A stretch of DNA of 64,000 nucleotides from Acidobacteriota bacterium (GTDB taxonomy: Bacteria > Acidobacteriota > Terriglobia > Acidiferrales > UBA7541), in NCBI GenBank assembly GCA_016201285.1, contig JACQDE010000062.1, positions 1-64,000 on the forward strand, read 5' to 3'. Below, in pieces: positions 1-64,000 of this stretch (its first letter is position 1; each line of letters starts with the position of its first letter). The translations under genes and the position numbers were made by a program. Under the pieces are notes generated by a model. That model searched no databases, was not told the DNA's origin, and saw only the letters and a program-made list of their open reading frames with translations.

Positions 1-179
1 AGCGAACAGGGAAGGAACTCAGCCGTGCGCAAGAATAAAACACGGATACCACCGGAACCAAAAGCCGCTCCGTGCAGACTCACGTTGACTCGCAATGGCA
101 CCCGCATCGAAAAAATCACCCGTTCTTCAGCACCCTGCTATACCCTGAACCCCACACCCTGCCATTCTCCACCTGCTAC

Positions 180-1397
180 CTACAACCTTCTTAATCCCGC
201 CACCGCCTGCCTCTGAATCTCCGGAAACGGCAACCTCCTCGCATTCTCGAACATCGTCCGTGCCCTTTCCCGCTCTTTCCGCGCCCGATAGTATTCCCCC
301 ATTCGCAAATAGCTCTGCGCGTGCAGCACGCCTTCCGGCTTCTTGCTGATCACTTTCTGAAAGAACTCCATTGCGTCGTCGGGCCGCCCGTGTTCCTCGA
401 CCAGCGTGGCGATCTGAAAATACAGCTTCACCGGGTCCACGCGTTCAAACCCCGGCGCGCGCGTTTCGTATTTCCGCGCCACGTTCTTGCACACTTCAAT
501 CGCCGCGCCCAGGTTGCCTTCACGCTGGTACGTCCGCGCGATTTCCATCTCGTACAGGTAGTTCCGGGGGAAAAATCGCAGCAGGTGCTGGAACATTTCC
601 CGGCTATAGACAAACAGTTTCTCGCGCCCGTACATCACCGCCAGCAGCGCCAGCGCCGCTGTGGACGTCCGCTTGCCGTGCAGCATCGCGTCCTGGAGCA
701 GCTCCACTCCGCGCGTCTTCGACCCGGAATGCCCGCTCAGGAGCAGCAGCCACCGGAACGCGCCCGGCACGCTGCCGATGGCGTATTCGTATGCGCCCAG
801 GATCAGGTTCGGGTCGCTGTTTTTCGAGTCGAGCTGTCGCGCGCGCTGCGCCGCGTCGCGTGACTTGTCGCCGGAACGCAGCGCATCCAGCGGTTTTCGC
901 GTCAGGTTCAGATGATAGTGCGATTCGATGGCATAGCTCACCGCCAGCGCGTAGTGTGCCTGCGCGTCGCTCGCGTTCGCCCGCACCCGCTTTTCCCCGA
1001 GACTCCGCGCCCGCCCCAGAGCCTCCCAGAACGCCTTCACGACTACCGCGTCCGGCGCCGTTGGTGTCGGGTTCAGAAACTCGTTTGCCGCCGTGTAGAA
1101 CTGCGAATCCAGTCGCCCCGCGGCCAGCAGAAGCTGGAACAGATAGCAGTCCGCCAGCCCGTTCCAGTAGAGCGGGTTCTCCGGTTGGAGGGCAATCGCC
1201 TTCCGGTACTGCTCTTCCGCCTCGCGGAATTCCGCGCTGTAAAAATGCTCAAGCGCCTTGTGCTCGTACAACTCGGCGGAGATGCGCGCCTGCTCCGCGC
1301 CGTCGTCGGTGGGCGCCGCCACCGCTGGAGCAGGGAAGTGCAACCCCGAAAGGAAAAGGCTCAAAAGGAACAGGGGAGGAAGAATCGGCCGTCGCAC
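180..1397 (-). CDS. Secreted tetratricopeptide-repeat protein
   Basis: About 405 residues. A hydrophobic N-terminus (LPPLFLLSLFLSG) followed by an Ala-rich PAPAVAAP cleavage region looks like a signal peptide, so the protein is probably periplasmic. TPR-like helices follow: a clear repeat around residues 35-75 (HFYSAEFREAEEQYRKAI) and more towards the C-terminus (FFQKVISKKPEGVLHAQSYL, YYRARKERERARTMFENA). It lies directly downstream of an ECF sigma and an anti-sigma gene, so it may be co-transcribed. The start is uncertain: GTG at 1397 gives the best signal peptide, while GTG at 1439 would be translationally coupled to the anti-sigma stop. The reading frame stays open further upstream, but there it overlaps the anti-sigma gene. 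Specific function unknown. Confidence 0.75.
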   Translation of the reverse strand: MRRPILPPLFLLSLFLSGLHFPAPAVAAPTDDGAEQARISAELYEHKALEHFYSAEFREAEEQYRKAIALQPENPLYWNGLADCYLFQLLLAAGRLDSQFYTAANEFLNPTPTAPDAVVVKAFWEALGRARSLGEKRVRANASDAQAHYALAVSYAIESHYHLNLTRKPLDALRSGDKSRDAAQRARQLDSKNSDPNLILGAYEYAIGSVPGAFRWLLLLSGHSGSKTRGVELLQDAMLHGKRTSTAALALLAVMYGREKLFVYSREMFQHLLRFFPRNYLYEMEIARTYQREGNLGAAIEVCKNVARKYETRAPGFERVDPVKLYFQIATLVEEHGRPDDAMEFFQKVISKKPEGVLHAQSYLRMGEYYRARKERERARTMFENARRLPFPEIQRQAVAGLRRL

Positions 1398-1440
1398 GGC
1401 TCGTGCGGCGCCTAAGTTTGTGCAGCGGTGCCGCCGCACC

Positions 1441-1680
1441 TCAACTCGGGCGGCGTCGCAGGCGGTTTTCCAGAGCTTTGTGCAGGCGGCCACGAACGTC
1501 GTCCGGCAGCGGCGCCGGCTGGGAATTGCAGAACAAGTGTATCGTTTTGCGGGTCGTGTCCACAACCAGCCGGCAGTCCTCGCAGTGCGCCAGATGCCGC
1601 TCCACTTCGGCCAGCAGCGCGCTGTCCGTATCGCCGTTCAGGTAGCTGCCCAGCTCTTTAATAATGTCCCTGCACTTCAA
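1441..1680 (-). CDS. Zinc-finger anti-sigma factor (zf-HC2 type)
   Basis: A 79-residue protein with the zf-HC2/ZAS signature: Cys at residue 3, then HLAHCEDC near residues 29-36, which gives the C...HxxxCxxC zinc ligand set. There is no transmembrane helix, so it is a short soluble anti-sigma of the kind that binds an ECF sigma factor in the cytoplasm. Its start overlaps the end of the sigma factor gene by 4 nt, so the two are translationally coupled, the classic sigma/anti-sigma arrangement. It probably controls the activity of its upstream partner, with zinc or thiol state as possible inputs. Confidence 0.85.
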   Translation of the reverse strand: MKCRDIIKELGSYLNGDTDSALLAEVERHLAHCEDCRLVVDTTRKTIHLFCNSQPAPLPDDVRGRLHKALENRLRRRPS

Positions 1681-2402
1681 TTTTCTTCTCGCTTGTGAAA
1701 ATAACGGTTCAATTTCTGCCGCAGTTTCAGCCGTGCGCGCAGCAATCGCGACTTCACCGCCGGGATGGTGAGTCCCAGCAGCTCGGCGGTTTCTTCGGTC
1801 GAAAAATCTTCCACATCGCGCAGCAGGAAAACCATGCGGAACGCCGGGTCCAGGTCCGCAATCACCGCTTGCAGGATATCCTGCAGCTCGGTCTGCGCGT
1901 AGCGCTGCTCCGGGCTGGGTCCCCAGTCCTCGAGTTCCCGGATCACGAGGTCGTCTTCCGTCTCGATGCTCTCATCCAGCGACACATGGCCGGGCCGCCG
2001 CTTGCGCAGCTTCATCAGCCCTTCGTTCACCGTGATCCGCACCAGCCAGGTGTAGAACCGCGAGTCGCCCTGGAATCCCCCCAGGTGCGAATACGACTTC
2101 AGGAACGCCTCCTGCATCACGTCTTCGGCATCCTCGCGGTTTTGCGTGATGTTCATCGCCAGCCGGAAGATTTTCCGCTCGTAGCGGTTCACCAGCTCCT
2201 CAAATGCGCGAACGTCTCCCGCCTTCGCCCGGGCGACGAGTTCTCCTTCGCCGTCCGACACGCTGGGTCTTGCCTGCGCCGGTTTAGCTGACGTGGGTTC
2301 CACGGGGTTTGAGCGGCTCGACCCCGGTGCGCATTCCATCCGGGAGCCGCTCATCAGGTTACCATATCCGTTCCCGCAGCAAGCGCATACGCCCATTGCC
2401 AT
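1677..2402 (-). CDS. ECF RNA polymerase sigma factor (RpoE-like)
   Basis: About 241 residues. Region 2 spans roughly residues 55-130 (RAFEELVNRYERKIFRLA, DAEDVMQEAFLKSY, FYTWLVRITVNEGLMKLR) and region 4 roughly 165-230 (LPA-type helix-turn-helix with FLLRDVEDFSTEETAELLG and IPAVKSRLLRARLKLR). It directs polymerase to a small regulon, probably an envelope or stress response given the adjacent anti-sigma and secreted TPR genes. The first 50 residues are low in conservation. An internal ATG at 2354 (MSGSRME) is an alternative start, while the outer ATG has an AGGTGA-like element just upstream. Confidence 0.88.
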   Translation of the reverse strand: MAMGVCACCGNGYGNLMSGSRMECAPGSSRSNPVEPTSAKPAQARPSVSDGEGELVARAKAGDVRAFEELVNRYERKIFRLAMNITQNREDAEDVMQEAFLKSYSHLGGFQGDSRFYTWLVRITVNEGLMKLRKRRPGHVSLDESIETEDDLVIRELEDWGPSPEQRYAQTELQDILQAVIADLDPAFRMVFLLRDVEDFSTEETAELLGLTIPAVKSRLLRARLKLRQKLNRYFHKREEN

Positions 2403-2596
2403 TCACCTACCATCCATCTGACGCGCCTTGCGTCTTCCCGGATGCAGATTTTTGCGTTCTCCGGTGCTTCGTCATTCTGAGCCCGGCATCTTCCGCCGGG
2501 CCGATCCCTTTGCCGTCCGCTGTGGGTGGCGGCGAAGAATTCCTCTGGAAACCTCTCCTCTGCCTCCTCTTCTTTCTCAACCTCCTTGACTTCCCC

Positions 2597-2625
2597 TTGA
2601 CAGACCCTCCTGGTTGGCATACATT
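2597..2625 (+). promoter_or_regulatory. Sigma-70 promoter of the TetR gene
   Basis: TTGACA at 2597-2602, a 17-nt spacer, and TACATT at 2620-2625. The -35 is perfect and the -10 matches four of six positions. It lies 33 nt upstream of the GTG start of the TetR gene. Confidence 0.6.
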
Positions 2626-2631
2626 TTCGAA

Positions 2632-2641
2632 CGAACGTTCG
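2632..2641. promoter_or_regulatory. Palindromic operator CGAACGTTCG
   Basis: A perfect 10-bp palindrome within a longer run rich in GAAC/GTTC half sites. It sits exactly where the +1 of the upstream promoter would be, as expected for an autoregulating TetR repressor. Binding by the adjacent TetR is inferred. Other copies upstream of the catabolic genes were not found by eye. Confidence 0.5.
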
Positions 2642-2657
2642 ACTCAGGCGGCCTTCC

Positions 2658-3350
2658 GTGCCCAAAACCGAACACAGCCATCACCCGGCCTTCGACCGCA
2701 AGCTCGCGCTCATCCTGCGCTATGCGGCCCGCGTCTTCTCCGAAAAAGGCTTTGAGGGCGCCTCCGTCCGCGACATTTCCCGCGCCTCCGGCGTTTCCCT
2801 CTCCGGCCTTTACTACTATTTCGAGAGCAAGCAAAAGCTCCTCTACCTCATTCAGCTTTACGCCTTCTCGAACATCGTTCGCCGCCTCGAGGAGCGCCTC
2901 GCCGCCGTCACCGATCCCGTCGTGCGCGTCCGCATTCTCGTCCGCAACCATCTCGACTACTTCCTCCATCATCCTGCCGAGATGAAAGTCCTCTCCCACG
3001 AAGCCGACGAGTTGGAAGGCCGCTTCCGCCGCGAAATCGCCGAGATCAAAAAACGCTATTATTCGCTCGCCCTCGGCATCTTCGAGGACCTCCGCAGCAG
3101 CGGCGCCGTCCGCCGGATGAACCCGCGCGTCGCCGTCCTCAGCCTCTTCGGCATGATGAATTGGATCTATACCTGGTATAACCCGAAGGTGGACCCGTCG
3201 CCCGAGGCGATTGCCGATACTATGGCAGGCATTTTTCTCGAAGGTGTCGCCAACGGCCACCGTCCGCTGCGCGTCTCGAATGGCCGCGCCAACCGTGTTG
3301 CGCACTCCACGCGCCGCGAACCGGAATTTGCCGTCCGCGCCGCAAGCTGA
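2658..3350 (+). CDS. TetR/AcrR family transcriptional regulator
   Basis: 230 residues. The N-terminal TetR helix-turn-helix covers about residues 18-62 (ILRYAARVFSEKGFEGASVR, ISRASGVSLSGLYYYFESKQ). The C-terminal half resembles acyl-CoA-responsive TetR regulators of the FadR/PaaR kind. It begins with GTG. It heads a plus-strand run of acyl-CoA and aromatic-catabolism genes and overlaps its own likely operator, so it is the best candidate for the cluster's repressor, with an acyl-CoA thioester as inducer. The ligand is inferred from context only. The C-terminal 35 residues are Arg/Ala rich and probably disordered. Confidence 0.87.
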   Translation: MPKTEHSHHPAFDRKLALILRYAARVFSEKGFEGASVRDISRASGVSLSGLYYYFESKQKLLYLIQLYAFSNIVRRLEERLAAVTDPVVRVRILVRNHLDYFLHHPAEMKVLSHEADELEGRFRREIAEIKKRYYSLALGIFEDLRSSGAVRRMNPRVAVLSLFGMMNWIYTWYNPKVDPSPEAIADTMAGIFLEGVANGHRPLRVSNGRANRVAHSTRREPEFAVRAAS

Positions 3351-3446
3351 CGGCTATGTGGCGCGAAGGAATCTCATTTTGTCTACTGAGAGCTGAAAGC
3401 TGGTAGCTGGCATCTCGCACATGACTTCACCGAGGGGGGAATTGAA

Positions 3447-4256
3447 ATGGCTACATCGCAAGCGGTGGAACAGAAGACGCTGGTCAACTACCGCGTCGAG
3501 GACGGCATCGCCATCTTGGAGATGAGCGACCCGCCAGCCAATACTTACACCTACGAGATGATGCAGCAGCTCGACGCCTGCACCCTCGCCGCGCGCATGG
3601 ACGAATCCGTGCACGTCATCGTCTTGCGCGGTGGCGGCGAAAAATTCTTCTCCGCCGGCGCCAGCATTCCCATGCTCAACCGCGTGGATCCCCAGTTCAA
3701 ATATTACTTCTGTCTCCACGCCAACGAGACACTTTCGCGCCTCGAGCAGACTCCCAAGCTGGTCATTGCCGCGCTCAACGGCCACACCGTCGGCGGCGGC
3801 CTCGAGATCGCCATGGCCTGTGACATCCGCATCGCCAAAAAGGAAGGCGGCAAGATCGGCCTGCCCGAAGTCAACCTTGGCGTGCTTCCTGGCACCGGCG
3901 GCACCCAGCGCATGCTGCGCATTATCGGCCGCGCCCGCGCCATGGAGTTGATGACCACCGGCCGCACCTTCAGCTTCGAAGAAGCCATCGAATTCGGCCT
4001 GATTCACTACATCTACGACAAGGAAACTTTCTGGGACGACGTCATGGCCTACGCGCGGCAGTTCTGCCCGCCTAACAAGGCTTCGCGCGCAGTTGGCCGC
4101 ATCAAGCGCGCCATCGTCAGCGGCTCGGAGGTTCCGTTCCAGGAGGCGCTGGCCATCGAGCGCGAATTGCAGCAACTCCTGTTCACCAGTGAAGACGCCA
4201 AGGAAGGCATTGCCGCCTACGTTGGCAAGCGCCAGGCATCGTTCAAAGGAAAGTAG
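3447..4256 (+). CDS. Enoyl-CoA hydratase (crotonase family)
   Basis: 269 residues with a complete crotonase fold. The oxyanion-hole motif is GGGEKFFSAGAS near residues 62-73. HTVGGGLEIAMACD near 113-126 supplies the first catalytic Glu, and LPEVNLGVLPGTGGTQRM near 139-156 supplies the second. Both Glu residues of true enoyl-CoA hydratases are therefore present, so reversible hydration of a 2-enoyl-CoA is likely. The ATG is preceded by a strong GGGGGGA ribosome site. It is the first enzyme gene of the cluster, about 90 nt after the TetR gene. Confidence 0.88.
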   Translation: MATSQAVEQKTLVNYRVEDGIAILEMSDPPANTYTYEMMQQLDACTLAARMDESVHVIVLRGGGEKFFSAGASIPMLNRVDPQFKYYFCLHANETLSRLEQTPKLVIAALNGHTVGGGLEIAMACDIRIAKKEGGKIGLPEVNLGVLPGTGGTQRMLRIIGRARAMELMTTGRTFSFEEAIEFGLIHYIYDKETFWDDVMAYARQFCPPNKASRAVGRIKRAIVSGSEVPFQEALAIERELQQLLFTSEDAKEGIAAYVGKRQASFKGK

Positions 4257-4337
4257 GGGCGCGGCTTGCTGCGCCCCGTGTAGGGGCCGGTTTTTAGATC
4301 GGCCCGTTCTCGAATTTCGAGTCTCGTGAAAGGGACT

Positions 4338-5807
4338 ATGGCAACAGCAGTTGTACAGCCAAAACCCGGCAAACTTTTCATTGGCGGCCAGTGGCTAGAC
4401 GCTGCCGACAGCAGAACCTATGCCACGCTGAATCCTGCCACCGGCGAAGCGCTCACCGTAGTTGCCGAAGCCGCCGAGCGCGACGCGGACGCCGCCGTCC
4501 AGGCCGCGCGCAAAGCGTTCGAATCCGGCCCCTGGCCTGAAATGTCCGCCTCCGACCGCGGCCGCATCCTCTGGCGCCTCGGCGACCTGGTGGACAAACA
4601 CACCGAAGAGCTTGCCACGCTCGAAACGCTCGACAACGGCAAGCCCATTTTCGAATCACGCTATGTAGACATGCCCATGGTGGCGGAAGTGTTCCGCTAC
4701 TTCGCAGGATGGGCCACCAAAATCCACGGCGAGACCGTGCCGGTTAAAGGCCCCTTCCTGCACTACACGCTGCGCGAACCCGTCGGCGTGATTGCCGCGA
4801 TCATCCCGTGGAATTTCCCGCTGCTGATGGCGTCGTGGAAAATCGCGCCGGCGCTTGCCGCGGGAAATACTGTTGTGCTCAAGCCCGCGCCGTGGACGCC
4901 GCTCACCGCCCTGCGTTTCGCCGAGCTCTGCCAGGAAGCCGGCGTTCCCGATGGCGTCCTCAACGTCGTCACCGGCTCCACGCGCGAGCTCGGCCGCGCT
5001 CTCGTCCGCCATCCCGGCGTGGACAAGGTCGCCTTCACCGGCTCCACCGCCACCGGCCAGGAGATCATCCGCGAATCCGCCGCCTCACTGAAGCACGTTT
5101 CGCTCGAGCTCGGTGGCAAGTCGCCCAACATTGTTTTCGCTGACGCCGACCTCGACGCCGCCGTCAAGGGCGCCACTCTGGGCATCTTCTACGGGAAGGG
5201 CGAAGTCTGCGCCGCCGGCTCGCGCCTCTTCGTCGAGAAGAAAGTGAAAGACGACTTCCTGCACAAGCTCGTCGAGCGCGCGAAGAAAACCATTCCCGGT
5301 GATCCGCTCGACCCCAGGACGCGTTTCGGCTCGCTCGTCAGCGTCGAGCAGATGAACAAGGTTCTCGGCTATATCGAGAAGGGTAAGGCCGAAGGCGCTG
5401 CGGTGGTCGCCGGCGGCGGCCGCGCCGAGTTCGGCGGCGGCAAGGGTTGCTTCGTGCAGGCCACGGTCTTCGACGGCGTGCGCAACGACATGACCATCGC
5501 CCGCGAGGAAATCTTCGGCCCCGTCCTCGCCACCATCGAGTTCGGTGACGTTTCCGACGCCGTCCGTCAGGCCAACGACAATCCCTACGGTCTTGCCGCC
5601 GCAGTCTGGACGCGCGACATCGCTCGCGCTCATCGCGTCGCCGGACTACTCCGCGCCGGTACCGTCTGGATTAACACCTACAACAATTACGATCCCGCGG
5701 CGGCCTTCGGCGGTTATAAGATGAGCGGCTACGGCCGCGAGCTCTCCATGCACGCGATCGAGCTTTACACCCAGCTCAAGAGCGTCTGGGTGAATCTAAA
5801 AGATTAA
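4338..5807 (+). CDS. NAD(P)-dependent aldehyde dehydrogenase
   Basis: 489 residues, the normal length for the ALDH superfamily. Visible motifs are IIPWNFPLLMASWKIAPALA (cofactor site), FTGSTATGQ, the general-base Glu in LELGGKSPN, the nucleophilic Cys in GKGEVCAAGSR, and EEIFGPVL. It oxidises an aldehyde to the acid. In this context the substrate could be a ring-cleavage semialdehyde, the role played by BoxD or the PaaZ dehydrogenase domain in known pathways, although it looks like a general betaine/phenylacetaldehyde-type ALDH. The ATG at 4338 has AAGGGA 5 nt upstream and is preferred over GTG at 4326. Confidence 0.88.
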   Translation: MATAVVQPKPGKLFIGGQWLDAADSRTYATLNPATGEALTVVAEAAERDADAAVQAARKAFESGPWPEMSASDRGRILWRLGDLVDKHTEELATLETLDNGKPIFESRYVDMPMVAEVFRYFAGWATKIHGETVPVKGPFLHYTLREPVGVIAAIIPWNFPLLMASWKIAPALAAGNTVVLKPAPWTPLTALRFAELCQEAGVPDGVLNVVTGSTRELGRALVRHPGVDKVAFTGSTATGQEIIRESAASLKHVSLELGGKSPNIVFADADLDAAVKGATLGIFYGKGEVCAAGSRLFVEKKVKDDFLHKLVERAKKTIPGDPLDPRTRFGSLVSVEQMNKVLGYIEKGKAEGAAVVAGGGRAEFGGGKGCFVQATVFDGVRNDMTIAREEIFGPVLATIEFGDVSDAVRQANDNPYGLAAAVWTRDIARAHRVAGLLRAGTVWINTYNNYDPAAAFGGYKMSGYGRELSMHAIELYTQLKSVWVNLKD

Positions 5808-5847
5808 GTGGCACCGGCACTCTCGCTGGTGCGATTGCCTGGGGGAA

Positions 5848-6360
5848 ATGAGGACTTTACCCGATTACCTGCGGAAGGGAATGAAGCTGATGATTGTCGG
5901 GTTCAATCCCGGCGAAAACTCGGCCCGCGTCGGACATTACTACGCCGGCCGCAACAACCAGTTCTGGCCGTTGCTCTACGAGGCCGGCATCATCCCGGAG
6001 CCGATTGACCATCACGACGACAAGCGCATGGTCGAATTCGGCATCGGCCTCACCGATCTGGTCAAGCGCCCCTCGCGCGGCATCGAAGAAATCAAGCGCG
6101 AGGAATGGACCGAAGGCCGCGTCCTGCTCGCCCAGAAGCTTGTGGAGTTTGCCCCGCGCATCATCGCCTTCAACGGCAAGCTCTGCTACGAGAAGTTCAC
6201 CGGGCGGCCCTGCAAGGTCGGTTTGCAGAAGGAAACGCTTTACGGCGCTGCGGTCTTTGTTCTGCCCTCCACCAGCGGGCAGAACGCCGGCGCTACCCCG
6301 GGCCAGAAGCTGCGCTACTTCAAGCAGCTCGCCGCCCTGGTCGCGAAGGCGAAAGCCTGA
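5848..6360 (+). CDS. mug: G/U(T) mismatch-specific uracil/thymine DNA glycosylase
   Basis: 170 residues of the Mug/TDG branch of the uracil-DNA glycosylases. The N-terminal active-site motif reads GFNPGENSARVGHYYAGRNN, and the C-terminal minor-groove motif is LPSTSGQNA. The enzyme removes U or T opposite G in DNA. It sits inside the catabolic gene run with no obvious functional link, so it is probably a passenger in the transcript. Confidence 0.88.
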   Translation: MRTLPDYLRKGMKLMIVGFNPGENSARVGHYYAGRNNQFWPLLYEAGIIPEPIDHHDDKRMVEFGIGLTDLVKRPSRGIEEIKREEWTEGRVLLAQKLVEFAPRIIAFNGKLCYEKFTGRPCKVGLQKETLYGAAVFVLPSTSGQNAGATPGQKLRYFKQLAALVAKAKA

Positions 6361-6367
6361 TCTTGTA

Positions 6368-6402
6368 GGACAGGCTCCCGAGGCTTCGAGACAGGCCTGT
6401 CC
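6368..6402. repeat. GGACAGGC/GCCTGTCC inverted repeat
   Basis: An intergenic palindrome with arms at 6368-6375 and 6395-6402 enclosing a CCCGAGG-type inner segment. It belongs to the GCACAGGC...GCCTGTGC repeat family also seen at 10256, 24263, 28503 and 61460. Confidence 0.5.
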
Positions 6403-6496
6403 GGCACGATCGATGACTCAAGGCCCGTCTCGGCTCGTCGGGACTGCCCTGAGGGTTTTGCCTGCTGACCGCTGTTTGCTGAACGCTGAAATCTCG

Positions 6497-7309
6497 ATGC
6501 CCAACGGCGCACAATCCGCCTCCCGCCCCGTCCTCCTCGAATCGCGCGAGGGCGCTATCCTCACGCTCACGCTGAACCGCCCCGACAAAATGAACGCGCT
6601 GAATATCGAGCTCACCAGCGCGCTCCTCGACGCTCTTCGCCGCGCCGCGGCAGACACGGAAATCCGCGCGATTGTCATCACCGGCGCCGGCCGTGCCTTC
6701 TGTGCCGGCGGCGACCTTGCGCTCATCGGCGACGCGCGCCGCCGCAATGCCGGCCACGAACTGGAATCGCTGTTGCGTGGTGGCAGCCAGATTGCCCTCG
6801 CGATTCGCGATGTCCCGGTGCCCGTGCTCGCCGCCGTCAACGGCGCCGCCGCTGGCGCCGGCATGAACGTCGCTCTCGCCTGCGACCTCCGCATCGCTTC
6901 GGAAAGCGCCGTCTTTGGCCAGAATTTCGCCAAGGTCGGCCTGTTTCCTGATTTCGGCGGCATGTTCTTTCTGCCGCGCCTCGTCGGCCCCGCGCGCGCC
7001 GCGGAGATGTTCTACACCGGCGATATGATTTCCGCCGTCGAAGCCGAGCGCATCGGCGTGGTGAACCACGTCGTACCGCACGATCGCCTTGCCGAGGAGG
7101 CCCGCGCGCTGGCTGGAAAACTCGCAGCCGCCCCGCCCATCGCCGCGCGCGCCGTGAAGAACGTGCTTTTCGGCGCCGACCGTGCCGCACTCGAGCAGGC
7201 CCTTGAGATGGAGATTCGCCAGCAGGTGGAATGTTTTCTTTCCAACGATTGCGCCGAAGGCCTGCGCGCCTTCTTTGAAAAGCGCGCGCCCCAATTCACG
7301 GGGCGGTAG
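6497..7309 (+). CDS. PaaG-like enoyl-CoA isomerase/hydratase (crotonase family)
   Basis: 270 residues. The oxyanion-hole motifs GAGRAFCAGGDL and NGAAAGAGMNVALACDLRIA are present, but the first catalytic Glu of hydratases is replaced (GMNVALACD). The second region reads VGLFPDFGGMFFLPRLVG. The PDxGG Asp is characteristic of the PaaG/PaaB subgroup, which isomerises ring-epoxide CoA thioesters to oxepins or shifts double bonds. It lies next to a diiron epoxidase gene, which supports an epoxide-isomerase role. The ATG at 6497 follows a stretch of degenerate intergenic repeats; the frame is open further upstream but there overlaps mug. Confidence 0.82.
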   Translation: MPNGAQSASRPVLLESREGAILTLTLNRPDKMNALNIELTSALLDALRRAAADTEIRAIVITGAGRAFCAGGDLALIGDARRRNAGHELESLLRGGSQIALAIRDVPVPVLAAVNGAAAGAGMNVALACDLRIASESAVFGQNFAKVGLFPDFGGMFFLPRLVGPARAAEMFYTGDMISAVEAERIGVVNHVVPHDRLAEEARALAGKLAAAPPIAARAVKNVLFGADRAALEQALEMEIRQQVECFLSNDCAEGLRAFFEKRAPQFTGR

Positions 7310-7377
7310 TTGTAAGGGCGGACCGGCGTGTCCGCCCTGCTGAAAACTGACGACTCTGTATAAGGAGACTTATCCAA

Positions 7378-8496
7378 ATGCCCGCAGCTCGCATCTCGAC
7401 CTTCGACGATTGGGTGGATCTCTTCCGCGCTTGGCGCAAGGACATCGGCGTGGACTATCCCGAAATCGCAAACTTCAAGTTCGACGCCAAGTTCGGCCCC
7501 ACGCGCTCGAACGAAATCGAGTTCGGCGCCTACAAGGGCCGCCCGAAATGGCAGCGCGTCCTGCAGATTCCCGACCAGCGCATGCGCGACGCCCTGCTCA
7601 ACCTGATCGTCTATCAAGGCGACACCGAGTTTGCCTCCGTCGAGCAGCAGCGCCAGCTCTTCCTGAACTCCCCCAGCGAGCATGACCGCCAGTCGCTCTG
7701 CCGCGTCGTCACCGAGGAGATGCGCCACGGCTGGCAGATGTGCCACCTTCTCATCGCCCATTTTGGCTACAGCGGCCGCGTTGAGGCTCAAAAAATGCTC
7801 GAGCGCCGCGCCTTCGAGTCCAAGCGCCTCCTCGGCGCCTTCAACCAGGACGTCAACAACTGGCTTGACTTCTTCACCTACACCGACTTTGTGGACCGCG
7901 ACGGCAAGTTCCAGCTCACCATGCTCAGTTATTCCGGTTTCGAGCCGCTGGCGCAATCTATGATCCCGATGTTGAAAGAGGAGTCCTTCCACCTCGGCAC
8001 CGGCCAGGACGGCCTCAAGCGCATCGTCAAGGCCGGCGTCGTGCCGCTCCGCATCATCCAGAAGTTCATCAACAAGTGGATCCCGGTCAGCTACGACCTC
8101 TTCGGTGTGGATAATTCCAGTTCCGCGCACTGGTTCTACGTCTGGGGCCTCAAGGGCCGCTTCGACGAGCCACAGGCCAAACAGGAAGCCGACCTCGGCA
8201 AGATGAACGAGCACAACCGCTACCTCTACCATCTCGAGTGCAAGCAGCTCATCGAGCTGATCAACAGAGGCGTTCCGGCCGGCCAGCTCAAGCTCTACGT
8301 GCCCGACTTGAAATTCAACCGCCACATCGGCGAATTCGCCAATCAACCCTACAGCGTCCACGGTGAACTGCTTTCGCCGCGTGAGTATGAGGAGCACGTC
8401 AAGGAGATGCTTCCGCAGCCCGAGGACATCGCGCTGATTAAGGACATCCAGGCCAACGAGCCGAAATGGATCGCACCGAAGTTGACGGTGCAATGA
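7378..8496 (+). CDS. BoxB/PaaA-like diiron acyl-CoA epoxidase subunit
   Basis: 372 residues. The ferritin-like diiron ligand set is visible: Glu84 (GDTEFASVE), Glu114 and His117 (EEMRHGW), Asp173 (FVDRDGK) and Glu202 and His205 (EESFHLG). An Asp in the fourth position and the DRDGK motif fit BoxB, the benzoyl-CoA 2,3-epoxidase component, rather than PaaA, which has Glu there. As I recall them, the BoxB ligand spacings of 30, 3 and 29 residues are reproduced. It is about 100 residues shorter than typical BoxB. Neither a BoxA-type reductase nor the PaaBCE partners are encoded nearby. It probably inserts oxygen into an aromatic acyl-CoA ring; the exact substrate is unknown. Confidence 0.8.
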   Translation: MPAARISTFDDWVDLFRAWRKDIGVDYPEIANFKFDAKFGPTRSNEIEFGAYKGRPKWQRVLQIPDQRMRDALLNLIVYQGDTEFASVEQQRQLFLNSPSEHDRQSLCRVVTEEMRHGWQMCHLLIAHFGYSGRVEAQKMLERRAFESKRLLGAFNQDVNNWLDFFTYTDFVDRDGKFQLTMLSYSGFEPLAQSMIPMLKEESFHLGTGQDGLKRIVKAGVVPLRIIQKFINKWIPVSYDLFGVDNSSSAHWFYVWGLKGRFDEPQAKQEADLGKMNEHNRYLYHLECKQLIELINRGVPAGQLKLYVPDLKFNRHIGEFANQPYSVHGELLSPREYEEHVKEMLPQPEDIALIKDIQANEPKWIAPKLTVQ

Positions 8497-8599
8497 GGTC
8501 ATCGCGGCGAGCCCTTTTGTCCGCCCAGTAGTGCTGGCATCTCCGGTTTCTGGTCCGATGAATTGCATCGGACCACCGGAGTCCGCACACCGGACTTGC

Positions 8600-8670
8600 C
8601 GGCTCTTCAGGGGGTCGGAGCTTCAGCTCCGACAGAATGCTGCAGGTAACAGAAGGGGGCTTTAGCCCCG
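8600..8670. repeat. Two adjacent intergenic palindromes
   Basis: A 9-bp-stem hairpin GTCGGAGCT/AGCTCCGAC at 8614-8633 is followed by GGGGCT/AGCCCC at 8656-8669. They lie in the 189-nt gap between the diiron enzyme and CoA transferase genes. No T-tract follows, so they look like mobile REP-like repeats, not terminators. Confidence 0.5.
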
Positions 8671-8685
8671 GAAACTCATAATTGG

Positions 8686-9489
8686 ATGCCGGCCACCACT
8701 CAACCCGGAACCGCTGTTCGCGGTCACTCCCTCGGCGAACTCATGGTCGCCGCCGCGGCCCGCGAAATCCGCGACGCCGAACTCGTCTTCGTCGGCATGC
8801 GCCTGCCGCTGCTCGCCTTTCTGCTTGCAAAACGCACTCACGCTCCTTCGGCTGTTGGCCTTTATGAAAATGGCATCATCCGCGACGCGCCATCCCCCGA
8901 AATGCTCTACACCATGGGTGATTCGCCCAATCTGTTCGGTGCTACTCTCTGCGGCTCGATGCTCGATGTGATGTCGCTCCTCCAGCAGGGCCGCGTCCAC
9001 GTCGGCATTCTCGGCGCCGCGGAAGTGGACCGCTTCGGAAATCTCAACACCGTCTGGGGACTCCGCGGCTCGGCGGAAATCCGCCTGCCCGGTTCCGGCG
9101 GCGCCTGCGACATCGCCTGTCTCGCACAGCGCACTGTCGTGCTCCTCCCGCACGACCGCGCGCGCCTCGTCGAACGTGTCCGCCACGTCACCTCCCCCGG
9201 CTACGGCACCGGCAATTCCTGGCGCCGCTCGCGCGGACTTCCCGCGCGCTCCGGCCCGTCGGCGATCATCACCACGATGGGCGTGCTTCGCTTCGGCGCT
9301 GATGGCGAAGCCTATCTCGCCTCGGCGCATCCCGGCGTCCCTGTTGAAGAGATCCTCGCCGCCACCGGCTGGACCCTGCGCGTTGCCGATTCGCTCAAGA
9401 CTACGCCGCCGCCCAACACCACCGAGCTTGCCGTCATCCGCGCGCTCGACCCCAAGCAATTCTGGACAGGAGCCGGCCAGCCCCAATGA
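8686..9489 (+). CDS. CoA transferase beta-type subunit (GctB/IpdB-like)
   Basis: 267 residues of the class I CoA-transferase beta subunit family. Motifs include GLYENGII, the (S)ENG motif with the candidate catalytic Glu61, GAAEVDRFGNLNT, and LPGSGGACDIA. Class I enzymes of the glutaconate CoA-transferase type move CoA between carboxylic acids through a Glu-thioester. IpdB homologues of the same fold act as C-C hydrolases in steroid ring degradation, and as I recall they lack ENG, so the motif favours genuine transferase activity here. It overlaps the next crotonase by ATGA, so the two are coupled. The alpha subunit is encoded after that crotonase. Confidence 0.82.
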   Translation: MPATTQPGTAVRGHSLGELMVAAAAREIRDAELVFVGMRLPLLAFLLAKRTHAPSAVGLYENGIIRDAPSPEMLYTMGDSPNLFGATLCGSMLDVMSLLQQGRVHVGILGAAEVDRFGNLNTVWGLRGSAEIRLPGSGGACDIACLAQRTVVLLPHDRARLVERVRHVTSPGYGTGNSWRRSRGLPARSGPSAIITTMGVLRFGADGEAYLASAHPGVPVEEILAATGWTLRVADSLKTTPPPNTTELAVIRALDPKQFWTGAGQPQ

Positions 9490-10253
9490 CCGAAACCTCC
9501 ACCATTCACGTTCGCACCGAAGGCCGCACCGCTTGGGTCACGCTCGACCGCCCGCCTCTCAACGTCATGGACATCGCCATGATGCGCGAGATCGGCGCGG
9601 CGCTCGACGACCTCCTCCCGCGCTGCGAATTCATCGTCTTCCAGGGCGCAGGCCCCAAAGGCTTCTCCGCAGGCGCCGAAGTCAAAGACCACACGCCCGA
9701 CCGCGTCCGCGAGATGCTCAGTGCCTTTCACGGCATCTTTGGAAAACTCTGGCGCGCCGACTGCATCACCATCGCCGCCGTGCACGGCGTCTGCCTCGGC
9801 GGTGGCTGCGAGCTGGCCACCTTCTGCGATTTCGTCGTCGCCACCGAATCTGCAAAATTCGGCCAGCCGGAAATCAAACTGGGCTGCTTCCCGCCGGTGG
9901 CCCTGGTCACGTTTCCCGCGCTCGCCGGCCCGCGTGCCGCACTCGACCTGATCCTCACTGGCCGCACGATTCTCGCGCCGGAAGCGAAACAGCTCGGCCT
10001 CGTCTCCCGCGTTTGCCCGGACGACGCTCTCGCCGCTTCCGTGGACGCCTTGCTGAAAGAGATCGGCGGCTTGAGTCCCGCCGTCCTGCGCATGACCCGT
10101 CGCGCCCTGTTGCAGCGCTCCGGCATGGATTTTGAGAAAAGTTTGCACGCCGCCGAACAGTTTTATCTGAACGACCTGATGAAGACGGAGGACGCCTGCG
10201 AAGGCATCCAAGCCTTCCTCGAAAAGCGCTTCCCCGTCTGGCACGGCCGTTAG
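9486..10253 (+). CDS. Crotonase resembling cyclohexa-1,5-dienecarbonyl-CoA hydratase
   Basis: 255 residues. PPLNVMDIAMM at the N-terminus, GFSAGAEVKDHTPDRVREML near residues 58-77, GVCLGGGCELATFCD and FGQPEIKLGCFPPVA are visible. Both hydratase Glu residues are present. From memory, the VKDHTP and CFPPVA segments are hallmarks of the dienoyl-CoA hydratases (Dch/BamR) of the anaerobic benzoyl-CoA pathway. This is a family resemblance, not proof of substrate. The gene sits between the two CoA-transferase subunit genes and starts within the stop codon of the first. Confidence 0.78.
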   Translation: MTETSTIHVRTEGRTAWVTLDRPPLNVMDIAMMREIGAALDDLLPRCEFIVFQGAGPKGFSAGAEVKDHTPDRVREMLSAFHGIFGKLWRADCITIAAVHGVCLGGGCELATFCDFVVATESAKFGQPEIKLGCFPPVALVTFPALAGPRAALDLILTGRTILAPEAKQLGLVSRVCPDDALAASVDALLKEIGGLSPAVLRMTRRALLQRSGMDFEKSLHAAEQFYLNDLMKTEDACEGIQAFLEKRFPVWHGR

Positions 10254-10255
10254 TA

Positions 10256-10330
10256 GCACAGGCTTTCAGCCTGTGCGCTTTGTCGCGCCCGGAGGGCGCG
10301 ACCTTGGAGTGCGGGCTTCAGCGCCGCCTT
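10256..10330. repeat. Composite intergenic repeat (GCACAGGC palindrome plus TTGGAGTGCGG element)
   Basis: GCACAGGCT/AGCCTGTGC at 10256-10276 is followed by GTCGCGCCC...GGGCGCGAC, then TTGGAGTGCGG and CAGCGCCGCCTT. The second module recurs at 17439, 24372, 25662, 34514 and 35001. Confidence 0.6.
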
Positions 10331-10352
10331 GCAATTGGCAGGGTTTTTGGAA

Positions 10353-11276
10353 ATGACTACGACGTCCAAACTCGTCACCATGCAACATGCCGTCCGGGAT
10401 CACGTGCCTTCTGGCTCGATGGTTCTGCTCGGTGCGCAGCTCGAGCCGATGATTCCGTTTGCCGCCGGCCACGAGCTCATCCGCCAGAGCCGCCGCGACC
10501 TCACCCTTGTCGGCCCTATCTCCGACATTCTCTTTGACCAGATGATCGGCGCCGGCTGCGTTGCGCGCACGATGGCTGCGTGGATCGGCAACGTCTCCGC
10601 CGGTGTCGGCTACTGCTTCCGTCGCGCCGTCGAGCAGAACATCCCGCGCCCGCTGGCCACCGTGGACTACTCGAACCTCACGCTCGCGCTCGGCCTGCAC
10701 GCCGGCGCCATGGGCGTGCCCTTCATGCCCACTTATTCGACGATGGGCAGCGACTTGCCGATCAAAAACGGCAACCTGCGCGAATTCAATTCGCCGGTGA
10801 ACGAAGAAAAGCTCATCGCCGTCCGCGCGCTGCGTCCTGACGTCGCCATCATCCACGTGCAGCGCGCCGACCAGTTCGGCAATGCGCATCTCTGGGGCTC
10901 GCTCGGCGTCGCCGTGGACGGCGCGCGCGCCGCGCGCAAAGTCATCGTCGTCGCCGAAGAAATCGTCGCGCCGGAGGTCATCGCCTCCGACCCCAACCGC
11001 ACGCTGATTCCCGGTTTTCTCGTCGCCGCCGTGGTGCACGAGCCCTGGGGCGCGCATCCCTCGCCCGTGCAGGGCCATTACGCCCGCGACCACGCCTTTT
11101 TCTCGCAGTACCACGAGCAGTCGCGCGAGCTCAAGGATTTCGAGCAATGGCTTCAGCGCTGGGTTCTTGGCGTGAAGGACCGCGCGGAATATATGAATTT
11201 GCTCGGCGCCTGCCGCGTCGAGTCATTGGGCGTCAAGCAGCACGCCATGTCGGCCCCCGCCGACTTTGGCTATTGA
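10353..11276 (+). CDS. CoA transferase alpha-type subunit (GctA/IpdA-like)
   Basis: About 307 residues of the class I CoA-transferase alpha subunit family. Motifs include GSMVLLGAQLEPMIPFAAGH, LTLVGPISDILFDQMIGAG, GVPFMPTYSTMGSD and VQRADQFGNAHLWG. It forms the partner of the beta subunit encoded at 8686. ATG at 10353 is chosen; a TTG 24 nt upstream would begin inside the preceding repeat. The acid activated is unknown, but the location points to an aromatic acid or a ring-cleavage product. Confidence 0.82.
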   Translation: MTTTSKLVTMQHAVRDHVPSGSMVLLGAQLEPMIPFAAGHELIRQSRRDLTLVGPISDILFDQMIGAGCVARTMAAWIGNVSAGVGYCFRRAVEQNIPRPLATVDYSNLTLALGLHAGAMGVPFMPTYSTMGSDLPIKNGNLREFNSPVNEEKLIAVRALRPDVAIIHVQRADQFGNAHLWGSLGVAVDGARAARKVIVVAEEIVAPEVIASDPNRTLIPGFLVAAVVHEPWGAHPSPVQGHYARDHAFFSQYHEQSRELKDFEQWLQRWVLGVKDRAEYMNLLGACRVESLGVKQHAMSAPADFGY

Positions 11277-11583
11277 TGTCGCGCCGGTCTTCAAGCTGGC
11301 ATCTTTATGCGTGTAGCGCCGGCGCCTGTGGTGAACGATGTCGAACCATCTCGCCGGCTCTTGGAGGGCAGGCACACAAGGATTCGGGACCGGCCTGTCC
11401 GGCACTTTGTTCGCGTTCGCGCACCAGAGTCCCGACAGGTTTTGTCGGGACGAAGGATCTCAGCATAGAACGCAACACACCAGATGGGATCGGCACGCAT
11501 GGCTCGCTGATTGCTATGAACTATCGACGATCAACTATCGACTGTGCACTGACGGTTGACCACTGATCACTGGGGAACGAACC
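11277..11583. repeat. Gap of repeat debris before the selenoprotein gene
   Basis: No gene seen. It contains a GGCAGGCACACAAGG...GGCCTGTCC-type element near 11365-11402 and a GTCCCGAC...GTCGGGAC hairpin with GAAGGATCT flank near 11428-11460. A degenerate short-period stretch (CTATCGA/CTGAC-like words) runs from about 11515 to 11575, ending in the GGGGAACGAACC leader of the next gene. Confidence 0.5.
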
Positions 11584-11937
11584 ATGGCGAAGGCCAAACT
11601 CCAATTTCTTCACAAACCCACTTGAACCTCCTGCCGCAAAGCAAGAGGTCTCTTGCTCAAAAAAGGCGTGGAACTCGAATTGCGCGATCTCGACAAGCAG
11701 CGGCTCACCATCGCTGAACTGGACGAGCTGATCGGCCAGCTCGACTACAAGCTCTTCTTGAACCCGCGCAACGAGCTGTTCCGCCGGTTGAAGATGAACG
11801 TGAAGCCGCCCTCGCGCGCCGAGGCGCTCAAGCTTATGGCCGCGAACCCAAACCTGATCCGCCGTCCCATCGTCGTCCGGAGCGGCTACGTCGTCCTCGG
11901 CTGCGACGAGCCCGCACTGAAGAAACTCGTGGGCTAA
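11584..11937 (+). CDS. Putative selenoprotein, ArsC/Spx-family thioredoxin-fold reductase (UxxC)
   Basis: The frame opens at ATG 11584 after a GGGGAA ribosome site and runs 117 codons to TAA, with one internal TGA at 11623-11625 (codon 14). Read through, the motif is KPT-U-TSCRKARGLL: the TGA takes the first position of the family CxxC redox motif, and Cys17 is retained. Downstream conservation is complete for the ArsC/Spx family: LELRDLDKQRLTIAELDEL, LFLNPRNELFR, and NPNLIRRPIVVRSG with the RPIV signature. A hairpin of the right geometry follows the TGA. Recoding to selenocysteine is therefore the best explanation. A nonsense mutation is the alternative, but it would have to hit exactly the redox residue. 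Substrate unknown (arsenate, or a protein or thiol disulfide). Confidence 0.8.
11626..11660 (+). promoter_or_regulatory. Candidate bacterial SECIS element
   Basis: Directly downstream of TGA 11623-11625, a 7-bp stem AGCAAGA/TCTTGCT (11640-11646 with 11651-11657) closes a GGTC tetraloop at 11647-11650. The loop begins with GG about 21 nt after the TGA. Bacterial SECIS hairpins need a small apical loop with a G at its start, about 16-37 nt from the UGA, and this fits. It is inside the coding sequence, as bacterial SECIS elements are. Confidence 0.72.
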
Positions 11938-11975
11938 CTCGCGTAGGGGCAGGACTTGCCCTGCCAACTGCCAAC

Positions 11976-12482
11976 ATGACCAAGCACCTCATCAAACTCA
12001 AAGTGAATGGCGAGCCGTACGAAGTCGCCGTTCCGCCCAACAAGCTCCTGCTCGACGTCCTCCGCGAGGACCTCGGCTTCACCGGCTCCAAACGCGGCTG
12101 CGACGATTCCTCTTGTGGCTGCTGTGCGGTGCTGATCGACGGCGCGCCAATGCTCGCTTGCGTCGCCCTCGCCTCGAGTTATCAGGACTGTGAGATCACC
12201 ACCGTCGAGGGCCTCGGCACGCTCGACGGCCTCCACCCCGTGCAGTCCGGCTTCGCCGATGGTGGCGGCTCGCAGTGCGGTTTCTGCACCTCCGGCTTCC
12301 TGATTTCGACGAAGGCCCTGCTCGATCGCAACCCGCAACCGTCACTCGACGAAATTCGCGAGGCGCTCTCCTCCAATCTCTGCCGCTGCACGGGCTACAT
12401 GCAGATCTACGAATCGGTGAAGCTCGCCATCGAGCGCGCCGCGGCCCGCAAGGCCGCGAATCCCGCGGGAGCGAGGAGCTGA
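11976..12482 (+). CDS. hcrC: 4-hydroxybenzoyl-CoA reductase-type [2Fe-2S] subunit
   Basis: 168 residues with the two [2Fe-2S] clusters of xanthine-oxidase-family small subunits. The plant-ferredoxin type cluster is in KRGCDDSSCGCCAVLIDG with a further Cys in MLACV (about residues 45-70). The helical-domain cluster is in QCGFCTSGF and NLCRCTGY (about 105-145). It passes electrons between the molybdenum and flavin subunits, whose genes follow at once. The family assignment to 4-hydroxybenzoyl-CoA reductase rests on the flavin subunit (see 14805). Cytoplasmic. Confidence 0.87.
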   Translation: MTKHLIKLKVNGEPYEVAVPPNKLLLDVLREDLGFTGSKRGCDDSSCGCCAVLIDGAPMLACVALASSYQDCEITTVEGLGTLDGLHPVQSGFADGGGSQCGFCTSGFLISTKALLDRNPQPSLDEIREALSSNLCRCTGYMQIYESVKLAIERAAARKAANPAGARS

Positions 12483-12483
12483 C

Positions 12484-14808
12484 ATGGCGATGAATTCCGT
12501 CATCGGCAAGCCGCTCCCCATGATCGAGTCCCGCGCCAAGGTCACCGGCCTCGGCAAGTACGCCGACGATCTCTCTGTGCCGGGCATGCTCATCGGACGC
12601 ATCCTGCATTCTCCGCACGCGCACGCCGTCATCCGTTCCATTGACACTTCGCGCGCCGAAGCGCTCCCCGGTGTCAAGGCTGTTGCCACCGGCAGGGACG
12701 CGCCGCATCCCTACGGTATTCTCCCCATCGGCCACGACGAGTGCGTCTTCACCGTGGACAAGGCCCGCTACATCGGCGACAACATCGCCGCTGTCGCCGC
12801 CACCTCCGCCGCAATCGCCGAGCAGGCGCTCGACCTCATCCACGTGGACTATGAACTCCTCCCCGCGTTCTTCGATCCGCTCGAATCCATGCAGTCCGCT
12901 GAGCACTGGCTCCACCCGACCAAACCCAACAACATCGAGAAGGAATATCACCATCTCTTCGGCAGCGTGGACGAAGGCTTCGCGCAGGCCGCTTTCGTCC
13001 TCGAGCAGCGCTTCTTCGCCGGCGAGGTCACCCACGCCGCGATGGAGCCGCACGCCACGCTCGCCATCTGGGAACCCGACGGCCGCCTCACTGTTCACTC
13101 TTCCACGCAGGTGCCCTACTACCTTCACCGCACGCTCTCCGAAGTTCTTGAAATGCCGATGAGCCAGATCCGCGTGATCAAGCCGCTCATCGGCGGCGGC
13201 TTCGGCGGCAAGAGCGAAATTATCCCGCTCGAAGTCGCCGCTTCCGTGCTCGCGAAAATGGCCAAGCGCCCGGTGAAGATCACCTACACGCGCGAGGAAG
13301 TTTTTCTCGCGCACCGCGGCCGCCCCATCACCATCGTGGACATGAAGGTCGGCCTGACGGAGGAAGGGAAAATCAGCGCCGTCGCCGCGCGCGTCGTGCA
13401 GGATGGCGGCGCCTACTGCGGTTACGGTCCCGTCACTGTGCTCTATTCCGGGGCGCTTCTCGGCGCGCTATACGACATTCCCAATGTCCGTTACGACGGC
13501 TTCCGCGTGCTTACCAACAAACCCGCCTGCGGCGCCATGCGCGGCCACGGCACGGTCAACGTCCGCTTCGCTTTCGAATCCGTGCTCGACGATCTCGCCC
13601 GCGACGCCGGCATTGACCCCGCCGAAGTCCGCCGCCGCAATTTGCTCAAAGCGCCGTGCATTACCGTCAACGGTTTGCGCGTCACCAGCTACGGTCTGCC
13701 CGAGTGCATTGAAAAAGTTGTCGAGCGCTCCGGCTGGAAGGAAAAGCAGGGGAAACTGCCCTACGGGAAGGGCATCGGCATCGCCTGCAGCCACTACGTC
13801 AGCGGCGCGGCGAATCCCATCATTCGCTCGAATATTCCGCACACCACCGTGCACATCAAGATTGACCGTGACGCTGGTGTCACCGTGTACACCGGCGCCT
13901 CGGAGATCGGCCAAGGCTCGGACACCATGCACGTCCAGATCGTTGCCGAAATCCTCGGCGTTCGACCCGAGCGCATCCGCCTGATCGCTGCGGACACCGA
14001 GCTCACGCCCATCGACCTCGGGAGCTACTCCAGCCGCGTCACCTTTATGGCCGGCAATGCCTGCCTCGAAGCCGCCAGGAACATGCGCGCGCAAATCCTT
14101 GAAGGCGTTGCTGCGAAGTACAAGCTTGGCACCGCCATGCTCGACATGCGCGACGAACAGGTCATCTCTCTCGACGACTCGCGCCTGCGTCTCACCTTCG
14201 ACGAGGCCGTCGCCGCCGCGCTCGAATTCCGCGGCGCGCTCGTCGCTAAAGGCACCTATGCGCCCCCCGAAGAATCCCGCGGCGGCAAGCACAAGGGCGC
14301 CGGCGTCGGCCCTTCGCCTTCCTACAGCTACAGCGCGCAGACCGTCGAAGTCTCTGTGGACACCGACACCGGCCAGATCCGCGTCGAAAAAATCATTGCC
14401 GCGCACGACTGCGGCCGCGCGCTCAACCCGCTCACCGTCGAAGGCCAGGTCGAAGGCTCGGTCTATATGGGCCTGGGCCAAGCGTTGCAGGAAGAAATGG
14501 TTTGGGACAACGGCCGCCTGATGAATCCGTCGCTGCTCGAATACAAGATTGCCACCACTCTCGAAACGCCGGAGATCGAAAGCATCATCGTCGAAAGCAT
14601 TGACCCCGAAGGCCCCTTCGGCGCCAAGGAAGCCGGTGAAGGCTCGCTCGCCGCGACGATTCCCGCTGTCGCCAATGCCATCTACGACGCCGTCGGCGTG
14701 CGCATCAATTCGCTTCCCATCACTCCGGAAAAAATCCTCGCCGCGCTGCGCGAAAAGGGAAAGCAGCAGCGCGGCGGCAAATCCGGCTCGAACGGCGGCG
14801 CGCGATGA
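12484..14808 (+). CDS. hcrA: 4-hydroxybenzoyl-CoA reductase-type molybdopterin subunit
   Basis: 774 residues, normal for the family. Xanthine-oxidase-type molybdenum motifs are present: IGGGFGGKSE near 236, ACGAMRGHGTVN near 345 (molybdopterin binding), EIGQGSDTMH near 477, and the C-terminal KEAGEGSLAATIP with the catalytic Glu. In 4-hydroxybenzoyl-CoA reductase this subunit reductively removes the phenolic hydroxyl to yield benzoyl-CoA. A related hydroxylating dehydrogenase is possible. It starts 1 nt after the stop of the Fe-S subunit and overlaps the flavin subunit by ATGA, so all three are made as one unit. No XdhC-type maturation factor is seen in the window. Confidence 0.87.
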   Translation: MAMNSVIGKPLPMIESRAKVTGLGKYADDLSVPGMLIGRILHSPHAHAVIRSIDTSRAEALPGVKAVATGRDAPHPYGILPIGHDECVFTVDKARYIGDNIAAVAATSAAIAEQALDLIHVDYELLPAFFDPLESMQSAEHWLHPTKPNNIEKEYHHLFGSVDEGFAQAAFVLEQRFFAGEVTHAAMEPHATLAIWEPDGRLTVHSSTQVPYYLHRTLSEVLEMPMSQIRVIKPLIGGGFGGKSEIIPLEVAASVLAKMAKRPVKITYTREEVFLAHRGRPITIVDMKVGLTEEGKISAVAARVVQDGGAYCGYGPVTVLYSGALLGALYDIPNVRYDGFRVLTNKPACGAMRGHGTVNVRFAFESVLDDLARDAGIDPAEVRRRNLLKAPCITVNGLRVTSYGLPECIEKVVERSGWKEKQGKLPYGKGIGIACSHYVSGAANPIIRSNIPHTTVHIKIDRDAGVTVYTGASEIGQGSDTMHVQIVAEILGVRPERIRLIAADTELTPIDLGSYSSRVTFMAGNACLEAARNMRAQILEGVAAKYKLGTAMLDMRDEQVISLDDSRLRLTFDEAVAAALEFRGALVAKGTYAPPEESRGGKHKGAGVGPSPSYSYSAQTVEVSVDTDTGQIRVEKIIAAHDCGRALNPLTVEGQVEGSVYMGLGQALQEEMVWDNGRLMNPSLLEYKIATTLETPEIESIIVESIDPEGPFGAKEAGEGSLAATIPAVANAIYDAVGVRINSLPITPEKILAALREKGKQQRGGKSGSNGGAR

Positions 14809-15845
14809 GCATGCCCGCCTTCCGCCTCGAACGCCCGCGCAGTGTCGCCGGCGCCGTCAGCATCCTCGCTGCGCACGGCCCCGATGCCATGATCCTCGCC
14901 GGCGGCACTGACGTCGTGCCCAATCTGCAGATGAAGCTCTTCTCGCCGCGTGTTCTCGTGGATATCAAATCGCTCGCGAAAGTGTGCCGCCTCTCCGCCA
15001 TCGAATGGTCGCCGGGAAACGGCCTGCGCATTGGCGCGCTCTCCACGCTTACGGCCGTCTGCGAATCGCTGCTTATCCAGGAAAAGTTTCCTGTGCTGGC
15101 CCGTGCCGTGGCGACCATCGCCGGCCCGCTTCAGCGCAACATGGGTACCCTCGGCGGCAACCTGTGCCTCGAGACCCGCTGCCACTGGTACAACCAGTCC
15201 GAGTTTTGGCGCAAATCCCTCGGCGGCTGCCTCAAGCTGCAAGTCTCGGATGCTCTTGCGGGAAAAGAAGGCCCGGTCTGCCACGTTGCCCCCGGCGGCC
15301 GGCGCTGCTGGGCTGCGTGGTCCGGCGACGCCGCACCCGCGCTACTCACCCTCGACGCCGAAATTGAAATTGCCGGCCCCGCTGGTTTACGCCGTGTCGC
15401 GCTCGCGCAGTTCTACAGGAACGACGGCATGGACCGCATTGCGCTGGGCCGCGACGAACTTCTCACTGCCGTCCGCGTCCCCCCGCGCATGGCTGGCCGC
15501 CGCGGCAACTACCGCAAGTTGCGCGTCCGCAACTCGATTGACTATCCCCTCGCCGGCGTTGCTGTCTCGATGGACGTGGACCCGCGCGGTGTCTGCCGCG
15601 ACGCCCGCCTCGCCCTTACCGCCGTCAATCCGGCGCCGCTGCTGGTGAAAGAAGTCGGCGAATGGCTCATCGGTCAGACGGCCTCGCCCGAATTGATTGA
15701 ACGCGTCGCGCAGCAGGCCATTCGCACCGCCAAGCCGCTCACCACGTCCGGCTCCACGCCCGTCTATCGCCGCGACATGGTCCGCGTCTTCACCCGCCGC
15801 GCACTGGAAGAAGCTTGGCGTGAGACGGCCGGAGCACCGGTATGA
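14805..15845 (+). CDS. hcrB: 4-hydroxybenzoyl-CoA reductase-type FAD/[4Fe-4S] subunit
   Basis: 346 residues. FAD-binding PCMH domain: AGGTDVVPNLQ near residue 32, and AGPLQRNMGTLGGNLC near 106. Unlike ordinary CO dehydrogenase or xanthine dehydrogenase flavoproteins, it carries an extra segment with Cys121, Cys126, Cys142, Cys159 and Cys168 (TRCHWYNQSEFWRKS, GPVCHVAPGGRRCWAA). This insertion is what holds the additional [4Fe-4S] cluster in 4-hydroxybenzoyl-CoA reductase beta subunits, and it is the main reason for naming the whole complex Hcr-type. The C-terminal CO-deh flavoprotein domain follows (GNYRKLRVRNSIDYPLAGVA). ATGA overlaps on both sides show tight coupling. Confidence 0.87.
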   Translation: MSMPAFRLERPRSVAGAVSILAAHGPDAMILAGGTDVVPNLQMKLFSPRVLVDIKSLAKVCRLSAIEWSPGNGLRIGALSTLTAVCESLLIQEKFPVLARAVATIAGPLQRNMGTLGGNLCLETRCHWYNQSEFWRKSLGGCLKLQVSDALAGKEGPVCHVAPGGRRCWAAWSGDAAPALLTLDAEIEIAGPAGLRRVALAQFYRNDGMDRIALGRDELLTAVRVPPRMAGRRGNYRKLRVRNSIDYPLAGVAVSMDVDPRGVCRDARLALTAVNPAPLLVKEVGEWLIGQTASPELIERVAQQAIRTAKPLTTSGSTPVYRRDMVRVFTRRALEEAWRETAGAPV

Positions 15846-16399
15846 TGGATCCTGAGCTTCAAAATGAAAAAAGAAGATACCTCGATAACGAAGTCTTGAC
15901 GCTGACAATTCAAGGTGCCCACAGCACTCGCGGAGTGCCTGTTTATACAGACAACCGACACAGCGAGCCGCTAAAGCAATTTGTTCGATGCCGCTTGCCT
16001 GAATTGGGTTCGAAATACCGAGGAGGCAGTGTCTCCGACCTAAAACACATCCAGAATATCGAAGGATTGGCCAACGACTTGACTGCCCATTTTCACGCGA
16101 TCCTCCACGGGCAGAAATTTCGTATCGGCATTTCGCAAAAGCTCCTAAATCTTTATTTGAAATACCAATGGGTGCTCGGATGGATTCCAGAACCACCACA
16201 TTGTCTCTTTGACTTTGTCGTCATCAGGAAATTGAAGCTGCCGCAACGAATCAGTTGGACAGAGATGGACTCTCGGGAGGATTACCTTATTCTGGTCAAT
16301 GCCGTGAGGAAGATTGCACAGCACGCAGGCCTGTCCATAGCTAGTTGGGAACTTCGTGAATGGTCTGGCCCATCGGGTAGAGGAACGACATCGAAATGA
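15842..16399 (+). CDS. Uncharacterised protein, AT-richer than its surroundings
   Basis: 185 residues, not recognised by function. Visible segments: YTDNRHSEPLKQFVRCRLPE near 35-54, SQKLLNLYLKYQWVLGWI and PEPPHCLFDFVVI near 98-128, and a C-terminal helix EDYLILVNAVRKIAQHAG. I have an impression of seeing NLYLKY...PPHCxxD proteins as scattered orphans in many bacteria. The ATG overlaps the hcrB stop (ATGA), yet base composition by eye drops to near 50% GC with AT-ending codons, unlike every neighbour. It was probably acquired recently and landed at the end of the hcr operon. There is no signal peptide or membrane helix. Confidence 0.7.
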   Translation: MMDPELQNEKRRYLDNEVLTLTIQGAHSTRGVPVYTDNRHSEPLKQFVRCRLPELGSKYRGGSVSDLKHIQNIEGLANDLTAHFHAILHGQKFRIGISQKLLNLYLKYQWVLGWIPEPPHCLFDFVVIRKLKLPQRISWTEMDSREDYLILVNAVRKIAQHAGLSIASWELREWSGPSGRGTTSK

Positions 16400-16436
16400 C
16401 CCCTTCTTTCTGTGGCTCTGTTGAGCAAATCTAAAA

Positions 16437-17285
16437 ATGTCACCCATCATCGACATTCACATTCACATTCAGCCACTGCACATGTTCAAGCCTCACGCGC
16501 TCGAACTCATCAAGCGCGGCAGGAAGAATTTCGACTTCATCGAGAAGGTTTCCTCTGACTCCGCTGCCTTCCTGCGATTCCTCGACGACACAGGCATCGA
16601 ACGCGCCGGCCTCATCAACTACGTCAGCCCCGACGTCATCGGCTTCCCGCCCGAGGTCAACGACTGGATCGCCAATTACTGCAAGGCCGACCCGCGCCGC
16701 CTGCTCGCCTTTGGCTCCGTGCATCCGAAATACGTCGCTGACGCCAGCGCCGAAGTGGACCGCCTCGCCAAAATCGGCATCCGTGGCCTGAAGATCCATC
16801 CCGCGCACCAGGTGTTTTCGCCCAACGCCTACCGCGACGGCCTCGGTCCCCTCGCCGCCGTCTATGAGCGCGCCGCGGCGAACGGCCTGCCGGTGATGAT
16901 CCACACCGGCACCTCAATCTTCCCGGGCGCGCGCAACGCTCATGCCCAGCCGATGCTGGCCGACGACGTTTCCGTGGATTTCCCGAACCTCGTCGTCATT
17001 CTTGCGCACGGCGGCCGCCCGCTCTGGATGAACGAGGCCTTCTTCCTCGTTCGCCGCCACAAGAACATGTACATGGATATTTCGGGCATCCCGCCGCAAA
17101 AGCTCCTCGAATATTTCCCCCGCCTCGAGGAAATCGCCGACAAGGTTCTCTTCGGCACCGACTGGCCCGGCCCCGGCGTTCCTGACATCCGCGGCAACAT
17201 CGAGAAGTTTATGGCCGTGTCGCTTTCCGATGCCGCCCGCCGCAAGATCCTCTACGACAACGCCGCCAGGCTGTTTCCTGTGTAG
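16437..17285 (+). CDS. Amidohydrolase family 2 (ACMSD-like) metal-dependent hydrolase/decarboxylase
   Basis: 282 residues, TIM-barrel amidohydrolase. Metal-site motifs in order: DIHIHIQP (HxH, residues 6-13), LKIHPAHQ near 122, MIHTGTS near 159, ILAHGGRPLW near 187, and FGTDWPG near 241 with the catalytic Asp. Family members hydrolyse lactones or amides or decarboxylate aromatic and semialdehyde acids. In this cluster a (de)carboxylation or ring-opening hydrolysis is plausible. It is separated from the hcr genes only by the foreign ORF. Confidence 0.83.
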   Translation: MSPIIDIHIHIQPLHMFKPHALELIKRGRKNFDFIEKVSSDSAAFLRFLDDTGIERAGLINYVSPDVIGFPPEVNDWIANYCKADPRRLLAFGSVHPKYVADASAEVDRLAKIGIRGLKIHPAHQVFSPNAYRDGLGPLAAVYERAAANGLPVMIHTGTSIFPGARNAHAQPMLADDVSVDFPNLVVILAHGGRPLWMNEAFFLVRRHKNMYMDISGIPPQKLLEYFPRLEEIADKVLFGTDWPGPGVPDIRGNIEKFMAVSLSDAARRKILYDNAARLFPV

Positions 17286-17704
17286 CGGCGGGTTTCGCGT
17301 TTTGTGCGTCCCGACGTTTTCTGCCGGGAATCCCGCCGCTTTACGACTCCGCCCCCCTTGGCGGGTTTACCCCGCCATCTGTGAAAACGCTGCCATGTCT
17401 TAGTTCCGCCGCCTCTTCCCGGTGCAGGGCGGGCAACTGTCGCGCCCTCTATGCTTCGCGAGGGCGCGACCCTGGAGTGCGGCTCCCGAAGTCTCGGAAT
17501 CAGCGCCGCCTTGCCTTTCGGCGCCCCGAAACTTCGCGATGCCGCTGCTCTGTAGGGGCGAGGCTTGCCTCGCCCCTGTACCTCCGGGTCCCAACCCGGC
17601 CTGGTGTTGTGGACTTCCCGCACTGCGGCTCGAATTTCCCACTTTCAATTTTCCCGGTTAGTGTTAATCTAGAGTGCGTTACTGGACAGGAACTACTCTC
17701 ACAA
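17286..17704. repeat. Gene-free gap of dispersed repeats
   Basis: 419 nt without a convincing gene. The stretch 17439-17513 is a copy of the GTCGCGCCC...GGGCGCGAC, CTGGAGTGCGG, CAGCGCCGCCTT module. Around 17550-17600 there is a GGGGCGAGGCTTGCCTCGCCCC palindromic block. The last 60 nt form the leader of the ferritin-like gene. Confidence 0.55.
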
Positions 17705-18397
17705 ATGTCTGCTCGGTATCTCGATGCTGCTGAATCGGTAATGAATGTTTACAGCTTTTTGGACTCTCTGAAGGCCGAGCACGAAGAGTCCTTGGCCATG
17801 CTCAGCGAGTCTCCAGTCGTGGAGCAGTTGGGCAAAGCCACCGCCGGTCTGCCCGCCTTGCTGAAGATCGCCCTCCAGAATGAAATGGAAGCGCTGGAAA
17901 TTGCCGCCTCTTGGGCCGCTACCGCCCCGGAGCCCGAAGTCAAGCTCGCCTTTGCGCGCAATGCCGGAGACGAGGCCCGCCACTACCAGATGCTCGAGGA
18001 GAAAATGCGCGCCATGGGCGTGGACCTCTCCCGCTTCCGCCCGCTCGATTTCCCCTCGCCACTGCTCAGCTACCTGCGCACGCTGCACACCTCCGCCGAG
18101 CGCGTGGCCGCCGTTCTGGTCACCCGCAAGGCCGTCGGCGCCCGCTGCAATGTCCAGTTCCTCAAGTATCTCGAGGCCGTAGGCGTGCGGGAAATCGCTG
18201 CCCTCTTTCGCCAGACCATTATCCCGGACGGCCATCGCTACCACGCCTCCGGCTGGGAGATCCTGCCGCGCGTGGCCGTCTCCCACGCCGATCAGCAGCG
18301 CGCCCGCCGCGCCTCGCTGCGCGTCCTGAGCATCTGCGAGGAGGTCCGCTCCCTGGCTATGCTGCGCACCGGCGCCCCTGCCGTCCCTGGTTGTTAA
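17705..18397 (+). CDS. Ferritin-like protein
   Basis: About 230 residues, mainly helical. QNEMEALEIAAS near 60-71 and NAGDEARHYQMLEEKM near 86-101 give the first E...ExxH half of a ferritin-like metal site. In the second half, where DExxH is expected, the sequence reads IPDGHRYHASG, so a ligand Glu may be missing or replaced. It could be a diiron oxygenase partner, an iron store or a structural subunit. It lies between the amidohydrolase and hydroxyacyl-CoA dehydrogenase genes, which suggests a part in the same pathway. The ATG at 17705 is chosen because upstream sequence is repeat DNA. Confidence 0.68.
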   Translation: MSARYLDAAESVMNVYSFLDSLKAEHEESLAMLSESPVVEQLGKATAGLPALLKIALQNEMEALEIAASWAATAPEPEVKLAFARNAGDEARHYQMLEEKMRAMGVDLSRFRPLDFPSPLLSYLRTLHTSAERVAAVLVTRKAVGARCNVQFLKYLEAVGVREIAALFRQTIIPDGHRYHASGWEILPRVAVSHADQQRARRASLRVLSICEEVRSLAMLRTGAPAVPGC

Positions 18398-18399
18398 TT

Positions 18400-18460
18400 C
18401 TCATCGCGTGCTCTCTGCGTAATCTCTGCGTCCTCTGCGTCTCTGTGGTAAAAATAGGCC
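18400..18460. repeat. CTCTGCGT-word repeat stretch
   Basis: Successive imperfect copies of CTCTGCGT-like words (CTCTCTGCGTAATCTCTGC, then CCTCTGCGTCTCTGTGG) lie between two plus-strand genes. A similar stretch lies at 38652-38690. It gives spurious LCVLCVSV peptides in translation and is non-coding. Confidence 0.5.
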
Positions 18461-18509
18461 TGCTTTTTGCGGGCGCAATCCTCCGACGAAATACGGAATC
18501 GAGGAATCC

Positions 18510-19364
18510 ATGGGCATTCACACGGTCGCAGTACTCGGCGCCGGCACGATGGGCCGCGGCATCGCCTACGCCGCCGCCCTCGGCGGCTACCGCACCATTC
18601 TGGAAGACGTCTCTCCACACGTGTTCGAGCAGTCGCTCGCTTGGATTCGCCAGTCGCTTGACGACGGGGTCGCCCGCGGCAAGGTCACGCCGCAACAAAA
18701 GGACGCCGCCTTGGGACAATTTTCCACGACCGGCTCGGTCGACACCGCCTGTCGCGAAGCCGATCTCATCATCGAAGCCGTGCCCGAAGACATGAAGCTC
18801 AAGATTGACGTCTTCGCCACTCTCGACAATTCCGCCCCGGCCCACGCCATCCTTGCCAGCAATACTTCATCGCTTTCTGTCACAGAGATTGCCGCGGTCA
18901 CCCGCCGCCCCGAGAAATGTATCGGCATGCACTTTTTTAATCCCGTCCCCAAAATGAAGCTCCTCGAGCTCGTTCGCGCGCTGGAAACCTCGCCGGAAAC
19001 GCTCGACGCCTGCCGCGAAGTCGGCCGCCGCATGGGCAAGGAAACCGTCGTCGTCCGTGACTCCCCCGGCTTCATCACCTCCCGCATCAACGCCATGATC
19101 GGCAACGAAGCGTTCTACATACTCGAGGCCGGCATCGCCTCCGCCGAAGACATCGACAAAGCCGTCAAGCTCGGCCTGAATCACCCGATGGGCTCGTTCG
19201 AGATGGTGGACCTTGTCGGCCTCGACGTCCGCCACAGCATCCTGGAATATCTGCACCGCACTCTTGGCGAAAAATTCCTCCCCTGTCCGCTGATGACCCA
19301 GTACGTCAAAGCCGGCCGCCTGGGCCGCAAATCTGGCCGCGGCGTTTACGATTATTCTGCGTAG
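18510..19364 (+). CDS. 3-hydroxyacyl-CoA dehydrogenase
   Basis: 284 residues, the size of the monofunctional 3-hydroxybutyryl-CoA/PaaH type. The Rossmann motif is GAGTMGRGIAYAAALGGY at residues 9-26; ASNTSSLSVTEIA near 113 and GMHFFNPVPKMKLLELVR near 135 contain the catalytic His. The C-terminal domain is intact (MGSFEMVDLVGLD, GRKSGRGVYDYS). It oxidises a 3-hydroxyacyl-CoA with NAD. Last enzyme gene of the catabolic run; no thiolase follows. Confidence 0.9.
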   Translation: MGIHTVAVLGAGTMGRGIAYAAALGGYRTILEDVSPHVFEQSLAWIRQSLDDGVARGKVTPQQKDAALGQFSTTGSVDTACREADLIIEAVPEDMKLKIDVFATLDNSAPAHAILASNTSSLSVTEIAAVTRRPEKCIGMHFFNPVPKMKLLELVRALETSPETLDACREVGRRMGKETVVVRDSPGFITSRINAMIGNEAFYILEAGIASAEDIDKAVKLGLNHPMGSFEMVDLVGLDVRHSILEYLHRTLGEKFLPCPLMTQYVKAGRLGRKSGRGVYDYSA

Positions 19365-19747
19365 CGCCGCAGGCTGCCTCCTGCCGGACCGGGGTACAGG
19401 CGCTTTCCGTACATTGCGCTCGATTTCTGATAAGAAATATGACTTGACACAATAATGTCAAAAAGCTATGATTGAACGGCTCGCGCTTTCGGTTGGTGCG
19501 ATTCCGGGCGCCGCCCGCAGCAGTGTGCTTCATTGGGAGGTTCTCCAAAGACGAGATGATGCCCCATGATCCCCCATCATCGCGATCATCGAATCGGGCA
19601 ACTCCTTCCGGATCAACCGGTTGACGATGTCGATGATCCCCCGGGGGGTGGGATGTCGGATCAAATCCGCCGCGACTCCAATGGCGCGCGTAGCCCGTTG
19701 AGCGTGCACTGGGGATAGCCGGCTGCGGCAATGCTACAATTCGGCAA
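19365..19747. other. 383-nt gap with promoter and possible gene remnant
   Basis: Apart from the promoter at 19444, no complete gene is seen. On the minus strand at about 19560-19645 one frame reads IIDIVNRLIRKELPDSMIAM, which looks protein-like but has no start or extension. It may be a decayed fragment. The last 90 nt have no clear structure. Confidence 0.4.
19444..19472 (+). promoter_or_regulatory. Near-consensus sigma-70 promoter inside an inverted repeat
   Basis: TTGACA at 19444-19449, a 17-nt spacer, and TATGAT at 19467-19472. The -35 hexamer is the left arm of a palindrome TTGACA-CAATAA-TGTCAA (19444-19461), a likely repressor site. The downstream macro-domain gene starts 275 nt later, so a long leader or a small RNA may be made. 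Confidence 0.55.
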
Positions 19748-20296
19748 ATGAGTGTCTTCGACAAAATCATTCTGTCCTGCGGCGACCTCACGGACAAGTC
19801 CGCGGACGCCATCGTCAACGCCGCCAACAACGACCTGCAGCTTGGCGGCGGCGTCGCCGGCGCCATCCGCCGCAAGGGCGGCCCAACGATTCAGCAGGAA
19901 TGCGACGCCATCGGCTCGATCCCCGTCGGCTTCGCCGCCATCACCGGCGGCGGCAATTTGAAAGCGCATCACGTCATCCACGCCGCCAGCATGCAGCTTG
20001 GCGGACGCACCACCGCTCCCGCGCTGCGCAACTCCACCGCGCACTGTCTCCGCATTGCTTCTGAAAAAGGTCTGAAGACCATTGCGTTTCCTGCCGTCGG
20101 CACCGGCATCGCCGGCTTCCCCATGCGCGAGTGCGCCGAAATCATGCTCCGCGAATGCGTCGCGCACTTGAAAGGGAAGACCTCGCTCGAAGCGATTCAT
20201 TTCGTCCTCTTCGACCAGACCTCCCTCGACGTCTTCGAACAGGTGTGGAAGGAAGTGCAGGAACAGGGCGCGCTCGACGCCGGTGCAGGCACATGA
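19748..20296 (+). CDS. Macro-domain protein (ADP-ribose/O-acetyl-ADP-ribose hydrolase)
   Basis: 182 residues with the typical start of bacterial macrodomains: LSCGDLTDKSADAIVNAANN, then LGGGVAGAIRRKGG and AVGTGIAGFPMRECAEIM. The NAANN segment and the glycine loop bind ADP-ribose. Members remove ADP-ribose from proteins or deacetylate O-acetyl-ADP-ribose. The stop overlaps the next gene by ATGA, so it is coupled to an ArsC-type reductase. Confidence 0.88.
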   Translation: MSVFDKIILSCGDLTDKSADAIVNAANNDLQLGGGVAGAIRRKGGPTIQQECDAIGSIPVGFAAITGGGNLKAHHVIHAASMQLGGRTTAPALRNSTAHCLRIASEKGLKTIAFPAVGTGIAGFPMRECAEIMLRECVAHLKGKTSLEAIHFVLFDQTSLDVFEQVWKEVQEQGALDAGAGT

Positions 20297-20715
20297 AAGC
20301 GCGCATTCTCTTCCTGTGCACCGGCAATTCCGCCCGCAGCCAGATGGCCGAAGGCCTCGCCCGAGCGCTCGTCGCCGGCGGCGTCGAGGTTTCGAGCGCG
20401 GGCACGCGTCCCGCGGGCGTGAATCCGCTTGCCGTTGCCGCCATGCGCGATCGTGGCCTCGATATCTCCGCGCACCGCTCAAAGCATGTGGATGAACTGC
20501 AAGGCGAGTTCGATTACGTCATCACTCTTTGCGACTCGGCCGCGCAGGAATGTCCCACGCTTCCTGCGCGCTGCGCGCGTTTGCACTGGGGCCTGCCCGA
20601 CCCCGCGGCCGCCGCGGGTGACGCCGCCGCTCGCCTCGCCTGTTTCGCCCAGATCCGCGACGACCTCGAACGCCGCCTCCGTCTCTGGCTCCCCACCGTC
20701 GGCCTGATGGGCTAG
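20293..20715 (+). CDS. arsC: Thioredoxin-dependent arsenate reductase (low-MW phosphatase fold)
   Basis: 140 residues. N-terminal P-loop LFLCTGNSARSQMAEG (CX5R-like CTGNSARS) and a second redox pair VITLCDSAAQECP, seven residues apart, as in the thioredoxin-coupled ArsC of Gram-positives (C10, C82, C89 pattern). The WGLPDPAA motif supplies the general acid Asp. It reduces arsenate to arsenite in the cytoplasm. No arsenite pump is seen nearby. A low-molecular-weight tyrosine phosphatase is the alternative, but the Cys pair argues for ArsC. Confidence 0.83.
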   Translation: MKARILFLCTGNSARSQMAEGLARALVAGGVEVSSAGTRPAGVNPLAVAAMRDRGLDISAHRSKHVDELQGEFDYVITLCDSAAQECPTLPARCARLHWGLPDPAAAAGDAAARLACFAQIRDDLERRLRLWLPTVGLMG

Positions 20716-20805
20716 CCACGGCGTGTATCGCCGGCGTCCCAGCCGGCGCTCTTGACGAGGGATCTGCTTTTGCGCCAAATGTGCGCCTGGCCCATAATAC
20801 GCGCG

Positions 20806-21939
20806 ATGCCCAGCTCCCCTTCTCAGACTCCGCTGGCAGCGATCCTTGCCGCCCGCATCCGTGAGCGCGGCCCCATCACCTTTGCGGACTACATGGCCGC
20901 ATGTCTCTATCACCCTGAACACGGCTACTACTCCCGGGCGGAGTCGCGCCGCTTCGCCGATTACTACACCAGCGTGGACGTGCATCCGATTTTCGGCCGC
21001 CTGCTCGCGCGCCAGCTCGCCGAGATGTGGGAGGGCTGCGGCCGCCCCGCGAAATTCGCCGTCGTCGAAGCCGGCGCCGGCGTCGGCCGCCTTGCCGCGC
21101 ACATTCTCGACTTCGCCGCCCGCGCCTTGCCGGAGTTCTACGCCGCGTTGTGCTACACCGCCGTCGAGCAATCCGCCGCCCGCCGTGCTGCCCAAGCTGC
21201 GGCGCTCTCCGCGCACTCCGCCGCCGGTCATGGGGAGTCCTCGGAAACACTTCCGGCGGCAATCCCCGTCGGCTGCATCCTCTCCAACGAGCTTCTCGAC
21301 GCGCTGCCTGTCCACCGCGTCCTTCGCGAACGCGGCGCGCTGCGCGAAATCTATGTCGGTTTGAATGGGGATGTCTTTTGCGAGCAGGTCGGCCCGCTCT
21401 CCACCTCCGCGCTCGACAAATACTTCGCGGAGCAGGGAATTGCGCTCTTGGAAGGTCAGCAAGCCGAAGCGGGCCTGGCCGCAGCGGCGTGGCTCGAGGA
21501 CGCCGCGCGCCGCCTCGGCCGCGGCTTCCTTCTTACGATTGACTACGGCCGCGAGGCGCGCGAGCTTTACGACGAGCGCCATCTCCGCGGCACGTTGCTG
21601 GCCTACACTCGCCACCGCGCCGGTGAAGACTTTTTCGCCGCGCCCGGTGAGCAGGACCTGACCGCGCACGTGAACTTCACCGCGTTCGATCTCGCCGCCG
21701 CCCGGGCCGGCTGCGCTCGCGCCGGACTCGTCTCGCAGTTCAGCTTCCTTTTGGCTCTGGGAAAAGCAAATGAATTCGCCGACCTCTACGACGAGGGCCA
21801 GACCGAAGCTGGCCATGTCCGCGCCCGTCTCCTGCTCAAGACGCTTATCTTCTCCGAAGGCATGGGCGAAACCTTCTCCGTCCTCATCCACACAAAAGAC
21901 GTTGCCAATCCCAGCCTTACCGGTCTCGCCCCCCTCTGA
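20806..21939 (+). CDS. SAM-dependent methyltransferase, MidA/NDUFAF7 family
   Basis: 377 residues. GPITFADYMAACLYHPEHGY at the start is the family signature, followed by YYTSVDVHPIFGRLLARQL. The SAM-binding glycine motif is VVEAGAGVGRLAA near 85-97, with SNELLDALPVHRV near 161 and FLLTIDYG near 240. The mitochondrial homologue methylates an arginine of complex I; the bacterial target is not established. ATG 20806 is used because the 18 codons upstream are not conserved-looking. Confidence 0.85.
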   Translation: MPSSPSQTPLAAILAARIRERGPITFADYMAACLYHPEHGYYSRAESRRFADYYTSVDVHPIFGRLLARQLAEMWEGCGRPAKFAVVEAGAGVGRLAAHILDFAARALPEFYAALCYTAVEQSAARRAAQAAALSAHSAAGHGESSETLPAAIPVGCILSNELLDALPVHRVLRERGALREIYVGLNGDVFCEQVGPLSTSALDKYFAEQGIALLEGQQAEAGLAAAAWLEDAARRLGRGFLLTIDYGREARELYDERHLRGTLLAYTRHRAGEDFFAAPGEQDLTAHVNFTAFDLAAARAGCARAGLVSQFSFLLALGKANEFADLYDEGQTEAGHVRARLLLKTLIFSEGMGETFSVLIHTKDVANPSLTGLAPL

Positions 21940-21987
21940 TTCCGGCCGTTGGCGAGGCTTGCCCCGCTCTAGCGCCGGCTGGTTTGA

Positions 21988-22035
21988 CTGTCATTCTGAG
22001 CCCCGACGGTTTTTGTCGGGGCGAAGAATCTCTCC
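21988..22035. repeat. TCATTCTGAGC...GAAGAATCTC repeat with hairpin
   Basis: CATTCTGAG, then CCCCGAC...GTCGGGG around a T-rich loop, then GAAGAATCTC. Same family as the copies at 2473 and 11428. Confidence 0.5.
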
Positions 22036-22050
22036 TCCGAAATAGAAAAG

Positions 22051-22070
22051 GGGCGCGACGTTTCGCGCCC
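22051..22070 (-). terminator. Intrinsic terminator of the M1-like gene
   Basis: An 8-bp perfect stem GGGCGCGA/TCGCGCCC (22051-22058 with 22063-22070) with a 4-nt loop. Read on the minus strand it is followed by CTTTTCTATTT. It lies 33 nt past the stop of the minus-strand peptidase-like gene, between convergent genes. Confidence 0.6.
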
Positions 22071-22102
22071 TCTCCGAGTTTCGAATTTCGAGTTTCGGTG
22101 TC

Positions 22103-24217
22103 TTACGACCCGCTCGGCTTCTCCTCGCCCGCATAGGGCTTCTTGATGAACTTCTCCGCCTCTTCCTGCGCGCCGCCGGTGTTGTCGCTCAGATCGCGCG
22201 CCTTGCTGTATTCGTTGATCGCGCGCTCGCGCTGCCCGCCCAGGTCGTAAATTTTCCCGAGGTAGATGTGGCTCCAGACCTCCACCCACTTATAGCTCGG
22301 GTCCAGGTCGCCCGCATACGCCTCGCGAAACGCGTTGGCCGAAGCCTGGTAGTTTTTCTGATAGAAAAACGCCTCGCCCATGCGGAAGTGCGCCAGTGAA
22401 TTGTTCTTCTGCACCTCGAGGGCGCGCTGGTATTCCTGAATCGCGTCGTAAAAGCGCCCGGACTCCGCCAGCTCTTCGCCTCGCGCGATGGCCGCCCGTA
22501 CGCGCAGCTTCGGACTCGACTTCAGCAACTGGTTGTTCGGGTCGAGGATGATCCCGCCCGGCTTTGGCCGTCCGAACGTCTCAATCGAAAAATCTGATTC
22601 CGTCCCCGCCAGTTCGATTGTCTTCATTTCCGGATTACCTTCCGTCTCCACTTTCACTTCGATGGGCATGCGGAAGGTTTCCAGGCCCTGCTTGATCTTG
22701 CCGACGATGCGGAATCCCTTGGGGATGCGGTAGATTACGTAGTCGATCTTGAACTCGGGGATGCCCGTTGAGTTCACCCAGTTGGTGAAGAACGGCACCA
22801 GGTTGGGCGGCGCCTGCGCCTCGGGCTTCGGCCGGTTCTCCGTGATTTGCTGCGCCAGTTGCTGAAAATCCTCGATCCGCGCGGCCGCGCCCGCGAACTT
22901 CCGGTAAAACGCCTGCAGCAGCTCGAGGAACGCCGCGTCGCCCATCTGCGCGCGCAGCATGTGGAACACCACCGCGCCCTTGTTCATCACCACCGAGCGG
23001 TACTCGCGCGAAAACGGCTCCAGCCGTCCCGCCTGCGCAATCGGCGCCGCCTCTTCAAACGTCAGCGACCCCACCGCGCAATCCTCGAGCACTTTGTTGA
23101 ATCCTTCCTGCCCGGCGAGTTGCTGCACGTACATCGCCTCCGCGTACCGCGCCAGCCCGTCGGCAATCCACGCGTCGTTCTGCGTGGCCGGCAGCACTTC
23201 GTTGCCCCACCATTGTCCCGCCGCCAACCGCGCCAGCAGCCGGTAGTTCACCCGCGGGTCCCATTGCTGCTTGCCGATCAGCAGCAATCCCGGCGCCGAG
23301 TAGTACGCCAGCGTCCCCTCGGGCAATTGCGCAATTGCCATTTCCGGCCGCGGCAGCGCGCCGAACAAGTCGCTGAACGCCGGAAGAATGTTCGCCAGCG
23401 ACTGCCCGTAGCCCGTCGCTGTCTCGACCGCCGCGGCCGGCACGTACACCGGAATATTCATTCCGTGTGCGTTCACGGGCACCACGCGCAGGTTGCCCGC
23501 CACGAACGTTCCCGGCGTCTCCGGTCGTTCCATGCGGAAGCTGTACACCATGCGCACCGGTGACGGCCGCGCCACTCCTTCGCCCTTCTTGCTCGGCGCC
23601 GGCGGGCTGGGCGGCGCCTGCACCGGCGCCCCGGCTATGCCCGTGCCCACCACCGACACGCTTTCCGGCACCGTAATGTTGAACGTCGCCGTGTAGCGGT
23701 TCGCGGGATAGTTGGTCAGTGGAAACCACCGCGCCGGCAGCAGCAGGTAGGAGCCTTCCTCGCTGATGTACGCCAGCCGCGTATCCTTCACCGGGCTGTT
23801 CTCTTCGTTCGAGAGCGGCCCCGCGTAGTCGAACGTCAGCGATACCTTTTGCCCGGGCGTCGCCGCTTCCGGCAGCGTCACGCGCAGTCGCAGCGGGGAA
23901 CTCTCTGCCCGCTCGAACGCCACCGGCTTGCCGTCCGCGCCGGTCACGCCCGTCACTTTCAAGTTCGGGTGCAACTCCACCTCGACGTTTCGCGAGGCCT
24001 CGCGCACTTCGAAATCCACTTTCGCCCGCGCCTGCAGCGTTTGTTCCGCGGGGACCAGCGTCGCGCTCACCGCATAATTTGTCGCGCGGAAGTTCCATCT
24101 CCGCGGCTCCTGTGCCTGTGCCGTGCCTGCGCCCATCAACAACACCAGCGCCACCGCACACGCGACCGCGCAGTTCCGCCATGCCGCCATTCGCACCGTC
24201 TGTCCTGTTATTCGCAT
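22103..24217 (-). CDS. Exported M1-peptidase homologue lacking the zinc site, with C-terminal TPRs
   Basis: About 704 residues. A signal peptide is clear (NCAVACAVALVLLMGAGTAQA). The N-terminal half has the M1 beta domain (PNLKVTGV, LTFDYAGPLSN). Where M1 enzymes have HExxHxW and the WLNEGFA Glu, this protein reads RLAAGQWWGNEV and WIADGLARYAE, so both zinc His and both Glu are missing. It is predicted to be catalytically inactive. TPR-type helices close the protein (RFYDAIQEYQRALEV, AHFRMGEAFFYQKNY). ATG 24217 has AAGG upstream; ATG 24190 is an alternative. The open frame further upstream is translated repeat DNA and is excluded. Confidence 0.8.
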   Translation of the reverse strand: MRITGQTVRMAAWRNCAVACAVALVLLMGAGTAQAQEPRRWNFRATNYAVSATLVPAEQTLQARAKVDFEVREASRNVEVELHPNLKVTGVTGADGKPVAFERAESSPLRLRVTLPEAATPGQKVSLTFDYAGPLSNEENSPVKDTRLAYISEEGSYLLLPARWFPLTNYPANRYTATFNITVPESVSVVGTGIAGAPVQAPPSPPAPSKKGEGVARPSPVRMVYSFRMERPETPGTFVAGNLRVVPVNAHGMNIPVYVPAAAVETATGYGQSLANILPAFSDLFGALPRPEMAIAQLPEGTLAYYSAPGLLLIGKQQWDPRVNYRLLARLAAGQWWGNEVLPATQNDAWIADGLARYAEAMYVQQLAGQEGFNKVLEDCAVGSLTFEEAAPIAQAGRLEPFSREYRSVVMNKGAVVFHMLRAQMGDAAFLELLQAFYRKFAGAAARIEDFQQLAQQITENRPKPEAQAPPNLVPFFTNWVNSTGIPEFKIDYVIYRIPKGFRIVGKIKQGLETFRMPIEVKVETEGNPEMKTIELAGTESDFSIETFGRPKPGGIILDPNNQLLKSSPKLRVRAAIARGEELAESGRFYDAIQEYQRALEVQKNNSLAHFRMGEAFFYQKNYQASANAFREAYAGDLDPSYKWVEVWSHIYLGKIYDLGGQRERAINEYSKARDLSDNTGGAQEEAEKFIKKPYAGEEKPSGS

Positions 24218-24469
24218 TCGCCTTACGTAGGATACCAGAACGTTCTCCCAAGTTGCCTTGTAGCACAGGCTCCCGACGCCTCGGGACTTGCCTGTGCTTG
24301 ATCTTACGGGTGTAGGGACGCCGCTTGCCTGCCCGGAGCGAAGCCGAAGGACCGCGGGCCTGTGCTTTCTGCCGCGCCGCAAGGCAGGACCTTGGACTGC
24401 GGCGTCCCGAGCCTTCGGGACAGCGCCGACTTGGTTGTAGGGGCGCAGCATGCTGCGCCCGCCCACGCC
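24218..24469. repeat. Intergenic mosaic of repeats
   Basis: 252 nt holding GCACAGGC/GCCTGTGC arms at 24263-24270 and 24290-24297, an AGCGAAGCCGAAGGA word near 24338, and the TTGGACTGCGG...CAGCGCCGACTTGG module at 24372-24432. A GGGGCGCAGCATGCTGCGCCC palindrome follows at about 24440-24460. No gene seen. Confidence 0.55.
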
Positions 24470-25594
24470 TTACAACATCCCCGCAATAATCCCCGCCGCC
24501 TTCTCGATGGCTCCGCCCGCGCCCAGCTTCGTTTTCACTTCGGCCAAATCTTGGCGCATTGTTTCGCGCGCTTCCGCCGACGTCAGCAGCCGCTTCGCTT
24601 CCCGCGCCACCGCCTCCGGCGTGAACGCCTCCTGAATCAGTTCTGGCGCCACGCGCCGCCCCGCAATCAGGTTCACCATGCTGAAAAACGGCGTCCGCAC
24701 CAACCGCCGCGCGATGAACGCCGTCGTCGCCGACACGCGATACACCACCACCATCGGCGCGCCCAGCAGCGCCGCCTCCACCGTAGCCGTTCCACTCGAC
24801 ACGATCGCGCAATCCGCCGCGGCCAGCGCGTCGTACGTCGCGCCCTCGACGATGTGCAGTTTGACGTCGTACCGCGCGTGGTCCAGCAGGTGCTTCTCCG
24901 TGATCCCCGGCGCCGCCGCGAGCACGAACTGGTACTCGCGCTCGCGCTCGAGCTGGTGGCACGCCTCCAGCATGCCCGGCAGGTTGTGCGAAATCTCGCC
25001 CGCCCGGCTCCCCGGGAGCAGCGCGACGATCGGTTCGTTCGCGTCCAGATGGTACCGTTCCGCGAACTGCTCCCGCGTCATTTTGGGCTGCACCGCGTCC
25101 ACCAGCGGGTGCCCCACAAAATTCACCGGCACGCCCACCCGCCGATAGAACTCCTCCTCGAACGGAAAAATGCACAGCACCCGCACCACCAGCCGCCGGA
25201 TCAATTGCACCCGCTCCGGCCGCCACGCCCACACCTGCGGGCTGATGAAATAGACGATTCGCACGCCCTGCTGGTGCAGCCGCCGCGCCAGCCGCAGATT
25301 GAAGTCGGGGAAATCCACCAGGATAGCCAGGTCCGGTTTCCGTCGCGCCGCCTCGTCCGCCAATTGCCGGTACACTTTCCACACCGAGGGCAGCCGCCGC
25401 ACCACCTCGCTGATACCCACCACCGCCACCTGGCTCGAGTCCGCCAGCAGCTCAACGCCGGCCTCGCGCATCCGTGGCCCGCCCAGCCCGAAGATGTGCG
25501 CGCCGGTCCGCGCGCGCAGCGCCGCCGCGAGCCGCGCCGCGTGCATTTCGCCGCTCGGCTCACCTGCCGAAATCAGAATGAGCGGTGTTTTCAT
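24470..25594 (-). CDS. lpxB: Lipid-A-disaccharide synthase
   Basis: 374 residues, standard LpxB length. Motifs: LILISAGEPSGEMHAARLA at the N-terminus, FGLGGPRMREAG, LVDFPDFNLRLA near 95, YFISPQVWAWRPERV near 116, FVGHPLVD near 162, and LLPGSRAGEI near 190. It condenses UDP-2,3-diacylglucosamine with lipid X at the inner membrane, so the host makes lipid A. The start at 25594 begins exactly at the conserved N-terminus; the upstream extension is repeat sequence. It lies downstream of an ABC exporter pair on the same strand. Confidence 0.93.
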   Translation of the reverse strand: MKTPLILISAGEPSGEMHAARLAAALRARTGAHIFGLGGPRMREAGVELLADSSQVAVVGISEVVRRLPSVWKVYRQLADEAARRKPDLAILVDFPDFNLRLARRLHQQGVRIVYFISPQVWAWRPERVQLIRRLVVRVLCIFPFEEEFYRRVGVPVNFVGHPLVDAVQPKMTREQFAERYHLDANEPIVALLPGSRAGEISHNLPGMLEACHQLEREREYQFVLAAAPGITEKHLLDHARYDVKLHIVEGATYDALAAADCAIVSSGTATVEAALLGAPMVVVYRVSATTAFIARRLVRTPFFSMVNLIAGRRVAPELIQEAFTPEAVAREAKRLLTSAEARETMRQDLAEVKTKLGAGGAIEKAAGIIAGML

Positions 25595-25761
25595 CGGGAG
25601 GAGAATACCATTTTGACGGGTGTCATTCTGACATGCAGGGCCGCTGCTCGCTGCGCCCTTCGTCGCGCCCGCAGGGCGCGACCTTGGAGTGCGGTGTCCC
25701 GATCCCGATGCTTCGGGATTCGGGACACCGCCGCCTTCTTGCGGCAGACCTGCTCCGCCAC
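25595..25761. repeat. Repeat-filled gap upstream of lpxB
   Basis: Contains the full module at 25662-25740: GTCGCGCCC...GGGCGCGAC, TTGGAGTGCGG, a long GTGTCCCGA...TCGGGACAC inverted repeat, and CGCCGCCTTCTTG. Confidence 0.6.
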
Positions 25762-27639
25762 TCAATCATCCGCCGGCAAGGGCGCAGTTTGCGCACCGCC
25801 CAGCATCCCCGGCGGCACGCGCAGCTCCTGGTCCTTGTACTGAAGCTGGTAAAGCTTGTAGTAGATTCCGCGCTGCGCCAGCAGTTCCTGGTGCGACCCC
25901 TGCTCGCGCAGCCGCCCTTTGTGGAAGACGAGAATGCGGTTGGCGTGCTGGATCGTGCTCAGCCGGTGCGCGATCACGATGGCCGTGCGCCCTTCCAGCA
26001 GTCGGTCCAGCGCCTCGCGGATCAGCATCTCCGTCTTGGTGTCCACGCTCGAAGTCGCCTCGTCGAGGATCATGAACCGCGGGTTGTGCGCCAGCGCCCG
26101 CGCGAAGCTGATGAGCTGCCGCTGGCCCACGGAAAACGTCGCGCCCCGTTCCGTCACCGGCGTCTCGATGCCTTGCGCCAGCGCGCCCACGAACTCGTCC
26201 AGCCCGACCTCCCGCAGCGCCCGCTCCACCGCGGCCCGGTCGATCTCTTCCGTGCTCAGCCGCACGTTCGTTTCCAGCGTGCCGCTGAACAGGAACGGGT
26301 CCTGCAGCACGATGCCGAAGTGCCGCCGCAGCTCGCCCAGCTCGTAGTCGCGGATGTCGCGCCCATCGAGCAGAATCTGCCCGCGCTGGACGTCGTAGAA
26401 GCGCAGCATGAGGGAGATCACTGTCGTTTTGCCCGCTCCGGTGTGCCCCACCAGCGCCGCCGTTTCTCCCGGTCGCACGCGGAACGTCACGTCCCGCAGC
26501 ACCCAGTCGTCTTCCATCGGCTGCCCGTCGCCCCGGTACGCGAACCAGACGTTGCGGAACTCAATCTCGCCGCGCGGGTTCTCGAACCGCAGCGCGTCCG
26601 GTTTGGAGTCAATCGTCACCGGCTCGTCGAGCAGCTTGAAGATTCGCTCCGAGCTCGCCATCGCCGTCTGCAACACGTTGAATTTTTCGCTCAGGTCCTG
26701 GATCGGACGGAAAAATCGTTGCGCGTACTGCATGAAGGCCACCAGCACGCCGAGCTGCAAACCTCCGGCGATCACGCGCACCCCGCCGAACCACAGGATG
26801 ATCGCAATCGCCGCCACGCCCAGCAGTTCCACCGCCGGATAGAACAGCGCGAACGCCAGGATCGCGTCCTTATACGCCAGCATGTGGTCGCGGTTCCGCT
26901 GTGCGAACTGCTCCTGCGCCTTTCGCTCGCGGTTGAAGATCTGCACCACGCTCATCCCGCCGATGTGCTCTTGCAGGAAGGCGTTGATCCGCGCGATGGC
27001 CGTGCGGATGCGCCGGTTAGCATCGCGCACCTTGTTGCGGAAGAAATAGGTCACCAGCAGGATGAACGGCACTACCGAAAGCGCCGCCAGCGCCAGTTGG
27101 CGGTCCCAGAGGAACAGAAACACTGCCATGGCGACCAGCAGTACGAAGTCGTTCAGCATCGTCACCACGCCTGCGGCGAACATCTCGTTCAGCGCGTCCA
27201 CGTCCGTCGTCACTCGCGTCACCAGCCGCCCCACCGGCGTGCGGTCGTAGTAGCTCATTGGCAGGCGCTGCAGGTGGCGGAAGATTTCGTTCCGCATGTC
27301 GCACATGGTTTCCTGGCCCACCCGCTGCATCACCCGCACCTGTACGTACTGCACCAGGAAGCCGAGGATCAGCGCCGCCAGGAAAACCGCCCCCACCATC
27401 GCCACGCCGCCCAGCGCCTCTTCCGCCCTGATCTGGTGCGCCGCCCCCGGCACGATGTACCGGTCCAGCCCGATCCTGAACAGGTACGGGCTCACCAGCT
27501 CGAGCGGCGTCACCGCCATGGTCAGCGCCAGCGCAAACACCACCCGCCACTTGTACGGCCGCAGGTAGTGCATCAGCCGCCGCGCCAGCCGCGCGTCGTA
27601 CGATTTCCCGAGCGCTTCTTCTTCGTGAATATTGCTCAT
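25762..27639 (-). CDS. ABC exporter half-transporter, catalytic-Glu subunit
   Basis: 625 residues: a six-helix type I exporter domain (about 1-320) and an ATPase domain (about 360-600). Walker A GHTGAGKTT, Q-loop LQDPFLFSG, a degenerate signature FSVGQRQ in place of LSGGQ, Walker B FMILDEATSSVD with the catalytic Glu, and H-loop IAHRLS are visible. It pairs with the next gene upstream to form a heterodimer (TmrAB/TM287-288 type). Substrate unknown; drugs, lipids or lipid A precursors are possible given the lpxB neighbour. Confidence 0.9.
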   Translation of the reverse strand: MSNIHEEEALGKSYDARLARRLMHYLRPYKWRVVFALALTMAVTPLELVSPYLFRIGLDRYIVPGAAHQIRAEEALGGVAMVGAVFLAALILGFLVQYVQVRVMQRVGQETMCDMRNEIFRHLQRLPMSYYDRTPVGRLVTRVTTDVDALNEMFAAGVVTMLNDFVLLVAMAVFLFLWDRQLALAALSVVPFILLVTYFFRNKVRDANRRIRTAIARINAFLQEHIGGMSVVQIFNRERKAQEQFAQRNRDHMLAYKDAILAFALFYPAVELLGVAAIAIILWFGGVRVIAGGLQLGVLVAFMQYAQRFFRPIQDLSEKFNVLQTAMASSERIFKLLDEPVTIDSKPDALRFENPRGEIEFRNVWFAYRGDGQPMEDDWVLRDVTFRVRPGETAALVGHTGAGKTTVISLMLRFYDVQRGQILLDGRDIRDYELGELRRHFGIVLQDPFLFSGTLETNVRLSTEEIDRAAVERALREVGLDEFVGALAQGIETPVTERGATFSVGQRQLISFARALAHNPRFMILDEATSSVDTKTEMLIREALDRLLEGRTAIVIAHRLSTIQHANRILVFHKGRLREQGSHQELLAQRGIYYKLYQLQYKDQELRVPPGMLGGAQTAPLPADD

Positions 27640-27675
27640 TGCATGTAGGGGCCGATCTTCAGCTCGGCCCGATAG

Positions 27676-29676
27676 TCACACCTGCTCCAGCTCTTCTTCC
27701 AGCAACTGCTTCTGATAGAGATCCGCGTAATACCCGCCCGCTGCCAGCAGTTCGTCGTGCGTGCCGCGTTCGACGATCCGCCCTTCGCGCAGCACCACGA
27801 TCTGGTCCGCGTGTTTCACCGTCGAGCAGCGGTGCGAGATCAGAATTGTCGTCCGCGAGCGCATCACGTCCTTCAGCTCCCGCAGGATGCGCTCCTCGGT
27901 CTGCGTGTCCACGCTTGAAAGCGCGTCGTCCAGCACCAGAATCTTCGGCTCGCGGATCACCGCCCGCGCCAGCGCCGTCCGCTGTTTTTGCCCCCCGGAA
28001 AGCGTGATTCCGCGCTCGCCCACCATCGTTTCGTAGAGTTTCGGGAAGTCGCGAATGTCTCCCGCGATGCTCGCGATTCCGGCGGCGCGTTCGACCTCCA
28101 TATCTCGCGCCTTCTCCACGCCCAGCGCGATGTTCTCCCGTACCGTTTCGCTGAAGAGGAACGTATCCTGCGGCACAAACCCGATCGCCCGCCGCAGCGT
28201 CGCGAGCGGCCATTCTTGGATCGGCCTGCCGTCCACCAGCACCGTGCCTGCGGGTGCCTCGTAGAGCCGCGCCACAAGCTGGGCCAGCGTGGACTTCCCG
28301 CAGCCCGTCGGCCCCACTACAGCCAGCGTCGAGCCCGCCGGCACGTGCAAGCTGATCTCGCGCAGCACCGGCTCGTTGCCGTTCGCCGGCTGGCCGTCGC
28401 TGGCGATCGCGGCATTGCCGTTGCGCGGAGTGGGATAGGCGAACGTCAGGTCACGGAATTCGATCTCCCCGCGGATTTCGTCGCTTGCAACGGCAAGTTC
28501 AGGCACAGGCAAGAGTGCCTGTGCTACGCCGGCCCGCGCTTCGCGGTCGTCAATCTTGGGCGTGGCCGTCAGGATGTAGTTCATCCGCCCCATGGACGCG
28601 GCGCCGCGCTGAAAAATATTCGTCACCCACCCCAGCGCGATCATCGGCCACACCAGCAGCCCGAGGTACGCGTTGAATGCCACGAGCGCGCCCACCGTGA
28701 TGCGTCCCTGGATCACCAGCCGCCCGCCCTGCCACAGGATGATCAGGAACGTCACGCCGATCAGCGACGTCAGCGCCGGCATGAACATACTCCACGTCCG
28801 GACCAGCTCGATGTTCCGCCCGACGTATTCCCGGTTCTGCTCCTGGAACGCCCGCAACTCCGCTTCTTCCTGCCGGTAGGCGCGGATCACGCGCACCCCG
28901 CTCAGGTTCTCCTGCGCCTTCGCCGAGAGCGCCGCCAGAGACGCCTGAATGGATTCGTACAGGCTGTGAATCACCTTTCCGAAGTGCCGCACCGCCCACG
29001 CTACCACCGGCACCGGCAGCATCACCCACAGCGTCAGCAGCGGCGAAAGCCGCAGCATCAGCGCCACCGCCAGCACCATCGTCACGATCGTCGTCGCGCT
29101 GTACATGATCCCCGGCCCCAGCACCATGCGCACCGCGTTCAGGTCGTTCGTGCAGCGCGACATCAGCTCGCCCGTCCGGTTCCGCACGTAGAACTCCGGC
29201 TCCATCTGCAGCAGCTTCGCCAGCAGGTCGTTCCGCAGGTCGTACTCGATGTCGCGCGAAACCCCGATCAGGATCCACCGCGTCCAGAACGAAAGACACC
29301 CTTTCACCGCTACGATTCCCACCAGCATCATGCAGAGCAACAGAATCGTGTGTCGGCTCAACGGCTGGTAAAACGGCATCAGGATCCGCACCAGCGGCCC
29401 GTAGGCGGGCGCCGCCGCGGCCGCTGCGCCTCCGGCTGGTCCGGCCTGCGCCAGGGGGATTGGCCGCCCGGCGAGCGAGTCCACGATGCCGCCCACCACC
29501 AGCGGCAGCAGCGTGCCGACCACGCCCATCGCCCCCAGCACCACCAGGCCCAGCGTGATGCGGCCCGTGTACTTCGCGAGATACGGCCCCAGCCCGCGCA
29601 GGTTCGCGAACGCGCTCGCTTTGGCGCGGGATTTGGCCGGGCTGGATGCTCTCACGGTTTGTGCGGCGTTGCTCAT
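27676..29676 (-). CDS. ABC exporter half-transporter, degenerate-Walker-B subunit
   Basis: 666 residues. A membrane domain (about 30-345) is followed by a linker and an ATPase domain with Walker A GPTGCGKST, canonical LSGGQKQ, and Walker B LVLDDALSSVD, in which the catalytic Glu is Asp. Together with the FSVGQ signature of the partner this gives one degenerate and one canonical ATP site, the hallmark of heterodimeric exporters. The linker contains the stretch VAQALLPVPELA, encoded by an inserted palindromic repeat (28503-28524). The partner gene starts 36 nt downstream. Confidence 0.9.
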   Translation of the reverse strand: MSNAAQTVRASSPAKSRAKASAFANLRGLGPYLAKYTGRITLGLVVLGAMGVVGTLLPLVVGGIVDSLAGRPIPLAQAGPAGGAAAAAAPAYGPLVRILMPFYQPLSRHTILLLCMMLVGIVAVKGCLSFWTRWILIGVSRDIEYDLRNDLLAKLLQMEPEFYVRNRTGELMSRCTNDLNAVRMVLGPGIMYSATTIVTMVLAVALMLRLSPLLTLWVMLPVPVVAWAVRHFGKVIHSLYESIQASLAALSAKAQENLSGVRVIRAYRQEEAELRAFQEQNREYVGRNIELVRTWSMFMPALTSLIGVTFLIILWQGGRLVIQGRITVGALVAFNAYLGLLVWPMIALGWVTNIFQRGAASMGRMNYILTATPKIDDREARAGVAQALLPVPELAVASDEIRGEIEFRDLTFAYPTPRNGNAAIASDGQPANGNEPVLREISLHVPAGSTLAVVGPTGCGKSTLAQLVARLYEAPAGTVLVDGRPIQEWPLATLRRAIGFVPQDTFLFSETVRENIALGVEKARDMEVERAAGIASIAGDIRDFPKLYETMVGERGITLSGGQKQRTALARAVIREPKILVLDDALSSVDTQTEERILRELKDVMRSRTTILISHRCSTVKHADQIVVLREGRIVERGTHDELLAAGGYYADLYQKQLLEEELEQV
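28503..28524. repeat. GCACAGGCA/TGCCTGTGC palindrome inside a coding sequence
   Basis: 9-bp perfect arms (28503-28511 and 28516-28524) with a 4-nt loop. This is the same repeat family as the intergenic copies at 10256, 24263 and 61460, here kept in frame between the membrane and ATPase domains of the exporter. Confidence 0.65.
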
Positions 29677-29697
29677 CGTTGCGGTCTGGCTTGGGGG

Positions 29698-30291
29698 TTA
29701 GCGGAGGTGGGAATTGATCTTCTCCAGCGCCGGCGTCTCGCCCAGAAAGTGCTCGTAGGTCCGGTCGAGCGTTTGGTAGCGCTTTACTTTTGCGTTCCAG
29801 CGCACGCCGATGGTTTGCAGCGTCCCGCCAGCGGGCTGCGCGAGCGGCGTGAAATACAGCAGCAGCCCCTTATCCGCATGTTGCTCGAATTGCAGCCGCC
29901 AGCCGGTCACCGGCGCCACCGGCGTCGCCGCCAGAAACCCGTTGGTGTTTTTCAGGTGTTCGTCCACGTGCAGCAGCTCGGTCCACTTCCCGCCCTGCTG
30001 GCTCAGGATGGCTGCCCGCGTCAGCAGGATGCCGGGGACAATGTTCGCCGGCGTCTTTTTGATGCGGTTGATGACGAGTACCTGCTGGTTGCCGGTCTTG
30101 GCCAGGTCACCGTGAGCGATCACTTCCGCGTCCCCGCCCAGCACCGCTGTTGCCGCGGCCTGCAACTCCGGGGGGACTGCCGGCTCGGCCGGCTTCTGCG
30201 CCGTCTCCGGTGGCTTCGCCGGAGGCTCGCTCGCACACCCCACGCCCAGCGCGAGGACACACATCACGATTGGATTCAGAATGGTTCGCAT
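29698..30291 (-). CDS. Putative lipoprotein of unknown function
   Basis: 197 residues. The N-terminus LNPIVMCVLALGVGCASEPP has a lipobox (LGVGC) for lipidation, followed by a Pro/Ala linker. The rest (about 50-197) has no family I recognise; it includes LQAAATAVLGGDAEVIAHGD and LQFEQHADKGLLLYFTPLAQ. It stands 21 nt upstream of the exporter gene on the same strand and may be part of the transport system. Confidence 0.7.
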   Translation of the reverse strand: MRTILNPIVMCVLALGVGCASEPPAKPPETAQKPAEPAVPPELQAAATAVLGGDAEVIAHGDLAKTGNQQVLVINRIKKTPANIVPGILLTRAAILSQQGGKWTELLHVDEHLKNTNGFLAATPVAPVTGWRLQFEQHADKGLLLYFTPLAQPAGGTLQTIGVRWNAKVKRYQTLDRTYEHFLGETPALEKINSHLR

Positions 30292-30307
30292 CGGATTCTT
30301 TCTTTTC

Positions 30308-30898
30308 TTACAAGCTCGGATAGGCCAGGGTGATCTGTACCACGCGTCCGGTGGTGCGCTCGCAACTTACTTCCATCACCTGCGGCACTTTTGGCCCCGC
30401 CCAATCGAACGAATAGTATAGCAAGACCAGGTCGTTTCCATGTTGCGTGGAGGGGCCGTTGGAGTTGGGCCGCCCGTAGGTGTCCTCCACTTCGCTGCAC
30501 AGGTTGTGGGTAATGCGCATCCCGCGCCCGGTCGCCAGTTTCCTCGACGGCAGCGGCACATCCGGGTTTGCTTTTGGGTCGCTCGGCCGGTCAATAATCG
30601 GATCAACAGAGGAGACCGTGACGCTCTGGATCACGCCCTCCTTGTCCAGTTCGACCCGCAACAGGCGATGTTTCAGTTTGTCCACCCAGGCCACCGCGTC
30701 GTTCGCGCCAGGCACCACCGGACGGTAGTAGGGCCCGTGCAGGTTCGCCGCCGTGCGCAGCTTGTCCCGCCCGGGTCGCAGCCCCGCCAGGGTCAATTCG
30801 TTCTGCCGCCTGCCTCCACCTGCCGTTTCTCCGGTTGCCGGGGCCGGAGTCGAGCCGAGCAGCACGGCCGCCGCGCTAACGCAGAGCCAGAATCTCAT
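30308..30898 (-). CDS. Secreted protein of unknown function
   Basis: About 196 residues beginning MRFWLCVSAAAVLLGSTPAP, a signal peptide. The mature part includes HGPYYRPVVPGANDAVAWVD and LCSEVEDTYGRPNSNGPSTQ. No family recognised. The ATG at 30898 overlaps the end of the upstream gene by 23 nt, which suggests coupling. Longer in-frame extensions upstream are Arg-rich and unlikely. Confidence 0.62.
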   Translation of the reverse strand: MRFWLCVSAAAVLLGSTPAPATGETAGGGRRQNELTLAGLRPGRDKLRTAANLHGPYYRPVVPGANDAVAWVDKLKHRLLRVELDKEGVIQSVTVSSVDPIIDRPSDPKANPDVPLPSRKLATGRGMRITHNLCSEVEDTYGRPNSNGPSTQHGNDLVLLYYSFDWAGPKVPQVMEVSCERTTGRVVQITLAYPSL

Positions 30899-31553
30899 CC
30901 AGGCGCGCCTCAAAATTGTCTTCTCCCTCCGACCACAGCCGGAACCGCTCCACCGGCAGCGCCGTCTCGATCTTCCGCATCCAGTCGAAAAGCGCCGCAA
31001 TGTTTTCCCGCGTCTTTTCGTGATACTCGCGCAGTCGCTTCGGTTCCGCCATCCGGCTCAGGAACTCCGCTTCCGTCGGATGCTGCGGCGCCGCGGCCGC
31101 CGCCGCGCTCCGCGCGCCCAGCAAGTTTCCGTGGCCGGTGAACAGGTGCTCCATGCCCAGTTCGAGCAGGAAGTGTCCCGCCTCGCCGCAGATTCCTCCG
31201 TCGTACTCCGTGCCGTTACAGATCACCTCCAGACGTTCTGGCCCCTGCTTCCACCGCCCCAGGCTCAGGTCGTAGGTCCACAGGTCCCAGTTCGCCTGCA
31301 CTTCGTACGCGCAATCGGCGTGGAGATGGTCCCGCGCCATTTCGACCAGTTCGTCGGCCGTGGGCGGGAAGGCGCGCAGGTCGCGCTCCTCGAGCGGCGC
31401 CTCCATCGCGTCCACCGCGCGGATCACCAGCCAGGAAAACCCCGGCCAGCTCTTTGAAAACGGCACGGTCTCCAGCAGCTTCTCGAAGAGCGGCGGCATC
31501 GTCTCTTCGCCGAAGCCACGGCACCACACGCTCGCATACGCCTGGTTCGCCAC
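30876..31553 (-). CDS. Conserved-looking cytoplasmic protein of unknown function
   Basis: 225 residues without signal peptide or membrane helix. Features: SWPGFSWLVIRAVDAMEAPL near 34, a central beta-rich segment with DLWTYDLSLGRWKQGPERL, and a Cys pair around ICNGTEYDGGICGEAGHFL. A Glu-rich C-terminal helix closes it. Not recognised. Followed by the overlapping secreted protein gene. Confidence 0.65.
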   Translation of the reverse strand: MANQAYASVWCRGFGEETMPPLFEKLLETVPFSKSWPGFSWLVIRAVDAMEAPLEERDLRAFPPTADELVEMARDHLHADCAYEVQANWDLWTYDLSLGRWKQGPERLEVICNGTEYDGGICGEAGHFLLELGMEHLFTGHGNLLGARSAAAAAAPQHPTEAEFLSRMAEPKRLREYHEKTRENIAALFDWMRKIETALPVERFRLWSEGEDNFEARLDEILALR

Positions 31554-31668
31554 GGCGCACCATTATACAGACTTTGCTCCGCTGCGGTTTCCCGCACGCC
31601 GCCCCTTTGGCATTTGGATTTGACTTACTGCAAGGAGGGTATCAACCTGCTAGCCACACGCCACTGCC

Positions 31669-34386
31669 TTATTCACTAGTTTTCTTCAGGTCGCTCGACA
31701 TTCCCAGCAGCCGCTGCCGCATATTTTCGCCCACGCCGGCGAACACGTCCGCGCAGGTCTCGCGCAGCCGTTGCTCCACGGCCTTGGCCAGCGAATCGAG
31801 CACGCCCTGGGAGTGCTGGCTCAGTGTCGTCACCGCCGCCACCATCCACGAGTTGGAGACGTTTTCCAGCCGCTGCTTGAACTGCTCCACCGACTCGCCG
31901 CCCTGCCGTTCGATCGTCTTGAGCCACTGATTCTGATGCCCCTGCGCTTCCTCGCGCCAGCCTTCCAGCACCGGCACGATTTGCGTTTGGAAGTCCTGTT
32001 TCGCTTCGTTCATGCCCTGCCGCAGCCGCTCGGCAATGCGCTGCTGGAACTCCGATGCCGACTGCACCGCCTGCGCCTCGAGCTGCCGGCAGACGTTTTC
32101 CACCTGCACCATCAGCCGCGCCCGCGCCTCTTCCACCACGCTGCCGCTCGTCGCCTGCAGCCGTTCCACTTTGTCCTCGGCGAGGTGGTGGATCTCGTCA
32201 CTGAACTTTGCGGCGCTGGCCTCCGTCGTTTCGCTGAGCTGCGCGCGCATCCGGCTGGTCATTTCCTTTGCCGCTTCGTCCAGCAGACCCTGCGAGTGCT
32301 CGGAGTAGCTCCGGCTATAGTGGTCTAGCTCGGAGGCGAACAGCGTGGAAATCTCTGCGGCCTTCTCGCGCAAATGCGTTGTGGCATGCGTGATGCCTTT
32401 CTCAAACGCCGTCTGCATCGACGCCTGCGCCTTGCGCTGGTACCACTCCGCCGACTTGTAGAGCTGCTCGAAGGTTGAGTGCGTCGCGTCGGTGCTCTTC
32501 GATTCCAATTCCTCCAGGCAGCGCGTCAACACACCGCGGCTCGCCTTTTCGAACTCGCTTTGCAGCCGCACCTCCTCCTTGTGCAGCGTCGCCGCCGCCA
32601 CCGCTTCCAACTCCACCAGCTTCTGGATCGTCACCTCGGCGCGGTGCAGTTGCGACTCCACCTTCTTTTCCACTTCCGACGCTACTCGCGTCACCATTTC
32701 CGCACCTCGCTCGACCAGCGCCGGCTCCAGGCGCAGTGCCAGGCTGGCCAGAACGCTATCGGCCTGCCAGTCGAGCTGTTCACGGTTGGCGGCCAGCATT
32801 TCCTCGAACTGCCGCACCACTTCGGCTCCGGCCTTCCGTGCCAGCTCCTCGAGTTGTCGCGACTGCTCCTGCGTGCGCCCCGCGGCCACTTCGATTTCCG
32901 CTGCGCACGCCTTGCCCTTCGACAGTTTTTCATCCAGCGATGCTTGTAACGCCGTCACCCGGCGTTCCGCTTCGGCCGTCGCCGATTTCACCAGCGCGCG
33001 GATCTCCCCGGTGCGCTTGTCCAGCTCGACTGTAACCTTGGCGGCCGCGCTGGCGGCTGCTTCCGCCATGTGATCGGCCAACTGGTGTTCCGCGCCCGCG
33101 AAGGTGGTCGCCACCACCTTTTCCAGCCGCGCGTTGGCCCCGGCCAGGTCCTTCTCCAATCTCTGCTGCCAGCCCGTTTGGGCCGCGTCCGCGGCCGCCT
33201 GGATTTGCTCCTGCAGCTTCCGCGCCGCTTCCCCGAGTTCCGCCAGCCGGCTCAGGCCCGCTTCCGCATGGCTGCCCAGGCGCTGGCTCCACTTCTGCTT
33301 CGCCTCTTCGGCGATGGCGTCAATCTCCTGCCGCGCGTGATTCATCAGCCCAGGGATCGTCTCGGCGTTCGCCGCGATCTGCTCGTGCATCTCCTTCATG
33401 CGGTTTTCGATCTCACCCAGGCGGTTAGCGGCCGCCGCCATGTCCGACGCAATCTGCTGCGAAAATTCGTTCCGGAACGACTCGCCCACCTCGGCCAGCT
33501 TCGCCAGCAGGTGCTGGCTCGAATCCCGCAGGTCCATCTCAAACTCGCGCGCCCACGTGGCCCGCAGTTCCTGTGCGCTGGCCTCCCGCGCTTCTTCGAT
33601 CTTCTGTAGCGCCTTCCGGATTACCTGGTCGGCATACGACGATGCCGCTTGCTCCACCGCCTTTTCCGCCGCCGTTCGCAGTTGCCCGTTCAGCTCGCGG
33701 AGCAGCCCAGCCGCCTCGCGGGAGACCGCCGCTGCGCTCGCCTCTCTCGCCACTCGTTGGATCTGTTCCTGCGCGTCGGCCAACATCCGCGTGATCTGCC
33801 GGTTCACGCTCGCGGAAACGTCTGGCGCCGCGGCGGGCGGCACTGAGCGCAGCGCCGTGCCGCTGGTCGCGGGCGTCTCCCCAGACTTCGCCGGCGGGAC
33901 TGGCGTCGGCGCCGCCGCCCGCTGAGCAGCCGGGGGGACAGCAGCGATCGGTATGGCCGGCGGCGGTGCCGCGATGGCTGGCGGCTTCGACATCTCGGCC
34001 TCTGGCGCCTCGCCGAAGGGGAACCAGTCGTCCGGCGGGAAGGCGATCCCCCAGACGTTGCCGGATGCCTCCATCTCCACGCCTACTTGGAACAGCTCTT
34101 TGACCGTTCGGGGCCGCAGCACGTACGTCACCTGACCGCGCACCTTGCGCGGCGGCTTGTCGGCCTCCGGGTGGGGCGCCTCGATCTCCAGCCAGGTGCC
34201 CTTCAAAACATAATGTTTGGATTGGTACTTGAACCCGTGGCAGTTGACGATCAGCGTCGAGGTGCGCTCCCGGAACGGTTGTCCCAGCGCGTCCACACCC
34301 GTCACTGTCAGCGGAATCGCCTGCACGATTCGCGTGCTTCGCCGTTTACTCGCTTCTGGTTCGTTGCTGGGTGCGTATTCGACCAT
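31669..34386 (-). CDS. PilZ-domain protein with a very long coiled coil
   Basis: About 905 residues. The N-terminal ~120 residues resemble a PilZ domain (RRSTRIVQAIPLTVTGVDAL, then GNVWGIAFPPDDWFPF). A Pro/Ala linker follows (about 120-190). From about 190 to the end there is an almost continuous Ala/Glu/Gln-rich coiled coil with apolipoprotein- or methyl-accepting-like heptads (AEKAVEQAASSYADQVIRKA, LAGANARLEKVVATTFAGAE). There is no transmembrane helix, so it is probably a cytoplasmic filament-like or scaffolding protein. Canonical c-di-GMP residues (RxxxR, D/NxSxxG) are only partly visible. ATG 34386 has GGGGGGAG 8 nt upstream. Confidence 0.75.
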   Translation of the reverse strand: MVEYAPSNEPEASKRRSTRIVQAIPLTVTGVDALGQPFRERTSTLIVNCHGFKYQSKHYVLKGTWLEIEAPHPEADKPPRKVRGQVTYVLRPRTVKELFQVGVEMEASGNVWGIAFPPDDWFPFGEAPEAEMSKPPAIAAPPPAIPIAAVPPAAQRAAAPTPVPPAKSGETPATSGTALRSVPPAAAPDVSASVNRQITRMLADAQEQIQRVAREASAAAVSREAAGLLRELNGQLRTAAEKAVEQAASSYADQVIRKALQKIEEAREASAQELRATWAREFEMDLRDSSQHLLAKLAEVGESFRNEFSQQIASDMAAAANRLGEIENRMKEMHEQIAANAETIPGLMNHARQEIDAIAEEAKQKWSQRLGSHAEAGLSRLAELGEAARKLQEQIQAAADAAQTGWQQRLEKDLAGANARLEKVVATTFAGAEHQLADHMAEAAASAAAKVTVELDKRTGEIRALVKSATAEAERRVTALQASLDEKLSKGKACAAEIEVAAGRTQEQSRQLEELARKAGAEVVRQFEEMLAANREQLDWQADSVLASLALRLEPALVERGAEMVTRVASEVEKKVESQLHRAEVTIQKLVELEAVAAATLHKEEVRLQSEFEKASRGVLTRCLEELESKSTDATHSTFEQLYKSAEWYQRKAQASMQTAFEKGITHATTHLREKAAEISTLFASELDHYSRSYSEHSQGLLDEAAKEMTSRMRAQLSETTEASAAKFSDEIHHLAEDKVERLQATSGSVVEEARARLMVQVENVCRQLEAQAVQSASEFQQRIAERLRQGMNEAKQDFQTQIVPVLEGWREEAQGHQNQWLKTIERQGGESVEQFKQRLENVSNSWMVAAVTTLSQHSQGVLDSLAKAVEQRLRETCADVFAGVGENMRQRLLGMSSDLKKTSE

Positions 34387-34513
34387 GGCGCACTCCCCCC
34401 GAGTGTACGCAGTGCAATTGCGGAGAATACCACTCCCCAACCGGCGGGAAGCGTCCTTTCCAACCTCTGCTGCGAATCAGTTAATGCAATGAATGTAGGA
34501 CCGGCTTGCGCCT

Positions 34514-34550
34514 GTCGCTTGGAGTGCGGCGGCTGGCCGCCGCTTTTTGG
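34514..34550. repeat. TTGGAGTGCGG repeat with GGCGGC hairpin
   Basis: CTTGGAGTGCGGCGGCTGG, then CCGCCG-CTTTTTGG. A short copy of the dispersed module, downstream of the Mpo1-like gene in a 184-nt gap. Confidence 0.5.
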
Positions 34551-34570
34551 TGTTTTCCGGAAGGACCTTC

Positions 34571-34879
34571 CTACCGAGCCACTGTCTCCTGTTTCGCCTT
34601 CCCCAGGAAAAACTCTTTGATCTCTTTTGCCACCCACACCGGCCCCACCAGAAAATAGATCGGCCCCTGAAAAAACGCCGGCTTGTTTCCTTCGATCCGG
34701 TGCCCGGCGAAGAGCAGCAACCAACCGCCCACGAACAGCTCCAGGCCGGCTGAAAACCGGACAAGAATAAGCACCAGCCCCGCGAGAATAATCGGAATAC
34801 CCACGCCGTGCAGGATTTTGTTCCACACGTTCTTGTGCTCGTGGTCGTACCGCGTCATGTACTCGTTAATCGTCGGCAT
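34571..34879 (-). CDS. Mpo1-like (DUF962) small membrane protein
   Basis: 102 residues. NEYMTRYDHEHKNVWNKILH followed by two hydrophobic helices (IPIILAGLVLILVRF, LELFVGGWLLLFAG) and the family motif GHRIEGNKPAFF. Homologous to yeast Mpo1/YGL010w, an iron-dependent fatty-acid alpha-dioxygenase-like protein; the bacterial function is unproven. ATG 34879 is preceded by GGAGG at good spacing, better than the longer reading from 34915. Confidence 0.82.
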   Translation of the reverse strand: MPTINEYMTRYDHEHKNVWNKILHGVGIPIILAGLVLILVRFSAGLELFVGGWLLLFAGHRIEGNKPAFFQGPIYFLVGPVWVAKEIKEFFLGKAKQETVAR

Positions 34880-35148
34880 CCGGCGCCTCCACTCCCTATT
34901 TTGTGATTCCCCCATTTTACAACAGCATTGAGTTGTGGGCAGGAGTTCATCCGGCCCGTTGGGGTGGGCATGTTGCGCCGCTGTACAGGTGGGCCTATCC
35001 CGTCGCCTTGGAGTGCGGGAGCTTGCTCCCGCCTTCCCTTTCGCGGCTTTGCCTGGTGCCGCAATTGTGCTGGTGAAATCTTTCTGAGGGCGTGAATCGA
35101 ACGTTCGCAGCTCGCTGAGCCTTGCGCGCGACTACCTGCTACCTCTCC
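34880..35148. repeat. Gap with TTGGAGTGCGG repeat
   Basis: 269 nt without a gene. A copy of the dispersed module (CGTCGCCTTGGAGTGCGG, then a GGGAGC/GCTCCC hairpin and GCCTTCCC) lies at 35001-35036. Nothing else recognised. Confidence 0.5.
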
Positions 35149-35745
35149 TCACAGTTCCCGCCGCCCCTCAATCGCCTTCAGCATCGTAATCTCGTCCGCG
35201 TATTCCAGGTCGCTGCCCACCGGGATGCCCACGCCGATGCGCGTCACGCGGATACCCAGCGGCTTGATCAGCTTCGAGATGTACACCGCGGTCGCTTCGC
35301 CCTCGGCGTTCGGGTTCGTCGCGATGATGATCTCTTCCACGCCGCCCTTCAGCCGCTCGATCAGGCTCTTGATCTTCAGTTGTTCCGGCCCCACGCCCTG
35401 CAGCGGCGATAGCGCCCCGCCCAGCACGTGGTAGAGCCCGCTGAACTGCCGCGTCTTCTCGATGGCGAGAATGTTGTTCGGTTCCTCGACCACGCAAATT
35501 GTCTTCCGGTTGCGCGTCGCGCTGGTGCAATAGAAGCACGGGTCCGTGTCGGTGATGTTGTTGCACACTGAGCACTCGCGGATCTTTTCCTTCGCGTCGC
35601 GAATCGCTTGCGCCAGCGCCAGCGCTTCCTCCGGCTCCGCCCGCAGGATGTGGAACGCCAGCCGTTGCGCCGTCTTCTGCCCGATTCCCGGCAGGTGCTT
35701 CAACTCTTCGATCAATCGCGCGATGGGTTCCGCAAAATCAGGCAT
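35149..35745 (-). CDS. recR: Recombination mediator protein RecR
   Basis: 198 residues, full length. Helix-hairpin-helix [20 protein letters not shown] at 12-31, zinc finger [16 protein letters not shown] near 58-73, and Toprim domain with [14 protein letters not shown] and [15 protein letters not shown]. It works with RecFO in loading RecA at gaps. Third gene of the dnaX-ybaB-recR set. Confidence 0.95.
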
Positions 35746-35780
35746 GGGTCTCCGCAGGGCGCTTTGGCCCCGCCTTCGAA

Positions 35781-35878
35781 TGTTGGAAAGTTGAAAGGTT
35801 GGAAGGTTTGAATGTTGAAATCGTGCGCGATGAAGGCTGGAGGGTCTTCACTTTCAAACTTTCCAACCTTCCAACGTG
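35781..35878. repeat. GTTGGAAGGTT heptad-like repeat with inverted arms
   Basis: Repeated words TTGGAAAG/TTGAAAGG/TTGGAAGG on the left (35784-35820) and their complements CTTTCAAACTTTCCAACC on the right (35850-35877) can fold into an imperfect long hairpin. It fills the recR-ybaB gap. Confidence 0.55.
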
Positions 35879-35883
35879 AAACC

Positions 35884-36210
35884 TCAGAACAAACCCGGAA
35901 TCTTCAGTCCCGGCATCCCTGCAATCCCGCCGGCGATGCTTTTCATCTGGTCGGCCAGCGCCTCGTCCACGCGCCGCCCCGCCTCGTTCACCGCCGCGGT
36001 GATCAGGTCTTGCAGCATTTCCGCATCCTTGCTCGCATACACTTCGGGCTCGATGTGCAGCGCTGTCACCTGTTTCTGCCCGTTCATCTTCACGGTGACC
36101 ATGCCGCCTCCGGCCGACGCTTCCACCTGCAGCTCCTCCACCTGCTTCTGGAGCCGCTCCTGCATCTGCCGGAACTGCATCAACATCTGTTGCAGCGCTT
36201 TCACTTCCAT
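35884..36210 (-). CDS. ybaB: YbaB/EbfC nucleoid-associated protein
   Basis: 108 residues. The Gln/Met-rich N-terminal helix (LQQMLMQFRQMQERLQKQVE) and the VTVKMNGQKQVTALHIEPEV segment are diagnostic. A small dimeric DNA-binding protein. The start at 36210 lies 4 nt after the dnaX stop; the gene order dnaX-ybaB-recR is conserved across many bacteria. Confidence 0.93.
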   Translation of the reverse strand: MEVKALQQMLMQFRQMQERLQKQVEELQVEASAGGGMVTVKMNGQKQVTALHIEPEVYASKDAEMLQDLITAAVNEAGRRVDEALADQMKSIAGGIAGMPGLKIPGLF

Positions 36211-36214
36211 CGGA

Positions 36215-38005
36215 CTAGCCCTCGTCGCGACGTTTGACGCTCGAAATCTGCCCGCCAAATCGTTCCAGCATCGCCCGCACTACCGGGTCCTGCTCGAACC
36301 GCGCCCGGCTCTCCGGCGTCACCCGCGCCGTCGGGGCGGGCGCGCTGGCCGCAGCACTCGATTCGAGTTTAACACACACGCGCAGCGGCTGCCCCAACAC
36401 CGCGCTGGTAATCGTGCGTAGCTTCTCCATCGGGTCGCGCGCCTGGATGATGTCCGCCATCGTGCGGCTCTGGCTCGGAAAGAACAGCCGGATCTCGCCG
36501 CCCTCCAGTTCCCAGCGGCTCACGTGCTCGAGCAGCGACCCCAGCAGTTTGTTCTGCGCCGCCACCGCCGCGCGGATTTCGTCCACCTGCACCACGGCCA
36601 GCCCGCCGCTCACGGCCACGGCCTGTGCCACCGCGCTGGGCGGTGCCATCGCCACCGGCGCGCCCTTCGGCGCCTCACTTTCCATTTTCACTGGCGCTGC
36701 AACCGGTGCCGGCGCTACCCCTGCCGCGCTCTCACTTCGCACGCCCGCTGCGGCCGCCTGGAGTGCTGGGGCCGCGCCCGGGGAAGAAAATCCGATCCCA
36801 CTCGACGCCCGCGGCGTACTCGCCGCCGGCGCGCTTGTTGCCCGCGGCACGCTCGCCGCCGGACGCGCGGGCGCTTCTCCGCGCAGCTCTGCAATCACTT
36901 CCTCGAGCGGTGCCAGTCGCGCCGCGTTCACCAGTTTCAACAATCCGATTTCCAGATGCAGCCGCGGGTCCGGCTTGTGCCGCATGGCGTCGTCGGTGGC
37001 AAGCAGCGTCTGGAAAAATCGCGTCAGGTCCTCTTCCGTGAAAAGCGCCGCCTGTTTTTTCAGCCGCGGCCGCTCGTCCGCCGGCGCCACGATCAACTCC
37101 GACTCCGCGCCGCACACTCGCGCCAGCAGCAGGTTCCGGAAATGCCGGATGGCCTCGCGGCAGAAGTGCTGCAGGTTGTGTCCCTCGGCGATCAGCTTGT
37201 GCACCAGCCCCAGCGCGCGTTCCGCGCTCCGCGTCTCGATCGCCGCGATCAATTCGTCGAGCGACTCTTCCGCCACCACGCCCATCAACTGCCGCACCTG
37301 CGCGTCGCCGATTTGCCGCCCGCAGTACGCCATGGCCTGCTCGAGCAGCGACAATCCGTCGCGCACGCTGCCCTCCGCCGCCCGCGCCAGCACCGCCAGC
37401 GCTCCCGGCTCGATCTCCAGTTTTTCGTCTTTGGCCACGCGCGTGAGCGTATCCGAAATCTCCTGAAAAGAGAGCGCCCGAAAATGGAAATGCTGTGACC
37501 TCGACTTGATCGTATCGACCAGATCTTCCGGCTGCGTCGTCGCCATCACGAAGATCACCCTGTCGGGCGGCTCTTCCAGTGTTTTCAGCAGCGCGTTCGA
37601 GGCTTCATCGGTTAACTGGTGGGCTTCGTCGAGGATCACTACTTTGTTGCGGCTCGCCGCCGGCGCGTACCGCACCATTTCCCGCAGCTCGCGGATCTGG
37701 TCGATGCCGCGGTTCGACGCCGCGTCAATCTCGATCACGTCCAGCGACGTCCCCGCCGCGATCTCCGTGCACGACGAGCATTCATCGCACGGCTCGACGG
37801 TCGGCCCTTTCGCGCAGTTCAGCGCCTTGGCCAGGATGCGCGCCGTCGTCGTTTTTCCCACGCCGCGCGCCCCGGAAAAAATGTATGCGTGCGCCACGCG
37901 GTTCGTTTCGATGGCGTTCGCCAGCGTCTGCGTCACGTGTTGCTGGCCGACAACTTCACGAAAATTTTTGGGGCGGTACTTCCGGGCGATGACCTGGTAG
38001 CTCAT
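36215..38005 (-). CDS. dnaX: DNA polymerase III subunit gamma/tau
   Basis: 596 residues. AAA+ domain with YIFSGARGVGKTTTARILAK (Walker A), the four-Cys zinc module CAKGPTVEPCDECSSC, Walker B VVILDEAHQL and sensor 1 FVMATTQPEDL. The lid domain and a Pro/Ala-rich tau region (about 370-470) precede a C-terminal domain with EGGEIRLFFPSQSRTMADII. Clamp-loader ATPase. Preceded on the same strand by the SRP RNA. Confidence 0.95.
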   Translation of the reverse strand: MSYQVIARKYRPKNFREVVGQQHVTQTLANAIETNRVAHAYIFSGARGVGKTTTARILAKALNCAKGPTVEPCDECSSCTEIAAGTSLDVIEIDAASNRGIDQIRELREMVRYAPAASRNKVVILDEAHQLTDEASNALLKTLEEPPDRVIFVMATTQPEDLVDTIKSRSQHFHFRALSFQEISDTLTRVAKDEKLEIEPGALAVLARAAEGSVRDGLSLLEQAMAYCGRQIGDAQVRQLMGVVAEESLDELIAAIETRSAERALGLVHKLIAEGHNLQHFCREAIRHFRNLLLARVCGAESELIVAPADERPRLKKQAALFTEEDLTRFFQTLLATDDAMRHKPDPRLHLEIGLLKLVNAARLAPLEEVIAELRGEAPARPAASVPRATSAPAASTPRASSGIGFSSPGAAPALQAAAAGVRSESAAGVAPAPVAAPVKMESEAPKGAPVAMAPPSAVAQAVAVSGGLAVVQVDEIRAAVAAQNKLLGSLLEHVSRWELEGGEIRLFFPSQSRTMADIIQARDPMEKLRTITSAVLGQPLRVCVKLESSAAASAPAPTARVTPESRARFEQDPVVRAMLERFGGQISSVKRRDEG

Positions 38006-38045
38006 GCAGTTGGAAAATTCTCCGGCGCGTTGGGTAACGATGAGT

Positions 38046-38149
<104 letters not shown>

Positions 38150-38447
38150 GCGCATCGACAGTCTCATCCCGTTTCTTCTTCCCGAAGCTGCGGGATTTGT
38201 CTGCGTCCCGCAGTCTAACACACTCTCCGCAGCCCCGGCATCCGCCGCTTGCCCTGAGCGAAGTCCAAGGACACCGCCGCCTTTGGCACAGGCGCTCTTG
38301 GCTGTGCACATCGGCGGTCCGCACTTCGTTTGGGCTCGGTCAAATCGCGCTAGAGTGTGCGTAGTGATTGGTTTGTCGTGGGAAATGCCTCGCTGCATGA
38401 TTCGCCGGAATCCTCCCGGTTTCCATGCAATTCCGGTGGCACTCGTT
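38150..38447. repeat. Gap with repeat fragments
   Basis: About 300 nt with no gene. Contains CCCGAAGCTGCGGG and CTGCGTCCCGCAG hairpin-like elements, a CTGAGCGAAGTCCAAGGA word near 38255, and ACACCGCCGCCTTTGGCACAG. It presumably also contains the SRP RNA promoter, which I could not locate with confidence. Confidence 0.4.
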
Positions 38448-38558
38448 CTACCCGCACCGCGGTTTCCGCGTGGGCGCCTTCTTCGCTCGGCTCAATGTCG
38501 CCGCCACCAGCGCCACCGCCGCCAGCAACAGAAGAAAATGGTTTTCCTTTAAGTTCAT
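38448..38558 (-). CDS. Possible 36-residue membrane microprotein
   Basis: ATG 38558 with an ideal ribosome site (GGAGG, 5-nt spacing). The product has one hydrophobic helix (HFLLLLAAVALVAATL) and a positively charged tail (SRAKKAPTRKPRCG), giving Nin-Cout or Nout-Cin topology. No homologue known to me. Support is the start signal and amphipathic layout only. Confidence 0.4.
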   Translation of the reverse strand: MNLKENHFLLLLAAVALVAATLSRAKKAPTRKPRCG

Positions 38559-38866
38559 GAGGCCCTCCGATGGGATCAGGTCTGCGCACCCTACTACACC
38601 TCGCCTGAACTTGGCAACCAGCCTGTTTGACAAGAATCTTTTCTCAATCTTTGCTCTGTGTCTCGGTGCCTCTGTGGCAGATTCTTCCGCCCGTGTCTCT
38701 TTGGAACTCTTTGCTTGATTTTCTCCCCGCGCTTTTCTCCGCCGTACTATTCTTTTCCCGGGTGATTCTCCTCCGCACCCTTCTTGTCTGCGGCGGCTTC
38801 GCAACCCTCCGGACAAGTCCGCGGCGCCAGCGGAACGCTCCACGATACGGAGCACTGGAGGAACGA
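38559..38866. repeat. Gap with CTCTGTG-word repeat
   Basis: 308 nt, no gene. At 38652-38690 a stretch of CTCTGTGTCTCGGTGCC, CTCTGTGG words resembles the one at 18400. The right end carries CTGGAGGAACGA, the ribosome site of the next gene. Confidence 0.4.
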
Positions 38867-39550
38867 ATGAAACGATTTCTCGCGCTGGGCGTCGCTGTGT
38901 CCCTGTTTTTGCTGGCAGCCCCGCCGGCCCAATCTCAATCCAATCAGCTCCTGCAAGGCACTCAGCTTCGCCTCGTGCTTCTCAACGGCTTGACCACGAG
39001 TGTCGCTCGCGAAGGTGACCCCTTCGTCGCCACCATTGCCGAGCCCGTCTATATCGGCGGCCAGCTCGTTTTACCCGCCGGCGCCCGCGTCAACGGCGAG
39101 ATCTCCCAGATCATCCACGCCAAGCGTTTCGGCCTGCTCCGCGGCCAGGCGGCGATGTATCTCAAGTTCAAATCCATCGAGATTGACCGCCGCGAGATCC
39201 CCGCGCCGATGAGCATCATTTCGATCCACGAAACCTCGGTCAACGGCCGTGCCCGCAAGGACGTCCGTACCGAGGAAGGCGTCATCGTCGAAGCCCGGCG
39301 CGACGTCAAGGGTGCTCTCGCCACCGTCGCCCTCGGCGGTGGAGGCGGCTCCGTCATCGGCACCGTCTTCAGCCACGCCATGCGCGGACTGGCCATCGGC
39401 CTGATCGGCGGCTCCACCTATGTCATGGTGAAGAAGGGCAAGGAAGTCGAGCTGCCCGCGCAGACCGGCATTCTCGTGCGCCTGGATACGACCATCACGC
39501 TGCCCGTCGGCGCCGTGAACGGTTCGCCGTACACCGGCGGCCAGCCGTAG
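38867..39550 (+). CDS. Exported protein of unknown function
   Basis: 227 residues. Signal peptide LALGVAVSLFLLAAPPAQSQ. The mature part starts with a beta-rich domain (LRLVLLNGLTTSVAREGDPF, PVYIGGQLVLPAGARVNGEI) similar to surface-exposed or SAF-like folds. It has a glycine-rich central helix (TVALGGGGGSVIGTVFSHAM) that could insert into a membrane. Strong GGAGG upstream of ATG 38867. Function unknown. Confidence 0.72.
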   Translation: MKRFLALGVAVSLFLLAAPPAQSQSNQLLQGTQLRLVLLNGLTTSVAREGDPFVATIAEPVYIGGQLVLPAGARVNGEISQIIHAKRFGLLRGQAAMYLKFKSIEIDRREIPAPMSIISIHETSVNGRARKDVRTEEGVIVEARRDVKGALATVALGGGGGSVIGTVFSHAMRGLAIGLIGGSTYVMVKKGKEVELPAQTGILVRLDTTITLPVGAVNGSPYTGGQP

Positions 39551-39807
39551 CGCCGGGCGACACGCGCCCTCGCGTGCCACGCTCCACTGCTCTCGCCAGC
39601 AGACGTGCCCCTGCGCCCGCAGGAAATCCATCGTGTGCTTTCCTTCCGCACGAACCGTCGCTTTGCATCGGGATTGGACTGCTATCGGCTACTGACTATC
39701 GACTCTTCTCCAGCCACTCATCACCAGCTCTTGTCTTCAGGAGGGAAGCGGCGCCCCGTCCGCCGGGGGAAGCGAACGGAGCGCCGCGGGGCCACGTCGT
39801 GCGGGGG
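39551..39807. other. 257-nt gap between convergent genes
   Basis: No gene. Contains short-period words (CGGCTACTGACTATCGACTC near 39686) of the kind also seen at 11515-11575. Nothing else recognised. Confidence 0.35.
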
Positions 39808-40200
39808 TTATGCGTGGGGGAAACTCTCGACCAGTGCCTCGGGGAACGCGATTCCCCAGAGATTCTCTTTCTGCAGCGCGTGCGCGCCAGCCGTCCAGCC
39901 TTCGCCGTTTTTGCTGGCCCAGGCAATCTGAAAGAGCAGCGGCTGGTTCCGATAGGGATAGCCGGTTTCGCGGTTCAACAGCTTCACTGCAATGATGGTT
40001 CCCGGCACCAGAGCGGCACTCAGGTGGAAGCGGCAGCCGGAAAGGCTCACGCTTGACGTGACGCACCTCTCGGCGAAGAATCTCTCCTCCTGATCCAGTC
40101 CGCACACCTCGATGGGGAACACCAGGGCAACCCGCTGTTCCCGCCGGCGGTCCCGGCTCACTTCCGCGCTCATCTCTTGCCAAAATGTTTGTGTTGCCAT
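39808..40200 (-). CDS. PilZ-domain protein
   Basis: About 130 residues. DRRREQRVALVFPIEVCGLD at 15-34 gives the RxxxR-like start of a PilZ domain, CVTSSVSLSGCRFHL the (D/N)xSxxG-like strand, and ENLWGIAFPE the C-terminal motif shared with the 905-residue protein at 31669. Possibly a cyclic-di-GMP receptor, although the second motif is imperfect (SVSLSGC). ATG 40200 chosen; the upstream extension is not conserved-looking. Confidence 0.75.
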   Translation of the reverse strand: MATQTFWQEMSAEVSRDRRREQRVALVFPIEVCGLDQEERFFAERCVTSSVSLSGCRFHLSAALVPGTIIAVKLLNRETGYPYRNQPLLFQIAWASKNGEGWTAGAHALQKENLWGIAFPEALVESFPHA

Positions 40201-40471
40201 TGCACCCGACTCCTTACTTTCATCATCGGCATCTCGGGTTCCAAACATTAGCCACCTCGACGCTGAAAGCAGGTGAGATACCCGCCGGCCTGTCTTGCCC
40301 CTCTGCCACGTTTCGGCACTCTGTCCGTTTTTGGCACAGTTGCGGCTCCCACCCCGGCGAGGGGCCCGTCAACGTTTCGTCTTCTCAGCGTTTTCTAACT
40401 TCTGTTTCGGTTGACCGGGAGCTGGAATCAAAGGCGAAAAATCGCGGAGCAAAAGTGACTGGGCAAGGTTT
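40201..40471. other. 271-nt gap upstream of the PilZ gene
   Basis: No gene and no clear repeat recognised. It separates the PilZ gene from the compositionally distinct block that starts with the glycosidase-like lipoprotein. Confidence 0.3.
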
Positions 40472-41947
40472 CTAGAGATGCACTTTGATCACTTGAACAG
40501 AAGGCGCGGCAATGCCCGCTGCGAAAGAGAGCGCACTGTTCCCTGGAACCGACCGAGTTTCCACTAATGATAGTTTGTTTTGATCGTCCACCAGATAACG
40601 CTCATAGATGACGTGCTGGGATGAGTTCCAGGGGAGATTCTGGAGCGCAACATTGAACCGATCGTAGACCACGGGTGAGCCGAAACTGGAAACATACTGG
40701 TTGTAAAACGTCCAGGCGGGACTGTTGGCAGATTCGTATTTGTTAAGGTATGTCTTCACATCGAAATTTGATATCACGATCGTTACTTGGTTTCCGCTCT
40801 TGCTGGCGATCGCGGCAAAGTTCATATGGTCAGTGCCTGTCGCGGATAAGCGCACGGCATTTGACAGCCCATTGAAACCTTGAAAAGCATAATAAGCGGG
40901 TTTGCCCTGACCGTTGCAATCCGTTAAGAGGAAATCATGGCAGCCGCCGGCGCCGCCATTGAAGGCGCCGCCGTAACGAATCGAGAGTTGTAGCCCCTGC
41001 TCAATCATATTGATGAGCCCGTTGATGTTGTGCGCGGCCACCCAGGCCGTGTCGAATTGGGGATGATAGGAACCGCTCCACAAATCACCCACCAGCGTGT
41101 TCCATTCATCATTGGCAAGACGCGGGGTGCCGTACAGGGGGCTGAGGGTCGGATACTTTTTCAGCTCGGCCTGGACCAGGCGAAAATCATTGTAAAACGC
41201 AAAGTAAGGAATGGGCGAATAGGCGTGAACGGAAAAGAAGTCAACCGGCACACTATTACTCTGACAATACGCCAGAAATTCGGTAATCCAGGTATTCAGA
41301 CTATCGGGTCCGGCGTTGCCATGGGCCTGCATGAAGCCAGGGGCATCGAGGTTGAAAGCGGGGTTCACCGCTTTCAGCGCATTGGCCCATGCGGCATAAG
41401 TGTCAAAGAATTCCTGCCGGGTTCCTGTCCAGAAGGCGCCGTCGGGTTCGTTGGCGAAACGAAAAACCTTTACTGCCCAGTTATGGCCGTTGCCCCAGCC
41501 TTGAGTCAGATGTTTGGCGATGTTTTGCACATAAATGGCATACGCACTTAAATTGGCCGGTTTTGCGCTGGGCGAAAACACGACCATAGGCTCTGCACCG
41601 ATGCCGATGACCGCCGCGACCTGTTGATCCAACATTGTAAAATCATATAGCGACGGGTCAGACGGATCGGAAGGCACCGGTATGTTGAAGCCGATTTCAA
41701 TCAGTTTAAAGCCCGCATTTTGCGAAAGGGGGTACCCGGCCGGATCAAAGTAAGGAGCGGCAAGGGTGCCGAAAAGATACGGGTTGAAGGTCCCCATTTC
41801 GTTGACGTAATCCACGGTTACCAGAGCCGCAGGCGCGGTAGTGTCCGGAGGAGTTTGTCCTCCGCTCCCACCACCGCCCCCGCCACATCCGGTCAGCAAA
41901 AGGCCAAACAACGCAACCGCGGTTTTCGTCCGGATTTTCCAAATCAT
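40472..41947 (-). CDS. Glycoside-hydrolase-like lipoprotein
   Basis: 491 residues. Lipobox LFGLLLTGCGGGGGG followed by a Gly linker. A TIM-barrel-type glycosidase look: VKVFRFANEPDG near 158-169 (NEP acid/base signature of clan GH-A, as in GH39), PVDFFSVHAYS near 235, LANDEWNTL near 278 as a possible nucleophile strand, and a C-terminal beta domain with ISNFD and RYLVDDQNKLSLVE. Probably surface-anchored and acting on a polysaccharide; substrate unknown. Base composition is clearly lower in GC than its neighbours, which suggests transfer. AAAGGG precedes the ATG. Confidence 0.7.
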   Translation of the reverse strand: MIWKIRTKTAVALFGLLLTGCGGGGGGSGGQTPPDTTAPAALVTVDYVNEMGTFNPYLFGTLAAPYFDPAGYPLSQNAGFKLIEIGFNIPVPSDPSDPSLYDFTMLDQQVAAVIGIGAEPMVVFSPSAKPANLSAYAIYVQNIAKHLTQGWGNGHNWAVKVFRFANEPDGAFWTGTRQEFFDTYAAWANALKAVNPAFNLDAPGFMQAHGNAGPDSLNTWITEFLAYCQSNSVPVDFFSVHAYSPIPYFAFYNDFRLVQAELKKYPTLSPLYGTPRLANDEWNTLVGDLWSGSYHPQFDTAWVAAHNINGLINMIEQGLQLSIRYGGAFNGGAGGCHDFLLTDCNGQGKPAYYAFQGFNGLSNAVRLSATGTDHMNFAAIASKSGNQVTIVISNFDVKTYLNKYESANSPAWTFYNQYVSSFGSPVVYDRFNVALQNLPWNSSQHVIYERYLVDDQNKLSLVETRSVPGNSALSFAAGIAAPSVQVIKVHL

Positions 41948-41997
41948 TTAGTTTACCCTTTTGTATTGCATACCTGCGATTGGGCTCGCATAGCTTG

Positions 41998-42019
41998 CAG
42001 AGCGGCGTTAGCCGCTCTG
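41998..42019. repeat. CAGAGCGGC/GCCGCTCTG palindrome
   Basis: A 9-bp stem with GTTA loop, between the two lipoprotein genes. REP-like, no T-tract. Confidence 0.45.
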
Positions 42020-42072
42020 TGCCAACGTATCAAACCCCTACCAACCTGAGCGGACACCCGAAACCGCATCGC

Positions 42073-44094
42073 TCACCTCAGCCGCAGCACGTCGAGGGTG
42101 CCGGTCTCGAAGTAGCCCGCGTAAGCAAGCCCGCGTGCGAAGTCGAAGCCGAAGGCTGACTTCACCGTGTCGATGGGCAAGAGGTCGAAGCGCCGCAGCA
42201 CGGCGAAGGACGAGGGATCAAGCTCGACCAAGCGCTCGTGGCCGTCGTTGGCGGCCGGGGCGGAGGGACTGACGAAGCTGACCGCGTACAGCCGGTTGCC
42301 GGCGGCGTCGGCGGCCACCACCTTGTCCCCCTCGGGCAGGCGGGCCACGACGTTGGTTCCTTCGGCGTCGAGCGCCAGCGCCCCCACGTACAGCCGTCCG
42401 GCCCCGTCGTCGCTGAACACCTGGCCCAGGGTGACCGAGCCCGTCGCCGAGCCGAGCGCCGTGCTCAAGTCGGTCGCGCGCAGCAGGGCCAGCGCGGAGT
42501 CGTAGACGAAGAGCTTCTTCATCCTCGGAGCGAACAGGTACACCCGGCCGAGTCGGGAGTTGACCGCGAGCTGCATCAGCCCTGGGCCGTCGGCCGTGGC
42601 GGTATCGAAGCCGGGGACCGCCACGGGCGCTCCGGCGGTGCGCGTGACGAGGTCGACCGCGACGAGTTGGCCAAGCTCAGGCAGCGCGGCGTAGAGCCGG
42701 TGCGCGGAGGCGTCGAGCGCCGCGGTGGAGAGCGCGTCGGTGCGCAGCCGCGGCACACCGAGAGGAATCGCCGGCTGGGGCGCGAGCGTCTGGGCGTCGA
42801 AAGCCGCGACGCTGCTCTCGTAGTGGCTCAAGCTGTAGACGAGCCCGGAAGACGGGTCGAGCAGCGTCGCGCTCGGCCAATTGCCGGGCGCGGGCGCCTC
42901 GCTCACCACGCCGTTCTTCACCAGCAGCAGTGAGTTGCCGCCGCCCAGCCGGTTGCGCACCACCAGCGCGCCGTCTGAGGGACGGACGACGATGTCCTCC
43001 AGCGAGGTCGCGGTGTCGATGCGCTTCGACCGGGTGAGGGTCGAGAGCTCAAACACATCGATGTACGAGTCGCCGGTGTTGCCTATGTACAGCTTGCCCG
43101 CCGCGCCGTGGAGGTCGAAGCCGTCGGCCTGCAGCCCGCCTTGGACCGTGGCGCGCCGCGCTCCGGTCGTGGCGTCGAGCACCTCGACGAAGCCGTATGC
43201 GCCGTCCGCACCGGGCAGGTAGCCCGCCCGGTACGGATAGCCGGTCATCACGTAAAGCACGCCGCCGAGGACCGCCGTCGCGCCCACGTTCGCCGGCAGC
43301 GACGTCGAGCGCATTTGGCCGCTCGCCTCGTCCACGATGACCACCGCCTGCGGGTCGCAGCTCACGTAGATACGCCCCCCGGCGGTGGTGATAAACCTCG
43401 GAACGAGGCCGCCCGGCATGGAATAAGAGGCCAGTTCGGCGAGGGTCGCGGTGTCGAACACCTTCACCTCGGGAAACTGTCCCCGGGTGGTGACGTACAG
43501 GCGCGAGGTGGCGGGCGCCACCTCAAGGCTCAGCACCTGGACGCCGCCGAGCGTGCGCTGGAGCGCCAGGTTGCCGTCGTAGACGCGGATCTCTCCCTGG
43601 GCCGCGGCGTAGACCCGGTCGTTGACTCCATCCACGGACAGGGCTCCGCCGCCCTTCACGTCCACTGGCGCCGACCTCTGCCGGGTGACCGGGTCCAGGC
43701 GGTACAGCCGCTGGTCCTCGATGGTGGTGAAGTAGAGGATGCCGGTGCTCGGGTTGAGCGCGAGCTGCTTGCTCAAGTAGCCGTGCAGGCCGAGGTCAAT
43801 CGCGTCAACGATCTGGTCGGTGGTTGTGTTGATGACCCCGAGCCAGGGTGTCAGCGTACCGGTGAAGTAGACGCGGTTGCGCTGTTCGTCCACCAGTGGC
43901 CGCCGCAGCTTGATGATGTTGGGCTGGGCGCTGCCGCGGGCCAGCCGGTCGATGGCGAGTGTCTCGACTCGGGTGATGCCGGAGGAGCCGAGCGTGCCGC
44001 CCTCGCTCGCGCTGGGCGCCGGCTGCGGGCCGGCGCATCCGGCGAGCGCTCCGAGGAAGAGCACGACGGCGATTCCGGAACGGCGGCGGCTCAT
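42073..44094 (-). CDS. YncE/NHL-type beta-propeller lipoprotein
   Basis: 673 residues. Signal peptide with lipobox VVLFLGALAGCAGPQP. Many repeated four-strand blades: NRVYFTGTLTPWLGVINTTT, GILYFTTIEDQRLYRLDPVT, GKLYIGNTGDSYIDVFELST, HRLYAALPELGQLVAVDLVT, GRLYVGALALDAEGTN. It probably forms two seven-bladed propellers on the cell surface or in the periplasm. No enzyme motif. Very high GC and a codon style reminiscent of myxobacteria; the downstream sequence is debris, so this may be an acquired gene. Confidence 0.75.
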   Translation of the reverse strand: MSRRRSGIAVVLFLGALAGCAGPQPAPSASEGGTLGSSGITRVETLAIDRLARGSAQPNIIKLRRPLVDEQRNRVYFTGTLTPWLGVINTTTDQIVDAIDLGLHGYLSKQLALNPSTGILYFTTIEDQRLYRLDPVTRQRSAPVDVKGGGALSVDGVNDRVYAAAQGEIRVYDGNLALQRTLGGVQVLSLEVAPATSRLYVTTRGQFPEVKVFDTATLAELASYSMPGGLVPRFITTAGGRIYVSCDPQAVVIVDEASGQMRSTSLPANVGATAVLGGVLYVMTGYPYRAGYLPGADGAYGFVEVLDATTGARRATVQGGLQADGFDLHGAAGKLYIGNTGDSYIDVFELSTLTRSKRIDTATSLEDIVVRPSDGALVVRNRLGGGNSLLLVKNGVVSEAPAPGNWPSATLLDPSSGLVYSLSHYESSVAAFDAQTLAPQPAIPLGVPRLRTDALSTAALDASAHRLYAALPELGQLVAVDLVTRTAGAPVAVPGFDTATADGPGLMQLAVNSRLGRVYLFAPRMKKLFVYDSALALLRATDLSTALGSATGSVTLGQVFSDDGAGRLYVGALALDAEGTNVVARLPEGDKVVAADAAGNRLYAVSFVSPSAPAANDGHERLVELDPSSFAVLRRFDLLPIDTVKSAFGFDFARGLAYAGYFETGTLDVLRLR

Positions 44095-44856
44095 GAATAC
44101 TCCTTTTCACCCGAGCGGAGAGCGACCGCCGAGCTACGGCACCTGGACCGGCAAGTGTCGGACATCTGTGGGCTCGCGCAGCGCGGAGACGCTGGGCCCG
44201 CAGGCGCTTACGCGCCCTCAGTCCGCAGGCAAACTGAAGCCCTGCGCCTGTTCCAGGCTGATCCCAGCATCGTCCAATTCACGCAGGCGAAAGCCCTCGG
44301 CGGGCACAACGCGCCTGCGGCCCGAGACATCCACCAGCCGCGGGGGAAGATGAGGCCTCTATGCGATCCCACCTACTATGTATGGACGATATTCACGCGG
44401 ACAGGTTTACATGGTCCAGAAGAATCACCGGACTTATGCCACCGTCTGCCCACGGCACGGAACAGCTCCCGCCGGTCGCTGCGAAACCACATCAGTGCCG
44501 CTTGCGCCCGCCGCGTCAGTCCCTGCACCTGCTTGCCGTAGGCGGCGTTCGACTGCTTCAAAAAGTACTGCTTGGGCATCGCCGTTCATCTCGCAGGCAT
44601 CGTTGTTCCCCTCCACTCGCACAAGCATTGTCAGAGCGACCTGCCCAGATGGGCGTCCCCATCCCCGGTCAAATGACATTCTCTCCACTTGGAGGGGCGC
44701 GGAGAAGCTTCGTGTACTCACGCACTTATCTCGTCGAATCGCGCCAGCTTGTGGATGCTTTCCTTCAGGAGGGGATTGCTGCGGAGGGTGTCTGGTAATG
44801 TAGGCCCATTTTGATGTGAAACAGACCGCAGAGCAAATCGGGCTTAGGCCGCTGCC
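44095..44856. other. 762-nt gene-poor stretch with decayed frames
   Basis: No confident gene. A plus-strand frame from about 44100 to 44360 reads protein-like (TAELRHLDRQVSDICGLAQ, ALRLFQADPSIVQFTQAKAL) without a start. A minus-strand frame at 44376-44579 (MPKQYFLKQSNAAYGKQVQG, LTRRAQAALMWFRSD) is another candidate, overlapped by a different open frame at 44434-44721. I interpret the region as gene remnants at the edge of an acquired block. Confidence 0.4.
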
Positions 44857-45168
44857 CTAGCTCATCACGGGGCCACGGCGGCTTCGGGGCCACATCTTGA
44901 TTAGCGAAATCTCGAACGGTCCGTTGTTTTGGCGCTTCTCGACGCAGCCTGCCTTATAGGCCACCGGGAACGCCGTCTGCGCGTCCGCTGGCTCCAGCAA
45001 CCTCACGAACACGAGCGAGCCCTCGCGAACAGGCTTTCTCAGCGCCACACGCTTGCCGTGCTCCTCGAACCACTCCAGGTCGGTTCGCTCGACAAAGAAA
45101 TTCTCTTCTACGTCCCAGCCGGAAATTTCCACACAGTAGCGGGAAACCGTATTGCTCTGCACTGACAT
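44857..45168 (-). CDS. Small PilZ-like protein
   Basis: 103 residues. VEISGWDVEENFFVERTDLE near 13-32 parallels the VCGLDQEERFFAER strand of the PilZ protein at 39808. KRVALRKPVREGSLVFVRLL follows, and the family-style C-terminal FEISLIKMWP ends it. The N-terminal RxxxR arginine motif is missing, so cyclic-di-GMP binding is doubtful. It could be a degenerate paralogue. Confidence 0.55.
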   Translation of the reverse strand: MSVQSNTVSRYCVEISGWDVEENFFVERTDLEWFEEHGKRVALRKPVREGSLVFVRLLEPADAQTAFPVAYKAGCVEKRQNNGPFEISLIKMWPRSRRGPVMS

Positions 45169-45355
45169 GCCTGCTGACCTCCGCTGGGGTATAGAGCAGA
45201 TCAGCTACCAAATGCCGTGCAATTGTTTAGTCTTTGTGTGAGAAGGACTTGCGGACGTCTCAGGCGGGGTCCCCGGTTCTGGAGAGGTGGCGAATCCAAA
45301 CATCTGTTCGCCAGTGAAACATCGCGGCAGGCGAGTACGGCAGCAGAGCCCTCAA

Positions 45356-46087
45356 TCAGTGGTAATTCGCTCCGGGATAGAGCGCGTTCAGCGCAAAGGT
45401 GAAAATCATGTCGAACACGCGGCCAAATCCCCACCACGCCGCCAGCAGCCCCACCATCCGGAACATCGGCTCCTGCAAGAGTTCATGAAACCTTCGCGCC
45501 GTGCCCTCCGACATCAGCAGCGTCACGCCGCTGCTTCCGTCCAGCGGTGGCACCGGCAGCAGGTTGAACGTGCCCAGCAGCAGGTTCAGCAGAAACAACA
45601 CGCTCAGAAACGTCGCCGCGAACGTCATTACGCTGCCCGCCATTCCTGGGTTCGCCGCTTCCGTAATCCGCGTAAAATTCGCCACCTGCGGCGCCTGGAA
45701 TACTCCCGAGGCCACCCCGGCGCGGATCGCCGCGGCCGCCAGCAGCATCAGCGTGAAATTCGCGCCCGGCCCGGCCAGCGCCATCCACGCCGCGCGCCTC
45801 GGGTAGCGCCGCTCCCAGTCGGGATCGTAGGGCGCGCTGGCCCAGCCGATCATCGAGCCGCGGCTCATCCAGAAGTACGTCAGGATGGGGATCAGCACCA
45901 TCCCGAACGGCTCCCGCTGGATGTGTGGCAGCGGGTTCAGCGTCACCTGTCCGCCGCGGAAGGCCGTCGGGTCGCCACCCAGCTTGGCCGCTAGCGCATG
46001 CGCCGCTTCGTGGCAGGTCGTCGAAAACAGAAAGACGATGTACCAGATCATCCCCAGCGCGAAAAATTCCGGCGTCACGTCTCGCAT
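45356..46087 (-). CDS. Site-2-protease-like M50 membrane metalloprotease
   Basis: 243 residues, mostly membrane-embedded. The zinc motif TCHEAAHALAAKL lies in the first helix (residues 24-36). ALAGPGANFTLMLLAAAAI near 105 and NLLPVPPLDGSSG near 180 (the LDG Asp ligand) are the other M50 signatures. It is a compact, PDZ-less rhomboid-sized form (SpoIVFB/Rip-like). The substrate is unknown. Confidence 0.88.
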   Translation of the reverse strand: MRDVTPEFFALGMIWYIVFLFSTTCHEAAHALAAKLGGDPTAFRGGQVTLNPLPHIQREPFGMVLIPILTYFWMSRGSMIGWASAPYDPDWERRYPRRAAWMALAGPGANFTLMLLAAAAIRAGVASGVFQAPQVANFTRITEAANPGMAGSVMTFAATFLSVLFLLNLLLGTFNLLPVPPLDGSSGVTLLMSEGTARRFHELLQEPMFRMVGLLAAWWGFGRVFDMIFTFALNALYPGANYH

Positions 46088-46251
46088 CGACGCCTCAGCC
46101 TAATCATTCTTCCCCCTGTTCGCAAGCCGCTGCCTTTCGCCGGCCCGCCCCTCTTGACTCCCGGCCTCGCCCGGCGTAGCTTGGTGACTTCCGCTGTCTT
46201 CAAAACTTTTTTCCGCGCGTCGGGTTCAATCCGTGGGAGGAGACTTTTTCT

Positions 46252-46404
46252 ATGAAAGCCAAGGCCCGGCCCCTTCCTCAGGGCATTGCTATCGTGGATC
46301 GCGATTTCGAAAGCCTCTTGCGCCGTGCTGCTCAACTGTGCGCGCCCCGCTCGCCTCGTCGGCTGAAGAAGGCTGCCCGCCGGAAACCGGCCGCTGCGGA
46401 CTGA
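46252..46404 (+). CDS. Possible 50-residue basic protein
   Basis: ATG 46252 preceded by GGGAGGAG at 11-nt spacing. The product is very basic (LRRAAQLCAPRSPRRLKKAA, ARRKPAAAD), could bind nucleic acid, and ends in TGA 46402. It is too short to judge by codon use. It lies between divergent and convergent genes with no overlap. Confidence 0.35.
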   Translation: MKAKARPLPQGIAIVDRDFESLLRRAAQLCAPRSPRRLKKAARRKPAAAD

Positions 46405-46451
46405 GCCTCCCCGCATCCCGCCGCGCCTTCTCCGCCGCTCGCTGCGCCCAG

Positions 46452-48545
46452 CTACTTTTCTGCATCCTTGGCCTTCGCCTTCGGCGCCGCCGGTTCCGTC
46501 ACCACTGGATTGCTCAAGTACTTCCCAAAAAAAGTCAGGTAGCGCCGGATACGGTCCATCTGGTGCCGCGGCTCGCTGATCCCGTGGCCCTCCCTCGGGA
46601 ACACCACGAACTCCACCGGCACGTTCCGCTCCACCAGGGCGCGGTAAAACTCCTGCGCCTGCGCGATCGGCACCCGCGTGTCCTGCTGTCCATGCAGAAT
46701 CATCGCCGGCGTTTTCACGTTTTTCACATATTTCATCGGCGAGCGGTCCCAGTAAAGGTCCGTGTTGTCCCACGGCGAGCCGTCGCCAAAGAACCACCGC
46801 AGGTACCGTTGGATGTCATTCTGCGAGTACATCGAATACATGTTCGTCAGTCCCGCGCCCGGTGACACCGCCTTGAACCGGTCCGTCTGCGTCAGCATCC
46901 AGAACGTCATGTACCCGCCGTACGACCATCCGTACGCCCCCAGCCGGTCCGCATCCGCCCAGCCCTGCTTCAGGGCGAAGTCCACGCCGGTCATGCAGTC
47001 TTCGTAGTCGCCCTTGCCCCACGTGTTCTTGTTCGCCGCCGCGAATTTCTCCCCGCGCCCCGTCGACCCGCGGAAATTCGGTTGCAGCACCAGGTAGCCG
47101 TTCGCCGCCAGCACCTGAACGCTCGCGCTGAAGCTCGCCAGCGACGCCCCCGTCGGCCCGCCGTGCGGGTTCACCAGCAGTGGATATTTTCTTCCGGCTT
47201 CGTATCCCACCGGCTTGGTCAGCACGCCCTCGATCTCCGTCCCGTCCGTGCTCTTCCACTTCACCACTTCGACGTCGCCCAGCGCATACTCCTTCAGCCA
47301 CGGATTCAGGTCCGTGACCCGTTCGAGTGACTTGAAGCCGATATCTGACCGGAAAACTTCCGCCGGCCACTTCGCCTGCGCCATCGTTCCCACCGCCGTC
47401 TTCCCGTCGCTGCTGAGTTCACTCAACGAGACGATGCTGCCGTTCTGCGTCAACTGCTTCACCGTGCCCGACGCCACCTCGCAGGAAAAAACTTCCACTG
47501 CTTCCTGCGTATTGCTGCTGAAGTAGATCGTCTTCCCATCGCGCGACCACAAAGGAGTACTCGCGTCCAGCTCGAAATTCGTTGTCAGCCGCCGCGGCGT
47601 CCCACCATCGGCGGAAATCACGTTGAGGTGCGACTGTTTCACGCCGCCCGCCGCATCGGCCGTCGTGTACGCAATCCACTTTCCGTCCGGCGACCATCGC
47701 GCCGACTGGTCCGGCCCCGCATTTTCCACCAGCTTCTTCTTTTCGCCGGTCGCCACGGTCAGGATCCAGATGTCCGTCAGATCGCCGTCGTCTGCCTTCG
47801 GCGTCGGGTTGGTCACGTAGCTGATCCGCACCCCGTCCGGCGACCACCGCGCATCACTCGTCGTAAACTCGCCCTCCGTCAGCCGCTTCTCTTCTTTCTT
47901 CTCGATGTCCCACAGCCACAGGTGCGTCATCCTCAGATTGCGATCGATCTCGATCGTATCGTCCCGGACTTTTATCTTCTCCTCTTCTTCCTTCGATGCC
48001 TGGTCCGTTGCGCTCAGCAGCAGCTTCCCGTCCGGCGAAAACCGGAACCCGCTCACCCCGCCCTCGTGCGACGTCACCTCCCACGCCTCGCCGCCGTCCG
48101 CCCACGCCATCCACACCTGCCGCTCGCCTTCTTTTTCGCGGTCGGTCAAAAATGCCAGATACTTTCCGTCTGGCGACCATTCCGGCGCGCTGGCGTTCTT
48201 CTCCCCGCGCGTGAACTGCCGGGCTGTTCCGCCCGCCACCGGCGCCACCCACACCTGCGTCGCGCTCTTCCACTCTTTGTCCTTGTCGAACTTCGGAATC
48301 TCGCTCACCGTGTACGCCACCCGCGTCCCGTCCGGAGAAATCCGTGGCCCGCCCACGCTCGCGATCCGCAGCGTGTCCTGCGCCGTCAGCAGTTTCTTCC
48401 CGTCTTTTGTCTTCGGCGGTCCGCTTTCTTTCTGCTCTGTTTTCGCCGCCGGCTTCTCCTGCGCCACTGCCCACGCCGGCACGCAAACTACGGCCACAGT
48501 CAGGACAATTACCAGCAGCACAGATACATGCGTGCGCCTGTTCAT
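46452..48545 (-). CDS. S9 family prolyl-oligopeptidase-like serine peptidase
   Basis: About 697 residues. Signal peptide VLLVIVLTVAVVCVPAWAVAQ. WD40-like/PD40 propeller blades (GGPRISPDGTRVAYTVS, APEWSPDGKYLAFLTD, DARWSPDGVRISYV) precede the alpha/beta hydrolase domain. Catalytic triad: Ser in YGWSYGGYMT, Asp in HGQQDTRVPI, His in REGHGISEP. Exported dipeptidyl/acyl-aminoacyl peptidase. ATG 48545 has GAGGAG upstream; the extra 15 codons in front are not supported. Confidence 0.9.
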   Translation of the reverse strand: MNRRTHVSVLLVIVLTVAVVCVPAWAVAQEKPAAKTEQKESGPPKTKDGKKLLTAQDTLRIASVGGPRISPDGTRVAYTVSEIPKFDKDKEWKSATQVWVAPVAGGTARQFTRGEKNASAPEWSPDGKYLAFLTDREKEGERQVWMAWADGGEAWEVTSHEGGVSGFRFSPDGKLLLSATDQASKEEEEKIKVRDDTIEIDRNLRMTHLWLWDIEKKEEKRLTEGEFTTSDARWSPDGVRISYVTNPTPKADDGDLTDIWILTVATGEKKKLVENAGPDQSARWSPDGKWIAYTTADAAGGVKQSHLNVISADGGTPRRLTTNFELDASTPLWSRDGKTIYFSSNTQEAVEVFSCEVASGTVKQLTQNGSIVSLSELSSDGKTAVGTMAQAKWPAEVFRSDIGFKSLERVTDLNPWLKEYALGDVEVVKWKSTDGTEIEGVLTKPVGYEAGRKYPLLVNPHGGPTGASLASFSASVQVLAANGYLVLQPNFRGSTGRGEKFAAANKNTWGKGDYEDCMTGVDFALKQGWADADRLGAYGWSYGGYMTFWMLTQTDRFKAVSPGAGLTNMYSMYSQNDIQRYLRWFFGDGSPWDNTDLYWDRSPMKYVKNVKTPAMILHGQQDTRVPIAQAQEFYRALVERNVPVEFVVFPREGHGISEPRHQMDRIRRYLTFFGKYLSNPVVTEPAAPKAKAKDAEK

Positions 48546-48620
48546 ACGCAACTCCTCTTCTTTATTTTCAGAATTCCTCACGAATCGCAACGCGGAAAGT
48601 ATTTCAATTCTCCCGGTGGG

Positions 48621-49025
48621 TCAATCTGAAACCTGCCACCTGCCTTCCCCTTCCCACTCCAAGAACTTCTCCAAATCCTTCCTCACCGACCGCAGCACAA
48701 ACGCAATCACGCTCGCGTCATCCACGTACCCTACTACCGGTATAAAGTCCGGCACCAAGTCCAGCGGATCCACAAAGTAGATCACCGCAACCAGCGCCAG
48801 CACGATTGTCTTCCACGGTACGACTTTGTACCGTCCCTTCACCCACGCCCGCAGCAGTCGCAACACCGCCCCCAGGTCATCCGCGAACTCACCCACCAGG
48901 CCTTTTTCCCGCCGCGCTTTGCGTGCCGCCTCATCCAGCAGGTGCTCGGTCTTCTTTTTGTCCTCCGCGTACACCCGTGCAGTCTTCGCCGCTGCCTTCA
49001 CGAATTTCTTTAACCCGCGCTTCAT
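48621..49025 (-). CDS. DUF1232 (YkvA-like) membrane protein
   Basis: 134 residues. A basic, helical N-terminal half (KKFVKAAAKTARVYAEDKKK) and the DUF1232 core IYFVDPLDLVPDFIPVVGYV, DDASVIAFVLRSV with one or two hydrophobic segments. Role unknown. ATG 49025 chosen. Confidence 0.85.
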   Translation of the reverse strand: MKRGLKKFVKAAAKTARVYAEDKKKTEHLLDEAARKARREKGLVGEFADDLGAVLRLLRAWVKGRYKVVPWKTIVLALVAVIYFVDPLDLVPDFIPVVGYVDDASVIAFVLRSVRKDLEKFLEWEGEGRWQVSD

Positions 49026-49057
49026 CCCCACTCGATTTTCCTGAGCTCTCGACGTCC

Positions 49058-50054
49058 TTACTTCCTTACCTCCCTCAGCACCGGCCTGGTGAGGCACGTC
49101 GGCCCTCCGCCGCCGTTGATCGCCACTTCGCTCCCCGGAAATGTGCGCACATCAAACCCCGCCGCATGCAGTCGCTCATTTGTCTTGGCATTTTCCGCCA
49201 GCGCCAGCAGCCCCCCGCCGCCCAACGACAGCACATTGCACGCCAGCGTAGCCCGCTCGCTCGCATCAATCTCAATGAACCGGTAGCCATGCTCCCGCAG
49301 CAACTCGGTCGTCTCCACCGCCAGCCACTCCAAATCCACCAGCACCGTCTGCTGGCCGAGCAGACTCATCAAACTCATCAGGTGCAGGCACACCGCCGGT
49401 CCTCCGCCATGCGGCAATGGCGCGCTGATCACCTCTACGCCCTTCGGCCCAAGCAGCGCCCGCAGTTGTTCGATTCCCGCGGTGTTCGTCCGGTAGCCCC
49501 GTCCCACCAGCAGCGTCTTCTCATCGAGCCAAACCATGTCGCCCGCTTCGGCCATTCCCGGGGCCTGCATCTCGCCCAGTGCCGGAATCCCCAGCGTCCT
49601 GTACAACGCCGCATGATGCCGCGCCTCGTCCTGCCGCTCCGGCTTGCCCATGCGCAGGCAGATCACCCCCCCAATCCGTCATCAGCGATGGATCATGCGC
49701 ATACACAGCATCTAACGAAAGCCTTGTGTCATTAACCTCCGGCCGGCCCGGGGTTTTGTGGGTCGCGGCTTCAGCCGCGACATCAAGCTGGCTGGACTCA
49801 GCGGGCTTCAGCCCCTGAAGTTCGTCAATCCCTTGCAAGGGAGAGAACCGAATCACTTCCACGCCCGCTGCGCCTAGTTCCTGCTGCAGCGCCTCATGCT
49901 GTGCCTGCGCCGCCGCGAAGTCTGGCGCGTGCAAGTAGCCCAACCTCTTCCAGTCGCTAACGCGTTGCGCCCGGCTCCAGCCCGCCTCCTGGGGCGCGCA
50001 CACCATCACCCGACGCAGTGCCCCCACCATCGTCTGCCCGCCGAATCCCTTCAT
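49058..50054 (-). pseudogene. Amidinotransferase/dimethylargininase-family gene broken by a frameshift
   Basis: The N-terminal part (50054 to about 49670: VMVCAPQEAGW, AVYAHDPSLMTDWGG) and the C-terminal part (49666 to 49058: RMGKPERQDEARH, MVWLDEKTLLVGRGYRTN, HGGGPAVCLHLMSL with the His, INGGGGPTCLTRP with the nucleophilic Cys) together make one DDAH/arginine-deiminase-like protein. They lie in different frames; the switch falls in a run of seven G (plus-strand C at 49666-49672), where six would restore the frame. About 36 codons near 49725-49832 are translated repeat DNA inserted in frame. It could be a real pseudogene, a phase-variable gene or an assembly error. Confidence 0.75.
49725..49832. 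repeat. Palindromic repeat inserted in the amidinotransferase gene
   Basis: GTCGCGGCT/AGCCGCGAC (49762-49770 with 49773-49781) and GGGCTTCAGCCC near 49803-49814. These are the same sort of TTCA-looped hairpins as the intergenic pair at 8614. They interrupt the protein between FSPLQG and LSLDAVYAHD without stops. Confidence 0.55.
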
Positions 50055-50065
50055 AAAACAAAAAC

Positions 50066-50085
50066 GGCGGACGCTCGCGTCCGCC
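50066..50085 (-). terminator. Intrinsic terminator of tRNA-Gln
   Basis: 8-bp stem GGCGGACG/CGTCCGCC with CTCG loop (50066-50073 with 50078-50085). On the minus strand it is followed by GTTTTTGTTTT. It lies 55 nt past the tRNA-Gln 3' end and just before the start of the amidinotransferase gene. Confidence 0.75.
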
Positions 50086-50139
50086 CCTCGACGAAACTTA
50101 GTCTGCTAGTCACTCGCCACTGGTCGCTCGCCATTCGTT

Positions 50140-50214
50140 TGGCTCCGGGGCCTGGACTCGAACCAGGATTCTCAGATCCAAAGTCTGATGTGCTGCCAAT
50201 TGCACCACCCCGGA
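50140..50214 (-). tRNA. tRNA-Gln (anticodon TTG)
   Basis: A 75-nt cloverleaf with encoded CCA. Acceptor TCCGGGG/CCCCGGA with discriminator G; D stem GTGC/GCAC; anticodon stem TCAGA/TCTGA around loop CTTTGGA (anticodon TTG); T arm CCTGG-TTCGAGT-CCAGG. Confidence 0.93.
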
Positions 50215-50364
50215 GCCGGTACACACAGTCTAGCAGAGGCCCCGCGTCCATGTCGCCCGCCGCTTTTCCGGAATGCAACTCTTTTCGCGCCCGCCGATTC
50301 ACAATACCCGTGAGTGCCTTGGACCTGGCATGCAAACGACAACAGGATTGGCTGGAGGCAGATC

Positions 50365-50919
50365 ATGAAACGCATGCCCGTTTTTTTCCTGACATCGACG
50401 CTGGCGCTGTTCGTGCTGGTTGTTGCCGCTCACACGTTGCTGGCGCAGTCCCCGCAGGAGAGAAGGCAGAATAAGCCGCTCGTTGGTGTCGCCCCCATCA
50501 AGAACAGCACCGCGGAGCCGCTCTCCGTCCATCTACTGCGCCTCGGGCTCGTTCAGGAGCTGAACAACAGCGTCACCGAAGCCGTTGAGCTTTCCGGAAC
50601 TTCCCCGGACGAAATCGTCGCCGATGCGAAGAAGAAGCACTGCGAATTCATCCTCTACAACGACATATTCTTCGCCTTCCGCCAGGACCGCGGCTCACGC
50701 TCGGGCCCCGGTGGCCGCTATCCGGATGTCTACGACCCCGCCGGAAATTTCCTCGTGCGCATCCGCTTCAAGCTCGTCGAGCCCGGTGTCCTCAAGCCCC
50801 GCTTGGAAGACACCGCCAATAGCTCGAACGCCAACCCAGTCACCGCGCAGGAGGCCGCCGAGGGCGCGTTGCGCTCGGTCCGGCAATTCGTCGTCTCCGA
50901 GCTGCGCGCGAAAAAGTAG
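50365..50919 (+). CDS. Exported protein of unknown function
   Basis: 184 residues. Signal peptide TSTLALFVLVVAAHTLLAQS. The mature domain (KPLVGVAPIKNSTAEPLSVH, EIVADAKKKHCEFILYNDIF, YDPAGNFLVRIRFKL) has alternating helix and strand like proteins that measure periplasmic stress, but I recognise no family. GGAGG 6 nt before ATG 50365. Confidence 0.7.
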   Translation: MKRMPVFFLTSTLALFVLVVAAHTLLAQSPQERRQNKPLVGVAPIKNSTAEPLSVHLLRLGLVQELNNSVTEAVELSGTSPDEIVADAKKKHCEFILYNDIFFAFRQDRGSRSGPGGRYPDVYDPAGNFLVRIRFKLVEPGVLKPRLEDTANSSNANPVTAQEAAEGALRSVRQFVVSELRAKK

Positions 50920-51021
50920 GCTTGCTCTCTCTGCCGTTCGGCCAACGCACGTTCCGCGTTTCGAGGTCTCGTTTGCCCGCGGCACCCGCTTCTGTTATTT
51001 TTGATAGGTTGCACCGGCCGC

Positions 51022-51250
<229 letters not shown>

Positions 51251-51733
51251 CTATTGCTTGTATCCGATCTTCCTCAAAAACTCCTTCCGGTGCTTCACGT
51301 CCTCCGGCCCTTCCACGCCTTTGGGCGAACGGCCATCGACCACTCCCAACACGCCGCGGCCCTGGTCGCTCTGCGCCACAATCACTTCCACCGGGTTGGC
51401 CGTCGCGCAATAGATCGAGCACACCTCGAAGCAGTCCTTGATTCTTCCAAGCACGTTGATCGGGTACGCCTGTCGCAGAAGAACCACAAACACGTGCCCT
51501 GCGCCGATGGCTTGTGCGTTTTCCACGGCCGCCTTGCGCAGTTCGTCGTCGTTCGCTTCCACGCGCACCAAGCACGGCCCCGATGCCTCATTGAATGCGA
51601 TCGCAAACTTTGCGTCCGGTACCGTGTTCACCATCACCTCGTAGAGGTCTTCCACCGTCTTGATGAAGTGCGTCTGGCCCACGATGATGTTCGCGCCTTC
51701 CGGGATCTGCATCCTCACGCTGTGTAGTTCCAT
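51251..51733 (-). CDS. Adenosine-specific kinase family protein (DUF355)
   Basis: 160 residues. EGANIIVGQTHFIKTVEDLY, DAKFAIAFNEASGPCLVR and AGHVFVVLLRQAYPINVLGR, then GVVDGRSPKGVEGPEDV are the signature segments of the DUF355 family, whose archaeal member was described as an adenosine-specific kinase. Small cytoplasmic protein. GGGGGAGAAG stands directly before ATG 51733, so the longer frame is discarded. Confidence 0.85.
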   Translation of the reverse strand: MELHSVRMQIPEGANIIVGQTHFIKTVEDLYEVMVNTVPDAKFAIAFNEASGPCLVRVEANDDELRKAAVENAQAIGAGHVFVVLLRQAYPINVLGRIKDCFEVCSIYCATANPVEVIVAQSDQGRGVLGVVDGRSPKGVEGPEDVKHRKEFLRKIGYKQ

Positions 51734-52029
51734 CTTCTCCCCCTTGCTGCCGCCATTCTGAAGCCGTCTCGAGCCTTTGGAACAGCGGAAGAATTCCTCC
51801 GTCGCCCTTAGTCCGCGCGGCACCGGCTCAAGTCCATCCAGCTCACCGCCGATTTGCCTCGTGGAGGTGTTCGATGCACCCGCGCGCGCTCGTCCGGATG
51901 TCCATGGAATCCCTGCCGGGCAGTTTTCTCGATTGCCCGCCGGCAATGGTAGAATGGTCGGGCGTTCATGCCGCGCGCATCGGGAGTCTTCCGTCGTTCC
52001 CGGACGCGCGCGCCGTAGAGCTTCGACGA

Positions 52030-52302
52030 ATGATTCTCAAGACCCTGCAGCAGGCCAAACGGCTCATCAAAATCGTCTTCGGCTTTACCATCCTTCTCGC
52101 CGGAATCGTCATGCTGGTCACGCCCGGCCCCGGATGGCCGACCATCTTTGCCGGCCTCGCTGTCCTGGCCGCCGCTGAAATCGTCTGGGCCCGCCGCCTT
52201 CTCAATCACCTCAAAGCGCACGGCGTCAGGCTTCGCGACGCCGTCTTCTCCTCCAACGGCCCGAAGAATCCGCCCAACCTTCCTTCGGACTCGCCAAAGT
52301 AA
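52030..52302 (+). CDS. PGPGW-motif small transmembrane protein
   Basis: 90 residues. Two hydrophobic helices (IVFGFTILLAGIVMLV and IFAGLAVLAAAEIVWA) flank the diagnostic TPGPGW turn. Family of unknown function, common in Proteobacteria, Acidobacteriota and Actinobacteria. ATG 52030 begins at the conserved N-terminus (ILKTLQQAKRLIK). Confidence 0.82.
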   Translation: MILKTLQQAKRLIKIVFGFTILLAGIVMLVTPGPGWPTIFAGLAVLAAAEIVWARRLLNHLKAHGVRLRDAVFSSNGPKNPPNLPSDSPK

Positions 52303-52371
52303 CGCGCAACGCGACTTCCGACTTTCATACGTTCTACCCTTGCGCCTGCCCCCTGGCCCCCGGTGCTTTTC

Positions 52372-53004
52372 TTACGACCCCGGCGGCCTCGCCGGCGCTG
52401 GTTCGCGCCGCAGAGGCCCTTGTGGCGGTCCTCCTGTCCGGCTCGCGTGCGCTTCGAGATAGACCCGGTACTCGCCCCCTTCCCACGCCTGCTCGATCTT
52501 CGTGTGGATTTCTGCCGGCGATACGCGCGTATAACTGATACGCTCGCGAAAATCGCGGCCATCAACTTTTCCGCGGTGCTCCAGGCTCAACGTGTTTTCG
52601 TCCACGAAATTCCCGCGATAGTCGCCCACGCCTCCTGTGTCGTCAAACCAGAACAGCCTGAAGTTCTGCTCCTCGCGGTCATAGGCCAGAACGCCGAGCG
52701 CGCGATAGGGGCCCACCGAACCCGTCCCTTCGTAATTGAACTGAAGGTAGCGTCCCATCATCGGGCGCGCGAACCAGCGCCCCGTTCCCTCTTCAGCCTT
52801 CTGCTCTGGTGACCCCGCCGGATAACTGACCTTCTCTTCCCACATGCCCACCAGAAACGCCAGTCGCCGGCCCTCCGGCCCCGGCCCCCGCTGCCCCTGA
52901 ACCGGCCCTGCTGGCCGGGCCTCCTGCTGCTGGGCGCTCACGGGCAATGTTGCGCACATCAGCCCCACGATCACGCTGCGAACGAGTATGCTCCTAGACA
53001 CCAT
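52372..53004 (-). CDS. DUF1579-like exported protein
   Basis: 210 residues. Signal peptide ILVRSVIVGLMCATLPVSAQ, a Gln/Pro linker, then a lipocalin-like beta domain: LVGMWEEKVSYPAGSPEQKA, GRYLQFNYEGTG, VLAYDREEQNFRLFWFDDTG, EHRGKVDGRDFRERISY. This resembles the DUF1579 family, often found as secreted beta-barrel proteins of unknown role. AGGAGG lies just before the ATG pair at 53007/53004. Confidence 0.72.
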   Translation of the reverse strand: MVSRSILVRSVIVGLMCATLPVSAQQQEARPAGPVQGQRGPGPEGRRLAFLVGMWEEKVSYPAGSPEQKAEEGTGRWFARPMMGRYLQFNYEGTGSVGPYRALGVLAYDREEQNFRLFWFDDTGGVGDYRGNFVDENTLSLEHRGKVDGRDFRERISYTRVSPAEIHTKIEQAWEGGEYRVYLEAHASRTGGPPQGPLRREPAPARPPGS

Positions 53005-53215
53005 CATCGTCCTCCTACATAGAACCCGACACGCGACGCTTGGCATCTGACACCTCACACCCGTTACCTGTGCTAATCCGCGCATCCTAGCACAGTTGCA
53101 TCTTGCCCTTACACCCGCATCGCATCCAGTGAAGCAGTCGTTTCAATAACTAGATCGAGACAAAACGATTCTAGCGAGGCTCAGAGTTCCCGCCTGAGAG
53201 TACCCGAAATTGGGC

Positions 53216-53243
53216 TTGACACGCCTTGGTTTTCTGATATACT
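53216..53243 (+). promoter_or_regulatory. Sigma-70 promoter of the second TetR gene
   Basis: TTGACA at 53216-53221, a 16-nt spacer and TATACT at 53238-53243. About 43 nt upstream of the TetR start. Confidence 0.6.
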
Positions 53244-53253
53244 TAACATCGTT

Positions 53254-53289
53254 ATGCGAATGCACGCTGTTCATGGAGTGGCCCTGTGA
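53254..53289 (+). CDS. Possible 11-residue leader peptide overlapping the TetR start
   Basis: ATG CGA ATG ... CTG TGA encodes MRMHAVHGVAL and ends at 53289, so its last codons overlap the GTG start of the TetR gene at 53286. The arrangement would allow translational coupling. Purely sequence-based. Confidence 0.25.
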   Translation: MRMHAVHGVAL

Positions 53290-53900
53290 CCGTCAAGGAA
53301 CGCCGGCTACGCGAAAAAGCGGAGCTTCGTCAGGAGATCCTCGACGCGGCACGCGAGCTCTTTGTCCGTGAGGGCTACGAAAATTTCTCCATGCGCAAGC
53401 TCGCCGAAAAAATCGAGTATTCGCCGACGACCATTTACCTCTACTTCAAAGACAAAGCCGATCTCCTCTTCAACCTGTGCGAGGAAACGTTTTCAAAACT
53501 CGTTCAGCAGCTTGAAACCATCGCTTCGCTGGCGACCGACCCGCTCGATGGCCTTCGCGCAGGAATGCTGGCCTATGTTGAGTTTGGCGTGAAGCACCCG
53601 GCAAATTACCTCGTCACGTTTGTCCTGCCGCACCCCATCGGCACCCCGGACTCTGAACGCTATCTCTGCCCGACGGGGATGGGGTTGAGAGCCTTTGATT
53701 GTCTTCGCCAGGCTGTTGCGGAATGCGTCCGTGCGGGCAAGTTCCGCAGCCTCGATCTTGAAAAGGCTAGCCAGGCCATCTGGGCCGTGTTGCACGGCGT
53801 CACGTCGTTGCTTGTGGTGCACCCGGATTTTCCCTGGGTGGACCGCAATGATTTGGTGGACCAGGTGATTGAGACAACCATTGAAGGCCTCAAGGCCTGA
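53286..53900 (+). CDS. TetR/AcrR family transcriptional regulator
   Basis: 204 residues. HTH domain at about 14-60 (RQEILDAARELFVREGYENF, KLAEKIEYSPTTIYLYFKDK), C-terminal TetR ligand domain with GVKHPANYLVTFVLP and WAVLHGVTSLLVVHPDF. GTG start. Followed by an ABC exporter operon on the same strand, so it probably represses efflux until a toxic ligand binds. Confidence 0.88.
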   Translation: MTVKERRLREKAELRQEILDAARELFVREGYENFSMRKLAEKIEYSPTTIYLYFKDKADLLFNLCEETFSKLVQQLETIASLATDPLDGLRAGMLAYVEFGVKHPANYLVTFVLPHPIGTPDSERYLCPTGMGLRAFDCLRQAVAECVRAGKFRSLDLEKASQAIWAVLHGVTSLLVVHPDFPWVDRNDLVDQVIETTIEGLKA

Positions 53901-53979
53901 TATATTTTTTCGGCCAATGCGTAACACTGTCCTGTAACGGATACTAGTTAATTGAAAGGGCCTCAAGGGATTACCTAAA

Positions 53980-55104
53980 ATGCCTCCTTTGGCTCGCCGT
54001 AACCTCTTCCACGACAAGGTCCGGCTCACCGTGACCCTCACCGGGATCGTCTTTGCCATCGTTCTGATTGTCGTGCAAATTGGTCTATTCATTGGGTTTA
54101 CCAGTGCTACTTCCAACCTGATCGAGCATTCCGGAGCCGACCTTTGGATTGGCGCCAAGGGCTTGGCCTACCTCGAACAGGCCGGCCCCTTCTCTGAGCG
54201 AAAGCTCCAACAGGTACGCGGCACACCTGGAGTTGTCGTCGCCGAAAAGTACATCCTTACATTCGGCCGATGGCAGCGCCCCGACGGCCGCAAGGAGAGC
54301 ATCGTTCTTGTCGGCATGAATCCGGACTTGCCGCTTGGAGGGCCCTGGAACCTCACCGCAGGGCGAGTGCAAGACCTGAAGTCCGCCGATGCCATTATCG
54401 TCGACGAACTGTACCGCCAAAAGCTCGGCGTAACCCAACTCGGCCAGGTGGTGGAACTCAATGGCCACCGCGCACGGATCGTCGGATTCACACAGGGCAT
54501 CCGCTCCTTCACCACCTCGCCCTACGTCTTCGCCTCCTTCAAGAACGCCCAGACGATTGCCGACCTCGGCGAGGACCGCGCCTTCTACCTGCTGGTGAAA
54601 GCTGCCCCGGGAACACAAATCCGGAAGCTGCGCAGTGATCTGGCCGCGCGTCTGCGGGACGTGGACATCTACACCACCGGCGAATTCAGCCGCATGACCC
54701 AGTTCTACTGGATGTTCACCACCGGCGCGGGTATTGCCGTGCTGCTCGCCGCCGCGCTCGGACTCGTCGTCGGCATTGTCATCGTGGCCCAGACGATTTA
54801 TGCCACCACGATGGACCATCTGCGCGAGTTCGGCACGCTGAAGGCCATGGGCGCCTCCAACGGCTACATCTATCGCGTCATCATCCAGCAGGCTGCGATC
54901 AGTGCGGTGATGGGCTACGCCCTTGGCATGGTGGCCAGTGTCTTTATCGTCCGCGGCAGCCGCGAAGGCGGCGCCGCCATCCTGTTCCCGTGGGAACTGG
55001 CGGTCAGCATGTTCTTCCTGACGCTGCTGATGTGCATCGGCGCGTCGCTCGTCTCCATCAACAAGGTAACGCGGATTGACCCGGCCATGGTGTTCAAAGG
55101 CTAG
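53980..55104 (+). CDS. ABC transporter permease (DevC/MacB-FtsX type)
   Basis: 374 residues. One N-terminal helix (LTVTLTGIVFAIVLIVVQIG), a large extracytoplasmic domain (about 45-235), and three C-terminal helices (GIAVLLAAALGLVVGIVIVA, AVMGYALGMVASVFIV, LAVSMFFLTLLMCIG), the layout of type VII ABC (MacB/DevC) permeases. With the ATPase and membrane-fusion genes downstream it forms a DevBCA-like efflux or glycolipid-export system. Confidence 0.86.
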   Translation: MPPLARRNLFHDKVRLTVTLTGIVFAIVLIVVQIGLFIGFTSATSNLIEHSGADLWIGAKGLAYLEQAGPFSERKLQQVRGTPGVVVAEKYILTFGRWQRPDGRKESIVLVGMNPDLPLGGPWNLTAGRVQDLKSADAIIVDELYRQKLGVTQLGQVVELNGHRARIVGFTQGIRSFTTSPYVFASFKNAQTIADLGEDRAFYLLVKAAPGTQIRKLRSDLAARLRDVDIYTTGEFSRMTQFYWMFTTGAGIAVLLAAALGLVVGIVIVAQTIYATTMDHLREFGTLKAMGASNGYIYRVIIQQAAISAVMGYALGMVASVFIVRGSREGGAAILFPWELAVSMFFLTLLMCIGASLVSINKVTRIDPAMVFKG

Positions 55105-55146
55105 GCGCGGCATAACGTGTAAGTTGATTTTCAACGGAGAGAACTG

Positions 55147-55893
55147 ATGCAAGCAGCCATTGCAGTCCACAACGTGACGAAGACCTACTCCGCGGGCGAT
55201 GCCGCCGTCCACGCTCTCGACGGTGTGGATCTATCCGTCCAGGCCGGAGAAGTTGTTTTCCTGATGGGCCCTTCCGGCAGCGGCAAGACCACACTGCTCT
55301 CGATCATGGGCTGCATCCTCCAGCCTACGTCCGGCAGCGTGCGCATCCGCGGCCGGGAAGTGGCCGGGCTGGCCGAGCGCGACCTGCCGGCAATCCGGCT
55401 GGCGCATGTCGGTTTCGTCTTCCAGGGATTCAATCTTTTTCCCACGTTGAGCGCCGGCGAGAACGTCGAACTGGCGCTGGACCTGAAAGGCATACGCGGC
55501 CACGAAGCGCGGCGCCGCGCGCAGGAGTTGCTCGACCAGGTCGGCATTGGCGAGAAGTACGGCGTCTATCCGGCCGACCTGAGCGGCGGGCAGAAGCAGC
55601 GTGTGGCCATCGCGCGCGCTCTGGCCGGCGCGCCGGAAATCCTGCTGGCCGACGAGCCGACTGCGGCGCTCGACTCGCACGTAGGCAGAAGGATACTGGA
55701 ACTGGTGCGCAACCTCGCGCACTCGCAAGGCGTGGCGGTGGTGATTGTCACGCACGACAGCCGCATGCTCGAGTTCGCCGACCGACTGGTGCACATCGAA
55801 GACGGACGGATCGTCGCGCCGGAGGAAGCTGCAATTCCCGCGCTGGCTGTGTCCATGCTGGACGCTGCGCCGCTGGGGGTTTCCAGCGCGTAA
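55147..55893 (+). CDS. ABC transporter ATP-binding protein (DevA/LolD type)
   Basis: 248 residues. Walker A GPSGSGKTTLLS near residue 41, Q-loop FVFQGFNLFP, signature LSGGQKQR, Walker B LLADEPTAALDS, H-loop IVTHDSRM. Typical of MacB/LolD/DevA ATPases that drive periplasmic mechanotransmission rather than direct membrane passage. Lies between permease and fusion protein genes. Confidence 0.92.
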   Translation: MQAAIAVHNVTKTYSAGDAAVHALDGVDLSVQAGEVVFLMGPSGSGKTTLLSIMGCILQPTSGSVRIRGREVAGLAERDLPAIRLAHVGFVFQGFNLFPTLSAGENVELALDLKGIRGHEARRRAQELLDQVGIGEKYGVYPADLSGGQKQRVAIARALAGAPEILLADEPTAALDSHVGRRILELVRNLAHSQGVAVVIVTHDSRMLEFADRLVHIEDGRIVAPEEAAIPALAVSMLDAAPLGVSSA

Positions 55894-55910
55894 GGATTTT
55901 GGGGGAGATC

Positions 55911-56966
55911 ATGAAACGCTCGCTGATTCTTGTTGGTTTACTCATTCCCATCGCCGGGCTCACCGCGTTTGCGGTGCGCTTGCGAACCACCTCTTCCCAT
56001 GCCCCATCGCCTGTCGCGGTTCCGGCCGCGTTGGACGTAATCGCTGCGCCCGGGCGCGTTGAGCCCATCTCCGAGGAAGTCCGCGTGGGCGCGGAGATGA
56101 GCGGCAAGCTCCGCGACGTCCCCGTCGAGGAAGGCGACCGCGTCGAAGCCGGCCAGGTGGTCGCCATCCTCGAGAACGACGACTACCGCGCGCGGGTCGC
56201 GCTGGCGGAAGCGCAACTTGCGCTGAAGGAAGCCGAGCTGCGCCGCGTGATCAACGGCGCGCGCCAGCAGGAGCGCCGCGAAGCCCTGGCCTCCGTCAAG
56301 GAAACCGAAGCCGTGATGGAAAACGCGCGCGTCGAGCAGCAGCGCCGCCAGACCGGATTCATGCAGGGCGTCTTCGCCAAGGAGGAAGCCGATCGCGCCG
56401 AGCGCGAGTTTGGCGTGGCCAGAGCGCGGTACGAAGCGGCGGTGCAGCGCCACGCCCTCGTTGATGACGAGGCCCGCGAGGAGGACCGCAGCCGCGCCGA
56501 AGCCGATGTTATGCTGGCCCGCGCGCGCCTGGCAGAAGTCTGCGCACTGCTCGAGAAGACAATCGTGCGCGCGCCGCTCCGCGGCATTGTGCTGCGCAAG
56601 CACCTGAAGAAGGGCGAAACCTTTTCCGACCAGCGAAACATTCCCATCCTCACGCTGGGTGACGATTCCGTGCTCCGCGTGCGCATGGACGTGGACGAAA
56701 CCGACGTGAGCCGCGTGCGCATTGGCCAGCGCGCCTACGTCACCGCCGATACGTTCCGCGGCGAGAAGTTCTGGGGCCGCGTGGTCCGCATCGGCGAACT
56801 GCTCGGCCGGAAGAACATCCTCACCGACCGGCCAACGGAGCGCGTGGATACCAAGGTCCTCGAGACCCTGATCGAGCTCGAGGATGGCCGCAAACTGCGG
56901 CCGGGCCTGCGCGTGGACGCGTTCATCGTTCTTAATGATGAGGCCGCGCCATCACCCAACCGCTAG
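55911..56966 (+). CDS. HlyD/DevB-family periplasmic adaptor protein
   Basis: 351 residues. N-terminal anchor helix LILVGLLIPIAGLTAFAVRL; biotinyl-lipoyl half motifs GRVEPISEEVRVGAEMSGKL and VPVEEGDRVEAGQVVAILEN; a long alpha hairpin (about 95-205); second lipoyl half TIVRAPLRGIVLRKHLKKGE; beta-barrel domain after 235. Links the ABC pump to an outer-membrane TolC-like channel, which is not encoded here. GGGGGAG stands 5 nt before ATG 55911. Confidence 0.87.
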   Translation: MKRSLILVGLLIPIAGLTAFAVRLRTTSSHAPSPVAVPAALDVIAAPGRVEPISEEVRVGAEMSGKLRDVPVEEGDRVEAGQVVAILENDDYRARVALAEAQLALKEAELRRVINGARQQERREALASVKETEAVMENARVEQQRRQTGFMQGVFAKEEADRAEREFGVARARYEAAVQRHALVDDEAREEDRSRAEADVMLARARLAEVCALLEKTIVRAPLRGIVLRKHLKKGETFSDQRNIPILTLGDDSVLRVRMDVDETDVSRVRIGQRAYVTADTFRGEKFWGRVVRIGELLGRKNILTDRPTERVDTKVLETLIELEDGRKLRPGLRVDAFIVLNDEAAPSPNR

Positions 56967-57056
56967 CGTCAGCGCCAGGCGATTCGTCCTGTATTCTTCC
57001 CCTGTGTTCATCCGCGTCCCACTGCGGTTACAATCGGCACTTCCGAAGGAGGCACC

Positions 57057-57839
57057 ATGGACCACTGGCGCGGCAAATGGGCGCTGATTACCGGCGCGAG
57101 TGCGGGCATTGGCTGGGCGCTCGCCGAACAACTCGCAGCAGGCGGAACACACCTGGTGCTCACGGCGCGGCGCAAAGCGCGGCTCGACGAGCTGGCAGCC
57201 AAACTCAGCCAGCAACACTCGGTGCGTGTGGAGACGTTCGCCGCGAACCTGGGCGAGCCGGGCGCGCCGAACGCCATCCTTGCTTACACGCAAGGGAAGG
57301 GAATCGCCGTGGACCTGCTGGTTAACAACGCCGGGTTCGGCGCGCACGGCGAGTTTCACCAGCTTACACTCGCGCGGCAGCTCGAGATGGTGCAGGTGAA
57401 CGTGAACGCGGTGGTTCACCTCACGCATCTCTTCCTGCCGCCGATGATTGAGCGGCGCTCAGGCGACATCCTGATCGTTGCGTCCACCGCGGGCTTTCAG
57501 GGCGTGCCGTACATCGCAACGTACGCGGCAACCAAAGGCTTCGACCTGCTCTTCGCCGAAGGGCTTGCCGAAGAGGTGCGGAAACACGGCGTGCGTGTCT
57601 GCGCGTTGTGTCCCGGCTCGACCGCAACCGAATTCCACGAGGTGGCCAAGCAAACGGCGCAAGGCTCACGGATCAAAGAAAGCGCCGAGAAAGTGGCGCG
57701 CGTCGGTCTCGAAGCTCTTGCCCGTGGAAAGAGCTACGTGATTTCCGGCGGGCACAATTACATCAGCACTCACTTGCAGCGGCTGGTGCCGCGGCGGTTC
57801 GTGAATCGTGCGGCAGGAAAAATCTTCGCACCAAAGTGA
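57057..57839 (+). CDS. Short-chain dehydrogenase/reductase
   Basis: 260 residues. TGASAGIGWALAEQ at 13-26 (NAD(P) binding), LLVNNAGFGAHGEF near 86, catalytic Ser in LIVASTAGFQG, YxxxK in YAATKGFD, and LCPGSTATEF. Classical SDR of the DltE/YqjQ-like group. Substrate unknown. ACGAAGGAGG-type ribosome site before the ATG. Same strand as the exporter, 90 nt after it. Confidence 0.85.
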   Translation: MDHWRGKWALITGASAGIGWALAEQLAAGGTHLVLTARRKARLDELAAKLSQQHSVRVETFAANLGEPGAPNAILAYTQGKGIAVDLLVNNAGFGAHGEFHQLTLARQLEMVQVNVNAVVHLTHLFLPPMIERRSGDILIVASTAGFQGVPYIATYAATKGFDLLFAEGLAEEVRKHGVRVCALCPGSTATEFHEVAKQTAQGSRIKESAEKVARVGLEALARGKSYVISGGHNYISTHLQRLVPRRFVNRAAGKIFAPK

Positions 57840-57910
57840 TGCCGAAAACCGAAAACCTTTCCTTCTTCCTGTTTCCTTTACGCTTTTCCCTGACCCCTGA
57901 CCCGTGATCC

Positions 57911-59860
57911 CTACTCTTCCTGTCCCTTCTGCTGCGCCAGCCGTTCGATGGCGGACATGTCTTCGAGCGTCGTCGTATCGCCTGAAATTCCGCCCTTTTG
58001 CGCCAGCTCGCGCAACAGGCGGCGCATGATTTTTCCGCTGCGGGTTTTGGGCAGCAGGTCGGCGAAATGAACTTCCGCGGGCCGAGCAATAGTGCCGATG
58101 ATGTGCGCGACGTGGTCGCCCAATCCCATTTTCAATTCGGGTGACGGTTTTTCGCCCGCGCGCAGCGTGACGAAGGCCACGATGGCTTCGCCCTTGATCT
58201 CGTCCGGCCGCGCGACCACGGCGGCTTCTGCTACCGACGGGTGGCTCACCAGCGCGCTTTCAATCTCCATCGTCGAGAGGCGGTGGCCGGCGACCTTGAT
58301 GACGTCGTCCACGCGGCCGAGGACCCAGAAGTAACCGTGCTTGTCGCGCTGGGCGGCGTCGCCGGTGAAATATGTTCCGGGGATGCGGGTCCAATAGTCG
58401 CGGCGGAAGCGCTCGTCATCGCCATAGATCGTGCGCAGCATCGAAGGCCACGGCTTTTCGATGACGAGGTAGCCGGTTTCGCCGGGCTTCACTGGTTCGC
58501 CCTGCATGTTGACGACGCGCGCAGCGATGCCGGGCAAAGGAAGCGTGGCGGAGCCGGGCTTGGTGGGCGTGGCGCCGGGCAGCGGGGAAATGAGGATGGA
58601 GCCGGTTTCCGTCTGCCACCAGGTGTCCACGATGGGGCACTGGTTGCGCCCGATGACTTCGTAATACCACTTCCACGCCGCGGGATTGATGGGCTCGCCG
58701 ACGGTGCCGAGTAGGCGAATCTTTGAAATGTCATGCCCTTCAAGCCATTGCTTGCCCCAGGCCATGAAGGAGCGCACGGCGGTGGCGGAGCTGTAAAAGA
58801 TGGTGACGTTGTAGCGGTCGGCGATGCGCCAGAAGCGGTCGCGCTTGGGATGGTCGGGCGCGCCTTCGTACATCACGATGCTGGCGCCACTGGAAAGCGG
58901 GCCGTAGACGATGTAGCTGTGGCCAGTGACCCAGCCGATGTCGGCGGTGCACCAGAAGATGTCATCGTCGCGCAGGTCGAAGACGTACTGCATGCTCCAG
59001 GTGCACTGGACAAGATAGCCCCCTGACGTGTGCAGCACGCCCTTGGGTTTGCCGGTGGTGCCGCTGGTGTAGAGGATGTAGAGCGGGTGCTCAGCGTCGA
59101 GCTGCTCGGGCTCGCAGGTCTTCGACTGATTGTCCACCAGGTCGTGCCACCAGAGGTCGCGCCCCTGCGTCCATGTGACTGGCTCACCGGTGCGCCGGAC
59201 GACAACCATGTGCTCGACGGTGGGGCAACTCTGGAGCGCCTCGTCCGCCGCCTGCTTGAGGGGGATGACGCGGCCGCGGCGGTAGCCGCCGTCGGCGGTG
59301 ATGAGCAGCTTGCACTTTGCGTCGTGGATGCGGTCGGCGAGCGCCGGCGCGCTGAAGCCGCCGAAGACGACGGAATGGACGGCGCCGATGCGCGCGCAAG
59401 CGAGCATGGCGATGGGCAGCTCCGGGATCATGGGCATGTAGATGGCGACGGTATCGCCTTTTTTCACGCCGAGCTTTTTCAGAGCATTGGCGAAGCGGCA
59501 GACGAGATCACGCAGCTCGCAGTAAGTGAGCTCGAGCGTCTTACCGTCCTCGGCTTCCCAGAGAATGGCCGGCTTGTTGCCCTGCTTTTCGATGTGGCGG
59601 TCCACGCAGTTGTAGGAAACGTTGAGCGTGCCGCCGGCGTACCACTTCGCATGAGGGAGGGTCCACTCGAGAGTTTTCGCGGGAGGAGTGAACCATTCGA
59701 CCAGCTTGCCCTGCTCGCCCCAGTATTCCTCGGGGTTCTCGAGCGCGCGGCGATGGACTTCTTCGTACTCCTCCATCGAGCGGACGCGCGCGCGTGAGGA
59801 AAATTCCTCCGGCGGCGGAATCAGTGCTTCGTTCAGGACCTTCGGGTCAAATTCGCTCAT
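57911..59860 (-). CDS. acs: Acetyl-CoA synthetase
   Basis: 649 residues, full length. Motifs: VYMPMI-type nucleotide site ([20 protein letters not shown]), AMP-binding [50 protein letters not shown], and the acetylation site [14 protein letters not shown]. Activates acetate to acetyl-CoA via acetyl-AMP. A convergent neighbour of the SDR gene. No patA/cobB regulators nearby. Confidence 0.95.
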
Positions 59861-60124
59861 CGTCTCTCCGCATTTTCCAGTGTAGCGGCGGCTTTACGCC
59901 GCCGCATCGTCTGCTTACTTTCGCGAGCGCTCCTAAGGTACGGAAGGTCTTCCAAGCGGTCAAGCGGAGAACAGTACCGCGCACGTGCGCGGTGCGGGGT
60001 CTGCCCCCGGCGAAGGCGCGCGCCCCCGGTGGCCGCCGCCTTCTTCGAAAGAAAACACTTGACACTGGCTAGTTCACTAAGGTAAATATCAATAGTTAAC
60101 CACGATTAACAAAGGAGGACTCCC
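59861..60124. other. Divergent intergenic region
   Basis: 264 nt between divergent acs and the SBP56-like gene. The part near 59980-60040 is GC-rich (GCGCACGTGCGC palindrome near 59982). The right end holds a promoter-like TTGACA (60059) and TTAAC direct repeats (60096-60108). Confidence 0.35.
60059..60088 (+). promoter_or_regulatory. Promoter-like element before the SBP56-like gene
   Basis: Perfect -35 TTGACA at 60059-60064; an AT-rich GTAAATA block at 60082-60088 sits where the -10 should be but matches poorly. The TTAAC-CACGA-TTAAC direct repeats just downstream may be an operator. A strong AAAGGAGG ribosome site follows. Confidence 0.35.
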
Positions 60125-61348
60125 ATGCGCCGAGTTTTCTTGGGGATGTTTCTGTTGTTTCTGGCGACCGCGGCGGCTTTTGGGCAATCCAGCAAGCGCA
60201 AAGGTGGAGCGGAAGGAAAAACTGCGCCGCGCTATCTTTACGTCTGGGCTGGGCACGATGCCCGCACCGAATCGGATGCGATGCTCGTCGTAGACATCAC
60301 AGCCGGGTCGCCCACCTATGGCAAAGTGGTTCGAGCGGTTTCGGTCGGCTCGATCGGCAATGAGCCCCATCATATCGGATTGAGTCCCGACGGGGGCACA
60401 ATCGTCGCTGGAGGCTTGCTGAGCGGACGCGTCTTCTTCTTCGATATCAAGGGTGATGCCGCGCGCCCGCGCCTGGCGAAGGTGTTTGAAGCGGCTCAAC
60501 TCGGTCTGGGGGTGGCCGACGAAGTCAAGCCTCTCGCCGACCGGGGAGTGCTTGTCAGCATGATGGGCGATCATCACGCGGCTTCGCCCGGCGGCATGGT
60601 GCTGTTCGACGCCAAAATGGAGATGGTCTCCCACGGCCCCCATGATCCGCCGGACCACGATCTAAACATCCACGACTTCGACATCGTACCCTCGGCCAAC
60701 CTGCTGCTGACCACCGACTTCGTCATCCCGCACACGCTGATTGAGGGCGCGCCGCAGGTGCGCGACACCGTGCGGCTCTGGGACCTCAACCAACTGCGCA
60801 TCCTTCACACGTTGCACGTCGGAAAGGGCCCCTGGATCACGAAGTTCATCCCAGGCACAAAGCTGGCGATGGTTTCCTGCTTTGTGGACGGCACCCTCTG
60901 GCTTGTGGACGCCGGGGCGAATCCGCCCACTGCGAAGCAGGTGTACGATTTCGACGGCGACCAGAACAACTCGATGCCTTCCATCATGGAGATCAGCCGC
61001 GACGGCAAGTGGCTGTTTGAAGCGCTCTACGGACATGACCAAGTCGTGCAACTCGACATCTCCGAGCCGGCCAAGCCGCGCCGGGCGAGCGAAGTCATCA
61101 CCGGCAAGGGTCCGCACTACATCCGGCTCTCACCGGATGGCCGCTCGCTGTTCGTCTCCAACTACTTCGTGGAGGCCGGAAAGACCGTCCTGAAGGGGGA
61201 TAACCACGTCAAGCGGATCGAAGTCACTGCCAAAGGGCTGGAACTGGACAAGGGTTTCGACGTCGATCTGAACGGCTCCGGCGCCTACGTTGCCGGTGTA
61301 AAAGCCCCTTCGGGCGCCATGCGACCCCACGGCCTCGTGGTTCACTAG
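60125..61348 (+). CDS. Exported SBP56-family (selenium-binding protein / methanethiol oxidase-like) beta-propeller
   Basis: 407 residues. Signal peptide LGMFLLFLATAAAFGQ. Segments resembling selenium-binding protein 1/methanethiol oxidase: LVVDITAGSPTYGKVVRAVS, GNEPHHIGLSPDGGTIVAGG, MMGDHHAASPGGMVLFDAKM, DLNIHDFDIVPSANLLLTTD, and C-terminal AMRPHGLVVH. The metal His residues seen in the family (EPHH, DHDLNIHDFD) are retained; the Cys thought to bind selenium is not obvious. It may oxidise small thiols in the periplasm, or be a structural propeller. Confidence 0.72.
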   Translation: MRRVFLGMFLLFLATAAAFGQSSKRKGGAEGKTAPRYLYVWAGHDARTESDAMLVVDITAGSPTYGKVVRAVSVGSIGNEPHHIGLSPDGGTIVAGGLLSGRVFFFDIKGDAARPRLAKVFEAAQLGLGVADEVKPLADRGVLVSMMGDHHAASPGGMVLFDAKMEMVSHGPHDPPDHDLNIHDFDIVPSANLLLTTDFVIPHTLIEGAPQVRDTVRLWDLNQLRILHTLHVGKGPWITKFIPGTKLAMVSCFVDGTLWLVDAGANPPTAKQVYDFDGDQNNSMPSIMEISRDGKWLFEALYGHDQVVQLDISEPAKPRRASEVITGKGPHYIRLSPDGRSLFVSNYFVEAGKTVLKGDNHVKRIEVTAKGLELDKGFDVDLNGSGAYVAGVKAPSGAMRPHGLVVH

Positions 61349-61459
61349 CGCATCCGAGCAGCGCCTCTGGTACGGACCCTGTGCCAGCAAGCTGGCGGTC
61401 GCCGCGGCAACCACGGCGGAATTCCGAAGCGTCGGGGTCGGGAGCCTGTCCCGCAAAAC

Positions 61460-61480
61460 GCACAGGCTGGAAGCCTGTGC
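61460..61480. repeat. GCACAGGCT/AGCCTGTGC palindrome
   Basis: 9-bp arms at 61460-61468 and 61472-61480 with a 3-nt loop, immediately after the glcF stop. Same family as 10256, 24263 and the coding copy at 28503. Confidence 0.6.
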
Positions 61481-62781
61481 TACATGGCGCGATCCAGCAA
61501 TTCGACGACGTGAAGGATTTCTTGGCCGGTGTGGTGGAGGGCGGCGCCGGCGCGGAGCTGCAGGAGGCAGCCGGGGTTGGCGGTGACGATCACTGGCGCT
61601 TTCGTCGCCGCTGCGTAGCGCATTTTTTCTTCCAGGATTTCCATGGACGCGGTGTTCTGTGTGACGTTGTAGATGCCGGCGGAGCCGCAGCAGTCATCGG
61701 AGCGAAACATTTCGATGAGCTCGACGCCGGGGACGGCGCGGATGAGTTTTCGTGGCGCGTCCTTGATGCGCTGGCCGTGGGCGAGGTGGCAGGAGTCCTG
61801 ATAGGTGACGCGGAGAGAGAGTTCGCGCATGGGGGCGGTGAGGCCGAGGTCGGCGAGGAATTCACTGATGTCGCGCATTTTGGCAAAAAAGGCTTCCGCC
61901 TGCGGGTGGGCCGGATCGCCTCCGGCAAAAAGATGAGGATATTCTTTCAGGGTGGAGCCGCAGCCGGCGGCGTTGGTAACGATGGCGTCGAAGCTCTCGC
62001 GGAGGAAGACGTCCATGTTGGCGCGGGCGAGGTCGCGGGCGACGTCGCGGACGCCGGCGTGCACAGCGAGCGCGCCGCAGCAGAGCTGTCCACCGGGCAC
62101 GACGACCTCGCAGCCGTTCGCGGTAAGCACGCGGATAGTCGCTTCGTTGAGTTTGGTAAAGGTCACCTGCGCGATGCAGCCGGCGAAAAAGGCCACGCGG
62201 GCGCGCTGCGGGCCTTGTGCCGGAAAGGTCTGGCCGAGCTCCGAGAAAAAAAATCTGTCGTCGATGCGGGGCATGAGGCGCTCGCGCGCGTCGAGGCCGA
62301 GCAGCTTGAGCACGCCGGCGCCGCGAGCGAGCGTGTTGAGGCCGGAGCGCTGGTAGAACTTCAGGAGGCGCGCGACGGCAGCAATGCGCCGCGGGTAGGG
62401 CAGCAGTTGGCGGAGGAAAGCGTCACGCGCGAGGCGGGAAAACAGCCCGCGCGGGTGCTGCTGTTCGATCTGCGCGCGGGCGAATTCGACCAGCTTGCCG
62501 TATTCAACGCCGGAGGGGCAGGCGGTTTCGCACGCGCGGCAGTCCAGACAGCGGTCAATGTGCGTGACGAAGCCGTCGCCCAGCTCGAGCTCGCCCTGGT
62601 CCACCAGCAGCATCTGGCGGATGCGCCCGCGCGGCGAATCCGCCTCCATGCCCCACAGCCGATAAGTTGGGCAATGATTCAGGCAGAGGCCGCAGTGGAC
62701 GCAGCGAGCGTAGTCGTCCCAGCTCGGCTTGTCGTCGCCGACAAAGCCCCTTAACTGTTTCTGTGTGCGCGTTTCCGTCAT
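61480..62781 (-). CDS. glcF: Glycolate oxidase iron-sulfur subunit
   Basis: 433 residues. Two [4Fe-4S] ferredoxin motifs CVHCGLCLNHCPTYR near 22-36 and CLDCRACETACPSG near 79-92, then two CCG domains (YQDSCHLAHGQ, CCGSAGIYNV). Passes electrons from glycolate oxidation to the quinone pool at the membrane. Its neighbour is the FAD subunit GlcE, on the same strand 36 nt upstream. Confidence 0.92.
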   Translation of the reverse strand: MTETRTQKQLRGFVGDDKPSWDDYARCVHCGLCLNHCPTYRLWGMEADSPRGRIRQMLLVDQGELELGDGFVTHIDRCLDCRACETACPSGVEYGKLVEFARAQIEQQHPRGLFSRLARDAFLRQLLPYPRRIAAVARLLKFYQRSGLNTLARGAGVLKLLGLDARERLMPRIDDRFFFSELGQTFPAQGPQRARVAFFAGCIAQVTFTKLNEATIRVLTANGCEVVVPGGQLCCGALAVHAGVRDVARDLARANMDVFLRESFDAIVTNAAGCGSTLKEYPHLFAGGDPAHPQAEAFFAKMRDISEFLADLGLTAPMRELSLRVTYQDSCHLAHGQRIKDAPRKLIRAVPGVELIEMFRSDDCCGSAGIYNVTQNTASMEILEEKMRYAAATKAPVIVTANPGCLLQLRAGAALHHTGQEILHVVELLDRAM

Positions 62782-62817
62782 TCGCGGGCCGATTTTCGAA
62801 TTTCGTTTTTCGATCTT

Positions 62818-64000
62818 CTAGATGCCGCCGTAAAAGCGTCCGGGGCTGAGGATGCCGCGCGGGTCGAATTCGTTTTTCAGACTGCGCATCAGCACGAGGT
62901 CGGCGCGAGGCGTGCCCCAGACGCTGACCTTGCGCTTCAGCTCCGTTGGGCAGAATTCGATCATGGCGCTGCCGCCGGCGCGGTGCGCGGCGTCGAAAAT
63001 TTCGGCGCAGGCTTGTGCGAGGCGTTGCCGCGTGCCTTCATCTTGCGAAGCCGGCAAGAGCGCCAGATAGATGACGCCCGCCGCGCGGAGCAGCACGGCG
63101 CTGGGCAGTTCGTGTTGCGCGGTGATCTTTCCGCAGTCGCCGAGCATCTGACCGAATTGCGCGGGCAGGATGTTGATCTTCAGAGTCGCCGCCGAAGGCG
63201 CCTGATGGAGAACGGCGCCACAGAATCGACGAACATAGCCCCACTCCAGGCAATCATCTTCGCTAAGTTGTGCGAAAGGTCCGCGCAGGGGGCGGGCTTG
63301 GTCGAATGCGGCCGCCTGGGAGGCATGCGCGAGGGTTTCCAGGTCGCGGCGATGGCGCTCCACCACCTGCTCGTTTCCGCCCGTGCCGACCAGCACGGTC
63401 CATTCTTTTTCGGAAAAGCCGGGAGAAGGCGGTCGGAACGTCATGGCAAAGGTTTCTGGCTCGCCGCGTTCCCGGCGGGCCTTGGATTCCCGCTCCATGA
63501 TTTCCAGGATTTCTTCTTCAGAGTACTCCCGGGCGCCTGCCGGCGCGAGGGAGTTCAGCAAGCGGGCAGCTTCAGGAGAAACGATGTCGAGAGCGCGGGG
63601 CTGGAGCTGCGAGGCGGCGATGGCGCGGCGGAACGCGAGGGCGTCGTCGAGAGTGGCGAAGCGTACGAGGTACGTCGCCGTGACGGGGGGAAGTGGGAAC
63701 GTGCGGAAATTCGCGCTGGTGATGATGCCGAGCGTGCCGAACGAGCCGATCATCAGCTTGTGGATGTCGTAGCCGGCGACGCTTTTCACCACGCGGCCGC
63801 CGCTCTTGGTGCGCACTCCTTCGCCGGTGACAAATTCCAGCCCGAGCAGGAAGTCGCGCGCGGTGCCGAAGGCGTGGCGCAGAGGCCCCGAAGAATTTGT
63901 TGCCAGAATGCCGCCGATGGTGGCGAAGCCGCCGAAGTGGGAGTCAAGCGGCAGGAATTGCCGCTGCTCGCGGAGTTGCTGGTTGAGAATGTTCAGCTGG
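62818..64000 (-). CDS. glcE: Glycolate oxidase FAD-binding subunit, cut by window end
   Basis: The frame continues to the right edge (start outside the window). Visible: DSHFGGFATIGGILATNSSG and GGRVVKSVAGYDIHKLMIGS, the PCMH FAD-binding domain motifs; FGTLGIITSANFRTFPLPPV; and the C-terminal FAD-oxidase domain ending KNEFDPRGILSPGRFYGGI. Partner of GlcF; GlcD is expected upstream outside the window. Confidence 0.88.
   Translation of the reverse strand, partial: QLNILNQQLREQRQFLPLDSHFGGFATIGGILATNSSGPLRHAFGTARDFLLGLEFVTGEGVRTKSGGRVVKSVAGYDIHKLMIGSFGTLGIITSANFRTFPLPPVTATYLVRFATLDDALAFRRAIAASQLQPRALDIVSPEAARLLNSLAPAGAREYSEEEILEIMERESKARRERGEPETFAMTFRPPSPGFSEKEWTVLVGTGGNEQVVERHRRDLETLAHASQAAAFDQARPLRGPFAQLSEDDCLEWGYVRRFCGAVLHQAPSAATLKINILPAQFGQMLGDCGKITAQHELPSAVLLRAAGVIYLALLPASQDEGTRQRLAQACAEIFDAAHRAGGSAMIEFCPTELKRKVSVWGTPRADLVLMRSLKNEFDPRGILSPGRFYGGI

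Follow-up and report, generated by a model that had tools for sequence, protein, structure and literature searches.

We propose that the frame at positions 11584-11937 (+ strand) of the window, the stretch of 64,000 nucleotides of Acidobacteriota DNA analysed here, almost certainly codes for a genuine selenoprotein with the thioredoxin-like ArsC/Spx fold (PF03960), in which the TGA at codon 14 stands for selenocysteine (Sec). This reading of the sequence is carried by four independent lines of evidence: the selenium-insertion machinery in the source genome, an alignment column in which homologues have either TGA or Cys, a synonymous constraint on a hairpin just downstream, and the co-occurrence of the TGA form with selA. 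From the comparative evidence, SelB and Sec-tRNA would read the UGA of codon 14 as selenocysteine, guided by the hairpin lying 14 nt 3′ of it. The work thereby adds a set of selenoprotein genes across Acidobacteriota, from which ordinary gene callers, misled by the Sec codon, are likely to drop the active site.

Reading frame, selenium machinery and homologues

The frame begins with an ATG at 11584, with an SD-like GGGGA 5′ of it, and ends with a TAA at 11935-11937, giving 117 residues when its sole internal stop, the codon-14 TGA (11623-11625, + strand), is read as Sec: MAKAKLQFLHKPT-U-TSCRKARGLLLKKG...NPNLIRRPIVV...LKKLVG. The TGA opens the redox motif U14-T-S-C17, at a column where other homologues have Cys, and the NPNLIRRPIVV stretch 3′ of it is conserved in the family alignment. 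The initial annotation, made from the letters of the window, had described a frame continuous but for one TGA at the first position of a CxxC motif, with a ribosome site in front and an intact family signature behind, and all of this is borne out. The read-through protein matches the ArsC profile PF03960 over residues 10-112 (57.7 bits against a gathering cut-off of 24, E 1.5e-15), and the Glutaredoxin profile also matches it, weakly.

Mechanical ORF calling places the start 3′ of the TGA, at the TTG at 11653, just as the initial annotation had predicted of gene callers, and the true product could be supposed to begin there, with the 5′ codons untranslated. We consider such a late start highly improbable and reject it, since codons 3-13 are conserved at the protein level (pN/pS 0.41) and cover residues 5-10, which form beta-strand 1 of the fold, the Cys homologues read through codon 14 without a break, and the TTG itself sits within the hairpin at 11640-11657.

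The source genome (3.67 Mb, 93% complete, 87 contigs) contains every component of the machinery that the initial annotation had proposed to look for, namely selA (560.9 bits), selB (370 bits), a tRNA-Sec with the anticodon TCA (UCA; 61.5 bits, contig C80), and selD (reverse strand of contig C30, around 34784-35410). A single TGA also interrupts selD, in GGT-TGA-GCG-GCC-AAG, that is G-U-A-A-K, which we take to be the usual Sec/Cys site of SelD. The SelD of this organism is, judging by its sequence, very probably a selenoprotein itself, and the TGA at this site thus makes it very probable that the organism produces at least one other selenoprotein. A scan of the source genome for a second gene with the hairpin, at up to two mismatches, gave no convincing candidate among the sites inspected, which were all but one two-mismatch site on contig C11.

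Homologues were searched for in 61 close genomes and 396 genomes of the phylum, and matches were found in 32 of the former and 125 of the latter, where the weakest matches are generic relatives only. Across Acidobacteriota, the codon-14 column of the 58 aligned homologues is occupied by TGA 35 times and by Cys 23 times, which is the exchange that the initial annotation had named as a check of its reading. One sequence (L079, from genome G179) was left out of the aligned rows because it is cut by a change of frame; in this ArsC-like homologue, either a frameshift or an assembly error has put the initial residues out of frame immediately ahead of the hairpin. On a homologue tree built without the residue in question, the Sec/Cys label changes at least three times. 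Sec and Cys have been exchanged several times within the clade, and some of the Cys lineages are also without selB. Such repeated exchange makes the clade a natural series for two questions: what a redox protein gains from Sec, and whether the Sec codon or the machinery is lost first.

The form of the codon also follows the machinery. Among the close relatives, SelB scores over its cut-off in all 21 genomes with the TGA form, and the four carriers without selB (G017, G027, G033 and G054, of which G033 is 72% complete) all have Cys (Fisher p 0.007, relatedness ignored). Phylum-wide, strong selA matches occur in 52 of 53 TGA-form genomes versus 30 of 71 with other forms (p 4e-12, relatedness again ignored). 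Genome G156 has the TGA form and no selA match, perhaps because the genome is incomplete or the machinery was lost recently.

The hairpin downstream of the TGA

The SECIS-type hairpin (11640-11657, + strand), recognized by comparison, has a 7-bp stem, AGCAAGA/TCTTGCT, and a GGTC loop that begins 21 nt past the TGA with G in its first positions, and agrees in stem, loop and distance with the hairpin noticed in the initial annotation. The loop resembles that of fdhF from E. coli, AGGUCU. Within the near clade, GCAAGAGGTCTCTTGC hardly changes, while the adjoining codons vary freely. In 23 TGA forms, synonymous differences make up 9.9% of the same-amino-acid comparisons at the hairpin codons (+6 to +10), versus 46.5% upstream of the TGA, 44.0% at codons +1 to +5 and 54.1% further downstream, and in nine Cys forms the same hairpin codons differ synonymously in 63.7%. 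In line with this, pS is 0.216 at the hairpin versus 0.61-0.74, and the hairpin is absent from the nearest Cys forms. Wherever a near-clade TGA form has Arg at this point of the hairpin, it is encoded by AGA, a very rare choice at 0.9% of the Arg codons locally. Because this synonymous constraint is confined to the TGA forms, and the TGA falls in the same column in homologues of many genera, the TGA is not there by chance. The near-invariant hairpin shows clearly how an RNA signal can restrict a coding sequence, here that of A-R-G-L-L.

Covariation points in the same direction. In three aligned rows AGA...CTC is replaced by AAA...CTT, which amounts to a compensatory change from G-C to A-U at pair 8-15, and 97.7% of the cells are paired; given how strongly the hairpin is conserved, the pair-count control has little pair variation to work with. 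Two rows with GCAAGAAGTTTCTTGC keep a hairpin of altered sequence, as do TGA forms at a greater distance, for example GCCAGGAGTTTCCTGGC; at the same place, none was seen in two distant TGA forms, L092 and L094. Tested sequence by sequence, the folding energy gives a weak signal for several near-clade members, since the amino acids ARGLL by themselves favour a hairpin; synonymous-site divergence was taken as the better test. Folding at this place is also found in a distant group, in some of its Cys forms (L083, L089 and L097), so a hairpin alone proves nothing. The Rfam search gave no SECIS match in the window; the only match, to RAGATH-25 over the hairpin (11635-11672), scored 18.9 bits where the gathering score is 49 and was taken as a chance overlap. 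A bacterial SECIS was a further check proposed in the initial annotation, and a conserved SECIS-type hairpin is what the synonymous-site and covariation comparisons give.

With the column and the hairpin at hand, there is practically no chance that an ordinary Cys-type ArsC/Spx gene has here been disabled by mutation or misread in sequencing, a reading that could appeal to the fragmentation of the source genome and to a conceivable one-base error from TGC to TGA but is refuted by the conserved TGA column together with the hairpin, the identical TGA recurring across dozens of genomes and genera, in a frame under purifying selection on both sides of it, and in company with the Sec machinery.

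Fold, probable function and known relatives

The AlphaFold model of the protein (pLDDT 89.4) places residue 14 right before a helix at residues 15-26, and its best PDB matches are Spx (TM 0.82-0.85; Foldseek E 8.5e-10), followed by ArsC-family proteins. In sequence it reaches none of the NCBIfam cut-offs, whether for ArsC, Spx, TIGR01617 or NF041106. From this fold and these below-cut-off scores we infer a Sec/Cys dithiol-type reductase, and fold and motif together indicate that the protein is probably a Sec-based thiol-disulfide or glutaredoxin-type reductase. Sec14, just before helix 1, would be the attacking residue and Cys17 the resolving residue of a UxxC motif; the selenolate would attack a substrate in its oxidised form, after which a cellular thiol system would reduce the Se-S bond formed with Cys17.

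A regulator like Spx, binding the alpha subunit of RNA polymerase and switched by a Sec-Cys redox pair, is an unlikely alternative. Spx is among the best matches in both sequence and fold, the Spx/MgsR family (TIGR01617) and the Spx structures 1z3e and 6gho have the same fold, place of the CxxC and RRP motif, and with C put for U the protein reaches 65.6 bits against TIGR01617. However, this lies below the cut-off of 75.05, as does the score for Spx proper (NF002459, cut-off 123), and the present protein has Sec first in its motif. Moreover, Gly52 of Spx is needed for the contact with alpha-CTD, and the site of this residue falls in a two-residue gap of the alignment to Spx, so that the present protein has no residue there. 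Some relatives do exceed the TIGR01617 cut-off, as L094 with 92.8 bits.

Less likely again is an arsenate reductase, ArsC proper, serving the detoxification of arsenate. The fold and the Pfam family are shared, and the invariant R94-P95 matches the R-P motif of ArsC, but the protein scores 45.1 bits against TIGR00014 with its cut-off of 106.05, and ars genes are absent among the identified neighbours. The third catalytic Arg of ArsC is R107 in R773 ArsC; in the stretch of the family alignment where it would be expected to fall, G106 and D108 are conserved.

The reductase that we favour would join a known kind of selenoprotein. An ArsC-family selenoprotein with a UxxS motif was described from the Sargasso Sea in 2005 (PMC1088965), and ArsC-like selenoproteins of Deltaproteobacteria, with Cys homologues elsewhere, in 2006 (PMC1794560). 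The GOS survey of 2008 listed both an arsenate reductase 1 with UxxS and an 'Arsenate reductase 2' with UxxC, the latter of the ArsC/Spx-type domain cd03032 (PMC2398784), and NF041106 (ArsC_rel_Se_1) appears as an arsenate reductase-like UxxC selenoprotein in a 2026 review (PMC13188914). The remark of the initial annotation that ArsC-like selenoproteins were known from metagenomic surveys is thus correct (PMC1088965; PMC2398784). Arsenate reductase 1 shares with the present protein the ArsC family and a catalytic Sec, but has UxxS where the present protein has UxxC (PMC1088965; PMC2398784). The Deltaproteobacterial proteins, compared by their description, are likewise ArsC-like Sec proteins but belong to another phylum (PMC1794560). 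'Arsenate reductase 2' has the same ArsC/Spx-type domain with Sec in UxxC (PMC2398784); it comes from marine metagenomes, whereas the present clade, set apart from it by description, belongs to Acidobacteriota and has a near-invariant SECIS and a conserved neighbourhood. NF041106 shares the ArsC fold and a UxxC motif with Sec or Cys, but the protein of the window scores 22.8 bits against its cut-off of 85, and the best of ten relatives scanned singly 45.3.

UxxC selenoproteins of the ArsC/Spx type have been known since 2008; the present clade, widespread in Acidobacteriota, lies well below the NF041106 cut-off. The protein had been called new-looking; this is too strong, since the UxxC kind was already present in the GOS survey (PMC2398784) and ArsC-like selenoproteins date from 2005-2006. 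The literature search, whose coverage did not extend to the work of Haft and colleagues on new selenoprotein families, gave no description of the present clade in Acidobacteriota.

Gene neighbourhood

The genes given here with coordinates lie on the + strand. Upstream are acyl-CoA genes, for a BoxB-like protein (7378-8496; 231.9 bits against a cut-off of 499), CoA-transferase B (8686-9489), a crotonase (9486-10253) and CoA-transferase A (10329-11276). Downstream, starting 38 nt past the stop, follow 4-hydroxybenzoyl-CoA-reductase-like subunits (11976-12482, 12484-14808 and 14805-15845; 1034 bits for the alpha profile TIGR03194, over its cut-off, and 315 bits for TIGR03195, below it), and then, as conserved neighbours, genes for an amidohydrolase (16437-17285), a 3-hydroxyacyl-CoA dehydrogenase (18510-19364) and a macro-domain protein (19748-20296). 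The locus also includes an aldehyde dehydrogenase, a UDG-family protein and crotonases. The order of genes is conserved within the window's family, with the reductase-like subunits directly 3′ of the ArsC/Spx-like gene in 8 of 17 same-family Sec loci.

In four Cys-form loci (L072, L073, L113 and L114), most genes of the cluster have been lost while the ArsC-like gene is kept between the UDG and macro-domain genes; in L109, also a Cys form, much of the cluster is still present. Outside the window's family, the cluster neighbours are mostly absent (L102-L106, L115, L117 and L118). The gene is therefore broader than the cluster. Its linkage to CoA-ester catabolism suggests co-expression in the window's family, but its role is not restricted to this catabolism. 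The initial annotation had placed the gene inside an aromatic acyl-CoA cluster; this context is real and conserved in the family, but it is not where the gene exclusively belongs.

Of 16 same-family Sec relatives, 12 have a rhodanese gene (PF00581) just 5′ of the ArsC/Spx-like gene, L054 of the same genus among them, while in the window it is missing from the upstream gap (11277-11583), where no remnant of it was found. It is a decidedly improbable proposal that the clade is a distinct Acidobacteriota Sec-ArsC/Spx family dedicated to protecting or regenerating a thiol of a CoA-ester or molybdenum-hydroxylase pathway, together with the adjoining rhodanese of the relatives, for instance by helping to supply the molybdenum cofactor with sulfur or selenium.

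Other rhodaneses of the source genome are found on contigs C49 and C59, and the upstream gap of the window contains a 14-nt tandem duplication (11516-11543). In another family, distant Sec ArsC-like genes (L119 and L120) lie within 6 kb of molybdenum-hydroxylase-like genes that resemble the reductase-like subunits of the window.
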